A stretch of 64,000 bases of DNA from Synergistaceae bacterium. GTDB taxonomy: Bacteria; Synergistota; Synergistia; Synergistales; Synergistaceae. Location of the stretch: assembly GCA_030523725.1 (NCBI GenBank), contig JAUNHV010000001.1:62001-126000 (forward strand), given 5' to 3'. Positions 1 through 64,000 of this stretch are shown in pieces. A program made the translations under genes and the position numbers. The stretch's first letter is position 1. Each line of letters begins with the position of its first letter. The notes under the pieces were generated by a model. The model saw nothing but the letters and a program-made list of their open reading frames with translations, was not told the origin of the DNA and searched no databases.

Positions 1-180
1 TCTGCTATGTCTTTGGCGGGCTTTATGTGGTTATTAGCAGGTGGTATTGCTTTTTCTCTTGGTGCTGCTTTTTATTTGATGCACTCAAAAATTAGATATA
101 TGCATTCCATATTTCATATTTTGGTAGATGTGGGAGTTTTATTACAATTTTTCAGTATCTTCTTTTTTGTATTCAAATAA
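1..180 (+). CDS. Hemolysin III family membrane protein, C-terminal part
   Basis: This is the last 59 codons of a gene that begins before the window. The peptide has two hydrophobic stretches and the usual end of the hemolysin III/YqfA (PAQR-like) family: a Gly-Gly followed by a small-residue helix, a Phe-Tyr pair, a basic turn, then a histidine-bearing helix (His-Ser-Ile-Phe-His) and a short Phe-rich tail. Family members are seven-helix inner-membrane proteins. The name comes from haemolysis seen on overexpression, and the physiological role is unclear. A rho-independent terminator follows directly, so the gene ends its transcription unit. The family call rests on the tail only. Confidence 0.7.
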   Translation, partial: SAMSLAGFMWLLAGGIAFSLGAAFYLMHSKIRYMHSIFHILVDVGVLLQFFSIFFFVFK

Positions 181-188
181 GATATGAG

Positions 189-236
189 AAAAGCAGGTCA
201 ATGCAACTTGTTGATTGTATTAACCTGCTTTTTTTT
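189..236 (+). terminator. Rho-independent terminator
   Basis: Stem AAAAGCAGGT (189-198) pairs with ACCTGCTTTT (223-232) and runs into a T tract. It ends the hemolysin III-like unit and separates it from the symporter cluster. Confidence 0.8.
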
Positions 237-350
237 GTATATTTTAAGATGTAGAAAAGTTGATTTTATTAAATTTTTGTGCAGCAAAGTTGAAAGTATG
301 CTAGAATGCGCGTTAATAAATATTATACAAATATCTCGGAGGAGAATTAG

Positions 351-1592
351 ATGCAACAAGTCCAAACAAAAAAACTAAATAATCTAAGTTTTTATAATCT
401 TATAGCTGTTGCTTTGGGAATCTTAGTAGGAATCATTTGTAAAAAAACTGGAAATGCTAGCTTTGGAATTGAGCAAATAAAACCGATAGGACAAGCTTTG
501 GTAAATCTTATGTCAGGGCTTACAGTTCCTCTCGTTTTCTTTTCCATTATTGAAACAATAGCTTCCTTAAAAGGTGTAAAGCAGCACAAAAAGATGTTAG
601 GTAGGGCTGCAGCATATTTTTTAGGAACAACAGTTATGGCTTGTATCATTGGAATTGTTGTAGCACTAATTTTTAAGCACCTTAATTTGTTTAAGGAGAT
701 AGTAATATACAGTAAGACATTAGTTGAAGATAGTAAACAGATAGCATTTATGCAATCCTTGACAAACATTATTCCTGCTGATTTGGTTGATGCTGTATTA
801 AAAGAAAATGTTGTGATGATTTTAATTTTTTCTCTTCTTATTGGTTTTTCCATTTCTGCAGCAGGAAAAGCCGGGGAAATGTTTAACCAGTTAATTGTCT
901 CGCTAAATTTTGTTATTAAAAAAATGGTTTCAATTGTTGTGAAAATTACACCAATTAGCGTTTTTGCAATGTGCGCATGGCTTGTTTCTGAATTTGGCTA
1001 CAAAAGAATGGGACAGTTGAAGTGGCTACTTGTCGCCGTGTTAATTGGTTACGTACTTCACATTGTGATTACCTTTGGTTTTGCTTTGAAATTTTTTGCT
1101 AAAATTCCAGTGCTTAATTTCTTTAAGAAAATTTTCCCCGTCATAGCATTTGCCATGACCTCTACTTCCTCAATTGCGAGCATTCCTGTTGCAGAGGAAG
1201 TCTCGCACTCTCTTGGTACAAGGGACACAGTCACCTCACTTGTTATCCCTTCAGGTTCCGTTGTAAATATGGATGGAACAGCAGTTTATCTCACAATTTG
1301 TGCTATTTTTTTCGCTACTGGCTCTGGTGTTTCCCTTTCCATTTGGCAGATGATTTTGATGACTTTTACTGTAATATTAGCTGTTTTTGGAACTGCCGGT
1401 GTGCCAGGCGCTGGTTTTATTATGCTTTCCATGGTTATGGGGGCATTGAAGCTTGATGTTAATCTTATAATGCTGATTTATATTGTAGATAAAATTTTTG
1501 ACATAGGACGCACTTGCCTTAATGTAACAGGAGACATGGTTGCCTCAGTTTGCATCGAGCAGTGGTGCAGGGAAGCAGAGAAACAAAATTAA
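351..1592 (+). CDS. Dicarboxylate/amino acid:cation symporter (canonical SDF/DAACS member)
   Basis: 413-residue integral membrane carrier of the sodium:dicarboxylate symporter family (GltP/DctA/GltPh type), which imports glutamate, aspartate or C4-dicarboxylates with Na+ or H+. All family signatures are present: the hairpin-1 serine-rich motif TSTSS near residue 270, the sodium-site motif NMDGT at about 306-310, and RTCLNVTGD from about residue 387, which holds the substrate-binding Arg, Asn and Asp. The start follows a strong GGAGGAG ribosome-binding site. It is the first of five SDF genes in a row and the only one with intact binding motifs, so it is probably the functional reference copy. 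The exact substrate cannot be told from sequence. Confidence 0.92.
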   Translation: MQQVQTKKLNNLSFYNLIAVALGILVGIICKKTGNASFGIEQIKPIGQALVNLMSGLTVPLVFFSIIETIASLKGVKQHKKMLGRAAAYFLGTTVMACIIGIVVALIFKHLNLFKEIVIYSKTLVEDSKQIAFMQSLTNIIPADLVDAVLKENVVMILIFSLLIGFSISAAGKAGEMFNQLIVSLNFVIKKMVSIVVKITPISVFAMCAWLVSEFGYKRMGQLKWLLVAVLIGYVLHIVITFGFALKFFAKIPVLNFFKKIFPVIAFAMTSTSSIASIPVAEEVSHSLGTRDTVTSLVIPSGSVVNMDGTAVYLTICAIFFATGSGVSLSIWQMILMTFTVILAVFGTAGVPGAGFIMLSMVMGALKLDVNLIMLIYIVDKIFDIGRTCLNVTGDMVASVCIEQWCREAEKQN

Positions 1593-1619
1593 TCACGAAA
1601 ATTTACTTAATGTCGTAAC

Positions 1620-2858
1620 ATGAGTAGCCCCAAAAATAAATCACAATTAATCAACATTCTTGCTCTTGTCTTAGGTTGTGTTGCTGGCTGTGTGCTAAAC
1701 ATTACCAGAAATACAGGTTTTACATACACAGTCCTTGCACCCTTTGGTTCGTTGTATATCCGAGTGCTGCAATTTGTTACCTTGCCCATGATATTTTGCC
1801 TTATCATTGTTTCTGTCATTTCATCGCCAAGCTTGAAAAATATGGTTCTATTAAGTGTTGGAACTCTTCTTTGCAACATTGTTGTGGTAATTTTTCTATG
1901 TAGTATTGTCTTTTGTGTTGCAATCCTTTTTGTTTCAAAGCGTTATATAACAATAACATCAAGGGCTATGTCTGATGAATTTATAGTTCCTGCAATAAGT
2001 TATATGGACAAATTTATGAACAAGATTCCATCTGGTATTTTTGGAATGTTCTTGCAAAGATATTTACTTGCAATCTTTGTTATAGCAATATTTATTGGCA
2101 TACTAATCGTGCTTGAGGGGGACAGAGTTGATTGTCTTACCAAGATGATTATTTCAACCAACGCTGTGTTAAAAAAGATGTTGGATATAATTCTCCGTTT
2201 TGCCCCACTAGGTATCTTTACGATAACTGCTAATGCCTTTGCTAGCAATGAATTAGTGGTACTAAAAAATTTACTCGGATTATTTTGCATGGCATGCATT
2301 GCCAGCTTAATCTATTGGTTACTAACGAGTTTTTTGGCATCTACTGTTACTCAAAAGTCTTTTTCCTCATATATTGAGGCAGAGTATCCTGCAATATTTC
2401 TAGGTTTTGTAACATGTTCTTCACTTGCATGCGTTCCGTTAGTGCAAAAAAGTGCCGATGATTTGGGGTGTAGAAGGGAGACTTCATCCTTTGTTGTTCC
2501 CTTAACAAGTTTGTTGATAAAACCTGGAATTGCTATGCATCTTTACTGTTTTCTTACCTTTGCCGTTGTCGCTAGCGGTAACGCTATGCCACTTTACAAA
2601 TGGTTCTTTATGATTTTTATAGCTATGTTTTGCTCACTTACCGCTCCTGCTATTCCTATGGTTGGAATATTAATGATTCCAACCGCTCTTGCCTATTTAG
2701 GGATGATAACTGATCCAAAATTGTTTGGGCTTTTGTTTGCAATCGATCCTTTTATTGATATGATTGGTTCAGCTACTACCTGTGCGTCGAACGTATTTTC
2801 TGCGGTAATCTTGGATAAAATTATATCTTGTAGAAAAAATTCACAAGCTTCATCTTAA
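1620..2858 (+). CDS. Divergent SDF-family transporter paralogue 1
   Basis: 412 residues with the helix pattern of the sodium:dicarboxylate symporter family and a hairpin-1-like VTCSSLACVP. The diagnostic motifs are lost. Where the canonical neighbour has NMDGT this protein reads IKPGI, with Lys in place of Met and no Asp. Where the neighbour has RTCLNVTGD this one reads GSATTCASN, so the substrate Arg and the Na+-site Asp are gone. The first helix-8 aspartate, lost in the other paralogues, is still present (AIDPFID). No strong ribosome-binding site precedes the ATG; it lies 27 nt after the canonical carrier gene and is probably co-transcribed. It could be a carrier with altered coupling, a sensor or an inactive subunit. 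Confidence 0.82.
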   Translation: MSSPKNKSQLINILALVLGCVAGCVLNITRNTGFTYTVLAPFGSLYIRVLQFVTLPMIFCLIIVSVISSPSLKNMVLLSVGTLLCNIVVVIFLCSIVFCVAILFVSKRYITITSRAMSDEFIVPAISYMDKFMNKIPSGIFGMFLQRYLLAIFVIAIFIGILIVLEGDRVDCLTKMIISTNAVLKKMLDIILRFAPLGIFTITANAFASNELVVLKNLLGLFCMACIASLIYWLLTSFLASTVTQKSFSSYIEAEYPAIFLGFVTCSSLACVPLVQKSADDLGCRRETSSFVVPLTSLLIKPGIAMHLYCFLTFAVVASGNAMPLYKWFFMIFIAMFCSLTAPAIPMVGILMIPTALAYLGMITDPKLFGLLFAIDPFIDMIGSATTCASNVFSAVILDKIISCRKNSQASS

Positions 2859-2872
2859 ATAGGTGTTACGAA

Positions 2873-4093
2873 ATGAATAAATCAAAAGACAAATCAAAAT
2901 TAGTGAATATTATTGCTCTCTTCTTAGGTTGTGTTGTTGGGTGCGTGTTGAATGTCACAGGACATATAAGCATTAGCCACACAGTATTTGCACCAATTGG
3001 TTCTTTGTATGTTCGCATATTGCAATTTGTCGCTTTACCCATGATATTTTGCCTTGTTATAGTTTCTATTACATCTCAACCAAGCATAAAAAAAATAGCC
3101 TCCTTGGCATATAAGACCATCTTTTGCAATATTGTATCTGCAATATTAATTGGTATTATTACTTTTTGTGTAACAATCTTTTTTGTGGCACATAATTACT
3201 TAACACTTGCTACAGCATCTCATGCCTCTAAGCATGTAGCCTATGCACAAAATTATATGGATTTGTTGATGAATACTGTTAAATCCGGTGTAATAGGAAG
3301 ATATATGCAACAAAATTTATTCTTTGTCTTTATTGTAGCAATATCATTTGGAATACTTATGGTGCTCCACAGGAAGACGCTTGATAGCTTTGCAGACATG
3401 ATAAACGCAATAACCTCTGTACTAAAAAAAATGTTGGATCTTGTTGTCAAATTTGCTCCAATAGCTATTTTTTCAATTGTAGCCAACGCCTTTGCAAGTA
3501 ATGATCTTAGTACATTAAGAAATTTACTAGGCTTGATAGGAATGGCATGTGTAATAGCTGTAAGCTACGTGTTAGTTGCAACACTCATTGAGGCTATTGT
3601 TACAAAAAGGTCTTTCATTTCATGTCTGGTTACCACGTATCCTGCAATTTTCTTCGGTTTTGTAACCTGTTCCTCGGTTGCATGTATTCCTTTAACTCAG
3701 CAATGTGCTGATGAATTAGGGTGCAGAAAGGAAACTTCCTCTTTTGTTGTTCCCTTGGCAAATTTGTTGATAAAGGCAGGAGGCACTTTGAGTATTTACA
3801 GTTTGATTACCTTTACTATTGTTGCAGGTGGTAATGTTATGCCACTTTACAAATGGTTTTATATGATTTTTTTAGTAATGGCTTGTGCGCTCGCTATGCC
3901 TGCTGTCCCAATGGCAGCTATTTTTGTTATTCCTACCGCACTTACTCATTTAGGAATAACTATGAATCAGAATTTGACAGGGCTTTTGATTGCTGTATAC
4001 ACTTTTATTGATATGTTTGGCACAGCTGCTACATGTGCGTCAAATGTTTTTTGCGCAGTAATAGTGGATAAACTTAGATTGTGTAAAAGGTAA
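2873..4093 (+). CDS. Divergent SDF-family transporter paralogue 2
   Basis: 406-residue membrane protein, clearly a tandem duplicate of its neighbours (shared N-terminal pattern KSKLVNIIALFLG, shared SSFVVPL and LLIK). The sodium-site motif is IKAGG instead of NMDGT, and the helix-8 motif is GTAATCASN instead of RTxxNVxGD. The helix-8 aspartate equivalent to GltPh Asp394 (FIDM) is kept, while the one equivalent to Asp390 is Tyr. An AGGTG ribosome-binding site precedes the ATG, and the gap to the upstream paralogue is 14 nt, which fits one operon. Substrate unknown. Confidence 0.82.
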   Translation: MNKSKDKSKLVNIIALFLGCVVGCVLNVTGHISISHTVFAPIGSLYVRILQFVALPMIFCLVIVSITSQPSIKKIASLAYKTIFCNIVSAILIGIITFCVTIFFVAHNYLTLATASHASKHVAYAQNYMDLLMNTVKSGVIGRYMQQNLFFVFIVAISFGILMVLHRKTLDSFADMINAITSVLKKMLDLVVKFAPIAIFSIVANAFASNDLSTLRNLLGLIGMACVIAVSYVLVATLIEAIVTKRSFISCLVTTYPAIFFGFVTCSSVACIPLTQQCADELGCRKETSSFVVPLANLLIKAGGTLSIYSLITFTIVAGGNVMPLYKWFYMIFLVMACALAMPAVPMAAIFVIPTALTHLGITMNQNLTGLLIAVYTFIDMFGTAATCASNVFCAVIVDKLRLCKR

Positions 4094-4116
4094 GAAGCTT
4101 TACGTTAGGTTATTTA

Positions 4117-5367
4117 ATGGATAAATCAAAGAGTAAATCTAAGTTAGTGAATGTTATTACACTTTTGCTAGGTTTTGTTGTTGGCTGCGCGTTGAATGTT
4201 ACTGGAAATGTGGAGTTTAGCAATACATTTTTTGCTCCATTGGGTTCCTTGTATGTGTCTATGTTGCAATTTGTTGCTTTGCCTATGGTATTTTGTATTG
4301 TTATAGTTTCTATTACGTCACAGCCAAGCATAAGAAAAATAGTTTCTTTAGTGTACAAGACCATTATCTGCGATATTTTATCTGCAGCATTAATAGGTGT
4401 TATTGCTTTTTTTGTTTCAGCTTTTTTCGTGGCACGTGAATTTTTAACATTAGCACCGACTGTCCTTGCCTCCAAGCATCTGTCTTTTGCACAAAATCAC
4501 GTAAATAAGCTCATAACTACTGTGCCGTCAGAAATTATAGCAAAATTCATGCGAGAACATTTATTTTTTGTTCTTATAGCTGCAATTTTTCTTGGTTTTC
4601 TCATGGTGTATAAAAAGGAAAAGTTTGATCCACTCGCTAGGATGATTATTTCAATAAATTCAGTATTGAAAGAAATGCTAGGCATAATTGTTCGTTTTGC
4701 TCCAATAGGTATCTTTTCGGTAACCGCTAATGCCTTTGCGAGTAACGACCTAGCTGTAGTGAAAAATTTGTTTGGGTTAGTCTGTATGACATTTGTGGTA
4801 GCCATAGTCTATATACTACTTACTACTACCATAGTTGCTATTGCAACTAAGAATTCTTTTTATGCATGTGTCAGGGCGGAGTTTTCTCCATTGTTCTTTG
4901 GTTTTGTAACCAGTTCTTCACCTGCTTGTATTCCATTAGCACAAAAATGCGCAGACGATTTGGGATGTAAAAAGGAAATTTCTTCTTTTGTTGTTCCCTT
5001 AACAAACCTATTGATAAAAGCAGGAAGCACCATGAATATTTATTGCATGGTTGCTTTTGTTATTACTGCTAGCGGCACTGTAATGTCACTGACTAGATGG
5101 ATTTTTATGATTTTATTGGCAATGTGTTGTGCACTTGCAGTTCCAGCAATTCCTCTTGGAACTATTTTTGTTATTCCAACTGCACTTTCATTCTTAAATA
5201 TAATTGCTGACAATAACCTTATGGGGCTTTTGTTTACAGTATATACATTTCTTGATATGCTCGCCACAGCTGTTAGCTGTCAGTCAAATGTTTTTTGCGC
5301 AGTGTTAGTGGATAAAATTAATTTGCGCAAAAGAAAGACAAAATTTTTATCTGAGGAAATTCAATGA
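4117..5367 (+). CDS. Divergent SDF-family transporter paralogue 3
   Basis: 416-residue polytopic membrane protein of the same divergent subgroup. Hairpin 1 reads VTSSSPACIP, closer to the canonical TSSS than in paralogues 1 and 2. The sodium-site region is IKAGS and the helix-8 region ATAVSCQSN, so the canonical Arg, Asn and Asp are missing. The conserved LLIK lysine is present. The stop codon overlaps the ATG of the next paralogue (ATGA), which suggests translational coupling. No substrate can be predicted. Confidence 0.82.
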   Translation: MDKSKSKSKLVNVITLLLGFVVGCALNVTGNVEFSNTFFAPLGSLYVSMLQFVALPMVFCIVIVSITSQPSIRKIVSLVYKTIICDILSAALIGVIAFFVSAFFVAREFLTLAPTVLASKHLSFAQNHVNKLITTVPSEIIAKFMREHLFFVLIAAIFLGFLMVYKKEKFDPLARMIISINSVLKEMLGIIVRFAPIGIFSVTANAFASNDLAVVKNLFGLVCMTFVVAIVYILLTTTIVAIATKNSFYACVRAEFSPLFFGFVTSSSPACIPLAQKCADDLGCKKEISSFVVPLTNLLIKAGSTMNIYCMVAFVITASGTVMSLTRWIFMILLAMCCALAVPAIPLGTIFVIPTALSFLNIIADNNLMGLLFTVYTFLDMLATAVSCQSNVFCAVLVDKINLRKRKTKFLSEEIQ

Positions 5368-6614
5368 ATAAATCGAAAAACAAATCAAAGTTAGTGAATA
5401 TTATTGCACTTCTATTAGGCGGTTTAGTTGGCTGTGTGTTAAACATTACTGGGCACGCTAATATCTGCCATGTTTTTTTATCGCCTGTAGGGGCATTATA
5501 CGTTAATATGCTGCAATTCGTTGCTTTGCCTCTGGTATTTTGCCTTGTTATAGTTTCTATCACCTCACGGCCCAGCGTAAAAAAAATAGCCTCCTTAGCA
5601 TGTGAGACTATTGTCAGCAATATTTTTTCTGCAACATTAATTGGCGTTATAGCTTTTTTTGTTACGATTTTTTTTGTTACTCATAATTTTTTATCGTTGG
5701 CACCAAATATTCTCACCTCTAAGCATGTGGTTTTTGCCCAAAATTACATGGACAAGCTAATGAACACTGTTCCGTCTGGTATTTTAGGAAAATTTATGCG
5801 GGAAAACTTGTTTTTTGTTCTTGTTGTAGCATTGTTGCTTGGTATTTTTATAGTGTTTGAAAAAGGTAAGCTTGATTATCTTACTAGAATGATTGCCTCG
5901 ATGAATTCAGTATTAAATAAAATGCTAGGTATAACAGTTAGTTTTGCTCCAATTGGTATTTTTGCAATAACTGCTAAAGCCTTTGCAACCAATGATCTTG
6001 GAGTGTTGGAAAACTTATTTGGACTAATTTGTCTGGTACTGGTAATATGTGTAGTATATCTAGTTATAGCAACATTTTTTGTAGCAATTGCCACAAAAAA
6101 ATCTTTTGTCACCTGTCTTGCTACGGAATATCCAGCTGTATTTCTTGGCTTTGTAACAACTTCTTCACCTGCCTGTATCCCATTTGCACAGAAATGTGCA
6201 GATGAATTAGGCTGCCATAAAGGGACATCCTCCTTTGTTGTCCCCTTAACTAATTTATTGATAAAGACAGGAAGCACAGTGAACATTTATTGCCTGCTTG
6301 CCTTTGTTATTACCGCCAGTGGTACGGTTATGCCACTCTATAAATGGTTTTATATGATTTTCTTAGCGATGGTGTGTGCCTTGGCAGTGCCTGCTATCCC
6401 CATGGGAGCTGTTTTCGTTATTCCAACAGCACTTTCATTCTTGAATGTAACTGTGAATCAAAGTCTTATGGGACTTTTGTTTGCTGTTTATGCGTTTATT
6501 GATATGCCTAGTACTGCGGCAACCTGCGAGTCAAATATTCTTTGTTCAATAGTTGTAGATAAAATCGAGCAACTCCGAAAAAATAGATTACACAGAATGA
6601 AAGAGCTGTCATAG
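5364..6614 (+). CDS. Divergent SDF-family transporter paralogue 4
   Basis: 416 residues, most similar to paralogue 3. It has the same architecture with IKTGS at the former NMDGT position and STAATCESN at the former RTxxNVxGD position. The start codon overlaps the preceding stop by 4 nt and has a GAGGAAA ribosome-binding site inside the upstream gene. It is the last symporter of the tandem array and is followed after 7 nt by ecfT. The reading frame is full length with no interruptions, so the gene appears to be kept under selection despite the lost motifs. Confidence 0.82.
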   Translation: MNKSKNKSKLVNIIALLLGGLVGCVLNITGHANICHVFLSPVGALYVNMLQFVALPLVFCLVIVSITSRPSVKKIASLACETIVSNIFSATLIGVIAFFVTIFFVTHNFLSLAPNILTSKHVVFAQNYMDKLMNTVPSGILGKFMRENLFFVLVVALLLGIFIVFEKGKLDYLTRMIASMNSVLNKMLGITVSFAPIGIFAITAKAFATNDLGVLENLFGLICLVLVICVVYLVIATFFVAIATKKSFVTCLATEYPAVFLGFVTTSSPACIPFAQKCADELGCHKGTSSFVVPLTNLLIKTGSTVNIYCLLAFVITASGTVMPLYKWFYMIFLAMVCALAVPAIPMGAVFVIPTALSFLNVTVNQSLMGLLFAVYAFIDMPSTAATCESNILCSIVVDKIEQLRKNRLHRMKELS

Positions 6615-6621
6615 TCTTCAA

Positions 6622-7404
6622 ATGAGCAGAAATTCTGTTTTATTAGGTCAATATATAAAAGGTCGGTCATACCTGCATAAGAGAGACCCTCGTGACAAAT
6701 TTGCAATGGCTTTTTTGTCGCTTGTGGTCTTGCTTTGTGTGTCTTCTCTTTGGTCATTTCTCCTTATCGCGGGATGTTATTTCTTACTTGCTTTTTTGAC
6801 GAAAATTTCAATCTTTATGCTATTACGTAGTGCAAGACCAATAATTTTTTTAGCAATTTTTACATTTTTGATGCATTGCTTTTGGAGCGATGGAGTGATT
6901 TTATCCGCTCATGGTGCATTGAAAGGCCTATTTTTTGCACTACGTATTATTCTTATGGCATTATTTGCTGGTCTATTTACGGCAACTACAACGCCAGAAA
7001 AAATTGCAGATTCAATCACCTACATGCTAAAACCTTTTTCGCGTTTTTTTGATGTCCAAAGTTTTGCAACGATAATAAGTATGTCATTACGATTTATTCC
7101 AATAATTGTTCTGGAAACAAAAAAACTTATGTTTGCACAGGCAAGTAGAGGTGTGGATTTCAAGGCAAAAAAATTAAAGGATAAGTTTCACGCCTATACA
7201 TCTGTTTTAGCACCAGAATTTTTATTACTTTTTTCCCACGCTGATAAGTTGGCACTAGCCATGGAAAGCCGTGGATATGTTCCAGGTGCCAAGCGAACAA
7301 GCCTGCATCCTCTTGTATGGTGCAGAGAAGATACAGTTTTTCTTCTTTCAATTTTTTTTGTTAGTATTTGTTTATTGATTTGCGATAGGTTGTGGTTAGC
7401 ATGA
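6622..7404 (+). CDS. ecfT: Energy-coupling factor transporter transmembrane protein EcfT
   Basis: 260-residue CbiQ/EcfT-family membrane subunit. In ECF vitamin and metal transporters it connects two ATPases (EcfA1/EcfA2) to interchangeable substrate-binding S components. It has about five hydrophobic segments and the two characteristic Ala/Ser-Arg-Gly coupling motifs on the C-terminal cytoplasmic helices (QASRGVDF and MESRGYVPG). The start lies 7 nt after the last symporter. Its end overlaps truA, the neighbour expected in many Firmicutes, but the ecfA genes that usually come just before ecfT are not here; the symporter array occupies that place. Confidence 0.9.
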   Translation: MSRNSVLLGQYIKGRSYLHKRDPRDKFAMAFLSLVVLLCVSSLWSFLLIAGCYFLLAFLTKISIFMLLRSARPIIFLAIFTFLMHCFWSDGVILSAHGALKGLFFALRIILMALFAGLFTATTTPEKIADSITYMLKPFSRFFDVQSFATIISMSLRFIPIIVLETKKLMFAQASRGVDFKAKKLKDKFHAYTSVLAPEFLLLFSHADKLALAMESRGYVPGAKRTSLHPLVWCREDTVFLLSIFFVSICLLICDRLWLA

Positions 7405-8150
7405 ATTACCATGCAATAGTAAGTTACGACGGCGCAAAATTTTTTGGTTGGCAACGCCAACCATCCTGTTTTACAGCACAGGAAGCTTTTGAAAATGCTC
7501 TATTTGAATTAGAAGGTAGAAAGGTTACTGCCACAGCAAGTGGTAGAACTGATGCTGGTGTTCACGCTGTTGGTCAATCTGTTAGTTTTGAAATTATGCG
7601 AAAAATTGACGAACGCAGTTTGGCACTTGCACTGAATGCTCATTTGCCGGAGGGTATCTCTGTCATAAAGGTTAAAGAAGCAGAGGCAGACTTTAACGCT
7701 CGCTTTGATGCAAAATCTCGTAAATACAAATATTTTATTTGGCACTCAAGCACAATTTACCCGCACATGAGGGGACGTGTTTGTTGGCTCAAGGGAAGCG
7801 GATATGACTGGGGCAAAGCACAGGAAGCGGCAAAGCTCTTGTTGGGCAGTCATGATTTTCGTAATTTTTGCCACCTTGAGCAAACGGAGGGAAAAAAAGA
7901 GAGAAACACTATAAGGAGTGTATTAAAATCGCGCCTCCAAAAGCGCGGAGACTTGCTGGTTTATAGCATTGAAGCGGATGGTTTTCTTTACAACATGGTT
8001 CGCATAATAGTGGGGAATCTTGAGCAGGTTGCGTTGGGACGAATTACACCACATGAGATTTTGGATTTGCTTGATAGTAAAAAATCTAGATGCTCAGGCG
8101 GTAGAACATTTCCCCCAGAGGGACTTTATTTTTGGAGTGCAAAGTATTAA
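7401..8150 (+). CDS. truA: tRNA pseudouridine synthase A
   Basis: 249-residue TruA, which makes pseudouridine at positions 38-40 of the anticodon stem-loop of many tRNAs. The catalytic aspartate lies in the conserved GRTDAGVHA motif, and the N-terminal SYDGAKFFGWQRQP strand is typical. I chose the ATG at 7401 because the protein then begins directly with the conserved MNYHAIVSYDG; an in-frame GTG nine bases upstream would add three residues. The ATG overlaps the ecfT stop (ATGA), which suggests translational coupling. Confidence 0.95.
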   Translation: MNYHAIVSYDGAKFFGWQRQPSCFTAQEAFENALFELEGRKVTATASGRTDAGVHAVGQSVSFEIMRKIDERSLALALNAHLPEGISVIKVKEAEADFNARFDAKSRKYKYFIWHSSTIYPHMRGRVCWLKGSGYDWGKAQEAAKLLLGSHDFRNFCHLEQTEGKKERNTIRSVLKSRLQKRGDLLVYSIEADGFLYNMVRIIVGNLEQVALGRITPHEILDLLDSKKSRCSGGRTFPPEGLYFWSAKY

Positions 8151-8182
8151 TTTTAATACATTTTTGGAGTGGGGGAGAAAAT

Positions 8183-8380
8183 ATGTTGAAGATTAAAATT
8201 CCAGGTATGATGTGTGCACATTGTGAAAATGCTGTTCGTAATGCTATTACAAAAGCTGGTGGTAGCGTGACATCATTAGATTTATCCACAAAAATTGTGG
8301 AGCTTGAGGCTTCATTAAGCAATGATCAACTTATTAAAATACTTGATGAAGTTGGTTTTGATATAGAATTTTTGAATTAA
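8183..8380 (+). CDS. Heavy-metal-associated domain protein (CopZ-like)
   Basis: 65-residue single HMA (ferredoxin-like fold) domain with the metal-binding loop GMMCAHCENAV near the N-terminus (MxCxxC). Such proteins bind Cu(I) or a similar soft metal and hand it to P-type ATPases or regulators. The start is set by the purine-rich GGAGTGGGGGAG just upstream of the ATG. No copper ATPase or CsoR/CopY-type regulator is adjacent, so the role as a copper chaperone is inferred from the domain alone. Confidence 0.85.
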   Translation: MLKIKIPGMMCAHCENAVRNAITKAGGSVTSLDLSTKIVELEASLSNDQLIKILDEVGFDIEFLN

Positions 8381-8392
8381 GCACAAATAAAT

Positions 8393-8439
8393 GACGACAG
8401 AGCATATTAGATTTAATCCTGTCTACTATGCTCTGCCGT
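8393..8439 (+). other. RNA hairpin after the HMA gene
   Basis: A 13-base inverted repeat with one mismatch (ACGACAGAGCATA at 8393, TATGCTCTGCCGT ending at 8439) follows the metal-binding gene. It lacks a T tract on the plus strand, so it is either a weak terminator or a processing or stability hairpin. Confidence 0.4.
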
Positions 8440-8455
8440 GGTTGTTAGATAAATT

Positions 8456-8486
8456 TTGGAATATGTTTTGAATTTTATGCTATACT
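8456..8486 (+). promoter_or_regulatory. Putative extended -10 promoter for the acyltransferase gene
   Basis: TGCTATACT (8478-8486) is an extended -10 element. The best upstream -35 is TTGGAA at 8456 with a long 19-nt spacer. It lies about 38 nt before the start codon of the acyltransferase gene. Confidence 0.5.
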
Positions 8487-8523
8487 ACTAAAATAAAAGC
8501 TTGTACCTGAGAGGTGCCGTGAT

Positions 8524-9369
8524 ATGACATCTGTGGATATATGTATTAAACTATCAAAAAAAATAAGACAGAACTGGTTTGCGAAGTGTCTTATAGCATT
8601 TTTTTCTGCAGTATTACGTTTAAGCCATGTGAGATATGGTACTGCAAAAAAGAATATAGAGCTTTGCTTTCCTGATATGACGAAGAGAGATGTTAAGGCT
8701 ACAATTGCTGAATCTTATGAAAATATGGTAAGAACTGGAGTTGAGCTTTTATCTTGGCAACACGATCCGTCTCTGATTGAAAAGATGGTTGTAGAGCGGG
8801 AAGGGCTTGATATAGCAGACAATGTCTATGCCCAAGGTAAGGGACTAATTATCGCAAGTGTCCACATGAGTAACTGGGAATTAGCTGCAGCCTTTGTGTC
8901 ACGTCGTTATAATCTATTGTCTGTTGTGCGTCATGCTGATAGCGATTTTCAACGGGAATTTATTGAAACACTCAGAGTAAATTCAGGATTGCGTACAGTT
9001 TCGAAAAGTGAGCCAGTTTTGAAATTAGCAAATCATCTACGCCGTGGTGGTGGTGTGGCATTGCTTTCAGATCAACACGAAGCCAAAGGAATACAGCTAC
9101 CATTCTTTGGACATTTGTCAGGAACAATCACTGGACCGGCAGCCTTATCTTATTTAACAAAAGCTCCAATAGTTCCTGCCCATATAATCCGCATTGCGCC
9201 ATTTAAGTTTAAATTTTTTGCTGATAATGTTATCCCAATTCCAGATTTGCCAAGAAACGAGGCAATAGAAAAAATGACGTTTGATATAAATCATGCGTAC
9301 GAAAAAATGATATGTAGAGCTAAAGGACAATGGCTTTGGCAACACAGAAAATTTAGAAATTTGAAATAA
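8524..9369 (+). CDS. Lipid A-type lysophospholipid acyltransferase (LpxL/HtrB family)
   Basis: 281-residue acyltransferase of the LpxL/LpxM (HtrB/MsbB) family, which adds a secondary acyl chain to the lipid A precursor at the inner membrane. The catalytic HX4D/E motif is HMSNWE at about residues 114-119. The downstream block DQHEAKGIQLPFFG followed by GPAALSYLTKAPIVPAHI matches the family acceptor-site region. A GAGGTG ribosome-binding site precedes the ATG. With lptC and lptD elsewhere in the window it shows that the cell makes lipopolysaccharide. Which acyl position it modifies cannot be told. Confidence 0.88.
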   Translation: MTSVDICIKLSKKIRQNWFAKCLIAFFSAVLRLSHVRYGTAKKNIELCFPDMTKRDVKATIAESYENMVRTGVELLSWQHDPSLIEKMVVEREGLDIADNVYAQGKGLIIASVHMSNWELAAAFVSRRYNLLSVVRHADSDFQREFIETLRVNSGLRTVSKSEPVLKLANHLRRGGGVALLSDQHEAKGIQLPFFGHLSGTITGPAALSYLTKAPIVPAHIIRIAPFKFKFFADNVIPIPDLPRNEAIEKMTFDINHAYEKMICRAKGQWLWQHRKFRNLK

Positions 9370-9398
9370 AAAAAGCACCCTGTGGGTGCTTTTTTTAT
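9370..9398 (+). terminator. Bidirectional rho-independent terminator
   Basis: Compact stem AAAAGCACCC / GGGTGCTTTT with a 3-nt loop and T runs on both strands, placed between the converging acyltransferase and metH genes. It can serve both. Confidence 0.9.
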
Positions 9399-9406
9399 TT
9401 CATGCT

Positions 9407-11794
9407 CTATTCTTTGAGAAATTTTTGTGCTAATTTTACTGTGTCTGGAGCATTGGAAGCGTAGGCATCTGCACCGACAAAGGCTGCTAGTTCCTCAGTA
9501 AGAACCGCTCCACCAACAATAATCTTTACATCATTACATCTTGAACGAATAAATTCGATTGTGTTTTTCATATTTGTTACCGTGGTAGTCATCAGTGCAG
9601 AAAGTCCCAACAATTTGCTTTTGCTTTCTTCTAATGCAGCTAAAATTGTCTCCTGTGAAACATCTTTTCCAAGGTCTATCACGTCAAAATTATAATTTTC
9701 AAGGATAGTTTTTACAATATTTTTGCCAATATCGTGGATATCGCCTCTTACAGTTGCAATTACAAATTTGGGGCGTTTTTGATCTTGTCCGTTTGTAATT
9801 TGTTTCATTGCAGAGCGGACAACTTCAAATGCAATTCCTGCAACCTCGGCGGACTTAATTAGCCCAGGCAAAAATATATCTCCTTTTTCGTATAACTCTC
9901 CGACCTTATCGAGTGCTGGAATTATTTTTTCTTCAATTACCGTAAGGGGGGATAAGTTTTGCAAAAGAGTTTGGGTTTCTTCTTTGCACCCTTGAGCTAT
10001 GCCCTTTACTATCAATGTGATAAGGTCATATTGTTTTTTCTCGTTTATAGTTGTAGCGTTAGAGGCTTGCATTGTATTTTGAGAGGTCTTAAATCTTGCA
10101 ATATAATGAGCTGCATTTTCATCCTTTTCAAACAATGCTTGGGAGGCATAGAGAGCGTCCTGCATTTCAGAATCAAGTGGATTCATAATTGCAGCATCAA
10201 GCCCATAGGAAATTGCAGCAGTTAACATTGTTCTGTTTAGCAATGGCCTTTGTGGAAGACCAAAAGAAACATTGGAAATTCCAAGTATAGTATTTACACC
10301 AAGAGTTTTTACCATAGAAAGAGCTTTTAGCGTTTCATTTGCTTGATTTTGCATGGCAGAAACAGAAAGCATAAGGCAATCAATAAAGATGTCTTCCTTA
10401 GCTATGCCGTATTTTTGGGCTTCTTTTACAATAGTTTTGGCAATTTCAAAACGTGCTTCTGCCGTTTTGGGTAATCCGTTATCATCAAGAGTTAAACCAA
10501 GAACAGCACAACCGTATTTTTTTGCTATTGGAAAAACTTCGTCCATTACTTCTTGCTTGCCATTGACAGAATTTAACAGTGTCTTTCCGTTGTAGATGCG
10601 TGCAGCTCGCTCCATTGCCTTGAAGTTTGCTGTGTCAATTTGTAAGGGAATGTTGGATATAGCTTGAATTTTTGTTATAACCTTTTCTTGCAATGCAATT
10701 TCGTCAATGTCTGGTAAGCCTAGATTGATATCAAGCACATCAGCCCCTGCCTCAACCTCTGAATTTGCGATGGAAATAATGTATTCTATATCGTTCTCGC
10801 GTAATGCCTTTTGCAAGATTTTCTTTCCCGTGGGGTTGATACTTTCTCCTACTAATAAGACCCGCGAAGTATCTGTATAGCGTGAAGCAGAACACACGCC
10901 TGCAAATTTTTCAATTGACCTTTCTATCGGTTTTGTGTTGGTAATTAACTTTTTAACTTCTTGTATGTGGGCTGGCGTTGTTCCACAACAACCACCGATA
11001 GCATTTACGCCATAACCAACAAAGCTTCTTGCATATTCTGCAAATTCTGTTGGCGATACGTCAAATGTGGTTTTACCATCTCTTAAAACAGGTAAGCCGG
11101 CGTTTGGTTGCACAAAAACAGGAATAGAAGAAATTTCTGTTAACTTTTTAACAATTGGTGCAAGTTGTTTTGGTCCGAGAGAACAATTTACACCTAGGGC
11201 AGACACGCCAAGTGCTTCGAGCGTCAACACCATTGTTTCAGGCGTTGCACCAAAGAATGTTTTTCCGTGTTCATCAAAGCTCATGGAAGCAAAAATTGGC
11301 AAGGAAGAATTTTCTTTTGCTGCTATTATTGCTGCCTTTAGTTCATACAAATCTGTAAAGGTCTCGAGCAAAATTAAATCTGTGCTGTCATTTGCTAAAC
11401 GTATAATCTCAGCAAAAACCTCAATTGCTTCGTCAAAATCAAGTGTACCATATGGTTTCATAACCTTGCCAGATGGTCCAATGTCGAGGGCAATAAATTT
11501 ATCTTTACCATTCTCAACTGCATTCTTTGCATTGTTGATTGCAGATGTAATGATGTTTTTTAGTGGAACATTTGCAAGCTCTGCCTTGAAGCGATTTGCA
11601 CCAAATGTATTTGTAGTGATTATGTCAGCACCCGCAGCAATATATTCTTTGTGTATGGTTGTGATAACGTTGGAATGGGTGATGTTTAGTGTTTCAGGAA
11701 CAACAAGAGAGGGGACATCTCTCGTTTGAAGAACTGTCCCCATTGCTCCATCAAATACTAAAATTTTATCCTTCAATAAACCAGGTTCTAGCAT
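9407..11794 (-). CDS. metH: Cobalamin-dependent methionine synthase, three-module form without reactivation domain
   Basis: 795-residue modular enzyme that transfers a methyl group from 5-methyltetrahydrofolate to homocysteine through cobalamin. Domains in order: homocysteine-binding barrel at about 1-285 with the zinc ligands in GVNCSLGP and GGCCGTT; pterin-binding barrel starting at GESINPTGKK; helical cap; B12-binding Rossmann domain with DIHDIGK, whose His (about 685) is the lower cobalt ligand. The SAM-binding reactivation domain of E. coli MetH (about 1,200 residues) is absent. I chose the ATG at 11794 because it directly follows the metF stop with an AGTGAG ribosome-binding site; a GTG 15 nt upstream is possible. 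Co-transcribed with metF. Confidence 0.93.
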   Translation of the reverse strand: MLEPGLLKDKILVFDGAMGTVLQTRDVPSLVVPETLNITHSNVITTIHKEYIAAGADIITTNTFGANRFKAELANVPLKNIITSAINNAKNAVENGKDKFIALDIGPSGKVMKPYGTLDFDEAIEVFAEIIRLANDSTDLILLETFTDLYELKAAIIAAKENSSLPIFASMSFDEHGKTFFGATPETMVLTLEALGVSALGVNCSLGPKQLAPIVKKLTEISSIPVFVQPNAGLPVLRDGKTTFDVSPTEFAEYARSFVGYGVNAIGGCCGTTPAHIQEVKKLITNTKPIERSIEKFAGVCSASRYTDTSRVLLVGESINPTGKKILQKALRENDIEYIISIANSEVEAGADVLDINLGLPDIDEIALQEKVITKIQAISNIPLQIDTANFKAMERAARIYNGKTLLNSVNGKQEVMDEVFPIAKKYGCAVLGLTLDDNGLPKTAEARFEIAKTIVKEAQKYGIAKEDIFIDCLMLSVSAMQNQANETLKALSMVKTLGVNTILGISNVSFGLPQRPLLNRTMLTAAISYGLDAAIMNPLDSEMQDALYASQALFEKDENAAHYIARFKTSQNTMQASNATTINEKKQYDLITLIVKGIAQGCKEETQTLLQNLSPLTVIEEKIIPALDKVGELYEKGDIFLPGLIKSAEVAGIAFEVVRSAMKQITNGQDQKRPKFVIATVRGDIHDIGKNIVKTILENYNFDVIDLGKDVSQETILAALEESKSKLLGLSALMTTTVTNMKNTIEFIRSRCNDVKIIVGGAVLTEELAAFVGADAYASNAPDTVKLAQKFLKE

Positions 11795-11795
11795 A

Positions 11796-12674
11796 CTATT
11801 TATTCTCACTTTTTCTCACTTTTAATGAAGATAAAATGCTTCGAATATTCCTGCAAATTGCTTCCGCAATATCAGGTTTGTTCATTGTATAGAGGTGAAT
11901 GCCAGTTACACCTTCAGAAAGCAATTCTGAAATTTGCTCTGTGGCGTACATAATACCTGCTTCCTTTATTACCATGGCATTATGTCCATAGGCTTCAGCA
12001 ATTTTAGATATCTTTGCTGGAATTTGTGCACCACACATTTTGCACATACGCTCAAGTTGACCTGCACTAGAAAGAGGCATTATACCTACGTCAATAGGGC
12101 ATGTAATCCCAGCACGTGCAATTTTATCTCTAAAGCGCAAGAAATTATCGTTATCAAAGAAAAGCTGTGTAACGAGCATGTCTACACCCAAATCACATTT
12201 TTCTTTTAAATGCTCGATGTCTTTTTCTAGAGTTTTAGCCTCTATATGTTTTTCTGGGTAGCAAGCAGCAAAAACCTTGAAATCGTAATTTTGCTTTATA
12301 AATTTTATTAAATCGCTTGCGTAAGTGAAATCCTTTGTTCCTTCTTCTGTCATATCACCACGTAGGGCAAGAATATTTTCTATGCCACGGGAAGCTAGGT
12401 TATCCAAAATATCCGTCATTTCTGACTTGCTAGCACCTATGCAAGTTAAGTGTGCTAACGTTGGAATGCCATAGTCAGTCATTATTCGTTCTGCTATATC
12501 TGCTGTGTTTCTACGTGATGAGCCACCAGCACCATAGGTTACACTTATTAAATCTGGATCAAGGCAAGAAAGTGCTCCAACCGTTGTCCAAACTGATTCT
12601 AGTTCTCCTTCCCTTTTGGGAGGAAAAATTTCAAACGATAACGTAGGCTTTGTTACGTCAAAAAAATTCTTCAT
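11796..12674 (-). CDS. metF: 5,10-methylenetetrahydrofolate reductase
   Basis: 292-residue FAD-dependent MetF that reduces methylene-tetrahydrofolate to methyl-tetrahydrofolate, the methyl donor of the MetH encoded just downstream. The N-terminal SFEIFPPK strand carries the catalytic glutamate, and SVTYGAGGSSRRNTADIA and LALRGDM are the usual flavin and folate motifs. A clear AGGAGA ribosome-binding site precedes the ATG. The tight spacing to metH (stop and start within a few bases) indicates one operon and coupled dosage. No separate zinc-cysteine MetV-type partner is seen beside it. Confidence 0.95.
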   Translation of the reverse strand: MKNFFDVTKPTLSFEIFPPKREGELESVWTTVGALSCLDPDLISVTYGAGGSSRRNTADIAERIMTDYGIPTLAHLTCIGASKSEMTDILDNLASRGIENILALRGDMTEEGTKDFTYASDLIKFIKQNYDFKVFAACYPEKHIEAKTLEKDIEHLKEKCDLGVDMLVTQLFFDNDNFLRFRDKIARAGITCPIDVGIMPLSSAGQLERMCKMCGAQIPAKISKIAEAYGHNAMVIKEAGIMYATEQISELLSEGVTGIHLYTMNKPDIAEAICRNIRSILSSLKVRKSENK

Positions 12675-12694
12675 TTTGCTTCTCCTGTCGTGAA

Positions 12695-13531
12695 TTACGC
12701 AAATCTTTTATTGTTTTCTATAACAGCTTCCAAGACCTCTGCTACTGCATCATCATCATTTGAAGGAGCAATGATATCTGCTATATTTTTAACTTCTTGC
12801 ATTGCGTTTTCTACTGCGACTCCGACCTCTGCCCATTCAATCATTGGGATATCGTTTCCACCGTCTCCAAGTGCCATGGTTTCTTCTCTCGGGATGGAGT
12901 AACTTTTTGCGAGCATTTTTAGCCCAATTCCCTTGTTAACATCTGGATGCATTACTTCAAGGAAGGTATCTGCCGTTGTTGATACGTATACCCTATTTCC
13001 GAAGTGTGAAACAATCTTGTCATACGCTTCACGTAATTCATCTTTTGTATTGAACATTGACAAAAATTTATTAGCATTACAACGATGGCTTTCAAATTTA
13101 TCGCCAAGTTCGATACCTGCAAGTTTAGCAAGAGATTCATACAACATTGCATTAGGATCGTGTCTATCTTTTACGAAAAATTCTTTATCCTCGTAGATTT
13201 GTGTATATACACCTAGACTTAATAAGAACTCAAAAACCTCTGTTGCTAAATCAAATCCCAATCTTTTTTCATAAATAATTTTTTTTGTTCTTGGATTCCA
13301 TAAAACTCCGCCATTATAAAATACAGAGGTTTCATCTATTCCTGTTGCTGCAATCAAATGTAGCGAAGCAACATACATTCTCCCTGTGGCAATTGCTACA
13401 TGTATGCCAGATTCTTTTGCCTTTGTTATTGCTCGCTGATTCCTAGCAGTAATAATATTCTGGCTGTTTAATGTTGTGCCATCCATATCGAGGGCGACTA
13501 AACTTATTTTGTGTGTAATATCCAAGGTCAT
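12695..13531 (-). CDS. Cof-type HAD-IIB family phosphatase
   Basis: 278-residue haloacid dehalogenase hydrolase. Motif I is ALDMDGTTLN near the N-terminus (nucleophile Asp and general-acid Asp), motif II/III includes the conserved lysine region, and motif IV is GDGGNDIPMIEWAEVGVAVENA, the hallmark of the Cof/HAD-IIB group. Members dephosphorylate sugar phosphates, FMN, pyridoxal phosphate or similar. It sits 3 nt after the CobS-like gene and 20 nt before metF, so it is probably in the same transcript, but its substrate cannot be inferred from that. Confidence 0.9.
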   Translation of the reverse strand: MTLDITHKISLVALDMDGTTLNSQNIITARNQRAITKAKESGIHVAIATGRMYVASLHLIAATGIDETSVFYNGGVLWNPRTKKIIYEKRLGFDLATEVFEFLLSLGVYTQIYEDKEFFVKDRHDPNAMLYESLAKLAGIELGDKFESHRCNANKFLSMFNTKDELREAYDKIVSHFGNRVYVSTTADTFLEVMHPDVNKGIGLKMLAKSYSIPREETMALGDGGNDIPMIEWAEVGVAVENAMQEVKNIADIIAPSNDDDAVAEVLEAVIENNKRFA

Positions 13532-13534
13532 TTT

Positions 13535-14284
13535 CTAAATTAACCAAATTAGTAATGAAAAAATTTCGGTAACAACAATAGCTGTACTGGAGATTTTTGC
13601 TGTTGCATCAGACGAATTACGATTAAGAAATTTCATAATTGAGATGGCAAATATAATGGCGAATGATAAAGTAGGGAGACATCTTTCTAAACAGAGAATA
13701 AGCCACGGAACTGTGCAACAAATAGCAACAATTAAATCAACCTTGTCAAAGGATTTTACATGTTCCTTTTTTTCTTCAGCATGCTCCTGACAATTTGCAA
13801 TATATACAACAAGGCAAGATGCAAAGCGAGATAAACAAACTGCTGACATGAGTGATAAAAATAATCTCGCTGGACGCATATAGGTTACACATGTGCACCA
13901 CAAAGCAATGGCAAGAATGATAGCAATAATACCAAATTTATCTACGTTTACATTTATGGTATCCTCATTTTTGAGGTTACTTACGGTAAGAGCAAATCCG
14001 TAAAGTACATTGACATAGCCAAAGAAAAGATAGCAAACAAAAGCAACAATTGTGGCAATAATGCGATAAGAAAAGAAAAGTCTGCCTAGTATAGCTATAG
14101 AAGCTATGACAAAACCAATTATAATTCCCACAAGAGGGGCTAGGTTGTAGGATTCGTCCTTTGTTGCTGTATTTTTCTTTAATAAGTTGTTCCAAAAATT
14201 GAGGTGTGTTGTTTTTGAAAACAACAATATTAACCGTGAGGAAAAATTATTAGTTAATCGTGATAAGATAGATGTAAAGGTCAT
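13535..14284 (-). CDS. CobS-like membrane protein lacking the catalytic motif (probable pseudoenzyme)
   Basis: 249-residue protein with about six hydrophobic segments. Read beside the cobS product at 30689-31444 it follows the same pattern: a short N-terminal segment, APLVGIIIGF (cobS FLPLVGVLHGF), a helix pair, a loop then FGIIAIILAIALW (cobS GSFAVISAIILFAVQF), LSRFASCLVVYI (cobS ISRTLSSLCVSI), and a C-terminal ISSTAIVVTEIFSLLIWLI (cobS VSGFCITISEMVGLLVLAL). The metal-binding HIDGFMDVTDA of CobS is replaced by YVNVLYGFALT, with no His or Asp. The homology is my manual alignment; a function is unknown. It lies between gltX and the HAD gene, with AAGGAGA before its ATG. Confidence 0.6.
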   Translation of the reverse strand: MTFTSILSRLTNNFSSRLILLFSKTTHLNFWNNLLKKNTATKDESYNLAPLVGIIIGFVIASIAILGRLFFSYRIIATIVAFVCYLFFGYVNVLYGFALTVSNLKNEDTINVNVDKFGIIAIILAIALWCTCVTYMRPARLFLSLMSAVCLSRFASCLVVYIANCQEHAEEKKEHVKSFDKVDLIVAICCTVPWLILCLERCLPTLSFAIIFAISIMKFLNRNSSDATAKISSTAIVVTEIFSLLIWLI

Positions 14285-14306
14285 TTAGTTTCTCCTTGAT
14301 GAAGTT

Positions 14307-14333
14307 ATTATAAAAATATACTGATACCTGTAA
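14307..14333 (-). promoter_or_regulatory. Possible promoter for the CobS-like/HAD/metF/metH genes
   Basis: On the minus strand TTACAG (14333-14328) is followed after 15 nt by TATAAT (14312-14307), just before the CobS-like gene. The spacer is short, so activity is uncertain; read-through from gltX is the alternative. Confidence 0.35.
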
Positions 14334-14343
14334 TATTAAAAAA

Positions 14344-15687
14344 TTATAATAGGCCATAAAACTTTAGACGATTAGCAACTTCTTCTTTACCCAGTAACGC
14401 TGCTACCTCGAACAAGCCAGGACTAACTTTTCTTCCTGTCAAAGCCCATCTCATAGGAGTTGCGGCTTCTTTCATATTGCTTTCATGTGCAGCGAACACT
14501 TCTACAGCAGTGTTATAGAGGTGATCATGTGTTCCCTGTCCCCATTTTTCTAACAATTCATTATAGATTGCTTTTAACTTTGGTCTAAGTTCTTCTGTAA
14601 TATCCTTGCCATCATAGCGAGATTTTACACAGTTAAAGTCTAGGAAATAATCGCTATATTCAGCAAGCTGGATTGTGGTAGAGCCCCTGCCACCCATAGC
14701 TACGAGGCAATTTTCCAAGTGCTCACGCTCAAAACTTTCGACAGGAAGTCCCATTTTCTTCCAAAATGGAGCAATTGCATCATAGAGATCATGACCTGTC
14801 ATTAGTTTCATCTGTTCCTGGTTTATGTGGTCTAATTTTTTGAAATCAAAGACTGCTGATTTTTTTGTTACCTGGTTAATTTCAAAAATTTCCTCTGCGT
14901 GCTGTCTTGTGAATACTTCCTTGCCATCTCTTGGAGTCCAACCAAGTAAGGCTAGGAAATTAAAAATTCCATCTGGAAGATAGCCCATGTCACAATATTC
15001 AAAGACGCTTGTTGCACCGTGACGCTTGGAAAGCTTCTTTTTGTCCTGCCCGAGAATCATTGGTAAGTGTGCAAAAGAAGGTCTCTCAAAACCTAGTGCG
15101 TCAAAAATTAAAAGTTGCTTTGGTGTGTTTATTACGTGATCTTCACCACGAATTACCATAGAAATATCCATGAGATGGTCGTCAATCACAACGGCATAAT
15201 TGTATGTGGGCAAACCGTCTTTTTTCATAATGACAATGTCTTTTATGGTATTGTCCATGTTGACACTAGCCTTCTCTGACATCACCTTTATATCGCCATA
15301 AACTTCGTCATGGAATTGAATTAACTTGCCTGGTTCAACACGGAATAAAATTGCGCCATCAGATTCATAGGCTTTGCCTTCGTCAAGAAGTTGCTCTGCA
15401 TATTTTCTATAATTTTCCATTCTTTCTGATTGGCGATAAGGTCCGTAGCTTCCACCCTTGTCAGGTCCTTCGTCCCAGTCAAGACCAAGCCACCTCAAAC
15501 CATCCATGATGGTTTGTTCATATTCTTTGGTGGAGCGTTGTCCATCTGTATCTTCAATACGGAGGATGAAAGTTCCTCCCATATGTCTTGCGTAAAGATA
15601 ATTAAAAAGTGCGGTATGAGCACCACCTATGTGAAGTGCACCTGTAGGGGATGGAGCAAAACGGACACGAACCTTATTTCTATCCAT
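14344..15687 (-). CDS. gltX: Glutamyl-tRNA synthetase
   Basis: 447-residue class I aminoacyl-tRNA synthetase that charges tRNA-Glu. The HIGH-type motif is APSPTGALHIGGAHTA near the N-terminus and the KMSKS-type motif is KKLSKRHGA in the middle; the rest is the all-helical anticodon-binding region. I chose the ATG at 15687, which has AGGTG eight bases upstream; an in-frame GTG further up lies inside that ribosome-binding site. In many Firmicutes GltX also misacylates tRNA-Gln for the amidotransferase route; sequence alone does not settle this here. Confidence 0.95.
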   Translation of the reverse strand: MDRNKVRVRFAPSPTGALHIGGAHTALFNYLYARHMGGTFILRIEDTDGQRSTKEYEQTIMDGLRWLGLDWDEGPDKGGSYGPYRQSERMENYRKYAEQLLDEGKAYESDGAILFRVEPGKLIQFHDEVYGDIKVMSEKASVNMDNTIKDIVIMKKDGLPTYNYAVVIDDHLMDISMVIRGEDHVINTPKQLLIFDALGFERPSFAHLPMILGQDKKKLSKRHGATSVFEYCDMGYLPDGIFNFLALLGWTPRDGKEVFTRQHAEEIFEINQVTKKSAVFDFKKLDHINQEQMKLMTGHDLYDAIAPFWKKMGLPVESFEREHLENCLVAMGGRGSTTIQLAEYSDYFLDFNCVKSRYDGKDITEELRPKLKAIYNELLEKWGQGTHDHLYNTAVEVFAAHESNMKEAATPMRWALTGRKVSPGLFEVAALLGKEEVANRLKFYGLL

Positions 15688-15768
15688 GAAAAACACCTCT
15701 TTGAAAATTCATTTTATTTTGTTATTATATAAAAAAATGTGTTTTTTACAAGATCTCAGGTGTATTTG

Positions 15769-16233
15769 ATGACAAAAGTGAAGAAAATATATTTTCATAA
15801 ATCCTTCACAATGATTGAAGTACTTATTGTAGTAGCAATTTTTGCTACTTTAACTGCTACAATTTCTGTTATAACAAATTCAAAAGATAACAAATTGTTT
15901 TTGGATGAATGTGAAAAAATTAGAAATTTTGTGTGTGAATCAATTGAAATTGCCTCAAGTCGCAATACAGAATTTACCATTGCAGTAAATACAGTGCATG
16001 AAGGTGGTTATTCTACAAAAGCCGTGATAGTTTGTCATAAAAATGGTGCGCTTGAGAAATACGAATACCTATACCTAAAATATGCAGACATGGATGTAGA
16101 GGAAAAATGTACATTTGATGGTGCTAGCTTTACCATGACACCTGCCCTTTCTTGGAAAATTTGGAAATCAGGTGACAAATACATAGTAAAAACCTTAACA
16201 ATTTCTGGAAATGGTTATTGTACCTTGCAATAA
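15769..16233 (+). CDS. Type II secretion/type IV pilin-like prepilin (orphan)
   Basis: 154-residue protein with a short basic leader, the prepilin signature SFTMIEVLIVVAIFATLTA, and a polar C-terminal domain of about 110 residues, as in GspH/ComG-type minor pseudopilins. The glutamate at position +5 is present, but the residue before the cleavage site is Ser instead of the usual Gly, which may slow or block prepilin peptidase. The start follows CAGGTG at a good distance; longer in-frame starts lie upstream of that site. No secretion ATPase, peptidase or other pilin gene is nearby, so its partner system must be elsewhere. Confidence 0.75.
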   Translation: MTKVKKIYFHKSFTMIEVLIVVAIFATLTATISVITNSKDNKLFLDECEKIRNFVCESIEIASSRNTEFTIAVNTVHEGGYSTKAVIVCHKNGALEKYEYLYLKYADMDVEEKCTFDGASFTMTPALSWKIWKSGDKYIVKTLTISGNGYCTLQ

Positions 16234-16553
16234 AAGTTTGAATTACAGATATGCGGTAATTCATATCAAAATACGTTTGCAAAATATAGGAAAACTATGG
16301 AAGCGGAGAAAATTGTAGCATGAATGGTCAAATAATAAGAGTGGTAATTATTTGAGTAGTGAGATATAATTGCTTCTGCGTTTGTAAATCCGTTTTACAG
16401 TGGATATGCTTTGGTTTTATCTGCCAAAAACCAGACGACAAAAATAGGTAAACAAGCTGTGATTGTGGGTTCTAGTTTTAGCGTAAGTCTTTTAAAAATT
16501 GCCTAAAAATTAGTGGTAGAGTTTATAGAAAATTTTTGATTCGGAGATAAAAA
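16234..16553 (+). other. Intergenic region with two small hairpins
   Basis: About 320 nt without a convincing gene. It holds a perfect 7-bp inverted repeat GAATTAC/GTAATTC (16240-16262), just after the pseudopilin stop, and TGGTTTT/AAAACCA (16412-16433). Neither is followed by a T tract. No known riboswitch signature was recognised. The ribosome-binding site of the next gene (CGGAGAT) lies at its end. Confidence 0.4.
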
Positions 16554-17900
16554 ATGAATATTGCTTTAATTGTAGCTGTTTTGATTTTTTGTGCAATGTT
16601 TTTACTTGTAGTATCAGAAAAATTTGAAAAACAGCATGTTACTCTTGCATGCGGAGCATTAATGCTTATTGTTGTTCTGGGTATTATTATGCGTGACATG
16701 AACGCAATCATTGATGTGCTCAATTTTAAGTCTATCCTTCAAGGAGGGTTTTGGATTGGTGAAGCTCCCGATTCGCTAGGAATCGATTGGGCAACAATTA
16801 TTTTCCTAGGTGGAATGATGATTATGGTTGAAGGGATGTCTGAAGCAGGTTTTTTTAGGTGGTTGTGTTTAAGACTTGCAAAAGCTGTAAATTACAGAAC
16901 CATACCCATCTTTATTGTGTTTATGCTATTGGCTGCAGTATTATCGATGTTTATTGATAGCATTACTGTTATTATGTTTTTGGCAGCAGTAACTGTTGAA
17001 CTGTCCAAAATTCTGAAATTTAATCCTATACCATGTATTTTATCGGAGATATTTTGTGCGAATCTTGGAGGATCTATAACAATGTGTGGAGACCCTCCAA
17101 ACATTATTATTGGGTCAAAGTTGCATTATTCATTTTCGGACTTTTTGCTTAACACCGGCTTGATTGCAGCGATATGCCTTGTTTTTGTTATTATATATTT
17201 TTATTTCATATATCGAAATGAACTCAGAAATAGTGGCAAGCAGGTTGATGCTTCTAGTATACCCGATCCAAGCGAAGCTATTAAAAATAAGAAAGATTTT
17301 CTAGCAAATGCTGTTATTTTTGCCCTAGCGATAGTTTTGCTGACAACGAACATAATGACTCATATGTCCGTAGCATTCATTGGGGCGGTGATAGGTTTGA
17401 TTACGTGCCTTGTAAATTTCAAAAAGATTGGTACAATACTGAAGAGGGTCGATTATAAATTGCTATTGTTCTTTGTAGGATTATTTATTGTAGTTGCTGG
17501 CTTGGAACATACTGGGGCAATTAATGAAATTGTTGAGCTTATTGTTCAAGTTAGTGGTGGTAACATTAAAATGATGGTAGCTATTGTCATATGGGTATCG
17601 GCAGTAGCGTCAGCCTTTATTGACAATATTCCTTTTGCGGCAACAATGGTTCCGATAATCAAGACTTTGGCAGCAGGAGATCCTGCAGTGCAGGCAACAC
17701 TGGCATGGACATTGTCGATTGGGACGGATGTAGGTGGTGCAGCTACGCCTATAGGTGCGTCTGCCAATGTAGTTGGAACTGCTGTGGCCAATAGGAATGG
17801 TTATCCCATTGGATGGGGAAAATACTGCAAGGGAGCAGTTCCTGCCACGATAATGGTAGTAACTATTTCAATGATAATAATCTTTATTAGGTATTGTTAA
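16554..17900 (+). CDS. ArsB/NhaD-type (SLC13-like) ion permease
   Basis: 448-residue polytopic membrane protein with about eleven helices. The family signature ANLGGSITMCGDPPNIIIG (about residues 165-185) and its C-terminal pseudo-repeat GTDVGGAATPIGASANVVG are both clear, as expected for the inverted-repeat fold of the ion transporter superfamily. Relatives include arsenite pumps, Na+/H+ antiporters (NhaD) and dicarboxylate carriers. No arsenic regulator or arsA is nearby, so arsenite export is not supported; Na+/H+ exchange or organic anion transport is equally possible. A cytidylate-kinase-like gene follows after 35 nt, probably in the same transcript. Confidence 0.85.
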   Translation: MNIALIVAVLIFCAMFLLVVSEKFEKQHVTLACGALMLIVVLGIIMRDMNAIIDVLNFKSILQGGFWIGEAPDSLGIDWATIIFLGGMMIMVEGMSEAGFFRWLCLRLAKAVNYRTIPIFIVFMLLAAVLSMFIDSITVIMFLAAVTVELSKILKFNPIPCILSEIFCANLGGSITMCGDPPNIIIGSKLHYSFSDFLLNTGLIAAICLVFVIIYFYFIYRNELRNSGKQVDASSIPDPSEAIKNKKDFLANAVIFALAIVLLTTNIMTHMSVAFIGAVIGLITCLVNFKKIGTILKRVDYKLLLFFVGLFIVVAGLEHTGAINEIVELIVQVSGGNIKMMVAIVIWVSAVASAFIDNIPFAATMVPIIKTLAAGDPAVQATLAWTLSIGTDVGGAATPIGASANVVGTAVANRNGYPIGWGKYCKGAVPATIMVVTISMIIIFIRYC

Positions 17901-17935
17901 TTGATAAAATGTATAGATGAAGGAATGGTAGAAGT

Positions 17936-18541
17936 ATGAAAAATCAGATACTTATTACAATTGGAAGAGAATTTGGAAGTGCTGGACACGAGATAGGAGA
18001 GTGCATTGCAAAAAAGCTTGGCATAGGCTTTTATGATCGTGCTATGTTGTATGAACTTGCTTCAAACTTAAAAATTGATGAAGACATTATAGAAAAGTAT
18101 GATGAGAGGAATAGAGTTCCTTTTTTATCAAGGACAGTCAGAAATTATTCCAACTCTTTAGAGGATATGGTTTTTGAATTTCAGAAAAATTATATCAGTG
18201 AAAAGGCTGATTCGGGGGAGTCATTTGTCCTTGTAGGTCGATGTGGGGAATTGATACTTAAGGATAGACCTGGGCATATTTCAATTTTTATCCTTGGTAA
18301 CAAGGAAGAAAAGATAGCACGAATAAAAGAGAAGTATAATTTAAATACATATGATGCCTATTGGGAAATGGTACGTAGTGACAGAAAAAGAAAGATATAT
18401 CATAACAGTAGATGCCAAGGTAAGTGGGGAGACCCAAGAGCATATGATATGTGTATAAATAGCTCAAGCTTTGGTGTCGACAATACTGTGGACTTACTTG
18501 TTTATTACATAAAAGCAAGATTATCTAACAGTCAGATTTAA
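17936..18541 (+). CDS. Cytidylate kinase-like family protein
   Basis: 201-residue P-loop protein of the cytidylate-kinase-like family. It starts ITIGREFGSAGHEIGECIA, a glycine-rich loop variant in which the usual GSGG is GSAG, followed by LGIGFYDRAML as in CMP kinases. A central VLVGRCGELIL strand and RIKEKYN helix match the family. These proteins are widespread in anaerobic Firmicutes, often beside transporters, and their substrate has not been established to my knowledge. It is probably co-transcribed with the upstream permease and ends at a strong terminator. Confidence 0.82.
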   Translation: MKNQILITIGREFGSAGHEIGECIAKKLGIGFYDRAMLYELASNLKIDEDIIEKYDERNRVPFLSRTVRNYSNSLEDMVFEFQKNYISEKADSGESFVLVGRCGELILKDRPGHISIFILGNKEEKIARIKEKYNLNTYDAYWEMVRSDRKRKIYHNSRCQGKWGDPRAYDMCINSSSFGVDNTVDLLVYYIKARLSNSQI

Positions 18542-18555
18542 CTAATAAAGAAGAA

Positions 18556-18598
18556 AAGAGACCTCAAGTGTATAAATACTTGAGGTCTCTTAATATTT
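18556..18598 (+). terminator. Strong hairpin terminator between converging genes
   Basis: Perfect 14-bp stem AAGAGACCTCAAGT / ACTTGAGGTCTCTT with an 8-nt loop, between the kinase-like gene and the converging TAXI gene. The T-rich flank is short, so efficiency may be better on one strand. Confidence 0.8.
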
Positions 18599-18604
18599 AC
18601 TAGA

Positions 18605-19582
18605 TTATTTTACTATCCCTTTATTCATGTAGAATTTAATTGCTGCCTGATGGTATGGAACTGACAAGGTTAAATACGCATCTTCCAAACTAATTGACTT
18701 GGTTGAGGCATTGGTTTTTCTTATATTTTCCAAATTTGTTTTGTCAAATATTGCTGTAAGGATATTGGTTACGACATCATCTGGAACCTGATAATCCGCA
18801 GCTAACATAGCCATAACGCATGGTGTTTGAACAGTGTTATCGTTATCATAAGCATTTGCTGGAATAATATGATACCAAAAACATGGATATTTTGCTGTTA
18901 ATTTATCTAACATTGTAGTTGGAAAATTTACAATTTCAAGTGGTGTTTTGGCACATGCTTTACGCAAATTTTGAAAGTTACCAATTCCCATAACAAAGCA
19001 GGCATCAATTTTACCTTCATTTAAGAGCTTTGCCATTGTTGTATATGTACCGTGAATGTGTCGTGGAAAATCCTTATCGATATCCAAACCTGCGATATCT
19101 AAAACAACAATGGATTCTGCTTCGTTACCACTTCCTTCCGTTCCGATGCAGAGACTGTGTCCTTTTAAGTCAGATGGAGAGTTAATTTTTGCAGCCTTAC
19201 GTGTGACAAGGAAAAGTGGCTCATCATAGAGGCAAGCCAAAAGCCTTAACCTGGAATTTTTTCTGCCTTTGAACATCATTTCTCCCATTGTTGCCCAATG
19301 GAGCACGTCATTTTGGACTAAAGCTATGACATTGCGGTCCTTTGTCATAAGCTCGATATTTTGAATCGACCCTCCGGTTATTGAAGCAGTAAGAGAAATT
19401 TTGTTTGCAGAATTTACTGCATTTACGATTGCATTACCTAATGCGTTATACGCACTTGCCTGAGCAGCGGTTGCCAACGAATAGTTACTTTGTTTACTTG
19501 TTTGCAGCATAGCAAAGGCTATATCGTTCATTGATAATAGCAGCATGACCAATAAAAATAGTGAGCAAAACTTTTTTTTCAC
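18605..19582 (-). CDS. TAXI-family TRAP transporter solute-binding protein (orphan)
   Basis: About 325-residue periplasmic binding protein with an N-terminal signal peptide (basic start, Leu/Val-rich core, cleavage likely after AFA). It has the TAXI-family order of motifs: a gly-rich early loop, GGSIQNIELM, IALVQNDVLHWATMG, then SLCIGTEGSGNEAESIVVLD. In TRAP systems this protein captures an organic acid such as glutamate or 2-oxoglutarate for a DctM/DctQ-type permease. No permease gene lies within the window. I chose the GTG at 19582, six bases after GGGGTG; a GTG nine bases upstream is possible. Confidence 0.78.
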   Translation of the reverse strand: MKKKFCSLFLLVMLLLSMNDIAFAMLQTSKQSNYSLATAAQASAYNALGNAIVNAVNSANKISLTASITGGSIQNIELMTKDRNVIALVQNDVLHWATMGEMMFKGRKNSRLRLLACLYDEPLFLVTRKAAKINSPSDLKGHSLCIGTEGSGNEAESIVVLDIAGLDIDKDFPRHIHGTYTTMAKLLNEGKIDACFVMGIGNFQNLRKACAKTPLEIVNFPTTMLDKLTAKYPCFWYHIIPANAYDNDNTVQTPCVMAMLAADYQVPDDVVTNILTAIFDKTNLENIRKTNASTKSISLEDAYLTLSVPYHQAAIKFYMNKGIVK

Positions 19583-19624
19583 AGTAAGCACCCCATAAAA
19601 TTAATATAAACTACAACTTAAAGT

Positions 19625-19740
19625 CATTCTAGAAAAAAATAATTTATTTGTCAATCTATTTTTGCAAAGTTGACAAATAGTTGACAAATAAATTTGGCTT
19701 GTCTTTATTGTTTCACGAAACATTCTAGCAAACATTCTAG
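19625..19740. promoter_or_regulatory. Repeat-rich putative operator region upstream of rnf
   Basis: Between the divergent TAXI gene and rnfC lie three copies of CATTCTAG (19625, 19721, 19733) and a dyad made of TATTTGTCAA (19645-19654) with TTGACAAATA (19670-19679). The second half-site is repeated at 19681-19690, 11 bp further on, about one helical turn. The arrangement looks like a multi-site regulator target. I do not recognise it as a Rex, Fnr or CcpA consensus. Confidence 0.5.
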
Positions 19741-19743
19741 CAA

Positions 19744-19771
19744 TTTACAAAAATTGCATTTATGCTATAAT
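19744..19771 (+). promoter_or_regulatory. Promoter of the rnf operon
   Basis: TTTACA (19744-19749), 16-nt spacer, TGCTATAAT with an extended -10 (TATAAT at 19766-19771). It lies about 50 nt before the rnfC start, directly after the repeat array. Confidence 0.7.
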
Positions 19772-19820
19772 TTTAGTCAATGTAGTCCTGGAGTTTCTTC
19801 ACGTAACGATGGAGGTAATT

Positions 19821-21179
19821 ATGAAATTTCCGACATTTTGGGGTGGAATTCACCCCTGTTCTCATAAAGAGCTTACCAATAAAAATAAAATCATCTACTA
19901 TGTGCCGCAAGGAGAACTGGTTTTTCCTGTTTCACAACATATTGGTGCTCCTAATAAGGCGGTAGTGAAAAAAGGCGATGCAGTTTTTGTTGGTACAACT
20001 TTGGCTATGACAGATGTGCAGATGTCTGCGCCTGTGCTTTCGAGTGTCTCTGGTGTAGTAAAGGATGTTGCACTTAGGCAGTCAGTTACTGGTAATTTTG
20101 AAGAGTGTATAATAGTGGATAACGACGGACAATACACTCTTGATTCTGGGTGGGGAAGTCCTACGACTGACAAGACAGAATACATCTCGACAATTCGTCG
20201 CGCTGGTATTGTTGGTTATGGTGGTGCCACCTTTCCAACTGCCATAAAGTTAACTCCGCCACCCTCAACAAAAATTACACACATTATCTTGAATGGTGCT
20301 GAGTGCGAGCCGTATCTTAACTGTGACAATCGTCTCATGATTGAGGCTAGCGAGGAAGTGTTGAAGGGGCTTTTAATTGTCCTTGAATTATTTCCCGAGG
20401 CACAAGGTATTGTCGCTATAGAAAACAACAAGCAAGAAGCGTTAAAAACAATGAAGCAAAGCTTGTTAAGCTTAATTCAGCAAAATAAAGATGTAGCAAA
20501 GGTAAATATTTTGCCACTTGAAGTGAAGTATCCGCAAGGGGCTGAAAAAATGTTGATAGAGGCTGTTACCGGAAAGGAATATCCTCTCTCCTGCCTTCCT
20601 GCAAATGTTGGGTGCATAATTTTGAATGTTCGCACAGCACAGCAAATCTATAGAGCAATAAAATTGGGTGAACCCTCAACTGAAAGGGTAGTAACCGTTA
20701 CTGGGGATGCAATAAAAGAGCCTAGAAATGTTCGAACAAAGCTTGGCACAAATATAAAAGAGTTAATAGATTTTTGTGGTGGATTTATTGCTGAACCTAT
20801 AAAGGTGATTAGTGGTGGACCTATGATGGGGATTACTATGCGTAATCTTGATGCACCTGTTACAAAAGCCACCTCTGGTATTCTCGCATTGACAAAGCAA
20901 TCCGCTATGATTCATAAAGCCACGCCATGTTTACGTTGTGGTAAGTGTGTTGCTGCGTGCCCAATGGGACTTGAACCAGTAGTGCTTGATCCACTTGTTA
21001 TAGCTAGAAAATACGATGAATTTGAGGCTGCCGGTGGAATGAATTGCATTGAATGTGGCTCTTGTACTTATGTCTGTCCGGCATGCAGACCATTGACACA
21101 GACTTGTCGCGATGGAAAGGCTAGCGTGATTGCGAAAAGAAAAAAAATACAACAGCTTGAACAAAATGGACAAAAATAG
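19821..21179 (+). CDS. rnfC: Rnf complex subunit RnfC (NADH-binding, two 4Fe-4S clusters)
   Basis: 452-residue peripheral subunit of the ferredoxin:NAD+ oxidoreductase (Rnf), the entry/exit point for NADH with bound FMN. The start GGIHPCSHKELT and VPQGELVFPVSQHIG are typical. A Gly-rich nucleotide/FMN region GYGGATFPT and the NGAECEPYLNCDNRLM block are intact. Two ferredoxin-type cluster motifs end the protein: CLRCGKCVAACPMGLEP and CIECGSCTYVCPACRP. The start was chosen at the ATG eight bases after GGAGGT. First gene of the six-gene rnfCDGEAB operon, the order usual in clostridial-type Rnf. Confidence 0.95.
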   Translation: MKFPTFWGGIHPCSHKELTNKNKIIYYVPQGELVFPVSQHIGAPNKAVVKKGDAVFVGTTLAMTDVQMSAPVLSSVSGVVKDVALRQSVTGNFEECIIVDNDGQYTLDSGWGSPTTDKTEYISTIRRAGIVGYGGATFPTAIKLTPPPSTKITHIILNGAECEPYLNCDNRLMIEASEEVLKGLLIVLELFPEAQGIVAIENNKQEALKTMKQSLLSLIQQNKDVAKVNILPLEVKYPQGAEKMLIEAVTGKEYPLSCLPANVGCIILNVRTAQQIYRAIKLGEPSTERVVTVTGDAIKEPRNVRTKLGTNIKELIDFCGGFIAEPIKVISGGPMMGITMRNLDAPVTKATSGILALTKQSAMIHKATPCLRCGKCVAACPMGLEPVVLDPLVIARKYDEFEAAGGMNCIECGSCTYVCPACRPLTQTCRDGKASVIAKRKKIQQLEQNGQK

Positions 21180-21195
21180 ATTGGGGAAAGAAATT

Positions 21196-22173
21196 ATGGA
21201 AAATCTCTTAGTCGTTTCATCATCTCCGCATGATCATTCACCTTTAACAACACAAAAGATTATGGCACTTGTGTTATTGGCACTTGTGCCTGCTGGCTTT
21301 GTTGGATTTTGTTGTTTTGGTGTGAGGGTTGTGCTGGTAATGGCTACATGCGTTCTCTCGTGCGTTGCTAGCGAATTTTTATGGTGCTGTTTTACTAAAA
21401 AGGCACACACAATATCTGACCTCTCTGCCTGTGTAACTGGTCTTCTTTTGGCATATAACTTGCCACCATCTGTTCCGCTTTGGATGTGTGCTTGTGGCAG
21501 TGCCTTTGCAATAATCATAGTAAAAGAACTCTTTGGTGGGCTTGGCTGCAACGTTGTAAACCCAGCACTAGCAGCAAGGGCGGCTATGCTTTCGTCTTGG
21601 CCGCTTGCCATGACGAGTTGGAGTTCACCTAAAAGTGTTACTTCCATTAGAGCAGTAACAAGATATAGCTTAGATGCTATGAGCTCTGCAACTCCACTTG
21701 CTCTTGTCAAGGAATCTGTAGCTACGCAGCTTCCACGCAAGTTGTATATGTTACTGGGGAAGACAAGTGGGTGTATAGGAGAAACCAGCGAAATTGCAAT
21801 AATAATTGGTGGCTTATTTTTACTGTATAAGGATGTTATAAAAATTCATATTCCGCTTTTTTATATCTTGACTGTAGCAATTTTTACCGCAGTTTTTGAT
21901 GATATGCCGGTAATATACCATGTACTTAATGGTGGGTTATTGCTTGGGGCAGTCTTTATGGCAACGGATTATGTAACTTCTCCCGTGACAAAAAAGGGAC
22001 AAATAATTTTTGCCATAGGCTGTGGTCTTTTGACCTCAATAATACGCCTTTGGGGAGCATATCCTGAGGGAGTGTCATATTCAATACTTATTATGAACTT
22101 AACTGTTCCGCTAATTGATAAGATAACGAAGCCTCGTATTTTTGGAGAAAAAAGAGGGGCTAAAGATGCGTAA
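21196..22173 (+). CDS. rnfD: Rnf complex subunit RnfD (flavinylated membrane subunit)
   Basis: 325-residue integral membrane subunit that carries a covalently bound FMN. The opening SSPHDHSPLTTQKIM is characteristic, and the flavin-attachment threonine lies in MSSATPLAL, equivalent to the SGATPL motif. About nine hydrophobic helices follow. The ATG at 21196 was chosen because GGGGAAAG precedes it and the homologous part begins there. The gene overlaps rnfG by 8 nt. Confidence 0.94.
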   Translation: MENLLVVSSSPHDHSPLTTQKIMALVLLALVPAGFVGFCCFGVRVVLVMATCVLSCVASEFLWCCFTKKAHTISDLSACVTGLLLAYNLPPSVPLWMCACGSAFAIIIVKELFGGLGCNVVNPALAARAAMLSSWPLAMTSWSSPKSVTSIRAVTRYSLDAMSSATPLALVKESVATQLPRKLYMLLGKTSGCIGETSEIAIIIGGLFLLYKDVIKIHIPLFYILTVAIFTAVFDDMPVIYHVLNGGLLLGAVFMATDYVTSPVTKKGQIIFAIGCGLLTSIIRLWGAYPEGVSYSILIMNLTVPLIDKITKPRIFGEKRGAKDA

Positions 22174-22732
22174 GATAATAAAACTTGGTTTAATTCTCCT
22201 TTCAATTACCGCTATAACCGGGCTTGTCCTTGGCGCTGTTTACTCGCTTACACTAGAACCTATTGCTGTGGCAAAGCAGGTTTCTCTCACAAAAACGCAG
22301 AAAGAGGCTATGCCGAGTGCTGCGCGTTTTACCGAAGTTAAACCTAAGACTTCAGTCTTTAAGAATATTTATGAAGCAAGTGACTCAAAAGGAAATGTAA
22401 TAGGTCATATTTTTGTGGTAGAAACAAAAGGTTTTGGTGGTATTATTGAGTTAATTGTTGGAATTTCACATGATAAAATCACAGGTGTTAGGGTGCTAAC
22501 TCATTCTGAAACACCTGGACTTGGTGCAAAATCGGTAGAAACTGGTGAAGGTTCTTTCATTGAACAATTTTCCAATAAAATCTTAAAAACATTAGATGTT
22601 GTAAAGGGCGATGTAGAAAGTGATTCCGAGGTTGCTGCAATATCAGGAGCCACGATAACTTCAAAAGCAATTACAGACGCTGTCAATCATGTTGTAGATT
22701 ATTACGAAGCAAATTTTAAGGGGAAGAATTAA
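22166..22732 (+). CDS. rnfG: Rnf complex subunit RnfG (flavinylated)
   Basis: 188-residue subunit with one N-terminal transmembrane anchor and an FMN-binding domain outside the cytoplasm. The covalent FMN site is the threonine of ISGATITSKAI, and GVRVLTHSETPGLGAK is the second family signature. The start overlaps the end of rnfD, with AGAGGGG as ribosome-binding site inside rnfD. It passes electrons between the membrane subunits of Rnf. Confidence 0.94.
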   Translation: MRKIIKLGLILLSITAITGLVLGAVYSLTLEPIAVAKQVSLTKTQKEAMPSAARFTEVKPKTSVFKNIYEASDSKGNVIGHIFVVETKGFGGIIELIVGISHDKITGVRVLTHSETPGLGAKSVETGEGSFIEQFSNKILKTLDVVKGDVESDSEVAAISGATITSKAITDAVNHVVDYYEANFKGKN

Positions 22733-22733
22733 G

Positions 22734-23477
22734 ATGCAAAATCCTCTAAAGATAATTAAAAATGGAATAATTACAGAAAATCCAATTTTTGTTTTAGTGC
22801 TTGGACTTTGTTCTACTCTTGCTTTAACAACCTGCGCTAAAAACGGAATTGGTATGGGGCTTGCTACTACAGCTGTCCTTATAGGTTCAAATACGGCTAT
22901 ATCATTATTACGGAAATTTATTCCGGACGAAATAAGAATACCAGCCTTTATTGTATTGATAGCTGGTTTTGTCACTGTTGTTCAGCTTTTAATTCAGGCT
23001 TACGCGCCTTCACTTGACGTGGCACTTGGAATTTTTATTCCTCTTATCGTTGTAAACTGTATTATCCTTGCTAGAGCAGAAGCGTTTGCTTTCAAAAATG
23101 GTGTAGTTGATTCAATATTTGATGGACTTGGAATGGGACTTGGTTTTACCCTTTCGCTCACTTTTATTGGGGCAATAAGAGAAATTTTGGGAAACGGAAC
23201 TTGCTTTGGTTTTCATGTAATGCCTTTGTCCTATTCTCCGGCTCTTTTGGTTATCCTTGCTCCTGGTGGATTTATCACCCTTGGCATTTTGATGGCTGTG
23301 TTTAGAAATTTACAGATAAAAAGGAAGGTACTTCCTGCAAATTATGATGGCTGGAAGGAACTTGACAGCTGTAAAGGGTGCGCTATGAAGGGACTTTGTC
23401 ACGGAGCAACCTGTGATGGTAACACAAGTTTTTGCAGTAATACCGACAGAACTACCCACACTGGAGGCAATGCATAA
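22734..23477 (+). CDS. rnfE: Rnf complex subunit RnfE, with a cysteine-rich C-terminal tail
   Basis: 247-residue membrane subunit of the RnfA/RnfE pair, which together with RnfA forms the inverted-repeat core that couples electron transfer to ion movement. The family motifs LVLGLCSTLALTT and FIPLIVVNCIILARAEAFA are present, with the conserved cysteines of the central iron site. About 45 residues beyond the last helix form a hydrophilic tail with five cysteines (CKGCAMKGLCHGATC and a further one). Most RnfE proteins known to me are shorter. It overlaps rnfA by one base. Confidence 0.93.
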   Translation: MQNPLKIIKNGIITENPIFVLVLGLCSTLALTTCAKNGIGMGLATTAVLIGSNTAISLLRKFIPDEIRIPAFIVLIAGFVTVVQLLIQAYAPSLDVALGIFIPLIVVNCIILARAEAFAFKNGVVDSIFDGLGMGLGFTLSLTFIGAIREILGNGTCFGFHVMPLSYSPALLVILAPGGFITLGILMAVFRNLQIKRKVLPANYDGWKELDSCKGCAMKGLCHGATCDGNTSFCSNTDRTTHTGGNA

Positions 23478-24052
23478 TGAGTTATTTAACACTTTTTATT
23501 GCTTCAATTTTTGTTAATAATATTTTACTTGCACGTTTTCTTGGTTGCTGCCCGTTTCTTGGTGTCTCGCAGGATTTGAAGACGGCAAGAGGGATGGGAC
23601 TGGCTGTTATTTTTGTCATTACGCTTGCTTGTATAATGACGTGGCTTGTGTGGACATATATCCTTGTGCCGTTAAAGGTTCAATATCTTTATACACTTGC
23701 CTTTATCCTGATTATTGCCGCTTTGGTACAATTTGTTGAAACTGTGTTAAAGCGTTTTGTGCCTTCACTTTACAAATCACTTGGAATTTATTTACCTCTG
23801 ATTACAACAAACTGCGCGGTGCTTGGGCTTGCTGTAACGAACATGAATGAAGGCTACGGACTTCTTATGTCAATTGTTAATGCTTTGGGTTCCTCTTGCG
23901 GTTTTCTTGTTGCGATAGTGCTAATGGCTGGACTACGTGAAAGGGTGGAGTCAAATCCTTCCTTGCCGCAATGCATGAAGGGACTGCCAATTGCTCTTGT
24001 TATGGCTGGTTTAATGTCGATTGCCTTCATGGGGTTTGCAGGGCTTATGTGA
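23477..24052 (+). CDS. rnfA: Rnf complex subunit RnfA
   Basis: 191-residue integral membrane subunit with six hydrophobic helices, paired with RnfE. NNILLARFLGCCPFLGVS near the N-terminus and LPLITTNCAVLGLAV in the fourth helix hold the conserved cysteines that ligate the intramembrane iron-sulfur site between RnfA and RnfE. It starts on the last base of the rnfE stop region and is followed by rnfB after 10 nt. Length and motifs are standard. Confidence 0.95.
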   Translation: MSYLTLFIASIFVNNILLARFLGCCPFLGVSQDLKTARGMGLAVIFVITLACIMTWLVWTYILVPLKVQYLYTLAFILIIAALVQFVETVLKRFVPSLYKSLGIYLPLITTNCAVLGLAVTNMNEGYGLLMSIVNALGSSCGFLVAIVLMAGLRERVESNPSLPQCMKGLPIALVMAGLMSIAFMGFAGLM

Positions 24053-24062
24053 GGTGAAAATC

Positions 24063-24860
24063 ATGATGAGAGATATTATTATTTCTGCAATTATTATGGG
24101 TTCGCTTGGAGTTATATTTGGTTCTCTCTTGGCATTTGCTTCACAAAAATTTGCTGTGGAAGTGGATGAAAGACAAGCGAAAATTCGTGCACTGCTTCCT
24201 GGAGCAAACTGTGGAGGTTGTGGCTTTGCTGGTTGTGATGCCTATGCAGATGCTCTTGTACAGCAAACTACAAAGCTCGGAAAATGTTCTGCCTGCACAA
24301 AAGAAAATTTAGAACTAATTGCAGAAATTTTGGGGCAAAAAGCTGATGCTTCTGTGCCATGTGTGGCGGTTGTTCGTTGTAAAGGAACGTGCGATAAAAT
24401 AATTGGTTCAAATTTGTATGAAGGTACGATGGATTGCCGTCTTGCTACTCGTGTGCCAGGTAACAGTCCAGTTTCTTGTCAATTTGGCTGTATTGGGCTT
24501 GGTACGTGTGTTAGTGTATGTAAATTTGATGCAATAAGTGTCAAGGATGGCATTGCCGTGGTTGATAGAGAAAAGTGTGTAGGTTGTGGCACTTGCGTTG
24601 CAAATTGTCCAAAGGGAGTTATTACTTTAATCCCTAAAACTTCACGAGTAACAGTGAAATGTCAAAATACTCACAAGGGGCTACTCGTAAAAAAAGTTTG
24701 CAATGCTGGGTGTATAGGCTGTATGCTGTGCGTTAAAAGCTGTCCCAAACAAGCTATTTTTATGCAAGAGAATCTTGCTGTTATTGATACGGATAAATGT
24801 GTAAACTGTGGTATTTGTGTTCAAAAATGTCCAGTGAAGGTTATTGATAAGGAAGCATGA
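24063..24860 (+). CDS. rnfB: Rnf complex subunit RnfB (ferredoxin-binding, polyferredoxin)
   Basis: 265-residue subunit with an N-terminal transmembrane helix and a cytoplasmic iron-sulfur domain that accepts electrons from reduced ferredoxin. The first cluster motif is GANCGGCGFAGCDAYADAL. Later cysteine clusters include CQFGCIGLGTCVSVC, CVGCGTCVANCP, CIGCMLCVKSCP and CVNCGICVQKCP, so there are several 4Fe-4S sites. GAGGTG before the tandem ATG codons at 24063/24066 sets the start. Last gene of the operon; no clear terminator follows before the tRNA promoter. Confidence 0.95.
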   Translation: MMRDIIISAIIMGSLGVIFGSLLAFASQKFAVEVDERQAKIRALLPGANCGGCGFAGCDAYADALVQQTTKLGKCSACTKENLELIAEILGQKADASVPCVAVVRCKGTCDKIIGSNLYEGTMDCRLATRVPGNSPVSCQFGCIGLGTCVSVCKFDAISVKDGIAVVDREKCVGCGTCVANCPKGVITLIPKTSRVTVKCQNTHKGLLVKKVCNAGCIGCMLCVKSCPKQAIFMQENLAVIDTDKCVNCGICVQKCPVKVIDKEA

Positions 24861-24920
24861 TAATAGGGTAAAAAATGCTGTTGAAGAGTTCTAAATTTTG
24901 CTAGACTTATATTTTATCTC

Positions 24921-24949
24921 TTGACAACTATGGCTATTTGTTGTAACAT
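24921..24949 (+). promoter_or_regulatory. Promoter of the tRNA-Gln/tRNA-Glu unit
   Basis: TTGACA, 17-nt spacer, TAACAT, followed by a GC-rich stretch ending GGCGTTG. The same -35, spacing, -10 and discriminator pattern precedes the tRNA cluster at 53732, which supports both calls. Confidence 0.82.
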
Positions 24950-24985
24950 ACCCGGCGTTGCCGTTGGAACTTTTGTTCTACAGAC

Positions 24986-25059
24986 TGGGGTATGGTGCAA
25001 CGGCAGCACGCCTGACTCTGGATCAGGTAATCGGGGTTCAAATCCCTGTACCCCAGCCA
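24986..25059 (+). tRNA. tRNA-Gln (anticodon CTG)
   Basis: Full cloverleaf: acceptor TGGGGTA/TACCCCA with the U1-A72 pair typical of glutamine tRNAs, anticodon stem CCTGA/TCAGG with loop CTCTGGA (CTG), T-arm GGTTCAAATCC, discriminator G and an encoded CCA. Confidence 0.95.
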
Positions 25060-25073
25060 AATTATTCTTATTT

Positions 25074-25149
25074 GGTCCCTTCGTCTAGGGGTCTAGGACT
25101 ACGGGTTCTCAGCCCGCCAACAGGGGTTCAAATCCCCTAGGGACTGCCA
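25074..25149 (+). tRNA. tRNA-Glu (anticodon CTC)
   Basis: D-arm and T-arm closely follow bacterial glutamate tRNAs (CTTCGTCTAG, AGGGGTTC). Acceptor GGTCCCT/AGGGACT with a G-U first pair, anticodon loop TTCTCAG giving CTC, discriminator G, encoded CCA. It reads GAG; a TTC isoacceptor is expected elsewhere. Co-transcribed with tRNA-Gln 14 nt upstream. Confidence 0.9.
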
Positions 25150-25201
25150 TTTTATTAAGTAAGTTTTGACTTCGTTAAGGTAGGTCAGAAACAAAATTTT
25201 G

Positions 25202-25239
25202 ATAGCTTTTCGCCTTGGCGGTGAAGAGCTATTTTTTTA
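25202..25239 (+). terminator. Terminator of the tRNA-Gln/Glu unit
   Basis: 13-bp stem ATAGCTTTTCGCC / GGTGAAGAGCTAT (two G-U pairs) with a 5-nt loop and seven T residues. Upstream in-frame start codons of the next gene fall inside this hairpin and are therefore unlikely to be used. Confidence 0.88.
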
Positions 25240-25277
25240 TAGTTTTTATATTTATTTCGAAAGGATGTTATCATCAA

Positions 25278-26591
25278 TTGGTTGGTCATTTAGGAAATTT
25301 TATTGCTTTAGGGATTTGCCTTTTGTTTTCTGCTTTTTTTTCGATGACTGAAACAACTATCACTTCAATAAACCGAAGTCGCTTGAAAACTTTGTCAGAA
25401 GAAAACTATGGTCAGAGAAAAAATTTGTCCTGGCTTATGAACAATGTGCCTTTGGCTGTGAATATTACATTGATAGGCAATAATTTGGTTAATATTTCAT
25501 CATCTGCTTTGGCTACAAAAATTGCAATAGATATTTTACAATCTCCTGTTGCGGTTCCTGTTGCTGTGGCAATCATGACTGTTTTTATAGTTATCTTTTG
25601 TGAAATATTGCCTAAAAATTTAGGTATGGCGTACCAGGAAAAATGCCTCCTACTTTGCTTGCCATTACTTCGTATAATTGGTTGGCTTTTAACACCTATA
25701 ACTTGGTTTCTTGGTTTGTTGCTCGCATTAACTAGCAAAGTTTTTGGATTGAAGCTTGATAATGTTGATGCGTTTGCCACAAGAGAAGAAATTGACTACA
25801 TTGTGGAAGAATCAAGTGCTGGTGGCGAGTTAGAAGAAAAAGAGCGCCAGATGATACACGGTGTTATCGGGCTTGAAGACACTAGAATATCTGAAGTAAT
25901 GGAACCACGTAACGATATGAGTACGATTGAAGTTAGCAAGTCTATAGATGATGCAATTACAATTTTTACTGAAAGTGGTCACTCACGTATTCCAGTTTAT
26001 AATGACGATATAGACCATATTGTTGGAATTTTATATGCAAAGGATTTGCTAAAGCCCCTTTCATCTGCAAAAAATTTTACCATCAAGAGTATTATGAGGC
26101 AGGCTCTTTTTGTTCCTGAGACAATGAAAACTGATGAAGCCCTTGATCTTATGAAAAAATCGCACAAGCATATTGCCATTGTTGTCGATGAGTATGGTGG
26201 CACTGCGGGGCTTGTCTCTTTAGAAGATCTCATTGAAGAAATTGTTGGAGATATTCAAGATGAATATGATGAAGAAGTGCCAGATATTGCCAAAACCAAC
26301 AACGGTGCTTACGTTGTGCAAGGCTTTGTAAACCTTGAGGACTTGGGTGAGGAGTTAAAACATCCATTTAACGAAGATTTTCCTGAAGTTGATACTGTCG
26401 CAGGTATGATTTTGGAGTTGGCAGGTAATTTTCCAAAAGAAGGTCAAGTTTTTAAGACTGGTGATTGGAAAATAGAAACACAGAAGGTTGAAAATCATCG
26501 TATTGCTCAGGTGCTGATAACCTACGTTGGTGCAGATGAAAAGAAAAATTCTGAGGAAATTAAAACGCCAGGCGGTAACGATGCCGAATGA
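25278..26591 (+). CDS. CNNM/CorC (HlyC) family membrane protein with CBS domains
   Basis: 437-residue protein of the hemolysin C/CorC family linked to Mg2+/Co2+ handling. Domains in order: DUF21/CNNM transmembrane domain of about 190 residues (LLFSAFFSMTETTITSINRSR at its start), a CBS pair from about residue 205 (EVMEPRNDMSTIEV, GHSRIPVYND, then IAIVVDEYGGTAGLVSLEDLIEEIVG), and a C-terminal CorC_HlyC domain. I chose the TTG at 25278, about 12 nt after AAAGGA; upstream candidates lie in the terminator hairpin. The start remains somewhat uncertain. It overlaps the next gene by 4 nt. Confidence 0.88.
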   Translation: MVGHLGNFIALGICLLFSAFFSMTETTITSINRSRLKTLSEENYGQRKNLSWLMNNVPLAVNITLIGNNLVNISSSALATKIAIDILQSPVAVPVAVAIMTVFIVIFCEILPKNLGMAYQEKCLLLCLPLLRIIGWLLTPITWFLGLLLALTSKVFGLKLDNVDAFATREEIDYIVEESSAGGELEEKERQMIHGVIGLEDTRISEVMEPRNDMSTIEVSKSIDDAITIFTESGHSRIPVYNDDIDHIVGILYAKDLLKPLSSAKNFTIKSIMRQALFVPETMKTDEALDLMKKSHKHIAIVVDEYGGTAGLVSLEDLIEEIVGDIQDEYDEEVPDIAKTNNGAYVVQGFVNLEDLGEELKHPFNEDFPEVDTVAGMILELAGNFPKEGQVFKTGDWKIETQKVENHRIAQVLITYVGADEKKNSEEIKTPGGNDAE

Positions 26592-27442
26592 ATGTGAGTT
26601 TCCCACTAGAAACTAAAGAGGCGAGAATACTTTCTCGCCCTTTTTTTGAAGAAATTTATAATAGATACACAGTCCGTGAGCTTGTTAGCCCGGATCCTCT
26701 GCAATTTCTGTATAACTATACCTCTCAAAAAGACATCGAGGCAGTTGCCCTTATTGCTTCATCACTTGCCTATGGTAGAGTAGGGCAAATTCTTAAAGCT
26801 GTAGAATATATTTTGAATATTTTGGGGCAATCCCCAGCGGAATATTTGCAAAATGTTAGTGCAGAAGAATTGCGACATAGGTTAAAGGGCTTTGTTTATC
26901 GTTTTAATAATGAGTGTGACGTGGGGGACTTTTTACTTGCAATTGGAAATTTTTTGCGTCAAGGAACGATAGAGGAACTTTTTGTTAGTGGTTTTAATGG
27001 GGATATTGTCCGTAGCGTTAACAATTTTGTGCTAAACTTTACGTCATATATTGGGTACGAAACGTCTCTTTTACCTTTACCCTCTCGTGGTAGTGCCTGC
27101 AAAAGGTTATTTCTATTTTTACGCTGGATGGTTCGCCATGATAATGTTGATTTGGGGATTTGGTGCAGGAGCGTTTCTGCTTCTTCTTTGATTGTTCCGG
27201 TCGATACTCACGCATGGAGTATTGCAAGTAATTTAGGACTTTGTAAAAGACGCAATGTTTGTCTTATGGCAGCAAAAGAGATAACGGACTCCTATAGAGA
27301 TATCTGCGAGGTAGATCCTGTAAAATATGATTTTGCTGTTACTCGTTTTGGCATTAGAGATGAATTTGATAAAGCTGATCTTATTGAGAGTTTATACAAC
27401 TGGTTGGAGGAAGAAAAACAAAATGCAAAAAGGACTGTATAA
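26588..27442 (+). CDS. TIGR02757/DUF2400 family protein
   Basis: 284-residue protein of the DUF2400 family. Typical motifs: DPLQFLYNYTSQKDIEAVALIASSLAYG near the N-terminus and VPVDTHAWSIASNLGL followed by DPVKYDFAVTRFGI at the C-terminus. The VDTH motif and flanking helices recall the helix-hairpin-helix glycosylase fold, which suggests a DNA-related role, but I know of no established activity. It overlaps the CorC-type gene upstream and the lipoprotein-carrier-like gene downstream, so the three are translated from one transcript. Confidence 0.85.
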   Translation: MNVSFPLETKEARILSRPFFEEIYNRYTVRELVSPDPLQFLYNYTSQKDIEAVALIASSLAYGRVGQILKAVEYILNILGQSPAEYLQNVSAEELRHRLKGFVYRFNNECDVGDFLLAIGNFLRQGTIEELFVSGFNGDIVRSVNNFVLNFTSYIGYETSLLPLPSRGSACKRLFLFLRWMVRHDNVDLGIWCRSVSASSLIVPVDTHAWSIASNLGLCKRRNVCLMAAKEITDSYRDICEVDPVKYDFAVTRFGIRDEFDKADLIESLYNWLEEEKQNAKRTV

Positions 27443-28040
27443 GTTTATAAAAAATGCCAGCATTATTTTTTGTATAATGCTGGCAGGAATTATTTGTGCT
27501 TCTAGAGTATTTGCCTATCAATTTATGGCTGATTATGTTGAAATTGATCATGGAGTTAAGACAGAGGGGAAGCTCTTTAAGGGGGAAAATGCAACACGTT
27601 TTGAGATAAAATCCGGGAAAAAACAGAATTTTATTCAAGTGACTCGTTACGATAAGGGACTAATATGGTTACTTGATACTGACAAAAAAACTTACCAAGA
27701 GTCGCACGTGCCAAATTTATCAAATATTTTTGGTAAAAATCGTGAGCCGATTATTGTTGCCAATGGCGCAAATTTTACCAGAGAGTATGTCGGCGAGGAA
27801 AATATTGATTCCTATAACATGAGAAAATTTGTTGTAAAGAGTACATATAATTTAAAAGGAGACTCTGTGAGCGACGTATATTATGAGTGGTATAGAACGG
27901 ATTTTCCCTTGCCTGTTAAAACGTCTAATATTGATGGCACAGTTACGACAGAGTATAAAAATATTAGATTTAGACAGCTTAATCCAGCTATGTTTGAGAA
28001 ACCCAAAGGTTACAAGAAGATTTCTGAAGAGGAAAATTAA
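27423..28040 (+). CDS. LolA-like periplasmic protein
   Basis: 205 residues starting with a basic N-region and a hydrophobic signal peptide (cleavage likely after VFA), then an all-beta domain. The strands YQFMADYVEID, ATRFEIKSGKKQNFIQVTRY and KGLIWLLDTDKKTYQE, followed by YNMRKFVVKSTY and YEWYRTDFPLPVKT, match the outer membrane lipoprotein-sorting (LolA/DUF4412) pattern. It may carry a lipid or lipoprotein in the periplasm, or simply bind hydrophobic ligands; no LolB or LolCDE is nearby. GGAGG inside the upstream gene sets the ATG at 27423. Confidence 0.7.
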   Translation: MQKGLYKFIKNASIIFCIMLAGIICASRVFAYQFMADYVEIDHGVKTEGKLFKGENATRFEIKSGKKQNFIQVTRYDKGLIWLLDTDKKTYQESHVPNLSNIFGKNREPIIVANGANFTREYVGEENIDSYNMRKFVVKSTYNLKGDSVSDVYYEWYRTDFPLPVKTSNIDGTVTTEYKNIRFRQLNPAMFEKPKGYKKISEEEN

Positions 28041-28603
28041 TTAAATAGCGTTGAAATTGCTATGCAAAGTAGTACTGTACCCCCAAGAATTTCACCTTTT
28101 TTCCCTACTCCAGATCCTATTACCTTGCCTAGCATTGCTCCAGCATAAGATAAAACGTATGTGATTATTCCGGCAATTATTGCAACTGAAAGTGGGGAAG
28201 TTCTTTTTAGTGAGATGGAGAATCCAACTGCAAAAGCGTCTAGGCTCGTAGCAACTGCAAGCAGGAGAATATTTTTAGCATCAAGAGACATATTTCTTGT
28301 GTTCTCTGTGGATTGTGCGCTAAAAGCTTCTTTGAGCATATTGCCTCCGACATAACAAATGAGAGCTGCAGAAATATATTTTGCGTAAGAACCAAATAAG
28401 CCGCCCAAAAATAACGCTAAAATTCCACCAAAAATGGGCATTAAGAATTGAAAGCCACCAAAAGCTATTGCTAGACTGGTGGCATTTTTTTTGCTCAAAT
28501 TGCTGTGAGCGAGCCCCATGCAAAGTGATACGGAAAATGCATCTGCGGCTAATGACGTTCCTATTAGTATATTTTGTACAATGGACACAATAGAATTATG
28601 CAT
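28037..28603 (-). CDS. mntP: Manganese efflux pump MntP
   Basis: 188-residue MntP-family protein (six helices in two three-helix repeats) that exports Mn2+. Each repeat carries an Asp-Ala-Phe-Ser/Ala-Val motif: SLAADAFSVSLCMGL near the N-terminus and ATSLDAFAVGFSISL in the second half, with aspartates needed for transport in the family. AAAGGTAA precedes the ATG. Its end overlaps the converging LolA-like gene by 4 nt. I see no yybP-ykoY manganese riboswitch in the 84-nt upstream gap. Confidence 0.93.
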   Translation of the reverse strand: MHNSIVSIVQNILIGTSLAADAFSVSLCMGLAHSNLSKKNATSLAIAFGGFQFLMPIFGGILALFLGGLFGSYAKYISAALICYVGGNMLKEAFSAQSTENTRNMSLDAKNILLLAVATSLDAFAVGFSISLKRTSPLSVAIIAGIITYVLSYAGAMLGKVIGSGVGKKGEILGGTVLLCIAISTLFN

Positions 28604-28631
28604 TAAAATTACCTTTTATCTTTGGAAGTTT

Positions 28632-28652
28632 GTATGTTATAATATCACATAC
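28632..28652 (+). promoter_or_regulatory. Dyad overlapping the -10 box of the FtsZ-like operon
   Basis: GTATGT and ACATAC form a perfect 6+6 dyad with a 9-nt centre that includes TATAAT (28638-28643). A weak TTTATC (28615-28620) lies 17 nt before the -10. The placement suits a repressor site for the FtsZ-like gene, and possibly also for divergent mntP. Confidence 0.45.
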
Positions 28653-28687
28653 TTATACTTTTGAATAGATTTTGTGGAGGTAATTAA

Positions 28688-29734
28688 ATGGGGCTACCGT
28701 GCAGAGACGAATATAATTATTACGAAGAGCCTTGCCTTACAAATGTAGAGGATTATTCTGAAGACGAAAATTCATTGTCAGCCAGTCAATGCAAGCCGAA
28801 GATTTTGGTAATTGCAGTTGGTGGTGGCGGTGGCAATGCGTTAAATTACATGATACGCAATGGCATGAAGGGATTTAACACTATTGCAATGAATACTGAT
28901 GCTTCTGATATTTCTTATTCTTTATGCGAGAAGACTCTCTTGTTGGGAGAAGAGCTTACAAGAGGGCTTGGTGCCGGAGCTACTTCAGAAGTTGGTAGAC
29001 TAGCTGCACGTGCCTCAAAGGAAGCAATCCGTAGAGCTATTCAAGGTTTTGATATGGTTTATATTGCAGCGTGCATGGGAGGTGGCACTGGCACAGGTGC
29101 TGCTCCTGTGGTGGCAGAGGTAGCTCGAGATTGTGGAGCACTTACTGTGGCAGTTGTGACAAGACCATTTTTCTTTGAAGGAAAGAAAAAAGCAAGGGTA
29201 GCCGATGAAGGTATTGCAAGAATTCGCAAGAATGTGGATGCGCTAATTGTAATAGAAAATGACAAGATAATTGCTTCTTCGCAAAAGAATACAAGGTTTT
29301 CCGATGCCATTACATTATCTGATGCCATTTTGGCTAGTGCCGTTGGTGGAGTCTCAGATCTAGTTACAAATTCTGGCTACATTAATGTGGACTTTGCGGA
29401 TGTAAAAGCAGTATTGAAAGATTCTGGTGAAGCACTGATGGGAGTGGCTTCAGCTTGCGGAAGTTCAAGCGTGTTGGATGCAACAAAGCAAGCCATAATT
29501 GAAATTGTCAATTCCTCAAAACGCAAGGTTGCTAGTGCTGCGATATTAAATATAGTTTGTAAAAACAAGGCTGGGCTTGCTGAGATTGCACAAGCGTCAA
29601 ATTTTGTCCAGGAATATTTGCTTGAGGATGCAGAGTTTGTTTTAGGTCATATTGATAATGTAAGTGACCTTGATTGCGATGCTAAGGTTACTGTCATTCT
29701 GGCTGGTATAGTTGACTCTAACGAGGATTTTTAA
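28688..29734 (+). CDS. FtsZ-family GTPase without C-terminal tail (probable FtsZ paralogue)
   Basis: 348-residue tubulin/FtsZ GTPase. After an acidic N-terminal extension of about 36 residues the FtsZ core is clear: AVGGGGGNALNYMI, the tubulin signature ACMGGGTGTGAAPV (about 130-143), VVTRPFFFEG, and the T7 loop YINVDFADVKAV (about 230) with the catalytic aspartates. The protein stops just after the last core strand (KVTVILAGIV). The variable linker and the conserved C-terminal peptide that binds FtsA, ZipA or SepF are missing. It is not in a dcw cluster and has no ftsA beside it. GGAGGT precedes the ATG. GTP binding and polymerisation should be possible; membrane tethering by the usual route should not. 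Confidence 0.88.
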   Translation: MGLPCRDEYNYYEEPCLTNVEDYSEDENSLSASQCKPKILVIAVGGGGGNALNYMIRNGMKGFNTIAMNTDASDISYSLCEKTLLLGEELTRGLGAGATSEVGRLAARASKEAIRRAIQGFDMVYIAACMGGGTGTGAAPVVAEVARDCGALTVAVVTRPFFFEGKKKARVADEGIARIRKNVDALIVIENDKIIASSQKNTRFSDAITLSDAILASAVGGVSDLVTNSGYINVDFADVKAVLKDSGEALMGVASACGSSSVLDATKQAIIEIVNSSKRKVASAAILNIVCKNKAGLAEIAQASNFVQEYLLEDAEFVLGHIDNVSDLDCDAKVTVILAGIVDSNEDF

Positions 29735-29735
29735 G

Positions 29736-30242
29736 ATGGATGAAAAGCAAGAAGCAGAATTTACATATGAAATAGTAAATAACAAATTGCGCCCTATTGC
29801 TGAGAAGTTAGTGGAAAAATTCGACGAGTTGCACCATATAGATGTAGAAAAAATTCTATTTGTATTGAATTACAAGAGCGCAAAGAACAAACGTAGAATT
29901 ACTCTGGCAAACACAGCACGAGTTCCTGAAAAATGGGCACAATTGTTGTATCAGCTTGGTGGATATAATTATAAATTTGTTATAGAAGTTTATGCAAAGA
30001 CAACAGCAGCTTTTGATGAAAACCAAATGGTAGCTTTGCTTTACCGTGAGCTTCGCCGCATTGGAATGAACGGTGAAATTTTGTCACCGGATGTTCATGA
30101 CTGGTGGCAGATGCTTATGGGGCTGGGTAGAAGGTGGTATTATCCGGATGTAAGTTGCAGGAACCTTCTTGATGATGAAGTTTCTTGGCAAAAACTTATG
30201 GGTAGCTACTATAGCCCAGAGGATTTAGCTGAACAAGAATAA
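29736..30242 (+). CDS. Phage-type metallopeptidase-like protein with degenerate active site
   Basis: 168-residue protein resembling the putative phage metallopeptidase family: ILFVLNYKSAKNKRRITLANTA, then YNYKFVIEVYAKTTAAFDENQMVALLY and a late DVHDWWQMLMGLGRRWYYPD. Where the family has the zinc motif HELxH, this protein reads YRELRRIG, with both histidines as arginine; the glutamate remains. It is therefore probably not a zinc protease. The ATG lies one base after the stop of the FtsZ-like gene, so the two are very likely translated together and may act together. The family assignment is by manual motif reading. Confidence 0.65.
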   Translation: MDEKQEAEFTYEIVNNKLRPIAEKLVEKFDELHHIDVEKILFVLNYKSAKNKRRITLANTARVPEKWAQLLYQLGGYNYKFVIEVYAKTTAAFDENQMVALLYRELRRIGMNGEILSPDVHDWWQMLMGLGRRWYYPDVSCRNLLDDEVSWQKLMGSYYSPEDLAEQE

Positions 30243-30248
30243 ATGAAG

Positions 30249-30293
30249 AAAGGCAGCCGTGAGACATTTTTATGTCTCACGGCTGCCTTTGTA
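30249..30293 (+). terminator. Strong bidirectional terminator
   Basis: 18-bp perfect stem (30249-30266 with 30273-30290, core GGCAGCCGTGAGACA) and a 6-nt loop, between the FtsZ-like operon and the converging cobalamin genes. T-rich flanks are modest on both strands. Confidence 0.85.
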
Positions 30294-30306
30294 TGTAGTA
30301 ATTTCA

Positions 30307-30684
30307 TTACTTCAATTTCTGTTCCAGTCCGCAAAAAATTCGTGTAACAGTTTCTGCTTCCTGTGACAAATAGGCTAGTAAATGCCCTGTTGCTTCTCGC
30401 CATGCTCTTGATTCTGCTGATATAGGCACAACACCACAAAAAATATCATTTGAAATTAAAATGCTATCTTGCCATAGAGGTTTATTGGCACGAAAAATTT
30501 CTAGCGCATTAAGATTATTTTTGATGCAATATAGCACAAAATTTTCAATGTGATTTATGCAGATAAAATTGAAATCTATATCAAGATTATCTGTGCAATG
30601 AAAAATCTGTGCATCAGAAAGTGAAAATTTATTCTTTGCATAATCTAATTTACCTTGATAAGCTCCACCAATTATTAAATTCAT
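30307..30684 (-). CDS. Short CobU-like protein (adenosylcobinamide kinase family)
   Basis: 125-residue relative of adenosylcobinamide kinase/guanylyltransferase. It starts IIGGAYQGKLDYAKNKF, a P-loop variant with the lysine kept but Leu in place of the usual Ser/Thr. It ends with the CobU-type NDIFCGVVPISAESRAWREA and VTRIFCGLEQKLK. It is about 55 residues shorter than the CobU encoded at 31445-31987. Short forms of this kind occur beside cobalamin genes in other Firmicutes. It may replace one of the two CobU activities or regulate the pathway. Last gene of the cobalamin operon, 4 nt after cobS. Confidence 0.78.
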   Translation of the reverse strand: MNLIIGGAYQGKLDYAKNKFSLSDAQIFHCTDNLDIDFNFICINHIENFVLYCIKNNLNALEIFRANKPLWQDSILISNDIFCGVVPISAESRAWREATGHLLAYLSQEAETVTRIFCGLEQKLK

Positions 30685-30688
30685 AATG

Positions 30689-31444
30689 CTACACCGCCAA
30701 TGCCAGAACTAGAAGTCCAACCATCTCGCTTATTGTTATGCAAAAGCCAGATACATCGCCAGATATTCCGCCAAGTGATGAGTATGCTCTTTGCAAAGCA
30801 AACATGTAGCCAAGTATTACTCCAGATAACGTGAATGAATATTTATCTAAATAAAAAACAGCGCAAAGAATAGTTGCAAAAAATAATATAAATAGAATTG
30901 ATATATGTAATTTATTAAATTTATTCTGGTATTCTGTGTTGTATTGGCTTTCTGCAAGGGTGGGTAGAATTGAAACACAAAGGCTTGATAATGTTCGTGA
31001 TATAGTCGGAATAAAAATTAAGGGAAGAAAATTTTTATTTTGAAAAATAACAAAAAGTGATGCAAATTGCACAGCAAATAAAATTATGGCGGAAATTACA
31101 GCAAAGGAACCACAATTAGGATCTTTCAAAATTCTTATGCGTTCCTCTTTGCTTCTGCATGACTTTATGGCATCTGTAACATCCATAAAGCCATCAATGT
31201 GGATAAAGCCACTGAGAAGGAACGGAAAGGTAGAAAGTAATACTGATGCAAGCAAAGCATTAACATTAAAATATGTTAATAGCATTGCAGCTGACATCCA
31301 AAGAAATCCATGCAAAACTCCAACAAGTGGCAAAAAGAGTATCATAAAGGGTCTTGCGTCCTCATCCCAACCGTGAAAAGGCAAGGGGATTGCGGAAAAC
31401 ATTGTAAAAGCCATGAGAGCCCCATACATTATTTTTTTTATCAT
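30689..31444 (-). CDS. cobS: Adenosylcobinamide-GDP ribazoletransferase (cobalamin synthase)
   Basis: 251-residue integral membrane enzyme that joins adenosylcobinamide-GDP with alpha-ribazole (phosphate), the last assembly step of cobalamin. The metal-binding HIDGFMDVTDA motif lies in the loop after the third helix, and GGISGDVSGF near the C-terminus is the second signature. The stop and the next start are adjacent to cobU and the short CobU-like gene, so expression is coupled. It is also the reference for the degenerate homologue at 13535-14284. Confidence 0.93.
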   Translation of the reverse strand: MIKKIMYGALMAFTMFSAIPLPFHGWDEDARPFMILFLPLVGVLHGFLWMSAAMLLTYFNVNALLASVLLSTFPFLLSGFIHIDGFMDVTDAIKSCRSKEERIRILKDPNCGSFAVISAIILFAVQFASLFVIFQNKNFLPLIFIPTISRTLSSLCVSILPTLAESQYNTEYQNKFNKLHISILFILFFATILCAVFYLDKYSFTLSGVILGYMFALQRAYSSLGGISGDVSGFCITISEMVGLLVLALAV

Positions 31445-31987
31445 CTATTCCAATACTCCTTTGTGAAGGATAACATTTCCTGCACAGACTTCAATCACTG
31501 TGTCACATTCTCTTGCTAACATTTTGTCCAGTTTGGCAAGTCCAGCACGATATGCTTCTGTTGATGCTTCAAAAGTTAAAGCATCTGAATAAATATAATC
31601 GGAAACAAAGACTGCATTTTTTACTGTTTTTACAAAAAGTAGCAAAGAATTTTTTGTTCTTTCAATAGCGTTAGGGTCAATGTAATTTTCGAAATCAGGC
31701 GAGTACATTTCATTTTGCAGTAGTGCTGTGACGCTATCCAGCAAAAAAGTTGCTTCTTTGTCAACCTTATCTAAACAGGATGCGATGTCTTTTCCCACTT
31801 CAATTGTCTCAAAACCCATACCGTCTCTATTTTGAATATGTTTTTTTATGCGGAGTCTGTCTTCATCATCTCTTGGAATCATAGTCGCAAAATAATACAG
31901 CTTTGAATTGCCTGCAAGTTTTTTTGCAATGTCCTGTGCAAAGGAAGACTTGCCGTTTTTGCAGCCTCCAGAAATAAATATTTTCAT
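31445..31987 (-). CDS. cobU: Adenosylcobinamide kinase/adenosylcobinamide-phosphate guanylyltransferase
   Basis: 180-residue CobU, which phosphorylates adenosylcobinamide and then adds GMP. Walker A is ISGGCKNGKSSFAQ at the N-terminus; the guanylylation histidine lies in RIKKHIQNRDG, followed by ETIEVGKDI. Walker-B-like TFLLDSVTALL and VFVSDYIYSD follow. I chose the ATG at 31987, where the conserved MKIFISGG begins; longer reading frames upstream overlap cobT. cobT ends 2 nt away. Confidence 0.92.
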   Translation of the reverse strand: MKIFISGGCKNGKSSFAQDIAKKLAGNSKLYYFATMIPRDDEDRLRIKKHIQNRDGMGFETIEVGKDIASCLDKVDKEATFLLDSVTALLQNEMYSPDFENYIDPNAIERTKNSLLLFVKTVKNAVFVSDYIYSDALTFEASTEAYRAGLAKLDKMLARECDTVIEVCAGNVILHKGVLE

Positions 31988-31988
31988 T

Positions 31989-33119
31989 TTAATTTTTCTC
32001 TTTTTTCTCTTTTTTTGCTGACACAGAAAATTTATCTCCCTTGCGAATTTCACACAAATAGTCATCATTTATGTTTGCTTCTTCAAATGTTGCCATATTG
32101 TTTATGATTGCACACGCAGCCGATATAACTTCAAATGCAAAAGGGCAGCCACTTCCCTCGCCTAACCTCATATTTAACGCAAGAAAGGGAGATAATGAAA
32201 GTGCTTTAACGCATATGTCGTAACCTATTTCAAAAGATTGATGCGAAGCAAAGAGATATTCTTTCACTATAGGGCAAAGTCGAACGGCACAAAGTGCTGC
32301 AACTATCGAGATAAAGCCGTCTATCACCGCAGGAATTTTTTGTTCTGCCGCTGCGATATATGCTCCTGTCATTGCCGCAATGTCAAGTCCACCAACCTTT
32401 GAAATTACGTCAAACGGGTCATTTTTGTCAGGGCAGTTTATAGCAATTGCGTGCTTTATTACCTCTATTTTTTTTGCAAAGGCTGCGTCTGTCAATCCAC
32501 CGCCCTTGCCTGTCACTTTTTCCACAGGAGAATCTGTTAAAACAGATAAAATTGCAGATGAAGTTGTGGTGTTGCCAATTCCCATTTCCCCAACGCCAAT
32601 AATGTCAACGCCGTCTTGCTTGGCTTTTTTTACTTCATTGTAACCAACAAAAATTGCCTTGAGCGTGTCATCTCGTGTCATTGCCGCTTCATGGTAAATA
32701 TTCTTCGTGCCCATAGAAACTTTTTGCTTGTTTACTTGAGCGTCGTTTATTTGAGCTTTTACACCAACGTCTGTTACAGAAATTTCTACTCCAAAATGGC
32801 GGCAAATAATTCCAGCTCCTGTTTTGCCACGTGCTATATTTATGGTTTGCACCATTGTTACGGACTGTGGGGTAGCAGCTACACCCTCTTCCACAACACC
32901 ATTATCTGCTGCAAAAACAAGCAAACGTTTTTTATTGATTTTGTTATGAACATGTCCAGTAATGCCAGCAAGTTTGACAGAAATTTCTTCCAGTTCTCCC
33001 AAACTTTTTGGAGGTTTAGCTAGCGACTCTTGGCGTTTTCTGGCAATGTCCATTGCTTGTTTGTCTGGTGGCGTGATGTTTGACAAAAAATTTTTTAGCG
33101 ATTTTTCTAAATTTTCCAT
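31989..33119 (-). CDS. cobT: Nicotinate-nucleotide--dimethylbenzimidazole phosphoribosyltransferase
   Basis: 376-residue CobT, which activates the lower-ligand base to alpha-ribazole 5'-phosphate for CobS. The N-terminal SLGELEEISVKLAGITG, GVVEEGVAATPQSVT and GIGNTTTSSAIL motifs are intact, and the catalytic glutamate is in MRLGEGSGCPFAF. A lysine-rich C-terminal stretch of about 30 residues extends beyond the usual end. It is preceded after 13 nt by the TIM-barrel gene and followed by cobU. Which base it activates is not visible. Confidence 0.94.
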   Translation of the reverse strand: MENLEKSLKNFLSNITPPDKQAMDIARKRQESLAKPPKSLGELEEISVKLAGITGHVHNKINKKRLLVFAADNGVVEEGVAATPQSVTMVQTINIARGKTGAGIICRHFGVEISVTDVGVKAQINDAQVNKQKVSMGTKNIYHEAAMTRDDTLKAIFVGYNEVKKAKQDGVDIIGVGEMGIGNTTTSSAILSVLTDSPVEKVTGKGGGLTDAAFAKKIEVIKHAIAINCPDKNDPFDVISKVGGLDIAAMTGAYIAAAEQKIPAVIDGFISIVAALCAVRLCPIVKEYLFASHQSFEIGYDICVKALSLSPFLALNMRLGEGSGCPFAFEVISAACAIINNMATFEEANINDDYLCEIRKGDKFSVSAKKEKKEKN

Positions 33120-33132
33120 ATTGTTATTTGTT

Positions 33133-33888
33133 TTATATTAAAAATTTATTTGTTATAAGCCAATTTACAGATGGTTCTGCATGCATTGTTTCTATTGTGT
33201 AGGTGGCATTTGGGCAAAGTGCTTCTGCCTCTGTTAGAAAATTTGCTATGTTAATATTTCCCTCTGCCAGATTTTTGTGTGTGTCGTATTCTCCATTGTT
33301 GTTGTGTATGTGAAAGTGTGATAGGTATTTTGATTCCTGCTTCAGCCAATCAAAGGCATTAATTTTAGAAACTGAGTTTGCGTGTCCTATGTCTAAGCAA
33401 AGGCGAAGCCTCTCATCATTGATGGCCGAAACCACTTCAACTAGTGGAGAAGGATCTATATCCACCATATTTTCCACATAATAGTGGATGTCAAGCGGTT
33501 TGTTGGCCAAAAATTCTTTCCAGAATGCTATTGTCTTTTCAATATACCAATCATTAAAATATAACTGTGGAATATGCCCTGAGTGAACTACGATATTTTT
33601 AACACCAAGCGATGATGATATATTGGTTGCTTGGTTTAATCTTTTATGAACAAGTTCCACTGCTAAAGGGTCAATTGCGGCGGGATAAAGCTCATTAAAA
33701 GGTGCATGGAAGAAAAAATTTTGGGTTGATTTCATTTTTTCTCGCACGTTTTTTAGCGTTACGTTGTAGTTTTTGTCCATATTTATTGCTGTACAAAATT
33801 CTGTCAATTCTAGCCCAAGACCATAATTTTTGGCTACTTGTGGGGCGTCATCTGCAATTGTTGAAATAAAAAGTTTTTTTCTTTTCAT
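33133..33888 (-). CDS. Sugar phosphate isomerase/epimerase-like TIM-barrel protein in the cobalamin operon
   Basis: 251-residue protein of the xylose isomerase-like/AP endonuclease 2 superfamily. Barrel strands with likely metal ligands are visible: NFFFHAPFNELYP, NIVVHSGHIPQ, IHYYVENM, LRLCLDIGHAN and SHFHIHNNNGEYDTH, ending in TIETMH. These His, Glu and Asp residues resemble the divalent-metal centre of the family. It is the first gene of the operon with cobT, cobU and cobS, which suggests a part in cobalamin or lower-ligand metabolism, but the reaction is not known to me. GAGG precedes the ATG. Confidence 0.78.
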   Translation of the reverse strand: MKRKKLFISTIADDAPQVAKNYGLGLELTEFCTAINMDKNYNVTLKNVREKMKSTQNFFFHAPFNELYPAAIDPLAVELVHKRLNQATNISSSLGVKNIVVHSGHIPQLYFNDWYIEKTIAFWKEFLANKPLDIHYYVENMVDIDPSPLVEVVSAINDERLRLCLDIGHANSVSKINAFDWLKQESKYLSHFHIHNNNGEYDTHKNLAEGNINIANFLTEAEALCPNATYTIETMHAEPSVNWLITNKFLI

Positions 33889-33920
33889 GTTAGTTTGCCT
33901 CTTTCTTACTAACGTGTGAA

Positions 33921-33983
33921 ATTATAACATTTTTTATCGTAGGCGATAAAATATTTTGTATTTCAATACCTTTGCTGTATAAT
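33921..33983. promoter_or_regulatory. Divergent promoters with a shared operator-like dyad
   Basis: Plus strand: TTGTAT (33956-33961), 16 nt, TATAAT (33978-33983), for the nifU-like/phoH operon. Minus strand: TTATCG (33949-33944), 17 nt, TATAAT (33926-33921), for the cobalamin operon. A perfect 8+8 dyad TTTTATCG-TAGG-CGATAAAA (33932-33951) overlaps the minus -35 and abuts the plus -35. Confidence 0.6.
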
Positions 33984-34015
33984 ACACGGTAAATTGATAA
34001 ATTGAGGTGTTTGTC

Positions 34016-34249
34016 ATGACTGTAGAAGAAAATATTAAAAAAGTTTTGGCAGAGCACATTACACCAGTGCTTCAAACGCATGGTGGTGATTGCCAATTTA
34101 TAAAATTTGATGAGCAAACTGGTATTCTCTATGTTTCTTTGGTTGGTGCATGTGGTACTTGTCCCTATGCACAAGAGACACTAAGAATGACAGTTGAGCA
34201 AACAATTACAAATTTTATTCCAGAAGTTAAAGAAGTCGCTAGAGCGTGA
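34016..34249 (+). CDS. NifU C-terminal domain-type Fe-S scaffold protein
   Basis: 77-residue single NifU-like domain that can hold or transfer an iron-sulfur cluster. The motifs are LQTHGGDCQFI and VGACGTCPYAQETLRMTVE, with the CxxC cluster ligands. The ATG at 34016 follows TGAGGTG. It heads the phoH-era-glyQS operon, and the phoH GTG start overlaps its stop (GTGA). Close Firmicute relatives are often annotated as NifU family or Nfu-like; the client protein is unknown. Confidence 0.87.
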   Translation: MTVEENIKKVLAEHITPVLQTHGGDCQFIKFDEQTGILYVSLVGACGTCPYAQETLRMTVEQTITNFIPEVKEVARA

Positions 34250-35301
34250 AGAATTCGAAAAAAAATACATCAGGAACAAAAAAGAGCTCTGAAAATTCTT
34301 TGTCTAAGCGTGATATGGGCATATTTATTCCTGCTAATTCTTTAACATCTGATGAGGCTGTTATTGTTCGCTTACTTGCTGAGAATAATGGCATTTTGTC
34401 ATTGATTGAAAAAGAATTTTCATGTCATATCTTTTCTCGCGGTGACAAAATCACCATAGAGTCTAAAAATCCTGAAATTGTGCCAAAGATTAAGTCAGTT
34501 TTACAGCAATTTGCTGATCGTATTTCAGTAGGTCAAAATCTTGGTATAGCAGAGGTTCGTTATGCATTAAACGCAATCAAGGCAGGAGAAGTACCAGATT
34601 TAAAGAAACTCTACAATGATGTTGTTTGTGTAAATAACAGAGGACAAGGAATTCGTCCTTATACGGAGGGGCAAAGTCGTTACATAGATTCCATTAGAAA
34701 TAATGATATAACATTTGTCATTGGTCCAGCTGGCACAGGTAAAACTTATCTTGCAGCTGCACAAGCGGTTGCTATGCTTAAAACTCACCAGGTAAGCCGC
34801 ATAATTTTGGTGCGACCTGTCGTTGAGGCAGGGGAGAGGCTTGGGTATTTACCTGGAGATTTGAATGAAAAAATTTCTCCCTATCTGCGTCCGCTTTTCG
34901 ATTCTTTCTATGAATTATTTCCAAATGATAAATTTGAAAGATTTTTTGAAAAGGGAATTATTGAGCTTGCACCACTTGCCTATATGCGAGGTAGGACTTT
35001 GAATGATAGCTTTATCATTTTAGATGAAGCCCAAAATACAACACCTGAACAGATGAAAATGTTTTTAACCCGATTAGGATTTGGTTCAAAGGCTGTTGTT
35101 ACTGGCGATATTACTCAGGTAGATCTTCCCAATCAGGCCAAGTCTGGTTTGAAGTTGATAGATAAAATTTTAACAGGTGTTCCAAAAATTGCTTTTGTTT
35201 ATTTGAATGAGGTAGATATTATACGTCATGAGACGGTTGCACGTATCGTAAAGGCATATGAAAAATATGAAAAAACTAATAGCGTTTATTTTAACAATTA
35301 A
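34246..35301 (+). CDS. phoH: PhoH family ATPase
   Basis: 351-residue PhoH/PhoL-type P-loop ATPase linked to RNA metabolism. An N-terminal KH-like/R3H-type region of about 100 residues is followed by the ATPase core with Walker A IGPAGTGKTYLAA (about 158-170), RPVVEAGERLGYLPG, and Walker B FIILDEAQNTTPEQM. The GTG start overlaps the upstream stop. Its position ahead of pgpH, ybeY and era is the usual Firmicute order, consistent with a role with YbeY in ribosome and RNA quality control. Confidence 0.93.
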   Translation: MKNSKKNTSGTKKSSENSLSKRDMGIFIPANSLTSDEAVIVRLLAENNGILSLIEKEFSCHIFSRGDKITIESKNPEIVPKIKSVLQQFADRISVGQNLGIAEVRYALNAIKAGEVPDLKKLYNDVVCVNNRGQGIRPYTEGQSRYIDSIRNNDITFVIGPAGTGKTYLAAAQAVAMLKTHQVSRIILVRPVVEAGERLGYLPGDLNEKISPYLRPLFDSFYELFPNDKFERFFEKGIIELAPLAYMRGRTLNDSFIILDEAQNTTPEQMKMFLTRLGFGSKAVVTGDITQVDLPNQAKSGLKLIDKILTGVPKIAFVYLNEVDIIRHETVARIVKAYEKYEKTNSVYFNN

Positions 35302-37390
35302 AAATAGTATTATAAAATATTACAGGGAGTCACTGGAAGTTGAAAATCGTCCTTATGTTTATTTCAGGTTGATTGTTTTGCTTTCAGTGGTTTTTCTTGT
35401 TATAGCACACTGGTATATGACTGATGTTAAAGTAAAATTTAGGGTAGGATATCCTGCGCCACTTAATTATTATGCAAAAGTTGAAACGAATTATTATGAC
35501 AGAGATGCTACGCAGAAATTGCGTGATGAGGCTGAACTCAGAATAGTCAAAGTTATGGTTAGAGGTGGAGATGCCAATAGCAAATTACAAGAGAAGATAA
35601 AGTTAATTGATAACGATGCATTAAACGAAGTTTTTTCTCCAGAGTTAGTTAAAGTCATTAGAAATAAAAGTAAAAAAGAACAAAGAAAATTATCAGCAGT
35701 AACAATTGATTTACTTAAAAATCTAAGTCTAGAGGATTCAGAAGAAACAGCTCAGTCCAGGGCTATCTGGAAAGCACTGGATGCAAACAAACACTTAACT
35801 CGATCAGAAAAAAACATTGTTTTTCAGATGTGTGAAGGGCTAATTGTTTCAACTTATGAAGCTGACCCAAATTTGTTGGAAAATCTTAGAGACAATGTCT
35901 CACAACAAATCCCATTGATCAGTCGACATTTTGAACCTGGTGATTTGCTAGTTGCTAAGGGCACCATAATTACTAGGGATCTTAAGCATATACTAGCTTT
36001 TAACGGTTTCCGTGAAACGAAATTCCCATATACTTTATTGATCATTACTTTTTTGGTTGTTTATATTTGGACTTTTTTCCCTATTTTATTAGAAAAAAAG
36101 TTGGAAATTAATTTGCCAATGAGCAAATGGCTTTACATAGCCACAATGTTAGCAATTCATTGGGGGATAGAGCTTATCGCATGTCGTACGGTGCTGTATC
36201 GTTGTTTTTCATTAGTGGGGCTTACTAGCTTCCTTTTTCTTACATTGCAACCGGAGCTGTCATACAATATTGTACTGGGAAGTGCTACCATCTCATTGTT
36301 GCTCTTTTTCGAATATGATAGTTGTCTGCTTGCTATTATAAGTGCTACTCTGGGCTATATCATTTTGTCTCGATCTATACCATTTGTACGTAGAAGTGTT
36401 ATTTGGTTTAGAGTAGCTACCTTTTCGCTTTTTGTCTCTGCAATTTACATGCTTATATTTTTACCTTTAAGTGCTATGCGCCCTACATTCGAGCTTATAG
36501 TTGCTCCGGTTATATCTGCACTTTTTTGGGCAATTTGGGTTGTGGCTGGACTTCCGTTAGTTGAAACTATTTTTGGAATAATAACGCCATTTAAGCTATT
36601 GGAGCTGTCATCTATGTCGCAACCAATCTTCAAACGGCTTCAGCTAGAAGCACCTGGAACTTATAATCATACCTTGGCTGTTGCAAATTTATCAGAGAGC
36701 GTGGCAGAACAGCTAGGACTGAATGCGCTTTTGGTGAAAGTGGGAGCATTGTTTCATGATATTGGCAAATTAAAATGCCCAGCTTATTTTGTTGAAAATC
36801 AACCAAGAGATAATAATGTTCATGATGATTTATCACCGGTAATGTCTGCAAAAATTTTAATTAGCCATGTGAAAAATGGCTATGAAATGGCAAAGGAGCT
36901 TAAGCTACCATCAGAGGTTTGTAACCTTATAATTCAACATCACGGAACGACCTTCCTTTCTTATTTTTACGAAAAAGCTCAAGCATTAAATATTGAAGTT
37001 GAAAAAAAAGATTTTATCTATCCTGGTCCAAAACCACAGTCAAAAGAGGCTGCTCTTCTTATGATTATTGATTCAGTTGAAGCAGCCTTAAAAGGTGATA
37101 CATCCGGATTGGAAACAAAAGATGATCTTTACAACTTTATAAAGAAAATAATTGCATCCAAGATTGAAGCATATCAATTTGATCGTGTTGACTTTACATT
37201 AAAAGATTTAAATACAATTTGTCAATTATTAGCTGACAATTATGTAAGCATTAATTACTCAAGACATGTTAAGTCTATCTCGGAATTGGTGTCAGACAAA
37301 ATATTGAAAAATGAAGTTTCTAATGCGAAAAATGTTGTAAATGCTACTAAAGCTGCAGAAGATACTGAGGACGTTGCAGATGAACTTTGA
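35258..37390 (+). CDS. pgpH: PgpH-type 7TM-HD domain c-di-AMP phosphodiesterase
   Basis: 710-residue membrane protein: one N-terminal helix, an extracytoplasmic 7TMR-HDED domain of about 220 residues, seven transmembrane helices (about 265-450), then a cytoplasmic HD domain. The metal-binding HD pair is in GALFHDIGKLKCP (about 495-507), preceded by PGTYNHTLAVANL and followed by IIQHHGTT and a late MIIDSVEAA aspartate. PgpH proteins degrade the second messenger c-di-AMP. The ATG at 35258 (AAAGG upstream) overlaps phoH by 44 nt; a second ATG nine bases downstream is possible. Confidence 0.92.
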   Translation: MKNMKKLIAFILTIKNSIIKYYRESLEVENRPYVYFRLIVLLSVVFLVIAHWYMTDVKVKFRVGYPAPLNYYAKVETNYYDRDATQKLRDEAELRIVKVMVRGGDANSKLQEKIKLIDNDALNEVFSPELVKVIRNKSKKEQRKLSAVTIDLLKNLSLEDSEETAQSRAIWKALDANKHLTRSEKNIVFQMCEGLIVSTYEADPNLLENLRDNVSQQIPLISRHFEPGDLLVAKGTIITRDLKHILAFNGFRETKFPYTLLIITFLVVYIWTFFPILLEKKLEINLPMSKWLYIATMLAIHWGIELIACRTVLYRCFSLVGLTSFLFLTLQPELSYNIVLGSATISLLLFFEYDSCLLAIISATLGYIILSRSIPFVRRSVIWFRVATFSLFVSAIYMLIFLPLSAMRPTFELIVAPVISALFWAIWVVAGLPLVETIFGIITPFKLLELSSMSQPIFKRLQLEAPGTYNHTLAVANLSESVAEQLGLNALLVKVGALFHDIGKLKCPAYFVENQPRDNNVHDDLSPVMSAKILISHVKNGYEMAKELKLPSEVCNLIIQHHGTTFLSYFYEKAQALNIEVEKKDFIYPGPKPQSKEAALLMIIDSVEAALKGDTSGLETKDDLYNFIKKIIASKIEAYQFDRVDFTLKDLNTICQLLADNYVSINYSRHVKSISELVSDKILKNEVSNAKNVVNATKAAEDTEDVADEL

Positions 37391-37874
37391 AATAATAGAG
37401 GGTGAGGTTACTGATAGCGAAAATTTTGCACTTGATAAATCTGATCTTGCAACTTTATCAAGAGTATTTAGAGATTATTTGTTCGTAAATGATGTTTTAC
37501 CATCTGGTGTTATTGCTGTTCAGTTAGTTCTGTCTATTTCTTCTGAAAAAGAAATGACAAAAATAAATAAGCGTTTTCGTCATATATCTAGACCGACTGA
37601 TGTTCTTTCTTTTCCTCTTTGGGAAAATTCCTCGTGGAAAAATGCACCAGAGCTTTGGTCTGAATTACCTCTAGGTGACATTTTTATTTGTCCGCTGCAA
37701 GTAAGAAAATGTGCAGAAGAAAATTTAACCTCTGAACGTCAAGAAACTGTGCTTGATTTGTGTCACGGTTTTTTACATTTAATCGGACATGATCATCTGG
37801 AAGAATCTGAAAAGCAAATTATGTGGCAAGAGCAAGATAAACTCTTAGCAAGGTTTTTTTCTAATAATGAATGA
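37380..37874 (+). CDS. ybeY: Endoribonuclease YbeY
   Basis: 164-residue zinc-dependent YbeY, needed for 16S rRNA 3'-end maturation and ribosome quality control. The H3XH5XH zinc motif is HGFLHLIGHDH (about residue 129), and RPTDVLSFPL precedes it as usual. The ATG at 37380 was chosen because conserved sequence starts there; it overlaps the pgpH end by 11 nt. It overlaps era by 8 nt. Confidence 0.94.
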   Translation: MNFEIIEGEVTDSENFALDKSDLATLSRVFRDYLFVNDVLPSGVIAVQLVLSISSEKEMTKINKRFRHISRPTDVLSFPLWENSSWKNAPELWSELPLGDIFICPLQVRKCAEENLTSERQETVLDLCHGFLHLIGHDHLEESEKQIMWQEQDKLLARFFSNNE

Positions 37875-38799
37875 TAATATTAATCAAAATGGACTAGTAA
37901 ATTTTAGAGCGGGTTTTGTGGCAATACTAGGAAGACCAAATGTAGGAAAATCTTCTTATATCAATGTTCTGTTGGGCGAACACATACTAGCAGTTTCTGA
38001 AAAGCCGCAAACTACACGTAATTCTTTACGGTGTATATATACTGATGCCACCAAACAAATAGTATTTGTTGATACTCCCGGCATTCATGTGCCAAAGCAT
38101 GCCTTGGGTGAATTTATGATAAAGGAAGCAGAAGACGCTCTTTCATGTGTAGATGCTGTTTGTTATGTTGTTGAAGCAACAGATAGGTCAATTAGTGAAA
38201 AAGATCACATGATAATTGCTGCTCTTAAGGAAATGCATTGTCCTGTAATTTTACTAGTCAATAAGGTTGACAAATTAACCAAAATCGCTGATTGGCAAAA
38301 GGTCGTAGATGTATATAACAAAGAGCTGAATATAAAGGATTCTTTATGTGTGTCTGCAAAAAATGAAATCGGAATAAGAGAATCTGCAGAAGCAATAGCT
38401 AAATTTTTACCAATCCAACCTGCAATTTATCCTAGTGACATGCTTATGGACTCTACTGAAAGATTTCTCGTAGCTGAGATAATTCGTGAAAGTATATTTA
38501 CTCACACAAGGGAAGAAGTGCCTCATAATGTAGCGGTAGTTATTGATGAATTTAAAAGTCCCGACGAATATGATGTCAATATTGCTACTATTAGAGCTAC
38601 AATTATCGTTGCGCGTCCTGGTCAAAAAGCAATTCTTATTGGTCATGCGGGTTCCATGTTAAAAGAAATTGGTACTGATGCAAGAGAAAAGCTAGAGAAG
38701 CAACTTGGATATAAAATTTTCCTAAGCCTTTGGGTAAAGGTAAAGCCAGATTGGCAAAAAAAAGTTGAGGAACTGCGTCATTTAGGGTACGTGTTGTGA
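37867..38799 (+). CDS. era: GTPase Era
   Basis: 310-residue ribosome-assembly GTPase with an N-terminal G domain and a C-terminal KH domain that binds the 3' end of 16S rRNA. G1 is GRPNVGKSSYINV (about 22), G3 VDTPGIH, G4 LVNKVDKL, G5 VSAKNEIG. The KH signature GHAGSMLKEIGTDAREKLEKQ is intact. It overlaps ybeY upstream and recO downstream (GTGA). The dgkA and cdd genes often found between ybeY and era in other Firmicutes are absent. Confidence 0.96.
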   Translation: MNDNINQNGLVNFRAGFVAILGRPNVGKSSYINVLLGEHILAVSEKPQTTRNSLRCIYTDATKQIVFVDTPGIHVPKHALGEFMIKEAEDALSCVDAVCYVVEATDRSISEKDHMIIAALKEMHCPVILLVNKVDKLTKIADWQKVVDVYNKELNIKDSLCVSAKNEIGIRESAEAIAKFLPIQPAIYPSDMLMDSTERFLVAEIIRESIFTHTREEVPHNVAVVIDEFKSPDEYDVNIATIRATIIVARPGQKAILIGHAGSMLKEIGTDAREKLEKQLGYKIFLSLWVKVKPDWQKKVEELRHLGYVL

Positions 38800-39491
38800 T
38801 AGATTTACCTCAGGGTGACTATATATATAAGGGAACTGTCCTGAAACAAAACAGGGATAGTGAAGCACTTTTGGTATTCTTGATGGACATCGGAAAAACT
38901 TGGATTTTTGTTCAAGGCAAGGGGCGTAACAGATTCCTTGGCGCAACAGAACCAATGATCTGGGGCGAATTTAATGTATATAAAAATTCGCATGGATTGT
39001 TTCTTAAAAATGTAAATATAAAGAACGATTTTCTCTCGTTAAGACAGAGTGCGACTAGTCTTTATCTTGCAACAAGGATATATAGCTTGCTTGCGGATAG
39101 ACTTCCACTTGAAATAAAGAACAATCGATTATTACAGAGCCTCTATGATACACTTACCTTGATAGATGAAGGAGCTACAGGTGAAGCTACATACTTTAGG
39201 TTTGTTGCAAAGTTTCTTTCTTACTATGGCATAATGCCGTCATTTCACGTTTGCACTAATTGCGGTCGTGCAATACACGGTGTTGCACATCTGTCTAGTC
39301 AAGGCATATTCTGTGGCAAGTGTGCAAGTTTTAGTGACTTGCCGTTAGAGTTGAATGATTTGTTAGATATGCATAAAGCATTATGCCTAGATCACAACGA
39401 TTTTGTTAGTTGGTGTAAATCAGCCAATTACACTAAAAAATTAAGCAAGTGTTCGGAAATATTAGAAAAATATTTTGAAAGATTGAAATAG
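38796..39491 (+). CDS. recO: DNA repair protein RecO
   Basis: 231-residue RecO, which loads RecA with RecF/RecR. It has an N-terminal OB-fold (KGTVLKQNRDSEALLVFL), a helical middle, and a C-terminal zinc-binding site CTNCGRAIHG with FCGKC. The GTG start overlaps the era stop by 4 nt. Position between era and glyQ is standard. Confidence 0.9.
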   Translation: MIDLPQGDYIYKGTVLKQNRDSEALLVFLMDIGKTWIFVQGKGRNRFLGATEPMIWGEFNVYKNSHGLFLKNVNIKNDFLSLRQSATSLYLATRIYSLLADRLPLEIKNNRLLQSLYDTLTLIDEGATGEATYFRFVAKFLSYYGIMPSFHVCTNCGRAIHGVAHLSSQGIFCGKCASFSDLPLELNDLLDMHKALCLDHNDFVSWCKSANYTKKLSKCSEILEKYFERLK

Positions 39492-39509
39492 AAATTGGAG
39501 GAGATAAAG

Positions 39510-40406
39510 TTGAATTTTCAAGACATTGTAATGAAGTTACAGAGTTATTGGGCTTCACAAGGTTGTGTCTTACAGCAGCCTTACGATCTTGAGGTTGGTG
39601 CGGGAACGATGAATCCTGCGACTACGCTTCGTGTGTTGGGACCTGAGCCGTGGCGTGTTGCATATGTTGAACCGTCTCGTCGTCCAACTGATGGGCGTTA
39701 TGGTGAAAATCCAAATAGGTTGCAGCATTATTATCAATACCAGGTAATTATTAAGCCTGCTCCTGCTAATATACAAGACCTATACATTGAAAGCTTGCGT
39801 GTGCTTGGAATTAAACCTGAAGAGCATGACATTCGTTTCGTAGAAGACGACTGGGAAAATCCAACCACTGGTGCTTGGGGACTCGGTTGGGAAGTTTGGC
39901 TAGATGGTATGGAGGTAACACAATTCACATATTTTCAGCAAATGGGTGGTGTTGATATGGAAGTTGTGCCAGCAGAAATCACCTATGGCATAGAACGAGT
40001 TGCAATGTTTGTTCAAGGTGTTAACAACGTTTATGATTTAGATTGGGTAGGCAATATTAAGTATGGTGATGTTCACCATCAAGGTGAGGTTGAGTATTCA
40101 ACCTACAATTTTGAAGTAGCAGATACTGAAATGCTTTTTGAATTATTTAACAAATTTGAGCAAGAGTCCAAAGCAGTCCTTGCTAAAGGTTTAGTTTTAC
40201 CAGCATATGACTATGTGCTAAAGTGCTCACATTCTTTTAACTTGCTTGATGCTAGAAATGCAATTAGCGTTACAGAAAGAACTAGCTACATAGGACGTGT
40301 TCGTGCACTTGCTTCTGCATGTTGTAAAGCCTATGTTGAGCAACGAAAAGAGATGGGCTATCCTCTAATGGGAAAATTTGATTCTTTTGAGAATGACGGT
40401 GAGTAA
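39510..40406 (+). CDS. glyQ: Glycyl-tRNA synthetase alpha subunit
   Basis: 298-residue catalytic subunit of the heterotetrameric bacterial GlyRS (alpha2beta2). The highly conserved block from [19 protein letters not shown] through [20 protein letters not shown] and [17 protein letters not shown] is intact. The start is a TTG at 39510, eight bases after GGAGG; it begins exactly at the conserved [10 protein letters not shown]. It is followed by glyS after one base. Confidence 0.96.
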
Positions 40407-40407
40407 G

Positions 40408-42468
40408 ATGGCAGAGATACTTTTTGAAATAGGTACGGAAGAAATTCCAGCACGTTTTATGAAACAAACTTTATCTGAAATTGAAGCTACCTCAAAAGAG
40501 AAATTTGCTGAAGCAAGAATTGTGTATAAAGATTTGACAGTTAGATCAACACCTAGACGTCTTGTACTCCAAGTGCATGGTGTTTCTGCAACAACGGAGG
40601 CCGCAAAGGAGGTCTTCAAGGGACCCGCTGCTAAAGCCGCTTATGATGAATCAGGAAATTTTAGTAGAGCTGCTATTGGTTTTGCAAAAAGTAAAGGGCT
40701 TGAAGCAGCTGATTTGAAAATTGCAGACATAGCTGGGGGACAATATCTTGTTGCAGAGGTGGTAAAAGATGGCCAAGCCGTTGAAGGTCTTTTACCGGCA
40801 ATATTAAAAGAGCTAGCTGTAAGTCTTTCTTTCCCTAAAAATATGTATTGGAAAGAGAAAACTACGAAATTTGCGAGACCAGTCCGTTGGTTAGTTGCGT
40901 TATTTGATGATCACATAATTCCATTTGAATTTGCTGGACTAGCTACATCAAGATTTAGCCGAGGCCATCGTTTTATGGGATCGAAAAATGTTCAACTTGA
41001 TTTTGCTACTGATTATGATAGAAAAATGAAAGAAAATTTTGTTATCACGGATCCAGCTGAAAGAGCCAAAATGATACTGTCTGGCGTAGCTGATATTGAA
41101 AAAAAACTTGGAGCTAGAGTTTCTGTGGATCCTGATTTATTGCACGAGAATGTTCACTTAAATGAATATCCCGTCCCATTTTTGGGCACATTTGACAAAG
41201 AATTTCTTACTATTCCACAGGAAGTGTCCATTCTTTCTATGGCAACAAATCAAAAGTACTTCCCTGTTACGGATGATAAGGGCAAACTTATGCCATACTT
41301 TGTTGGTGTTTCAAATAACATAGCTAAGGACATGTCAGTTGTCCAAGATGGTAACGAGCGAGTTTTACGAGCTAGGTTATATGATGCACTATTCTTTTGG
41401 GATGAGGATGCTAAACGATCACTAGATGAAATGGCTGAAAGCTTAAAAAAAGTTACATATCAGCAGCAACTTGGAAGTCTTTATGACAAGGTTCAAAGAG
41501 TAAAAAAAATTGCTCTGTTTTTAGCAGAGCAACTGAATTTAAACATTTCTGGCGATATTCTTTCTCGTGCGTGCGATTTATCTAAGGCTGATTTAGTGTC
41601 TAATATGGTGTATGAGTTCTCTGATGTTCAGGGGGTTATGGGGAGAGAATATGCTCGTAGAGCGGGAGAAAAGGAAGAAGTTGCTCTTGCCCTTTATGAA
41701 CAGTATTTACCAAAACAAGCCGGTGGAGAATTACCCACACAAATTTATGGTGCTTTACTGGGTTTAGCAGAACGTTTTGATACATTAGTTTCAATTTACA
41801 AAATTGGAGCAGAGCCCACAAGTCAGGCAGACCCTTACGGACTTCGTCGTGCTGCTAGAACAATCAATGAGTTGGTCTGGGGACTTAACTTAGATGTGAA
41901 TCTTACTGAAGTATTTGATTTCGCGTCAGATTTGTTACATTTGGAAGGCGATCGACTCGATAAACTAGTATTGTTTATAAAACAAAGAACGCAAATTCAA
42001 TTAAAGGAGCGTGGATTGGTACAAAGTTCTATTACTTTGGCTTCAGAAACACAAGCTATGAAACCATTACAATTTTTGAAAATGGCATCTGTTTTTACTA
42101 AAAATGCAAATGATAAATGGTTTGAGGATCTCATAACTGCTGCAGTTCGTGTAAGAAATATTGTACTTAAACAATCTGTACTAAGTGATGTTGTTGATGA
42201 AGGGGTTTTTGTTCTTGACGAAGAAAAGAAGCTTTTCGGAGAATTAAAGAATGCTGATATGTCTGCTGACAAGGCAATTGTATTATGTGATTGGGAGACT
42301 TTAGCTAAGATAATGTCAGAGATGTCACCTGTAATTACAGACTTTTTTGATAAAGTGCTCGTCATGGATAAAGATGAAGCAATAAAACAAAATAGGCTGG
42401 CATTGCTAAAGGCATGTGATAGTTTCTTTGGAAAGATAGGTAACTTTTCACTGCTAAAGCAGAATTAG
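40408..42468 (+). CDS. glyS: Glycyl-tRNA synthetase beta subunit
   Basis: 686-residue beta subunit, which binds tRNA-Gly and stabilises the alpha subunit. LFEIGTEEIPARFM at the N-terminus, RFSRGHRFMG and the HD-like and anticodon-binding C-terminal regions (DPYGLRRAARTINEL) are typical. GGTGAG precedes the ATG at 40408. Last gene of the nifU-like-to-glyS operon, closed by a strong terminator. Confidence 0.95.
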   Translation: MAEILFEIGTEEIPARFMKQTLSEIEATSKEKFAEARIVYKDLTVRSTPRRLVLQVHGVSATTEAAKEVFKGPAAKAAYDESGNFSRAAIGFAKSKGLEAADLKIADIAGGQYLVAEVVKDGQAVEGLLPAILKELAVSLSFPKNMYWKEKTTKFARPVRWLVALFDDHIIPFEFAGLATSRFSRGHRFMGSKNVQLDFATDYDRKMKENFVITDPAERAKMILSGVADIEKKLGARVSVDPDLLHENVHLNEYPVPFLGTFDKEFLTIPQEVSILSMATNQKYFPVTDDKGKLMPYFVGVSNNIAKDMSVVQDGNERVLRARLYDALFFWDEDAKRSLDEMAESLKKVTYQQQLGSLYDKVQRVKKIALFLAEQLNLNISGDILSRACDLSKADLVSNMVYEFSDVQGVMGREYARRAGEKEEVALALYEQYLPKQAGGELPTQIYGALLGLAERFDTLVSIYKIGAEPTSQADPYGLRRAARTINELVWGLNLDVNLTEVFDFASDLLHLEGDRLDKLVLFIKQRTQIQLKERGLVQSSITLASETQAMKPLQFLKMASVFTKNANDKWFEDLITAAVRVRNIVLKQSVLSDVVDEGVFVLDEEKKLFGELKNADMSADKAIVLCDWETLAKIMSEMSPVITDFFDKVLVMDKDEAIKQNRLALLKACDSFFGKIGNFSLLKQN

Positions 42469-42477
42469 TTTTGCAAT

Positions 42478-42517
42478 AAACAAAAAGGATGAAGCGTGAG
42501 CTTCATCCTTTTGTTTA
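42478..42517 (+). terminator. Bidirectional terminator between glyS and ddl
   Basis: Long stem AAACAAAAAGGATGAAG / CTTCATCCTTTTGTTT around a 6-nt loop, with A/T-rich ends suitable for termination on both strands of the converging genes. Confidence 0.88.
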
Positions 42518-42526
42518 TTACTAGAA

Positions 42527-43462
42527 TTACCTTGTTAAAGAAAATGATCTTTCAATTACTTGTTGTAAAAACTGTGGAAATTCAAGACCAAATGCTTTTG
42601 CAGCTTTTGGAACAAGACTAGTAGCCGTCATACCGGGAGCAGTATTTGCCTCCAGGGCATAAATTTCGCTGCTGGGTGTCAGTCGAAAATCTATGCGCGA
42701 ATACACGTTGCAAGATAGAGCTTTGTGAGCTGAAACAGCTTGAGTTTGTAGTCGCTGTGTTATTTCGGTAGAAAATTCGGCGGGGCAAATATACTCAGTT
42801 GCACCTTTAGTATATTTGTTTTTATAGTCATAGTATCCTGTTCTTGGCTTTATGTGAATAACCGGCAAGGCAAAGGGGGTTCCTGATTCATCTTCAAAGA
42901 CAGGAACGGTTACTTCCTCACCTTCTATAAATTCTTCAACTAAGGCAAAAGGCTCACTTTGCCAAGCCAGTTTCAAAGCCGAATTATATTCGTCGATTGA
43001 AGTAACAGTGGAGCAAGCTACCGTACTACCACCAGAATTAGGCTTAACAAAAATTTTCCCATGTTGGTCTAATAATTTTTGTGCAACATGTGCATTTGAA
43101 TTTTTTGATGTAGCAACAAATGAGATAGGTGTTTTTATACCAGCACTATTCAAAAGTGGCTTTGACATAAATTTGTTCATTGCTAATGCACTTCCAATTA
43201 CTCCACTTCCTGTATAGGGAATATTGGCTGCTTCACAAACAGCTTGAACTATACCGTTTTCGCCCCATGAACCATGTAGCGCAATAAATACTCCTTCCGC
43301 ACAATTTTTCTTATAAATTTCAGGTAGGCTTAGAGGATCTTTAATGTCTGTAAAGATAGGAACAAAGCCTATCGATGATAGAGCATCGGCAACCGCTCTG
43401 CCAGAGTTAAGAGACACCTCTCTCTCTGGACTTGTGCCACCAGCTAAAACAATTATTTTCAT
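42527..43462 (-). CDS. ddl: D-alanine--D-alanine ligase
   Basis: 311-residue ATP-grasp ligase that makes D-Ala-D-Ala for peptidoglycan. Motifs: GGTSPEREVSLNSGRAV, LHGSWGENGIVQAVCE, KPNSGGSTV, EEFIEGEEVTVPV and the metal-binding end EANTAPGMTATSL. AAGGGGAA precedes the ATG. It is the last gene of the minus-strand envelope block, 17 nt after lptD. Confidence 0.94.
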   Translation of the reverse strand: MKIIVLAGGTSPEREVSLNSGRAVADALSSIGFVPIFTDIKDPLSLPEIYKKNCAEGVFIALHGSWGENGIVQAVCEAANIPYTGSGVIGSALAMNKFMSKPLLNSAGIKTPISFVATSKNSNAHVAQKLLDQHGKIFVKPNSGGSTVACSTVTSIDEYNSALKLAWQSEPFALVEEFIEGEEVTVPVFEDESGTPFALPVIHIKPRTGYYDYKNKYTKGATEYICPAEFSTEITQRLQTQAVSAHKALSCNVYSRIDFRLTPSSEIYALEANTAPGMTATSLVPKAAKAFGLEFPQFLQQVIERSFSLTR

Positions 43463-43479
43463 GCAGATTCCCCTTTTTA

Positions 43480-45309
43480 TTATCTATCAATTGAAGATGG
43501 AACACTATAATAATATCCATCATCTCCACCACCAAATGTTAGCTTATGCTCAGGTTTTGCATTTATAAAGAAGACAAAACCTACCTTTAGATCATAATTA
43601 GTGTAATATTCTTTACACCAAAGCTGAAATGTCATGCAGTGACGTATAAATGTTAATACGTAGCGCATCTCAGCTAAACTGTTAGTAATAGAGTCGTAGC
43701 CACCCCGCAGTGCAAGAAACCATTTGTTATTTGCATCGCCGAATGGTAGTTTAAAGGCTAATGATTGGAATATATTTCTGTTGTCCTCGTATCTATCCCA
43801 GCTCATAGGAGATGTCCCTTGAACATTACGCCACTGGTACGATGAGTTGAGCAAGAAAGCACCAATTTGGTAGTTAAGTCCAATTCTGGCATTCCACACC
43901 TGTTGGGCTTCATCATAGCTTGAATAATTGTAACGCATAAAGCTAGCACCTATATAAGGCGAAAATATTAAAAACTTCCATGTTGTTGGACTTGTAAAAT
44001 TTGCACCATAGCCAAAACGTTCAATCCAAGGGGAATGTTCTTCGCCGAAATCTGACTCTTGATAACTCCCCCACATTGCTTTCAGGTTGATTTTTCCAAG
44101 TTTGCCGATGTTAACATCTGGTGTAGTTAATGAAAATTCAGGTTGCCTTGTTAAATTATGCTCGACATCCTCCTCACCAATTCTCATACGGGTAGATAGA
44201 AGTTCATATTTGCTGATTCGAAAATGTGCATTCCAACCATTTTTAGTGAAAAGCAAGCCATACTCTGGTCTCCAACGAATAACATCATCACGTTTATTAT
44301 ATAGTCTATTTAACTGACCATATAACTTCATGCCATCAAAAACATCAACTGTGTAGCGGAGCTTTGTTTCAAATTTTGGTGTAAGATTGGAAAAACTGCG
44401 AAACCACGCCATTCCCCATAAGTCTAATTTTCCAAAATCATCAAAGTCAAGCTGACCTCGTAGTCCTACACCAACTCCTAAATTAGAATCATATCCAACG
44501 GTAGGATTTATTTTACGTTTTGATCTACCTATAGTCATATCAAATGGTGAAACAAATAATAGACTCTTACCATAGTATAAACGTGGCCGCTTAATAACAG
44601 TTTTTTCCCCTGGTACGACTACAACCTGCTTTGTCTCAAAATGGTAATGTGGAAGCTCAGCTTCACATGATGTCATTTTTGCATTTTCCCACACTGAAAC
44701 TGATGTGTTGGGATTAAGACGAGTTAATTTTGATTTAGCAACGTAGCCTTGCCGGGCTGCTTGTGTATTTTTGAGTGCAATTGCAGTACCAGCTGTAAAA
44801 AACATTTTATCTACTGAACCATGTGGAGTTAACAGTTCCCCTCGTCCAAGATTTGCGTCATATCGAAGATGAGTTCCTCTGAGTTCTGTTTTTGCGTCTT
44901 TTAACACTACTTCTTGTTTGCCAGATGGAGAGTATCCCTCAACTAGATTAAGATCAGTGTAATATACTACCTTTTCTGCCGTAATTGTTATACTTCCATC
45001 AGTTATAGCTGCATTGCCAGTTGCAGTAGCTATAGAATTTGTTTCATCAAATGTCACTACATCTGCGTCAAGGGTTATTTCTTGTTTTTCAGTAATAGAA
45101 CTATTTTTTTTCTTTTCAGTATTATAATCAGCGTCTAATTTTTTTTGAATTTCGCTATTTAAAATTTTCTCTTGGGAAATATCATGTGGATCTTCAGCCA
45201 AATCCTCTTGTAAAAATCCCTCACGTGCATACAGTACATTAGGGAATATCTGAAAATATAGATTGGAAAGCAAGAATAAAATAATAATTGCTATCTTTTT
45301 TCTTTCCAT
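43480..45309 (-). CDS. lptD: LPS-assembly outer-membrane protein LptD
   Basis: 609-residue outer-membrane protein. After a signal peptide there is an OstA/LptA-like beta-jellyroll region (about 75-190: ITLDADVVTFDETNSIATATGN onwards in short repeats), then a long aromatic-rich region of alternating strands forming the beta-barrel. LptD with LptE inserts lipopolysaccharide into the outer leaflet. No separate lptA and no lptE are seen; the N-terminal domain is continuous with the periplasmic bridge in the family. It is shorter than E. coli LptD. It overlaps lptC by 19 nt. Confidence 0.9.
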   Translation of the reverse strand: MERKKIAIIILFLLSNLYFQIFPNVLYAREGFLQEDLAEDPHDISQEKILNSEIQKKLDADYNTEKKKNSSITEKQEITLDADVVTFDETNSIATATGNAAITDGSITITAEKVVYYTDLNLVEGYSPSGKQEVVLKDAKTELRGTHLRYDANLGRGELLTPHGSVDKMFFTAGTAIALKNTQAARQGYVAKSKLTRLNPNTSVSVWENAKMTSCEAELPHYHFETKQVVVVPGEKTVIKRPRLYYGKSLLFVSPFDMTIGRSKRKINPTVGYDSNLGVGVGLRGQLDFDDFGKLDLWGMAWFRSFSNLTPKFETKLRYTVDVFDGMKLYGQLNRLYNKRDDVIRWRPEYGLLFTKNGWNAHFRISKYELLSTRMRIGEEDVEHNLTRQPEFSLTTPDVNIGKLGKINLKAMWGSYQESDFGEEHSPWIERFGYGANFTSPTTWKFLIFSPYIGASFMRYNYSSYDEAQQVWNARIGLNYQIGAFLLNSSYQWRNVQGTSPMSWDRYEDNRNIFQSLAFKLPFGDANNKWFLALRGGYDSITNSLAEMRYVLTFIRHCMTFQLWCKEYYTNYDLKVGFVFFINAKPEHKLTFGGGDDGYYYSVPSSIDR

Positions 45310-45839
45310 ATAATTTTTCCCCCATTAGGCATCTCACAAGTTTTACTAGTCTCGTGGAGAATAGCAGTATTAGTTTTTATTAATATTTCCTTGCTAGTTG
45401 CACAGACATTTCCCTTTATATTCCATTTTTTTCTTTGTGCTTCAAACGATAAGTTATTAGCGACGATATTATATTCATTGTTATTTTGCATGGAAATAAC
45501 CGTTGCTTCAGCAAAATTAAAAACTTGATCTGTCATATGATAATTGGCAGACCGTGCTTTGATTTTAGTCTGATCATTTTCTCCTCTTACATAAGCATCA
45601 AGATTCGTAGCAGAAATATACTGACCTTCTTTATAGGCCTGTGGAGAAGTTACTTTCCATAATTTATCGCAAATTACTCGTTCAAATGATATCCCTTTTA
45701 CGGTTAACTCAGGGGAAGTAGATTTATTAGTGACATCTTTTTCAAGATCTATGTGCAAGTCTCTCCAAATCATAATGCCCAGGAGTATAAGAAGAAAAAA
45801 GGAAAAATATAATATGTTTTTTTTATTCCAAAGCTTCAT
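45291..45839 (-). CDS. lptC: LPS export protein LptC
   Basis: 182-residue bitopic protein with one N-terminal transmembrane helix (ILYFSFFLLILLGIMIW) and a periplasmic beta-jellyroll that receives lipopolysaccharide from the LptBFG transporter. Repeated strand patterns with NAT/SANYHMTDQVFNFAEATV and NNLSFEAQRKKWNIKGNV match LptC/DUF1239. The 19-nt overlap with lptD supports a joint function. The LptBFG genes are not in the window. Confidence 0.85.
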   Translation of the reverse strand: MKLWNKKNILYFSFFLLILLGIMIWRDLHIDLEKDVTNKSTSPELTVKGISFERVICDKLWKVTSPQAYKEGQYISATNLDAYVRGENDQTKIKARSANYHMTDQVFNFAEATVISMQNNNEYNIVANNLSFEAQRKKWNIKGNVCATSKEILIKTNTAILHETSKTCEMPNGGKIIWKEKR

Positions 45840-45843
45840 TAGG

Positions 45844-47088
45844 TTATTTTTGAGGTTGAGGTGTAACGGTAGATGACCCCTGAGGAATCGTATTATTTGG
45901 AGTTACTATAGGTGTAATAGCGGTAGGTATCTTATAGCCAAGTGCATTTGCGGTATCCTCTGTGTTTACAAATAATACAGTGCCCTCCTTGAGTTGACGA
46001 TCGTTACCACGAATAAAAAAGCCTCCAACTAAGCCAACAGGCCCTAATAATAAGGCTCCAGCTAAACTAGTTGCTGCTGCACCAGCCATAGGTAGATATG
46101 CCTCTGTAGCTTTCTTTGCTTCCGTCCCGATGCCCAGCTTTACAGTTGATGGTCCGAGTATCTCTAGTGTATCAATCTCGATATCAATTTTAGAAGAGCG
46201 CCCAAATGCTCCAGGTAGGCGAACCTTAGTTACATGACCTAATATACGACTCCCGATGGGGGCTACTAACACGTCACCTATCATAATAGGCTCTGCCGTA
46301 GTTAGTGCTATAATATCTCCTTTTTTTACAGTTCTAACAGTTATCGTCTGGGTTAACTTGGCTTTTACGATAGTACCTTTGGGAAGTTCGACTGGCACAA
46401 GCGTAATCCCCTCTGGCAAAAGTTGAGAATAAATCTTCTCAAGACGTGGTAAGATAGCTCCACCATTTGTGTTTCCGTTCAAAATCACCTCAAGATTTTC
46501 AATACGCTTTATGAGTGATACGCTTGGATGTATTTTTTGCTCCAGAGCCCACTCTGCTATGGATGTTTTAAATAGGAGAGAAGGTTGACTTCCCATACTT
46601 TTTTCTAAGAAAGCAAGTAAGCTAGTCTGTCGCTCTGTTATGCTTCCAGGAAGCTCTCTACCAAATACCACAGTTTCGATTGAATGAAGCCGTTCAATTA
46701 ACCCTCCAGAGTTGATATTACCGTACACAATCGTCTCAACACGGTCTAAAATTTCAAATGCTGGTTTTGCGTTTTGGTCAGTAGGTGCGATTTTCACCTC
46801 GTTTTCAGTAGAAAGGTTCTTAGTAATTGGTGGCAGTGAGCTCGTTACATTTTGTGTCTGTGACGTGTCAGTATTCTCAGAAGATTGTGATTGAGCCTGA
46901 GGCACATTTTGCTGACTAGTGGTATCTGCCTTTGGAATGGCCAAGGGAGTCACCTTTTGTGTTGCAGGAGGTGGAGTAGTTGAAGAGGCTTGGACTGCAT
47001 CAGCAGAAGCAGCATACGTTTTTGGAACAAATGTATGCGATGTAAATATCACTGTAAAGATTAACAAAATAGAAGTAAATTTTTTCAT
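45844..47088 (-). CDS. Secreted envelope protein with short repeats and a VirB10/TrbI-like C-terminal barrel (unknown role)
   Basis: 414 residues. Signal peptide (about 1-26), a Ser/Thr/Pro/Gln-rich linker to about 105, then three degenerate repeats of the pattern R-V/I-E-x-I/L-E...V-x-G...G-G...E-R-L (for example DRVETIVYGNINSGGLIERL and KRIENLEVILNGNTNGGAI). From about residue 235 a beta domain reads PKGTIVKAKLTQTITVRTVKKG and APIGSRILGHVTKVRLPG, like the C-terminal barrel of VirB10/TrbI. A Gly/Ala-rich hydrophobic hairpin and a Pro/Thr tail follow. It lies between pyrG and lptC with a GGAGGAATT ribosome-binding site. The name and exact function are not known to me. Confidence 0.6.
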   Translation of the reverse strand: MKKFTSILLIFTVIFTSHTFVPKTYAASADAVQASSTTPPPATQKVTPLAIPKADTTSQQNVPQAQSQSSENTDTSQTQNVTSSLPPITKNLSTENEVKIAPTDQNAKPAFEILDRVETIVYGNINSGGLIERLHSIETVVFGRELPGSITERQTSLLAFLEKSMGSQPSLLFKTSIAEWALEQKIHPSVSLIKRIENLEVILNGNTNGGAILPRLEKIYSQLLPEGITLVPVELPKGTIVKAKLTQTITVRTVKKGDIIALTTAEPIMIGDVLVAPIGSRILGHVTKVRLPGAFGRSSKIDIEIDTLEILGPSTVKLGIGTEAKKATEAYLPMAGAAATSLAGALLLGPVGLVGGFFIRGNDRQLKEGTVLFVNTEDTANALGYKIPTAITPIVTPNNTIPQGSSTVTPQPQK

Positions 47089-47106
47089 TATAATTCCTCC
47101 AAAAAA

Positions 47107-48702
47107 TTAAGCATTATTTTTTTTTATTGCTTCCCTTACAAAACTAGAAAAAAGTGGATGAGGTCTTACTGGTCGTGACAAATATTCTGGTAAAAACTCA
47201 ACGCCAATCATCCAAGGGTGATTAACATTTTCTATTATATCAACTGTATTATCCTCTTCGCATATTCCAGAGATTACCATACCATTTGTACAAAACATTT
47301 CTGCATATTTATTATTAAATTCATAACGATGTCGATGGCGCTCAACTATCTCGTCTGTTGCATATATAACATGAGCCTTTGTTCCATGCTTTAATTTACA
47401 TTTATATGCACCTAGCCTTTGGTGTGGTTCAGAAGAAATATTATCATCATGTAAAATGTGTATCAGCGGTGTTGAAGTAACAATACTTGTATCAGAAAAA
47501 TAGGCATCTTGTAAATTTAGGACATTCCTTGCAAATTCAATTGCCATTGCTTGCATACCAAGCCCTATACCTAAAAATGGAATTCCATGCTCTCTTGCAT
47601 ATTTGCAAGCTTTTATTTTTCCCTCAACACCTCTTGTACCAAATCCTGATGGTACAAGAATAGCATCGGCATCTCCTAATAGTTCAACTGCATCTGTATT
47701 TTCCAATGTTTCAGCACTGATATTTTTCACCTTAATTCTTGTTCCAAGGTGTACTCCGGCGTGTAGTAATGCTTCATCCAGTGAAATATATGCATCTTTT
47801 ACTTCCGTATATTTGCCCACCAATGCAACCACAATCTCTCTTTCTCTTGTCTCGTATTTTTTTAGAAAATCTTTCCAGTCAGCAAGATTAGGCTCATTTT
47901 GAGTAGAAAGACCAAGCTTTTGCAAAACCAGAGTGTCAAAATTTTGTTTATGTAGTGTGATGGGAATTCTGTAGATGGTATCAGAATCTAAGGCTTGAAA
48001 AACTGATTTTTCAGATACTGAACCAAACAAAGCAATTTTTTGCCTAAGATCTTCTGGTACCTCCATTTGGCTTCTGCAGACAATTATATCAGGTTGAATT
48101 CCTATACGCCTAAGTTCATTGACGCTGTGTTGTGTCGGTTTTGTCTTAAGTTCACCACTTGCAGCGATATAAGGTACTAAAGTTACGTGACAGTAGAGAA
48201 TATTTTCCCTTCCTACACGTGAAGAAAGTTGTCTTATTGCTTCAAGATAAGGTAAACCCTCTATGTCACCAACTGTACCACCTATTTCTGCAATAACAAT
48301 ATCTTTATTTTTACCAACTCTTTCAATTCTATCTTGAATCTCATTTGTAATGTGCGGAATTACCTGAACAGTAGTCCCACCATATCCTCCAGATCTTTCA
48401 CGACTAATTACTGTGCTATAAACTTTGCCTGTTGTACAACTGTTTTCTCCCTTTATTGATTCATCAATAAAGCGTTCGTAGTGTCCAAGGTCTAAGTCAG
48501 TCTCTGCACCGTCACATGTCACAAAAACTTCGCCGTGTTGGTAAGGACTCATTGCTCCAGCATTTACATTGATGTAAGGATCCATTTTTAAGATAGAGAT
48601 ATTGAATCCCCTGCGCTTCAAAAGTACACCAAGAGAAGCTGCTGTTATACCCTTACCTAAAGAAGAAACAACGCCACCAGTTACAAAAATGTACTTTGTC
48701 AT
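47107..48702 (-). CDS. pyrG: CTP synthase with inactivated glutaminase domain
   Basis: 531-residue PyrG, which aminates UTP to CTP. The N-terminal amidoligase is intact: VTGGVVSSLGKGI, QHGEVFVTCDGAETDLDLGHYERF (Mg2+ aspartate), EIGGTVGDIEGLPYLEA. The C-terminal class I glutamine amidotransferase fold is complete in length, but its active site is not. The nucleophile motif, normally GICLGMQ, reads FLGIGLGMQA with Gly380 (codon GGG, 47563-47565). The catalytic His of the FHPE motif is Leu504 (EFLPEYLSRP, codon 47191-47193); only Glu506 remains. ILVPSGFG and HQRLG are also altered. It should therefore use free ammonia and not glutamine. AGGAGG precedes the ATG. Confidence 0.93.
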   Translation of the reverse strand: MTKYIFVTGGVVSSLGKGITAASLGVLLKRRGFNISILKMDPYINVNAGAMSPYQHGEVFVTCDGAETDLDLGHYERFIDESIKGENSCTTGKVYSTVISRERSGGYGGTTVQVIPHITNEIQDRIERVGKNKDIVIAEIGGTVGDIEGLPYLEAIRQLSSRVGRENILYCHVTLVPYIAASGELKTKPTQHSVNELRRIGIQPDIIVCRSQMEVPEDLRQKIALFGSVSEKSVFQALDSDTIYRIPITLHKQNFDTLVLQKLGLSTQNEPNLADWKDFLKKYETREREIVVALVGKYTEVKDAYISLDEALLHAGVHLGTRIKVKNISAETLENTDAVELLGDADAILVPSGFGTRGVEGKIKACKYAREHGIPFLGIGLGMQAMAIEFARNVLNLQDAYFSDTSIVTSTPLIHILHDDNISSEPHQRLGAYKCKLKHGTKAHVIYATDEIVERHRHRYEFNNKYAEMFCTNGMVISGICEEDNTVDIIENVNHPWMIGVEFLPEYLSRPVRPHPLFSSFVREAIKKNNA

Positions 48703-48737
48703 TTTTGTCCTCCTGAAACTATATGAATTTTTTTTAA

Positions 48738-50099
48738 TTATTTTAAATAGCTAAACGGATTACGTGGAATTCCATTTACACGAACTTCAAAATGTAGGTG
48801 ACTCCCAGTTGCACGCCCAGTAGCCCCTACCGTACCCACAGTTTGTCCCATTCCAACTGATTGACCTGTGCGTACCAACAAACTTGTACAGTGCGCATAA
48901 ATTGTTTTTATTCCGTTAGAATGTCTAATTTCTACAGTCTTACCATAACCACTTCGCCATCCAGAAAATGTAACCTGACCTGGTGCCGATGCGTATATTG
49001 GCGTGCCACGTGGGGCTCTGAGGTCAATTCCAGCGTGAAAAGCAGTGCGTCTTCTACCTCTACGGAAAGGGCTTCGTCTTACACCAAATCTGCTTGATAA
49101 GGCAATCCTTGATCTAAGTGGCCAAGCAAAATATCCCTTCCAAGGAGTACTCCTACCTTCTGATACTGAAATATACCGTTTTATCTTCTTTCCGTGACGT
49201 GTTGTTACTTCTACCTTTACGTGTCTCTCCTTGGCGGTACGTACTTCTCTTACTCCGGGTAAGAATAGCTTTTCACCTATTCGCAATTTATCGGAAGTTT
49301 TTTTGTTTGCAATTAGTATGTTTTTCTTAGGAATATTATAACGTTTAGCAATTTTCGAAATAGTATCACCCTTTGCGGCTTTTATAAATATACCTCTCAT
49401 GTTTGGAATGCGAAGAGTAATACCAACTTTTAAATTAGACCCATCACTAGATAGTACATCTTGATTTGAGGAAAGAATTGTTTTAATGGATACCCCAAAA
49501 TCTCTAGAAATATTCCAAAGAGTTTCACCTTCTTTAACTTTATGATTAGAATAAGTTAAGCCATGTTTCAATTTATGCTGTGCCTCGTCGGTTATATCCG
49601 CCTGAGAAGAATCTTCAGTGGCTAACAATAACTTCTGCGTGAGATAATCTTCTCCCTTATCCTGAAAAAGAAAATCATAAAATTGATCAATTGGAGTTCC
49701 AGGTTGTGAAACAACTTTAGTATGCAAAGTTTTTAGCTTTTGCATGTCTTTATCTGTAAGGTAACCACCATTCTTAGCAAGTGTATCATAGAGAAATAAT
49801 TCAAACTTACTCATGTTTGGTAAATGATGTATTTCCCCTATGTTGACGTTACTTTCCGTTGTATTTTGATTTGATTTTTTAGTTAACTCATCAGGTTGAG
49901 AAATATCCACTGTGTAAAAGCCAGGAGCTTGGTTTTGTGGTATTTCCAAAGTGTAACTAGGATTTAACCAACATACCCCTTTGCGCTCAGCATAATTTAT
50001 TGATATTAATAAGGTTACCAAATATAGCAGAATAAAGAGTATTGTTGCTAATACTTTTCTCTTAGTCTTAAAATCGAAAAAATTAAAATATTTCTTCAA
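48738..50099 (-). CDS. LysM-containing M23 peptidoglycan endopeptidase
   Basis: 453 residues. One N-terminal membrane anchor, a spacer of about 150 residues, two LysM peptidoglycan-binding domains (KVKEGETLWNISRDFGVS and AAKGDTISKIAKRYNIP), a basic linker, then a zinc M23/LytM domain with RTAFHAGIDLRAPRGTP, IYAHCTSLLV and SHLHFEVRVNG, so all metal and catalytic His/Asp residues are present. It should cut peptide cross-links in the wall or activate amidases. The start is a TTG at 50099 after GAGGTAAGG. It is in the envelope block between the small beta protein and pyrG. Confidence 0.88.
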   Translation of the reverse strand: MKKYFNFFDFKTKRKVLATILFILLYLVTLLISINYAERKGVCWLNPSYTLEIPQNQAPGFYTVDISQPDELTKKSNQNTTESNVNIGEIHHLPNMSKFELFLYDTLAKNGGYLTDKDMQKLKTLHTKVVSQPGTPIDQFYDFLFQDKGEDYLTQKLLLATEDSSQADITDEAQHKLKHGLTYSNHKVKEGETLWNISRDFGVSIKTILSSNQDVLSSDGSNLKVGITLRIPNMRGIFIKAAKGDTISKIAKRYNIPKKNILIANKKTSDKLRIGEKLFLPGVREVRTAKERHVKVEVTTRHGKKIKRYISVSEGRSTPWKGYFAWPLRSRIALSSRFGVRRSPFRRGRRRTAFHAGIDLRAPRGTPIYASAPGQVTFSGWRSGYGKTVEIRHSNGIKTIYAHCTSLLVRTGQSVGMGQTVGTVGATGRATGSHLHFEVRVNGIPRNPFSYLK

Positions 50100-50112
50100 A
50101 TCCTTACCTCTT

Positions 50113-50547
50113 TTATGAGATGATAAAAGAAAGTTGCTTTAATTCATCATCACCTAGGAAAATTTTTACACAATAAGCACCAGAAGGTAAGTAGGAACCT
50201 GTGGTAGATAGCAAGGCGATTGAACGGTTCCCATCGGTTTTCGACAGTTTTAATGTGTCAGCTGCTATCGATGAGTTATTATAATACCATACAACCCTGA
50301 GTGTTAGACCAATATTGGCTTTCGAATAATCAAAAAAAAGAATCAAACGGTCAGTAGGTGTTGTTTCACCTCTTATTACGTCAATGGGAGCCATTTCATT
50401 GTCTAAATTTTTACATAAAACAACATTAGAGAGTGTAATGCTTGGAGATGTTGCGTACACAAGAAAGAATAGCATAATACAAGTGAAAAAAATAGTTATG
50501 ATAGACAGAATTCTTTTGTTAATTTTTTTTTTCAAGAATGTAAACAT
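50113..50547 (-). CDS. Small membrane-anchored beta-sandwich protein (unknown)
   Basis: 144 residues with a basic N-terminus and one transmembrane helix (IITIFFTCIMLFFLVYA), then about 110 residues outside the cytoplasm with an Ig-like strand pattern: LTLRVVWYYNNSSIAADTL, a Ser/Thr turn, and LPSGAYCVKIFLGDDELKQLSFII at the end. Similar two-layer beta modules occur in envelope proteins. I do not recognise a named family. It immediately precedes the M23/LysM gene and is probably co-transcribed. The ATG at 50547 was preferred to a TTG six bases upstream. Confidence 0.65.
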   Translation of the reverse strand: MFTFLKKKINKRILSIITIFFTCIMLFFLVYATSPSITLSNVVLCKNLDNEMAPIDVIRGETTPTDRLILFFDYSKANIGLTLRVVWYYNNSSIAADTLKLSKTDGNRSIALLSTTGSYLPSGAYCVKIFLGDDELKQLSFIIS

Positions 50548-50589
50548 TAACAATTTCCATACCTTATAGATAAGAGTATATCAAATGAA

Positions 50590-51567
50590 TTACCTTGACA
50601 ATTTTTCAATCATATTGAAAAGTTCCATGTCAAGCGGGGCTTTTTTCTCCCATGCATCAGAAATTGGGCATGTGATGATTTCATTATGCATCAAACCAGT
50701 CATTACGTTAGTCTCACCACGGAATATTGCTTCTACTGCTATGTCAGCTAATCTGGTTGCCAATACGACATCATAAGAAGTTGGACTACCGCCACGTTGC
50801 AGGTGACCAAGTACTGTAATTTTTGGGTCATAACCACAATCCATCGTGCGAAGCTTATCCGCAAGTTGAGAAGCAGACATTACACCTTCTGCAAGAATGA
50901 CGATAGCATGATTTTTCCCGCTAGATTTTGAGGAACGTAATCTTTCACAAAGTTCATCAAAATCTGTTTCTATTTCTGGAACTAATACGTATTCAGCACC
51001 ACAAGCTACGGCGGTTTCTAGTGCAAGAAATCCTGCATTTCTTCCCATAACTTCAACTATGAACATTCTGTCGTGACTTGAGGCAGTATCGCGAAGCTTA
51101 CGCACGCATTCTCTAGCTGTGTTACATGCGGTATCAAAACCAATAGTAGTAAATGTTCCTCCCATATCCTTATCTATTGTTGCAGGAACACCTATTACTT
51201 GCATCCCAAGAGCAGCAAGCTTCTCGGCACCGTGAAAACTTCCATCCCCACCGATGACGACTAGAGCGTCAACACCAAAAGCTTTAAGACGGTCATAGCC
51301 CTGTTTTACTCCCTCAGAGGTAAAAAATTTATCACATCTAGCGGTTTGTAGTAATGTACCACCATAGAGTATTATTCCACCAACACTTTTATGATCTAAG
51401 GGAATAAAATCTCCGGCTAGCAGACCATCGTAACCACGCAACACACCAACCACTTCAGCACCATGCCAGATTGAATTTCTGACAACAGCACGTATTGCGG
51501 CATTCATACCAGGTGCATCACCACCACTAGTTAAAACTGCTATTCTTTTTTTTCTTTCAAATTGCAT
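50590..51567 (-). CDS. pfkA: 6-phosphofructokinase
   Basis: 325-residue ATP-type PfkA of glycolysis. Motifs: LTSGGDAPGMNAAIRAVV, VIGGDGSFHGAEKL (ATP site with Gly-Asp-Gly), GVPATIDKDMGGTFTTIGFDTA with the catalytic aspartate, MGRNAGFLAL and LGHLQRGGSPTS. The usual TIDND reads TIDKD; the catalytic Asp is unaffected, but the Lys neighbour is unusual. The gene is probably in the same direction of transcription as prfB upstream. Confidence 0.93.
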   Translation of the reverse strand: MQFERKKRIAVLTSGGDAPGMNAAIRAVVRNSIWHGAEVVGVLRGYDGLLAGDFIPLDHKSVGGIILYGGTLLQTARCDKFFTSEGVKQGYDRLKAFGVDALVVIGGDGSFHGAEKLAALGMQVIGVPATIDKDMGGTFTTIGFDTACNTARECVRKLRDTASSHDRMFIVEVMGRNAGFLALETAVACGAEYVLVPEIETDFDELCERLRSSKSSGKNHAIVILAEGVMSASQLADKLRTMDCGYDPKITVLGHLQRGGSPTSYDVVLATRLADIAVEAIFRGETNVMTGLMHNEIITCPISDAWEKKAPLDMELFNMIEKLSR

Positions 51568-51628
51568 TTTGGGCTACGTTCCTTTCCGACTTATACAACA
51601 AATATTAAAAACTAAAACTATATCAAGA

Positions 51629-52739
51629 TTATAGTATATCTAATTTTTTCTTTAATAGTAAGTATTGAGATATAAATTCATCTATCCCACCATTGAGTAC
51701 AGAAGTTGCGTTAGCATTCTCGAATTTTGTTCTATGATCTTTTACTAACTGAAACGGTTGTAGTATATAAGATCTAATTTGAGAACCCCATTCTATTTTT
51801 TGCTTTCCACTGCCAAGTGTGTCAAGTTCTTTTTGTCTTTCTTTCCGTTTGAGTTCGTATAATTTTGAGGCAAGAACAGTCATTGCAACTGCACGATTTT
51901 GATGCTGGCTTCGTTGTGTTTGGCAAGATACAATTATACCAGTTGGTATATGCGTTATGCGGACAGCTGAGTCAGTCATGTTTACATATTGTCCACCAGC
52001 TCCGCTAGCACGAAATGTATCCATTTTCAAATCTTCTGGTCTTATATCTACCTGTGCACTTTCGGGTAAAACTGGCAAGACCGCTACAGAAGCAAAACTA
52101 GTATGGCGTCTTTTTGCAGCATCAAAAGGAGAAATGCGCACAAGTCTGTGGACTCCTTGTTCGCAGGAAAGATAACCAAAGGCAAATCTACCTGACACTT
52201 TACACGTAATGCTCTTATAGCCAGCCTCGCCACCTTCAAGAGCATCAATCAATGTTACCTTATAGTCATGACGTTCCGCATAGCGAAGATACATGCGGTA
52301 AAGCATGCTTGTCCAATCCTCTGCTTCTGTTCCGCCTGCGCCAGAATGAATTGTAAGTATTGCGTCAGATGTGTCATATTCGCCGTCCAATAAATTTCTT
52401 GTATAAAAGGCTGAAATTTCCTCCGTAAGCGAAATTGCTGTTGTTTGAAATTCAGTCTCCAAGTCGTTATCATCAGAGTCTTTTAGAATTTCAGAAATTG
52501 TCTCTAGGTCTTGAAATTTTTTATCAATTGAGGTATATTCACTAAGTTTCTCCTCGATATCAGAAATTTCTTGCATAACCGATTTGACTTCAGGTGTATT
52601 CCAAAAGTCTTCATCAAGCGTTGCTTGTTTCAATTTTTGTAATCGAGTTTGCAAACTTGTGAGGTCAAAGACTATCCCTCAAATCTATTAAACTTGAGCT
52701 TATGGATTCAAGATATGTTGTTAATGGAAGATTTTGCAT
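51629..52739 (-). CDS. prfB: Peptide chain release factor 2, with programmed +1 frameshift
   Basis: RF2 (about 369 residues after frameshifting) ends translation at UGA and UAA. The first 24 codons start at the ATG at 52739 (AAAGGTGA upstream) and run to CTT TGA. Slipping one base at CTT continues the frame as GAC CTC ACA AGT and on into the main open part. The catalytic GGQ is in RASGAGGQYVNMTDSA, and the stop-recognition SPF is in RISPFDAAKRRH. RF2 controls its own level by this frameshift in many bacteria. The coordinates span both frames, so the length is not a multiple of three. Confidence 0.93.
52664..52682 (-). promoter_or_regulatory. RF2 programmed frameshift site
   Basis: Minus-strand TTGAGGGATAGTCTTTGAC: an internal Shine-Dalgarno-like GAGGG, the slippery CTT, and in-frame TGA followed by C, the weak-termination context typical of prfB. 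The gap from GAGGG to CTT is 5 nt, a little more than the usual 3. Confidence 0.9.
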
Positions 52740-52879
52740 AGGTTCACCTTTTTCAATGAAACTGAGTGGTTTACCGAGGTAAGTGAAACAAGAATATTTA
52801 TTACAATTAGAAATTCAAACAAAAACGACGTATTATACCTCAAAAATTTCAAATTTTCAATTTTAGAGAGAAGATTTTT

Positions 52880-53653
52880 ATGGTTACAGAAAAATTCTGG
52901 GTTAATTTATCACAAAATGATTATTTTCGTGAAATAATTTGTCTTGAAACAGTTTCAAACACTCAAGATTACTTAAAATTGATGGCTCAGAATGGCAAGA
53001 GAGGTCTTGTCTGTGTGGCTCGACATCAAACAAATGGGCTGGGTAGAGCTGGAAGAAAATGGTATAGTGATGAAGAAAATTTAAAATTTTCTATGTTATT
53101 TGATGCATGCATCTCTCCTCAGTTTCTTCCAATAATTTCACTTATTGTAGGAATGGTAGTAAAAGAAACGATAGAAAAACTATATTTGACATCTGTGCAA
53201 TTAAAATGGCCAAATGACATTTTGTTAAATGGTAAGAAAATTTGTGGCATAATTTCGGAGTCTGCTTCTACTAGTAACACAGTAAAATGGATTGTTTGTG
53301 GTGTTGGCGTAAATCTAAATATGAAAAAAGAAAATATTCCAGCTGATTTACACAACATTGCTACATCTCTATTACTTGAAACCAATCTGCAAATTGAAGA
53401 AAATAAATTTCTAGAGATATTTTTAGTTTGTTTTAGTGATTATTTAAGAATTCTTGAGCAAGGTGGAAGCTGCGAATTAATAAAAAAATATCAATCGAGC
53501 TGCGATACCATCGGGAAAAAAATAAATGTTATATTGGAAAATGAAACGAGGACTGGAATTGCTAGCAAAATTGATGAACATGGGGCACTTGTGGTGAAAA
53601 CCGAAAAAGGTGAAGAAGTATTTTGTTCCGCAGATATTGTTCACATTCGTTAA
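52880..53653 (+). CDS. birA: Biotin--[acetyl-CoA-carboxylase] ligase (monofunctional BirA)
   Basis: 257-residue biotin protein ligase that attaches biotin to carboxylases and decarboxylases. The biotinyl-AMP loop is QTNGLGRAGRKWYSD, the catalytic lysine motif is LKWPNDILLNGKKICGI, and VCGVGVNLN follows; the C-terminal SH3-like domain ends the protein. The N-terminal DNA-binding HTH domain of bifunctional BirA is missing, so it should not repress biotin genes itself. GAGAGAAG precedes the ATG. Divergent from prfB. Confidence 0.92.
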   Translation: MVTEKFWVNLSQNDYFREIICLETVSNTQDYLKLMAQNGKRGLVCVARHQTNGLGRAGRKWYSDEENLKFSMLFDACISPQFLPIISLIVGMVVKETIEKLYLTSVQLKWPNDILLNGKKICGIISESASTSNTVKWIVCGVGVNLNMKKENIPADLHNIATSLLLETNLQIEENKFLEIFLVCFSDYLRILEQGGSCELIKKYQSSCDTIGKKINVILENETRTGIASKIDEHGALVVKTEKGEEVFCSADIVHIR

Positions 53654-53692
53654 AAATGCTTGCATAAAATTTTTTAAACGAATAAGATTGTA

Positions 53693-53721
53693 TTGACAAA
53701 TAGGCTTTCTAGTGGTAACAT
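53693..53721 (+). promoter_or_regulatory. Promoter of the tRNA-Gly/Ala/Tyr cluster
   Basis: TTGACA, 17-nt spacer, TAACAT, then TACGTCGCGTTG before the first tRNA. It nearly duplicates the promoter at 24921, including the GC-rich discriminator. Confidence 0.85.
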
Positions 53722-53731
53722 ACGTCGCGTT

Positions 53732-53807
53732 GCGGAAATAGCTCAGCTGGTAGAGCGATGGCCTTCCAAGCCGTAGGTCGCGGGTTCGAGTCCCGTTTTC
53801 CGCTCCA
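53732..53807 (+). tRNA. tRNA-Gly (anticodon TCC)
   Basis: Cloverleaf with acceptor GCGGAAA/TTTCCGC, D-loop AGCTCAGCTGGTAGAGC, anticodon loop CTTCCAA (TCC), T-arm CGGGTTCGAGTCCCG, discriminator T and encoded CCA. It reads GGA. Confidence 0.95.
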
Positions 53808-53837
53808 TTTTTTTATCTTTTGTCCTGCTAGGCAAAT

Positions 53838-53912
53838 GGGGCTGTAGCTCAGTGGGAGAGTGCTTCCTTCGCAAGGAAGAAGTCGAGGGTTCAAATCCCT
53901 TCAGCTCCACCA
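53838..53912 (+). tRNA. tRNA-Ala (anticodon CGC)
   Basis: Acceptor GGGGCTG/CAGCTCC contains the G3-U70 pair that defines alanine identity. Anticodon loop TTCGCAA (CGC), T-arm AGGGTTCAAATCCCT, discriminator A, encoded CCA. It reads GCG. Confidence 0.94.
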
Positions 53913-53919
53913 TTTATAT

Positions 53920-54005
53920 GCTAGTGTGGCCGAGTGGTCAAAGGCAACAGACTGTAAATCTGTCGGCGTGAGCCTACGGTAGTTCGAACCTACCCGCTAG
54001 CACCA
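53920..54005 (+). tRNA. tRNA-Tyr (anticodon GTA), copy 1
   Basis: Class II tRNA with a long variable arm, anticodon loop CTGTAAA (GTA), acceptor GCTAGTG/CGCTAGC, discriminator A and encoded CCA. An identical 86-nt copy lies on the opposite strand at 62677-62762. Confidence 0.95.
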
Positions 54006-54016
54006 TTTGATTATTA

Positions 54017-54042
54017 CCGACTCTTTTTTGAGTCGGTTTTTT
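54017..54042 (+). terminator. Terminator of the tRNA-Gly/Ala/Tyr cluster
   Basis: Stem CCGACTC / GAGTCGG with a 6-nt T loop and a run of six T residues. Confidence 0.9.
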
Positions 54043-54050
54043 ATTTGAGC

Positions 54051-54078
54051 TTGAAATTATTGGGAAAATCCTTATAAT
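54051..54078 (+). promoter_or_regulatory. Promoter for proS-trpS
   Basis: TTGAAA (54051-54056), 16-nt spacer, TATAAT (54073-54078), about 55 nt before proS. No T-box elements are visible in the short leader. Confidence 0.7.
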
Positions 54079-54132
54079 TGCACAGGTCGTCTATGAGAAT
54101 AAAATAGATAAAAAGTTTTGAGGTATTAAGCT

Positions 54133-55575
54133 ATGGCAAAAAATATAACTCCGAAAGAAAATGATTATTCGCAATGGTATTTAGACGTAATAAAAGCTGC
54201 TGAAATGGCTGATTACGCTCCTGTTCGTGGTTGCATGGTTATGCGTCCAACGGGATATGCCTTGTGGGAAGAGATTCAGAAGAAATTTGACAGAGCTTTC
54301 AAAGAGACTGGTCATGAAAATGCAATGTTCCCTCTTTTGATTCCTATTTCTTTTTTGGAAAAGGAAGCTGAGCATGTTGAGGGGTTTGCTCCTGAATGTG
54401 CAGTTGTTACCCATGCTGGCGGTGAAAAGCTGGAGGAGCCCTACGTGGTGAGACCGACATCTGAGACCGTTATCGGTCACATGTATAGCAAATGGATTCA
54501 TTCTTGGCGTGATTTGCCGATTTTAATAAATCAATGGGCTAATGTTATGCGTTGGGAAAAACGCCCACGTCTTTTCTTGCGGACCAGTGAATTTTTGTGG
54601 CAAGAGGGGCACACAGCACATGCTACAAAAGAAGAAGCGGTAGAAGAAACGCTAAAAATGCTTGAAGTCTATCGTCAAATTATGACAGAATACCTTGCGC
54701 TTCCTGTTGTTACAGGAGAAAAGACGGAAGGTGAGCGTTTCCCAGGTGCGGATGATACCTACACTTGTGAAACGATGATGAGTGATGGAAAGGCTCTTCA
54801 AGCAGGCACAAGCCATTTCCTTGGGCAAAATTTTGCACATGCTTTTGATATAAAATTTCAAAATAAAGACGGGGAATTGGAATACGCCTATACAACAAGT
54901 TGGGGTGTTTCAACACGCCTTATTGGTGCTGTCATTATGACCCATTCAGATAACGACGGTCTAATCTTGCCACCTCGCATTGCTCCAACAAAGGTGGCTA
55001 TAATTCCTATATGCAAGGACGAAGAAAAACTTACAAATGAAATCCTGCCACAGGCAGAAAAATTGCAAAAATCTTTGAACGACAAACTTGGTGGTTTCTT
55101 TGTCAAACTGGATAAAAATTTCCACACAAGACCTGGCGACAGATTCTTTGACCATCTGCAAAAGGGAGTTCCACTCCGCATAGAGCTAGGAGAAAAGGAA
55201 GCCGAAACTGGTCAGTTGAGACTTGTTCGTCGTGACACTGGTGAAAAAATTTCCGTTGCGTCAGATGATATTTTGGACGTTATCCCAAAGCTCTTGGAAG
55301 AAATACAAGAAAATCTTTACAACAGAGCCTTACAAAATAGACTTGAAAGAACCACTAAAGCGACAAATTACGACGAGTTCAAAGAAATAATTGACAAAAA
55401 AGGTGGATTTGTGGAAGTTTACTTTGGTGGAACAAAGGAAGACGAGAAAAAAATAAAAGAAGAAACAGGAGCAACACCACGCTGTTATCCTTTAACCAGA
55501 AGTGGAGAAGCGGGGAAATGTTTCTTCACGGGCAAAGAAAATTCACGTCTTTGCATTTTTGCAAAAGCATATTAA
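54133..55575 (+). CDS. proS: Prolyl-tRNA synthetase, archaeal/eukaryote-like short type
   Basis: 480-residue class II synthetase of the ProS type 3 group, without the editing insertion of the long bacterial form. Motif 2 region WANVMRWEKRPRLFLRTSEFLWQEGHTAH and the TSETVIGHMYSKWI and TTSWGVSTRLIGAVIMTHSD (motif 3) blocks are typical. The C-terminal zinc-like domain ends CIFAKAY, as in this group. GAGGT precedes the ATG. It shares a likely transcript with trpS 19 nt downstream. Confidence 0.95.
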   Translation: MAKNITPKENDYSQWYLDVIKAAEMADYAPVRGCMVMRPTGYALWEEIQKKFDRAFKETGHENAMFPLLIPISFLEKEAEHVEGFAPECAVVTHAGGEKLEEPYVVRPTSETVIGHMYSKWIHSWRDLPILINQWANVMRWEKRPRLFLRTSEFLWQEGHTAHATKEEAVEETLKMLEVYRQIMTEYLALPVVTGEKTEGERFPGADDTYTCETMMSDGKALQAGTSHFLGQNFAHAFDIKFQNKDGELEYAYTTSWGVSTRLIGAVIMTHSDNDGLILPPRIAPTKVAIIPICKDEEKLTNEILPQAEKLQKSLNDKLGGFFVKLDKNFHTRPGDRFFDHLQKGVPLRIELGEKEAETGQLRLVRRDTGEKISVASDDILDVIPKLLEEIQENLYNRALQNRLERTTKATNYDEFKEIIDKKGGFVEVYFGGTKEDEKKIKEETGATPRCYPLTRSGEAGKCFFTGKENSRLCIFAKAY

Positions 55576-55594
55576 TTTAGGAGAAGTTTTATAA

Positions 55595-56692
55595 ATGGCA
55601 AAAGTTATGTTGACAGGCGATAGACCAACAGGCAGATTACACCTAGGGCATTATGTTGGTTCACTTCGTCGCAGAGTAGAGCTTCAAAATAGTGGAACAT
55701 TTGACAAGATATTTATAATGATTGCAGATGCACAAGCACTAACTGACAATGCGGAGAACCCTGAAAAGGTTCGTCAAAATATTGTTGAGGTTGCTCTTGA
55801 TTATCTTTCCTGTGGCATTGACCCAACAAAATCTAATATCTTTATACAGTCAATGATTCAAGAATTGACGGAATTGACCTTTTACTACATGAACCTTGTG
55901 ACGGTTGCGCGTTTACAGAGAAACCCAACAGTAAAAGCAGAAATCCAAATGAGAAATTTTGAGGCAACAATTCCTGTTGGTTTTATGACCTACCCCATTA
56001 GCCAAGCGGCAGATATTACAGCCTTTAAGGCAAATGTCGTCCCTGTCGGGGAAGACCAAATGCCAATGCTTGAGCAGTGCAGGGAAATTGTGCATAAATT
56101 TAATTCTGTATATGGTGACACTCTCGTTGAGCCAAATATACTTTTGCCAGATAACAAGGCGTGTTTAAGGCTTCCTGGTACAGACGGAAAGGCAAAAATG
56201 AGTAAATCTCTCGGCAACTGCATATATCTTTCCGATTCTGAACAAGATGTTAAGCAAAAGGTTATGTCAATGTTTACAGACCCGAACCATTTGAAGGTGG
56301 AAGACCCAGGTCAAACAGAGGGAAATCCTGTTTTTATATACCTTGACGCATTCTGTGATGACAGTTACTTTGAAAAATATTGGCAGGATTACAAAAATAT
56401 GGCAGAGCTGAAAGACCATTACCAACGTGGTGGGCTTGGTGACGTTAAGGTTAAAAAATTCCTTAATAACGTTTTGCAAGATGTGTTAGCTCCAATTAGA
56501 GCAGAGCGTAAAAAATGGGAAGCGGACATTCCTGCTGTCTATGACATATTGAAGCAAGGAACAATTGTCGCAGAAGAAGTCGCAAGACAAACGCTAAAAG
56601 AAGTCCGCCACGCAATGAAAATAGATTACTTTGATGACGGAGCCTTGATAAAAGAACAAATAAAAAAATACAGCACAGGTGTAAAACAGTAG
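55595..56692 (+). CDS. trpS: Tryptophanyl-tRNA synthetase
   Basis: 365-residue class I synthetase. HIGH-type motif RPTGRLHLGHYVGSL near the N-terminus and KMSKSLGN in the second third are intact; DEDQ-type GEDQMPMLEQCREI marks the tryptophan pocket. AGGAG precedes the ATG. Its C-terminal part is slightly longer than in short bacterial TrpS. No terminator is obvious after it. Confidence 0.95.
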   Translation: MAKVMLTGDRPTGRLHLGHYVGSLRRRVELQNSGTFDKIFIMIADAQALTDNAENPEKVRQNIVEVALDYLSCGIDPTKSNIFIQSMIQELTELTFYYMNLVTVARLQRNPTVKAEIQMRNFEATIPVGFMTYPISQAADITAFKANVVPVGEDQMPMLEQCREIVHKFNSVYGDTLVEPNILLPDNKACLRLPGTDGKAKMSKSLGNCIYLSDSEQDVKQKVMSMFTDPNHLKVEDPGQTEGNPVFIYLDAFCDDSYFEKYWQDYKNMAELKDHYQRGGLGDVKVKKFLNNVLQDVLAPIRAERKKWEADIPAVYDILKQGTIVAEEVARQTLKEVRHAMKIDYFDDGALIKEQIKKYSTGVKQ

Positions 56693-56886
56693 TTTCCTCA
56701 AAATTTTTAGCGTTTTTATGTGTTTTTGTTTTTGGTATTACTGTATTGAGAGTTTTACTTATGTAAAAAAACTTAACAATTTAATATGTTAAAAGAGACA
56801 AAACAAAAACGTTAGTTTGTGGAACAAATAGCTTATGTTTTGTTTTTTGAGCAAAAATTGCCAAATATAACAACTGCTTTGACAAG

Positions 56887-57036
56887 ATGCAAGGTCGTGT
56901 GGATTTGTTAAGGACAATACGTGAAAAACTATGTTTGTACCTACCATATGTTTATGCAAATGACATTGAAACAGTGGATAAGTATCGAAATATAATCTAC
57001 GAATATTTTTATACGAGATACAATAGTGTGATATAA
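56887..57036 (+). CDS. Possible small ORF (49 codons) in the trpS-ackA gap
   Basis: An ATG-initiated frame of 49 codons lies in the otherwise gene-free 413-nt gap (56693-57105). The peptide has an amphipathic, Leu/Tyr-rich composition (MQGRVDLLRTIREKL, then YVYANDIETVDKYRNIIY). The same frame is open for 14 codons before the ATG without a start codon. No good ribosome-binding site is visible and no family is recognised. It may be a remnant of a longer gene. The rest of the gap is T-rich with no other feature except the ackA terminator. Confidence 0.25.
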   Translation: MQGRVDLLRTIREKLCLYLPYVYANDIETVDKYRNIIYEYFYTRYNSVI

Positions 57037-57056
57037 ACACTAAATAGAAATAAAGA

Positions 57057-57099
57057 AAAAGCCTACATCTAAGAATTCCCCCCCAAGATGTAGGCTTTT
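57057..57099 (-). terminator. Terminator of ackA
   Basis: 14-bp stem AAAAGCCTACATCT / AGATGTAGGCTTTT with a loop that includes seven consecutive C (G on the minus strand), followed on the minus strand by a T-rich tract. Confidence 0.88.
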
Positions 57100-57105
57100 A
57101 TCGTC

Positions 57106-58296
57106 TTATTTTATGCACTCTAATGTGTCTCTTGCAATAACAAGCTCCTCGTTTGTTGGAACAAGCATAACTGTTACCTTTGAATCTGGAGCGGAAATGA
57201 TTTTTTCCTTGCCACGCACCTTGTTAGCTTCCTCGTCAAATTTAATGCCAAGGAACTCCATATCTGCACAGACCTTTTCACGGAAGTCAATTCCGTTTTC
57301 ACCAATGCCGGCTGTGAATACAACCACGTCAAGACCGCCCATTTCTGCTGCGTATGATGCAATGTATTTCTTTACTCCGTTGATTAAAATCTGCAAGGCA
57401 ACCTTTGATTTTTCGTCGCCCTTTTCTGCTGCTTCTTCAATATCTCTCATGTCGCTTGAAATTCCTGTTAATCCAAGCAAGCCGGATTTCTTTTGCACCA
57501 TGTCGCTGACTGCCTTTGCAGAGCCAAGTTGTTCCATTAAGAACACCATTACAGACGGGTCAATGTTGCCACATCTTGTGCCCATGATGAGACCTTCTGC
57601 TGTGCTGAGTCCCATGCTTGTGTCTAGGCATTTACCGCCCTTGACGGCTGCAACGGAACTTCCGTTGCCCAAGTGGCAAGTTACAATACGCAAATCCTTT
57701 GGATCTTTGCCCAAGATTTCTGCTGCACGAGCGGAAACATATCTGTGGCTTGTGCCGTGGAAGCCGTAACGACGGACGGAATTTTTCTCGTAATACTCAT
57801 AAGGAATTGCATATAGGTATGATGCAGATGGCATTGTCTGGTGGAATGATGTGTCAAACACTGCAACGTTTGGTTTACCTGGCAAAACTTCCATAACGGC
57901 TCTGATGCCTTGCAAGTTTGCTGGGTTGTGCAATGGAGCGAGGGTGGAAACTTCTTCAATTCCCTTGATGACTTCTTCTGTAACGAGAACAGACTTTGTA
58001 AATTTCTCTCCACCGTGGACTATTCTGTGTCCTGCTCCTGCCAATTCATCAAAGCTGGCAAGCACACCGAATTCCTTATCTATTAACATATTAAGCACAT
58101 AGCGAATTGCCTCTGTGTGATTCGCAAATGGTACTTCACGTGTTACAGCGTCAAGTCCGATTTTTGTGTGCTTGATTTTTGAGCCATCCATACCAATGCG
58201 CTCAACAAGTCCCTTAGCTAAAACCTTTTCACCATCCATATCAATGACTTGATACTTGAGTGATGAACTACCACAATTCAAAACGAGAATTTTCAT
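57106..58296 (-). CDS. ackA: Acetate kinase
   Basis: 396-residue AckA, which makes ATP from acetyl phosphate in fermentation. N-terminal VLNCGSSSLKYQ (phosphate-binding), FDTSFHQTMP (catalytic Asp), YGFHGTSH and GTRCGNIDPS (catalytic Arg) are all present. The ATG at 58296 was chosen because GGAGGGGG precedes it and the family starts there; an upstream in-frame extension would add unrelated residues. No pta gene is adjacent. Confidence 0.96.
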   Translation of the reverse strand: MKILVLNCGSSSLKYQVIDMDGEKVLAKGLVERIGMDGSKIKHTKIGLDAVTREVPFANHTEAIRYVLNMLIDKEFGVLASFDELAGAGHRIVHGGEKFTKSVLVTEEVIKGIEEVSTLAPLHNPANLQGIRAVMEVLPGKPNVAVFDTSFHQTMPSASYLYAIPYEYYEKNSVRRYGFHGTSHRYVSARAAEILGKDPKDLRIVTCHLGNGSSVAAVKGGKCLDTSMGLSTAEGLIMGTRCGNIDPSVMVFLMEQLGSAKAVSDMVQKKSGLLGLTGISSDMRDIEEAAEKGDEKSKVALQILINGVKKYIASYAAEMGGLDVVVFTAGIGENGIDFREKVCADMEFLGIKFDEEANKVRGKEKIISAPDSKVTVMLVPTNEELVIARDTLECIK

Positions 58297-58431
58297 AACT
58301 TTTCCCCCTCCGTTTTTATTATTTTTATTTTTTTGTGTTAAAATTAACGAACTTTGTGCGAGTGACAACCGCAGAAGTATAGTTTAATTTTGAAAAAATT
58401 TCAATATATCTAGGAAATAAAACAAATTAAA

Positions 58432-59646
58432 ATGAAAAAATACAAGGTTGCTGGCATAATAGCTGAATACAACCCGTTTCACATGGGGCATTTGCACCAT
58501 GTTGCGGAAACAAAGAAACATGCCGAACGTGTTATTGTCGTTATGTCTTCAAATTTTGTGCAACGTGGCGAGCCTGCTCTCTTTGACAAATATGTGCGTT
58601 CAGAAGCGGCTGTCACCTCTGGCTGTGACCTTGTGCTTGAATTACCCGTCGTTGCCTCTTGTCACAATGGTTTTGTCTTTTCAAAATGTGCCGTGGCTCT
58701 TCTTGCAAATACTGGGCTTGTTGATTGTCTTTCTTTTGGCGTAGAAGACACGAATTTTGATGCATCAAAAATTATTGATGTGTTACTTCACGAAGATGAA
58801 GATTTCAAAGCACAGTTAAAAAAATATATGGATGATGGTTACTCATTCATTATGGCACGAAGCCTTGCACTTGAAGAAAAAATCAAGGGGTCAAGTGACT
58901 ACATAAAAGGCAGCAATAACAATTTAGCTCTTTGCTACCGTATGGAATTGGCAGAAAAATTTCCGAATATCTCACCATTGGCAATCAAGCGAGTCGGTAG
59001 TGATTATAACGAAGAACAAGTAGTGGAAATTTCTTCGGCTACGGCATTAAGAAAAGCCTTTGCAAATAATGAAATTGATAGATTTATGGAACAAATCCCC
59101 CCTGCTGCACGAGAAATTTTTTATAGCGCTATTCAAAAGGGACAGTTTGTGTCAAAAGCTGAGTGGAAAAGTGCTTGGCAAACATTGCGAACGCTACTTT
59201 TAACGAAAAGAAATGAGGAAATAAAAGATACTGCAGAAATAAAAGAGGGCTTTGAAAATACATTAAAGCAACATGCACTTACTTCAAACACCTTGGACGA
59301 ATTCATTTCTTCTTGTGTCTCCAAACGCTACACAAAAAGCCGTGTGGCAAGGAATGTTTGTCACGTGTTGTTAAATTACAAAGAAAAATTAAACAGACAG
59401 GTTCAAGATAACATTTTGCCTTACATAAAGCCACTTGCCATGAATGAAGCAGGGCGTGAACTTTTGCGAGAAATGAAAAATTGTGCAAAGTTACCGATTG
59501 TTACAACTTATGGCACTGCCTCGTGTGTGAGTGATTTTGCTAGGGAAGTAAGTGCTTTTGAACTTGCCTCATGCGAAATATGGAAAGGGCTTGCAAAAAA
59601 TCCGATATTAGGTAGTTGCAATGCAGAAAAAATACGAATAAAATGA
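58432..59646 (+). CDS. tmcAL: tRNA(Met) cytidine acetate ligase TmcAL
   Basis: 404-residue nucleotidyltransferase-fold enzyme of the YlbM/TmcAL family, which uses acetate and ATP to form N4-acetylcytidine at the wobble position of elongator tRNA-Met. The HIGH-like motif is IIAEYNPFHMGHLHHV, followed by VMSSNFVQRGEPALFDK and DLVLELP. An acetate-using enzyme divergently placed next to ackA is common. It overlaps the chromate-transporter-like gene by 4 nt. Confidence 0.93.
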   Translation: MKKYKVAGIIAEYNPFHMGHLHHVAETKKHAERVIVVMSSNFVQRGEPALFDKYVRSEAAVTSGCDLVLELPVVASCHNGFVFSKCAVALLANTGLVDCLSFGVEDTNFDASKIIDVLLHEDEDFKAQLKKYMDDGYSFIMARSLALEEKIKGSSDYIKGSNNNLALCYRMELAEKFPNISPLAIKRVGSDYNEEQVVEISSATALRKAFANNEIDRFMEQIPPAAREIFYSAIQKGQFVSKAEWKSAWQTLRTLLLTKRNEEIKDTAEIKEGFENTLKQHALTSNTLDEFISSCVSKRYTKSRVARNVCHVLLNYKEKLNRQVQDNILPYIKPLAMNEAGRELLREMKNCAKLPIVTTYGTASCVSDFAREVSAFELASCEIWKGLAKNPILGSCNAEKIRIK

Positions 59647-60353
59647 AATTAAATTTTGACAAAATAAGAAAAAAAATAATGAATAACAAATTACTGTATT
59701 GTGTGGATAAATACAGAAAAATTGTGCGTTCAAGAGCCTATGACTTACTGATGCTTTTTCATGCTTTTTTCAGAATTGGCTCAATGAGTTTTGGCAGTGG
59801 ACTTACCATGATTCCTATCTTGCAAGCGGAGCTTGTGGAGAAACGCCACTGGGTAAAGGTAGAAGATTTGCTCAATTACTACGCATTATGTCAGGGACTT
59901 CCGGGAATAATGATGGTAAATATCTCATGTTTTGTTGGTTATCAAAGAGGAAAGAAGCTTGGATCAATTGTGGCAGCATTAGGGGTTGTGACACCAAGCA
60001 TAATAATCATAACGGGGCTTGCTAAACTATTTACAAATTATTCAACAAATCCATATATTACCCACGCACTTAATGCAGTTTCTGCCTGTGTTTGTGCCTT
60101 GATTTTTAGTGCTACCGTTACAATGTTTAGAAGGGTAATTAAGGATATTTTTTCCTTTATTGTATTTGCTGTTGTTCTTTCTTTAACCCTCTTATATAAA
60201 CCTTCTCCTGTTATAATTATTCCTGTTTCTCTTGTGGTAGGTATAGTGTATTGTAAAGTATATAGAATGATTGAGGGCAAATGGAAACAAAAACTTTCCC
60301 AAGAGATAGATAGCAATGATAATTTTGATTTAGATTTTTCATCAAGATCTTAA
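59643..60353 (+). CDS. Chromate transporter-family protein, first half
   Basis: 236 residues with a basic N-terminal extension of about 35 residues and one CHR domain: FFRIGSMSFGSGLTMIPIL, WVKVEDLLNYYALCQGLPG and SCFVGYQRGKKLG. Half-size CHR proteins work as pairs. The real substrate in anaerobes is probably an oxyanion such as sulfate and not chromate; this is inference. The ATG overlaps the tmcAL stop (ATGA). A polar C-terminal tail follows the last helix. Confidence 0.85.
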   Translation: MKLNFDKIRKKIMNNKLLYCVDKYRKIVRSRAYDLLMLFHAFFRIGSMSFGSGLTMIPILQAELVEKRHWVKVEDLLNYYALCQGLPGIMMVNISCFVGYQRGKKLGSIVAALGVVTPSIIIITGLAKLFTNYSTNPYITHALNAVSACVCALIFSATVTMFRRVIKDIFSFIVFAVVLSLTLLYKPSPVIIIPVSLVVGIVYCKVYRMIEGKWKQKLSQEIDSNDNFDLDFSSRS

Positions 60354-60378
60354 AATTTTAGAGAAATGGACATAAAAC

Positions 60379-60942
60379 ATGATTTATTTACGACTTGCTT
60401 ATGAATTTTTTATAATTGGTCTCTTTGCTATTGGTGGTGGAATGGCGACCTTGCCTTTTCTTTACCGCTTGGCGGACAAAACTGGTTGGTTCACTGCAAA
60501 GTTTATTACAGATATGGTTGTTGTGGCAGAATCAACGCCAGGACCAATAGGTATAAATATGGCTACATACGTTGGTTTCTCTGTTGCAGGTATGTTAGGT
60601 GGCATTATCGCGACTTTTAGTATGATTGCTCCTGCAATAATCATTGTTACGCTGCTTTCAAAAACTATAGAAAAATATCAAAGACACCCAATCATGCGAG
60701 ATGGCTTTTATGCTGTTCGTCCGGCCGTTGTGGGAATTATTGGTGCTGGTTTTTACCAAGTTTTGTCAAATGTAATGTTTAATGTTTCATTATACGAACA
60801 AACAAAAGTGATACGTGACTTGATTACGAAAAAGGAAGTTATAGTATTTATCATATTTTTTATTTTAATGAGAAAATTCCATTTGCATGCTATGTTTTAC
60901 ATATGCCTTGCGGCAATTGTTGGAATTATTTTCAAATTGTAG
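60379..60942 (+). CDS. Chromate transporter-family protein, second half
   Basis: 187-residue CHR domain, partner of the gene 25 nt upstream. FFIIGLFAIGGGMATLPFLYRL, WFTAKFITDMVVVAESTPGP and ATYVGFSVAGMLGG are the family motifs. About six hydrophobic segments. Together the two genes equal one full-length two-domain ChrA. Confidence 0.86.
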   Translation: MIYLRLAYEFFIIGLFAIGGGMATLPFLYRLADKTGWFTAKFITDMVVVAESTPGPIGINMATYVGFSVAGMLGGIIATFSMIAPAIIIVTLLSKTIEKYQRHPIMRDGFYAVRPAVVGIIGAGFYQVLSNVMFNVSLYEQTKVIRDLITKKEVIVFIIFFILMRKFHLHAMFYICLAAIVGIIFKL

Positions 60943-60958
60943 AAAGAAGTGAAAAAAA

Positions 60959-62371
60959 ATGAGACGAACAAAAGTTATTTGCACGATTGGTCCAGCTAGT
61001 GACAGCGCCGATGTGTTTGAAAAGCTTTGTCTTGGCGGAATGAATGTTGCAAGGCTAAACTTTTCGCATGGAACACATAAAGAACATCAAAAACGCATCG
61101 ATATGATAAAATCTGTTCGTGAAAAATTAAATTTGCCTATAGCAATTTTGTTGGACACGAAAGGACCAGAGTATCGTGTCGGAATTTTTCGTGATAGTAG
61201 CGTGTCGTTAAAAGAGGGAGATAAATTTATTTTCTGTGTAGATAATGTTGAGGGGAATAATGAGCGTGTCAGCGTGAACTACAAGGGGCTCGCAAAAGAT
61301 TTGTCCGTTGGTGATACAATTTTGGTAAATGATGGTCTTGTCGCCTTTGAAGTTATACAACTCAGCGATACGGAAATTACGACAGTTGTCAAAATTGGTG
61401 GAGAAATTTCTAATAGAAAAAGTATGAGTTTCCCCAACAAGGTCTTAAAACAAATCTATTTGAGTGAGCAGGACAAGTCTGATTTGCTTTTCGGTATAAA
61501 GAATGATGTAGATTTTGTTGCCTGTTCATTTGTGAGCACAGCCCAAGATATTAAAGATGTGCGTGACTTTTTGGATGTAAATGGCGGAGAAAATATTGCT
61601 CTCATTGCCAAAATAGAAAATCAATCTGGCGTGGATAATCTTGAATCAATAATTGAGTATTGTGCTGGTATTATGGTTGCAAGGGGAGATCTTGGAGTTG
61701 AAATTCCATACGAAAATTTGCCTAAAATACAGAAGGATATTATTGCATTGGGACGTCGTTTCGGAAGATGTGTTATAACTGCTACTGAGATGCTAGAATC
61801 AATGATAACTAAGCCGCGGGCCACAAGAGCCGAGGTTTCTGATGTGGCAAATGCAGTTTATGATGGCACAAGTGCAATTATGCTTTCAGGCGAAACTGCG
61901 GCAGGTAAATTTCCTGTTTTAGCCGTAAAAACAATGGCACAAATTGCAGAAAAAACAGAGAAAAATATTTCATATCGGAAAAGGTTTAAAGCAACTGAAT
62001 ATATTCCTATGAACCTCACAGATTCAGTAGGGCACGGTATCTGTGGCTTGGCAATGGATGTTGGTGCAAAGGTTATAGCTGTTTGCACTGTTTCTGGTTT
62101 TACTGCATATCTTATTTCATGTTTTTATTCTGATGTTTCGATTTTAGCTCTTACTACTACAAAAAAAAGTTGGTATCAACTTGCGTTAGGTTGGAACATT
62201 TTGCCGCATCTTACGATGGAACATAGCTCTGTGGAGGAAATTATAAATTCTGCAAAGAGGGAGGCAAGTGATCTTTTTCATCTTGCAAAAGGAGATATAA
62301 TTGTTACAACGTGTGGTTCTGTGACTGGAGTAGCTGGAACAACAAATTTATTGAAAATTGATCAGGTTTAG
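60959..62371 (+). CDS. pyk: Pyruvate kinase
   Basis: 470-residue glycolytic enzyme. NVARLNFSHG, LDTKGPEYRVG, IAKIENQSGVDNLESII, IMVARGDLGVEIPYE and CVITATEMLESMI cover substrate, metal and K+ sites; the last usually reads ATQML and here has Glu for Gln. The C-terminal allosteric domain is present (VGAKVIAVCTVSGFTAY). It lacks the extra phosphoenolpyruvate-synthase-like domain of some Bacillus enzymes. GAAGTG lies upstream. Confidence 0.94.
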   Translation: MRRTKVICTIGPASDSADVFEKLCLGGMNVARLNFSHGTHKEHQKRIDMIKSVREKLNLPIAILLDTKGPEYRVGIFRDSSVSLKEGDKFIFCVDNVEGNNERVSVNYKGLAKDLSVGDTILVNDGLVAFEVIQLSDTEITTVVKIGGEISNRKSMSFPNKVLKQIYLSEQDKSDLLFGIKNDVDFVACSFVSTAQDIKDVRDFLDVNGGENIALIAKIENQSGVDNLESIIEYCAGIMVARGDLGVEIPYENLPKIQKDIIALGRRFGRCVITATEMLESMITKPRATRAEVSDVANAVYDGTSAIMLSGETAAGKFPVLAVKTMAQIAEKTEKNISYRKRFKATEYIPMNLTDSVGHGICGLAMDVGAKVIAVCTVSGFTAYLISCFYSDVSILALTTTKKSWYQLALGWNILPHLTMEHSSVEEIINSAKREASDLFHLAKGDIIVTTCGSVTGVAGTTNLLKIDQV

Positions 62372-62395
62372 AGAAGTTATAAAATGTATTAAAAC

Positions 62396-62438
62396 AAAAA
62401 TGTCATGCAAGCGACAAGAAAGATTGCATGACATTTTT
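62396..62438 (+). terminator. Bidirectional terminator between pyk and the minus-strand tRNAs
   Basis: 15-bp stem AAAAATGTCATGCAA / TTGCATGACATTTTT with a 13-nt loop; A/T ends allow termination in both directions. Confidence 0.85.
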
Positions 62439-62455
62439 AAATTCTTATATAAAAA

Positions 62456-62542
62456 TGGTGCGAGAGAGGGGATTTGAACCCCTACACCGATGAAGGCACA
62501 AGATCCTAAGTCTTGCATGTCTACCAATTCCATCACTCTCGC
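62456..62542 (-). tRNA. tRNA-Leu (anticodon TAG)
   Basis: Class II tRNA, acceptor GCGAGAG/CTCTCGC, anticodon loop CTTAGGA (TAG), long variable arm, T-arm GGGGTTCAAATCCCC, discriminator A and encoded CCA. Confidence 0.94.
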
Positions 62543-62555
62543 AACATAAATATTG

Positions 62556-62580
62556 AAAAACGACCAAAAAATTTGGTCGT
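62556..62580 (-). terminator. Terminator-like hairpin between tRNA-Thr and tRNA-Leu
   Basis: On the minus strand ACGACCAAA / TTTGGTCGT forms a perfect 9-bp stem followed by four T residues, inside the tRNA cluster. It could reduce tRNA-Leu output or guide processing. Confidence 0.55.
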
Positions 62581-62590
62581 GAATTTTTAA

Positions 62591-62666
62591 TGGAGCCGAC
62601 TTCCGGACTCGAACCGGAGACCCCATCCTTACCATGGATGTGCTCTACCTACTGGGCTAAGTCGGC
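62591..62666 (-). tRNA. tRNA-Thr (anticodon GGT)
   Basis: Acceptor GCCGACT/AGTCGGC, anticodon stem CATCC/GGATG with loop ATGGTAA (GGT), T-arm CCGGTTCGAGTCCGG, discriminator T and encoded CCA. It reads ACC and ACT. Confidence 0.94.
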
Positions 62667-62676
62667 ATTTTATAAA

Positions 62677-62762
62677 TGGTGCTAGCGGGTAGGTTCGAAC
62701 TACCGTAGGCTCACGCCGACAGATTTACAGTCTGTTGCCTTTGACCACTCGGCCACACTAGC
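62677..62762 (-). tRNA. tRNA-Tyr (anticodon GTA), copy 2
   Basis: Exact 86-nt reverse complement of the gene at 53920-54005, including the encoded CCA. First gene of the minus-strand cluster. Confidence 0.95.
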
Positions 62763-62790
62763 ACGCAAGGCAAATACCCTACGAGTGGAG

Positions 62791-62819
62791 ATTTTACAAG
62801 AGAATAACATTTTTGTCAA
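62791..62819 (-). promoter_or_regulatory. Promoter of the tRNA-Tyr/Thr/Leu cluster
   Basis: On the minus strand TTGACA (62819-62814), 17-nt spacer, TAAAAT (62796-62791), about 29 nt before tRNA-Tyr. Confidence 0.8.
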
Positions 62820-62918
62820 GACGGTAATTCTCTCTAAACTGTAAAAATGACTGCTTATTGAAAAATAATTAACAGTATTGTAAAATTCGCTTGAACTTTG
62901 ATGAAAGGACTGATTGTA

Positions 62919-63542
62919 ATGCTGAGTGAATTAATACAAAAGACAATAGAGGCTTTGAAGAATCACGGATTTGTTGCAGAATTTTTTGAAGAACGGGAAG
63001 ATCTCTGTGACAGAATTACGAAGATTGTAGGTTGCAATGCTTCCGTTGCCATTCCAGGTACTGTAACGGTGCGTGAATTAGGACTCAATACCTTATTGAA
63101 GAACAAAGGATGTAAAGTGATTGATAGATGGAACGGTGATGCGAAAACTCCAGAGGAAAAGAAAAAAGAAATTTTACAAACGCTTGATGCTGATTTTTTC
63201 CTCACAAGTGCGAATGCGGTTATTGCCACGGGAGAAATCTTTAATATTGATGGAGTGGGTAATCGTGTGGCTGGAATGTCTTGGAGCAATGGTGATATAA
63301 TTTATATTGTGGGTGTGAATAAAATTGTTCCAGCATTACAAGAGGCATTTGAACGATTGAAAAACATTGCTTGCCCTAAAAACGCAAAACGCCTCAATAT
63401 GCAAACTCCATGTGCTCTTACTGGTCATTGTGCTGATTGTAATTCACCGCAAAGGTTTTGCCGTGTTAGCCAGCTTATTCATAGGGCACCTATGGATAGG
63501 AAAGCATACGTTTTTATTATGAAGGAGGATTTAGGTTATTAA
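62919..63542 (+). CDS. LUD domain protein
   Basis: 207-residue LutC/YkgG-like LUD domain protein. The central pattern VAIPGTVTVRELGLNTLL, DADFFLTSANAVIATGEIFNIDGVGNRVAGM and YIVGVNKIVPALQEAFERL is typical of this group. A C-terminal region with several cysteines (CALTGHCADCNSPQRFC) may bind a metal or Fe-S cluster. Lactate-utilisation partners LutA/LutB are not adjacent, so the function is open. The ATG at 62919 was chosen because AAAGGA lies nine bases upstream; in-frame codons further up are less well placed. Confidence 0.85.
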   Translation: MLSELIQKTIEALKNHGFVAEFFEEREDLCDRITKIVGCNASVAIPGTVTVRELGLNTLLKNKGCKVIDRWNGDAKTPEEKKKEILQTLDADFFLTSANAVIATGEIFNIDGVGNRVAGMSWSNGDIIYIVGVNKIVPALQEAFERLKNIACPKNAKRLNMQTPCALTGHCADCNSPQRFCRVSQLIHRAPMDRKAYVFIMKEDLGY

Positions 63543-63561
63543 TTAATTTAATCAATTCTAC

Positions 63562-63589
63562 TTGACAAAAAAATATTTTTTGTTAGAAT
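63562..63589 (+). promoter_or_regulatory. Promoter of the TrpB-like gene
   Basis: TTGACA (63562-63567), 16-nt spacer, TAGAAT (63584-63589). It starts a leader of about 160 nt ahead of the TrpB-like gene. Confidence 0.75.
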
Positions 63590-63675
63590 ACGAATAAATA
63601 TTGGTGTTGTGCCTTGCGTAGGCGTTGCGCTATTTACAATTAGTTTATATTTAGGAAAGATAAGCCAACGAATAG

Positions 63676-63735
63676 CAAAGTTAATAAAGTGAATTCCTGG
63701 GACTTTGTCATTTTATGGTGGCAAGGTCTTTTTTT
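63676..63735 (+). promoter_or_regulatory. Attenuator-like leader (terminator with overlapping antiterminator)
   Basis: A terminator stem GACTTTGTCA (63701-63710) / TGGCAAGGTC (63719-63728, three G-U pairs) is followed by seven T residues. CAAAGT at 63676-63681 can pair with ACTTTG at 63702-63707 and would disrupt it. A further AGGAA/TTCCT pairing (63653-63657 with 63695-63699 approximately) and a GCCT/AGGC hairpin near 63611-63623 lie upstream. No known riboswitch or T-box class could be assigned. Confidence 0.55.
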
Positions 63736-63754
63736 ATTCAGGGAGGTTTTTAGA

Positions 63755-64000
63755 ATGGACACAAAAATTCCTTACAAAATTTATGTTAAAGAAAGTGAGA
63801 TGCCAAAATACTGGTATAACTTGCGTGCAGATATGGTGAATAAGCCAGCACCACTTTTGAATCCTGTTACTTTGAAGCCTATAACGGCGGAAGAGTTGAG
63901 TGCTATATTTTGTGACGAGTTGGTCCAGCAGGAGCTGGACGATACAACTGCTTATTTTGCAATTCCTGAGGATATTCGCAATTTCTACAAGATGTATCGT
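63755..64000 (+). CDS. TrpB-like tryptophan synthase beta chain (TrpB2 type), N-terminal part
   Basis: First 82 codons of a gene that continues beyond the window. The start IPYKIYVKESEMPKYWYNLRA followed by DMVNKPAPLLNP and EELSAIFCDELVQQE is the N-terminal signature of TrpB2-type enzymes, which differ from the classical TrpB that pairs with TrpA. They make tryptophan from indole and serine with pyridoxal phosphate. GGGAGG precedes the ATG. The active-site lysine lies outside the window. Confidence 0.85.
   Translation, partial: MDTKIPYKIYVKESEMPKYWYNLRADMVNKPAPLLNPVTLKPITAEELSAIFCDELVQQELDDTTAYFAIPEDIRNFYKMYR

Follow-up and report, generated by a model that had tools for sequence, protein, structure and literature searches.

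A natural CTP synthase predicted to have lost glutamine use, one of several such amidotransferases in a Synergistaceae genome

Introduction

Enzymes that draw nitrogen from glutamine and channel NH3 through a tunnel are textbook illustrations of why cells keep clear of free ammonia. Amidation can run on ammonia alone. The classic natural case of a glutamine amidotransferase (GATase) enzyme that has gone ammonia-only is human CPS1, a carbamoyl-phosphate synthetase in which the catalytic Cys has become Ser (PMC4655335), and NadE type N is a strictly ammonia-using NAD synthetase of many bacteria (PMC3376133). CTP synthase accepts exogenous NH3, for which a vestibule of the GATase domain is the presumed entry point, and the G352P variant of the E. 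coli enzyme has no activity with glutamine and almost full activity with NH4Cl (PMC9138612). Blocked by DON, CTP synthase still uses NH4+, and a solvent opening to the tunnel has been described (PMC11211670). The ATPPase subunits of GMP synthetase alone also use external ammonia, although GMP synthetases have a high reported Km for ammonium, from tens to over 100 mM (PMC10526850). GlmS, the GlcN-6-P synthase, has been singled out as the one member of its subfamily that makes no use of ammonia (PMC9272926).

Here we describe a PyrG (CTP synthase) from a Synergistaceae bacterium, a naturally occurring form of a familiar enzyme whose loss of glutamine use, predicted from sequence, is one of a coordinated set. 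Like CPS1, it keeps a GATase domain that has lost its catalytic Cys, and it is predicted to have no glutaminase activity and to run on free ammonia; as in the CPS1-like state, the inherited GATase domain with its lost catalytic residues is joined to an intact synthetase. CPS1 differs in being another enzyme, with a urea-cycle role and a Cys to Ser change only, whereas this PyrG has lost the His too and lies in a genome with parallel losses in further enzymes. Ammonia activity without glutamine activity, as predicted here, is also the property of the G352P and DON-blocked enzymes, but those are laboratory products, and here the state became fixed naturally. NadE type N, in contrast, has no GATase domain, whereas this PyrG inherited one that was then inactivated. 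Our literature search, which had preprints and most subscription papers outside its coverage, found no description of a natural glutaminase-dead CTP synthase, nor of amidotransferase loss in Synergistota or of CarB without CarA in such genomes.

Results

The gene lies in a window of 64,000 nucleotides, the whole stretch of DNA analyzed, which corresponds to C10:62001-126000 in a genome of 1.55 Mb. This genome comprises 15 contigs, is rated 100% complete and is the sole member of its genus among the genomes compared. The GC content of the window is 37%, and that of the pyrG loci of most relatives is 47-60%. Its relatives had been taken at the outset for Negativicutes, an origin that we reject; the lineage is Synergistota; Synergistia; Synergistales; Synergistaceae, and the same family holds a genome (G007) whose pyrG stretch and a contig of Synergistaceae bacterium UBA1358 have identical sequences. 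The features of the gene are as follows.

47107..48702, minus strand: pyrG, CTP synthase of 531 aa, predicted glutaminase-dead (ORF and translation, Pfam PF06418 and PF00117, Foldseek)
47908..48702, minus strand: synthetase (amidoligase) half, residues 1-265, checked catalytic residues kept (Pfam, alignment)
47137..47802, minus strand: GATase half, residues 301-522 as delimited by Pfam, with the fold retained and the catalytic site gone (Pfam, alignment, predicted structure)
47563..47565, minus strand: codon 380, GGG, Gly for the nucleophile Cys (E. coli Cys379; alignment, sequence)
47191..47193, minus strand: codon 504, TTA, Leu for the catalytic His (E. coli His515; alignment, sequence)
47185..47187, minus strand: codon 506, GAA, retained Glu of the triad (E. 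coli Glu517; alignment, sequence)
47647..47649, minus strand: codon 352, TCA, Ser for E. coli Gly351, adjoining the oxyanion hole (alignment, sequence)
47491..47493, minus strand: codon 404, GAT, Asp for E. coli Glu403, glutamine site (alignment, sequence)
48709..48714, minus strand: AGGAGG, resembling a ribosome-binding site, ahead of the pyrG ATG by six bases (sequence)

The frame is open from ATG to TAA over 531 codons with no interruption, and the CTP_synth_N (PF06418, E 2.6e-123) and GATase (PF00117, residues 301-522) matches are both nearly full length. In the AlphaFold model (pLDDT 89.6, pTM 0.90) both domains are kept, with most of the GATase half above 90 pLDDT, and in Foldseek the full-length model matches E. 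coli CTP synthase with a TM of 0.95. The protein thus has the domain order and fold of bacterial PyrG (E. coli, PDB 1s1m, 5tkv, 8i9o), together with its synthetase and tunnel residues. Sequence identity is 50% to E. coli PyrG and 71% to the nearest relative, and between the synthetase half and those of relatives it is 85%. Every synthetase residue checked is kept (K18, D72, E140, D147, E149, K187, Q192 and K223 in E. coli numbering), and so is the tunnel constriction formed by P54, H57 and V60.

In the glutaminase site, the nucleophile segment reads GIGLGMQ and the His segment FLPE, so that the Cys of the GxCxGxQ motif of active class-I glutamine amidotransferases is absent and only Glu506 remains of the Cys-His-Glu triad, the other two positions being Gly380 and Leu504. 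Codons and alignment both bear out these replacements as originally read. The change of VPGGFG to VPSGFG (G351S in E. coli numbering) is likewise real, and we find in addition E403D in the glutamine site, which the first reading of the sequence had not listed. A further change that had been pointed out, HQRLG for MRLG, is present but less telling, because close relatives with an intact site have TSRLG. Other residues of the glutamine site (G352, F353, L380, Q383, R468 and E517, mapped onto E. coli PyrG) and the lid residue R356 are kept. With Cys379 and His515 replaced and the G351S and E403D changes added, the glutaminase is predicted to be dead. Replacement of the Cys codon (TGY to GGG) requires two base changes and that of the His codon (CAY to TTA) three, which excludes single base-calling errors as the cause; with the near-complete Pfam domains and the uninterrupted reading frame, this sustains the view that the change is fixed and not a sequencing error. 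The whole 1.55 Mb genome was searched for a second pyrG, a check proposed with the original prediction, and this PyrG is the only one found.

We examined 114 Synergistota PyrGs, the window enzyme among them, and 75 from other phyla. In an alignment of 190 PyrGs the catalytic Cys is present in 186/190 and the His in 185/190. Six Synergistota PyrGs lack one or the other, the window enzyme and five more: C to G in G019, which also has PSGFG and keeps its His; C to S in G018; H to Q in G015 and G016, where lid L11 is rewritten to GGAEHKNLNG and the R468 region is altered; and H to Q with a rewritten lid in G159, which belongs to another family. Outside Synergistota the Cys is Ser in Sporosarcina sp. 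JAI121 (L049) and the His is Asn in the Syntrophorhabdaceae bacterium Nt197P3bin122 MAG (L083). The claim that no lineage with this state had been described agrees with our literature search, but the state is not unique to this genome, as other Synergistota have lost Cys or His separately.

How many separate events this represents depends on a tree with long branches. A grouping of the window PyrG as sister to G015/G016, which would make theirs one shared loss, has a support of 84 in the full tree and is absent from the synthetase-only tree; in the latter the window enzyme pairs (support 63) with G044, a relative of equal genome size whose PyrG is intact, the pair nests among intact enzymes in a clade supported at 88, and G015/G016 branch outside this clade, weakly supported. 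The full-tree grouping is probably long-branch attraction, and for this reason we count at least four, and probably five, independent glutaminase losses among Synergistota PyrGs. As a separate observation, six near-complete Synergistota genomes (G162, G167, G168, G178, G180 and G058), one of them a single contig of 1.7 Mb, have no PyrG match, and these organisms perhaps depend on cytidine salvage only.

Branch lengths were fitted to the synthetase and GATase halves separately on one topology. The tip branch of the window PyrG is 0.770 for the GATase half and 0.156 for the synthetase half, the former being the longest of the 114 Synergistota PyrGs. When root-to-tip GATase distance was regressed on synthetase distance, with the fit made on enzymes that have both Cys and His, the window PyrG gave the largest residual of the 114 (z 7.7), and ranks 2 to 4 were taken by G016 (4.5), G015 (4.4) and G159 (2.6), all of which have lost the glutaminase. 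G018 ranks 7th (1.7) and G019 46th (0.4); the near-ordinary GATase rate in G019 is consistent with a recent loss there. Since the window PyrG has no relative closer than 71% identity, dN/dS was taken from G015 and G016 (L021/L022), the sole congeneric pair of glutaminase-lost enzymes. It is 0.072 for the GATase half and 0.009 for the synthetase half, values that indicate continuing purifying selection on the GATase half in this pair. The raised GATase value is not special to it, as an intact pair (L162/L154) has a similar ratio.

Loss of glutamine use does not appear to be confined to PyrG. In the window genome the class-I GATase profile matches only PyrG and, weakly, GuaA, whereas in G044 it matches PyrG, GuaA, CarA and one more protein. 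The other genes concerned in the window genome are as follows.

L210/L225/L275 (G000:C8), about 164.8-166.0 kb: GuaA, GMP synthetase
L271:4555-7371 (G000:C9): CarB, 939 aa, without CarA
L278:5244-6737 (G000:C13): GatA with lost catalytic residues

GuaA is 425 aa long. Its ATPPase half is intact and 74% identical to the G044 counterpart, but the GATase part is a remnant of ∼112 residues that lacks the stretches carrying the Cys and the FHPE motif. CarB has both ATP-grasp halves and lacks the C-terminal allosteric domain. No CarA was found in the genome with the class-I GATase profile, by which a CarA with a deleted GATase part would escape detection; carA lies directly upstream of carB in G044, whereas none adjoins carB here. 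Because pyrK, pyrD and pyrF, which adjoin guaA, are present along with carB, de novo pyrimidine synthesis looks retained. In GatA, aligned to the Ser-cisSer-Lys triad of S. aureus GatA, K79 is replaced by Ser and the cis-Ser S154 by Pro, with S178 kept; GatB is intact, and GatA itself is intact in G044 and G015. The glutaminase of GatCAB is thus predicted to be dead too. PurF and PurQ were not found in searches of the genome. GlmS, in contrast, starts MCGI and so keeps Cys1, and is otherwise normal, although its identity of 60/68% is below the 72-80% of relatives' GlmS; since this protein has diverged too, part of the divergence is genome-wide. A type III glutamine synthetase (GSIII) of 720 aa with its three Pfam parts is present. 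All matches to class-I or N-terminal-nucleophile GATase profiles in the genome are therefore predicted to be dead except GlmS, and, with GatCAB, the predicted loss of glutamine use extends over PyrG, GMP synthetase and carbamoyl-phosphate synthetase.

Related genomes have comparable losses, in combinations that vary from one to the next. In G018, GuaA has C to G, PurQ (L251) C to S and PurF Cys1 to Ser, with GlmS intact. G017 has C to G in GuaA and C to A in PurQ (L252), and its PyrG, HisH, GlmS and one PurF are intact. In G015 and G016 GuaA (L228, L229; 326-329 aa) has no GATase domain at all, CarB occurs without CarA and PurF has Cys1 to Gly, and PurL-PurQ, HisH, GlmS and GatA (the last from G015 only) are intact; GuaA and CarB of this pair resemble those of a lineage other than their relatives' and were possibly acquired. 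G019 has Cys1 to Gly in PurF and an intact GuaA, and GuaA is intact in G159 also. The Cys of GlmS is kept in 6/6 genomes with a readable N terminus. PurF occurs as a pair of paralogs, one starting MCG and one MSG, in both G017 (L239/L245) and G044 (L241/L246). The gatA of G018 (L267:1423-2912) is split into two overlapping frames with the catalytic residues kept, from an assembly error or as a pseudogene.

Discussion

We consider, with a probability of roughly 85%, that this PyrG is an ordinary CTP synthase permanently without glutamine use, which makes CTP from UTP, ATP and NH3 as part of a wider switch among amidotransferases. That it should work with free ammonia only, as originally predicted, is supported by its sequence, by its relatives and by published mutant biochemistry; the phenomenon appears wider than first claimed, with PyrG as one of several amidotransferases losing glutamine use. 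The proposed route of NH3 leads through the cavity of the inactive GATase half into the retained tunnel, and would explain why the GATase fold persists. In such a cell the core amidations would run on free ammonia, glutamine being reserved for GlmS and protein. That GlmS is kept accords with its description as an enzyme that makes no use of ammonia. Given the high ammonium Km reported for GMP synthetases, this model requires either that ammonia be abundant inside the cell or that the synthetase sites have adapted.

Synergistota are known for fermenting amino acids, with release of ammonia, and an ammonia-rich habitat is plausible for this organism. In a cell bathed in ammonia, selection on glutaminase sites would be relaxed wherever NH3 can substitute, and we infer that such relaxed selection, in the course of ammonia-rich life, lies behind the losses. 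On a broader view, it seems likely, although we hold this less firmly than the reading of PyrG itself, that several small-genome Synergistota lineages have repeatedly dropped glutamine, so that tRNA amidation, certain purine steps and the synthesis of CTP, GMP and carbamoyl phosphate depend on ammonia, with GlmS left as the single nucleotide-sugar enzyme to split glutamine.

Loss of the site might instead mean that pyrG is dispensable and decaying. In that case the cell would obtain CTP through salvage of cytidine, and the GATase half would be a pseudogene in the making, ahead of the disappearance of pyrG. The small, AT-rich genome (37% GC in the window), the fast evolution of the GATase half and the absence of PyrG altogether from several near-complete Synergistota genomes are all compatible with this. 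Yet the half of the protein that makes CTP is 85% identical to its relatives with the checked residues kept, the frame is open behind a good ribosome-binding site, purifying selection acts on the GATase half in the L021/L022 pair (dN/dS 0.072), and the presence of pyrK, pyrD, pyrF and carB points to retained de novo synthesis; we regard decay as improbable.

Continued use of glutamine, with NH3 supplied to PyrG by a distinct glutaminase subunit or by way of another nucleophile, appears very improbable, even though two-subunit GATase/synthetase pairs are known elsewhere, for example the archaeal GMP synthetase. Apart from the GuaA remnant, PyrG is the only class-I GATase match of the genome, searches turned up no split CTP synthase of such a kind, no replacement Cys lies near position 380, and further residues of the glutamine pocket are lost. 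A 15-contig assembly does leave room for sequencing, assembly or binning artefacts, but these would have to produce at least two and at least three base changes at the catalytic codons within one open frame, comparable losses in independent genomes and matching losses in unlinked genes on other contigs, and we give this explanation almost no weight.

If the ammonia-only reading of PyrG and its companions is true, the dropping of the glutaminase in four enzymes, with overlapping sets in relatives, would indicate that the glutamine-channeling arrangement depends on ammonia scarcity. These enzymes would offer natural examples for asking why GATase domains persist after the loss of catalysis and how amidases work with NH3 alone, with the retention of GlmS as a built-in control, and they raise the question whether glutaminase loss can serve as a genomic marker of ammonia-rich life. 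The pattern of joint losses, more than the single PyrG, is what would surprise specialists.

Elsewhere in the window, an LptD_N-like outer-membrane gene and two frames without a Pfam match lie downstream of pyrG on the same strand (43480-47088). Five ORFs of similar size (406-416 aa) stand in a row at 351-6614, and the three of these that were tested are sodium:dicarboxylate/amino-acid symporters (PF00375).
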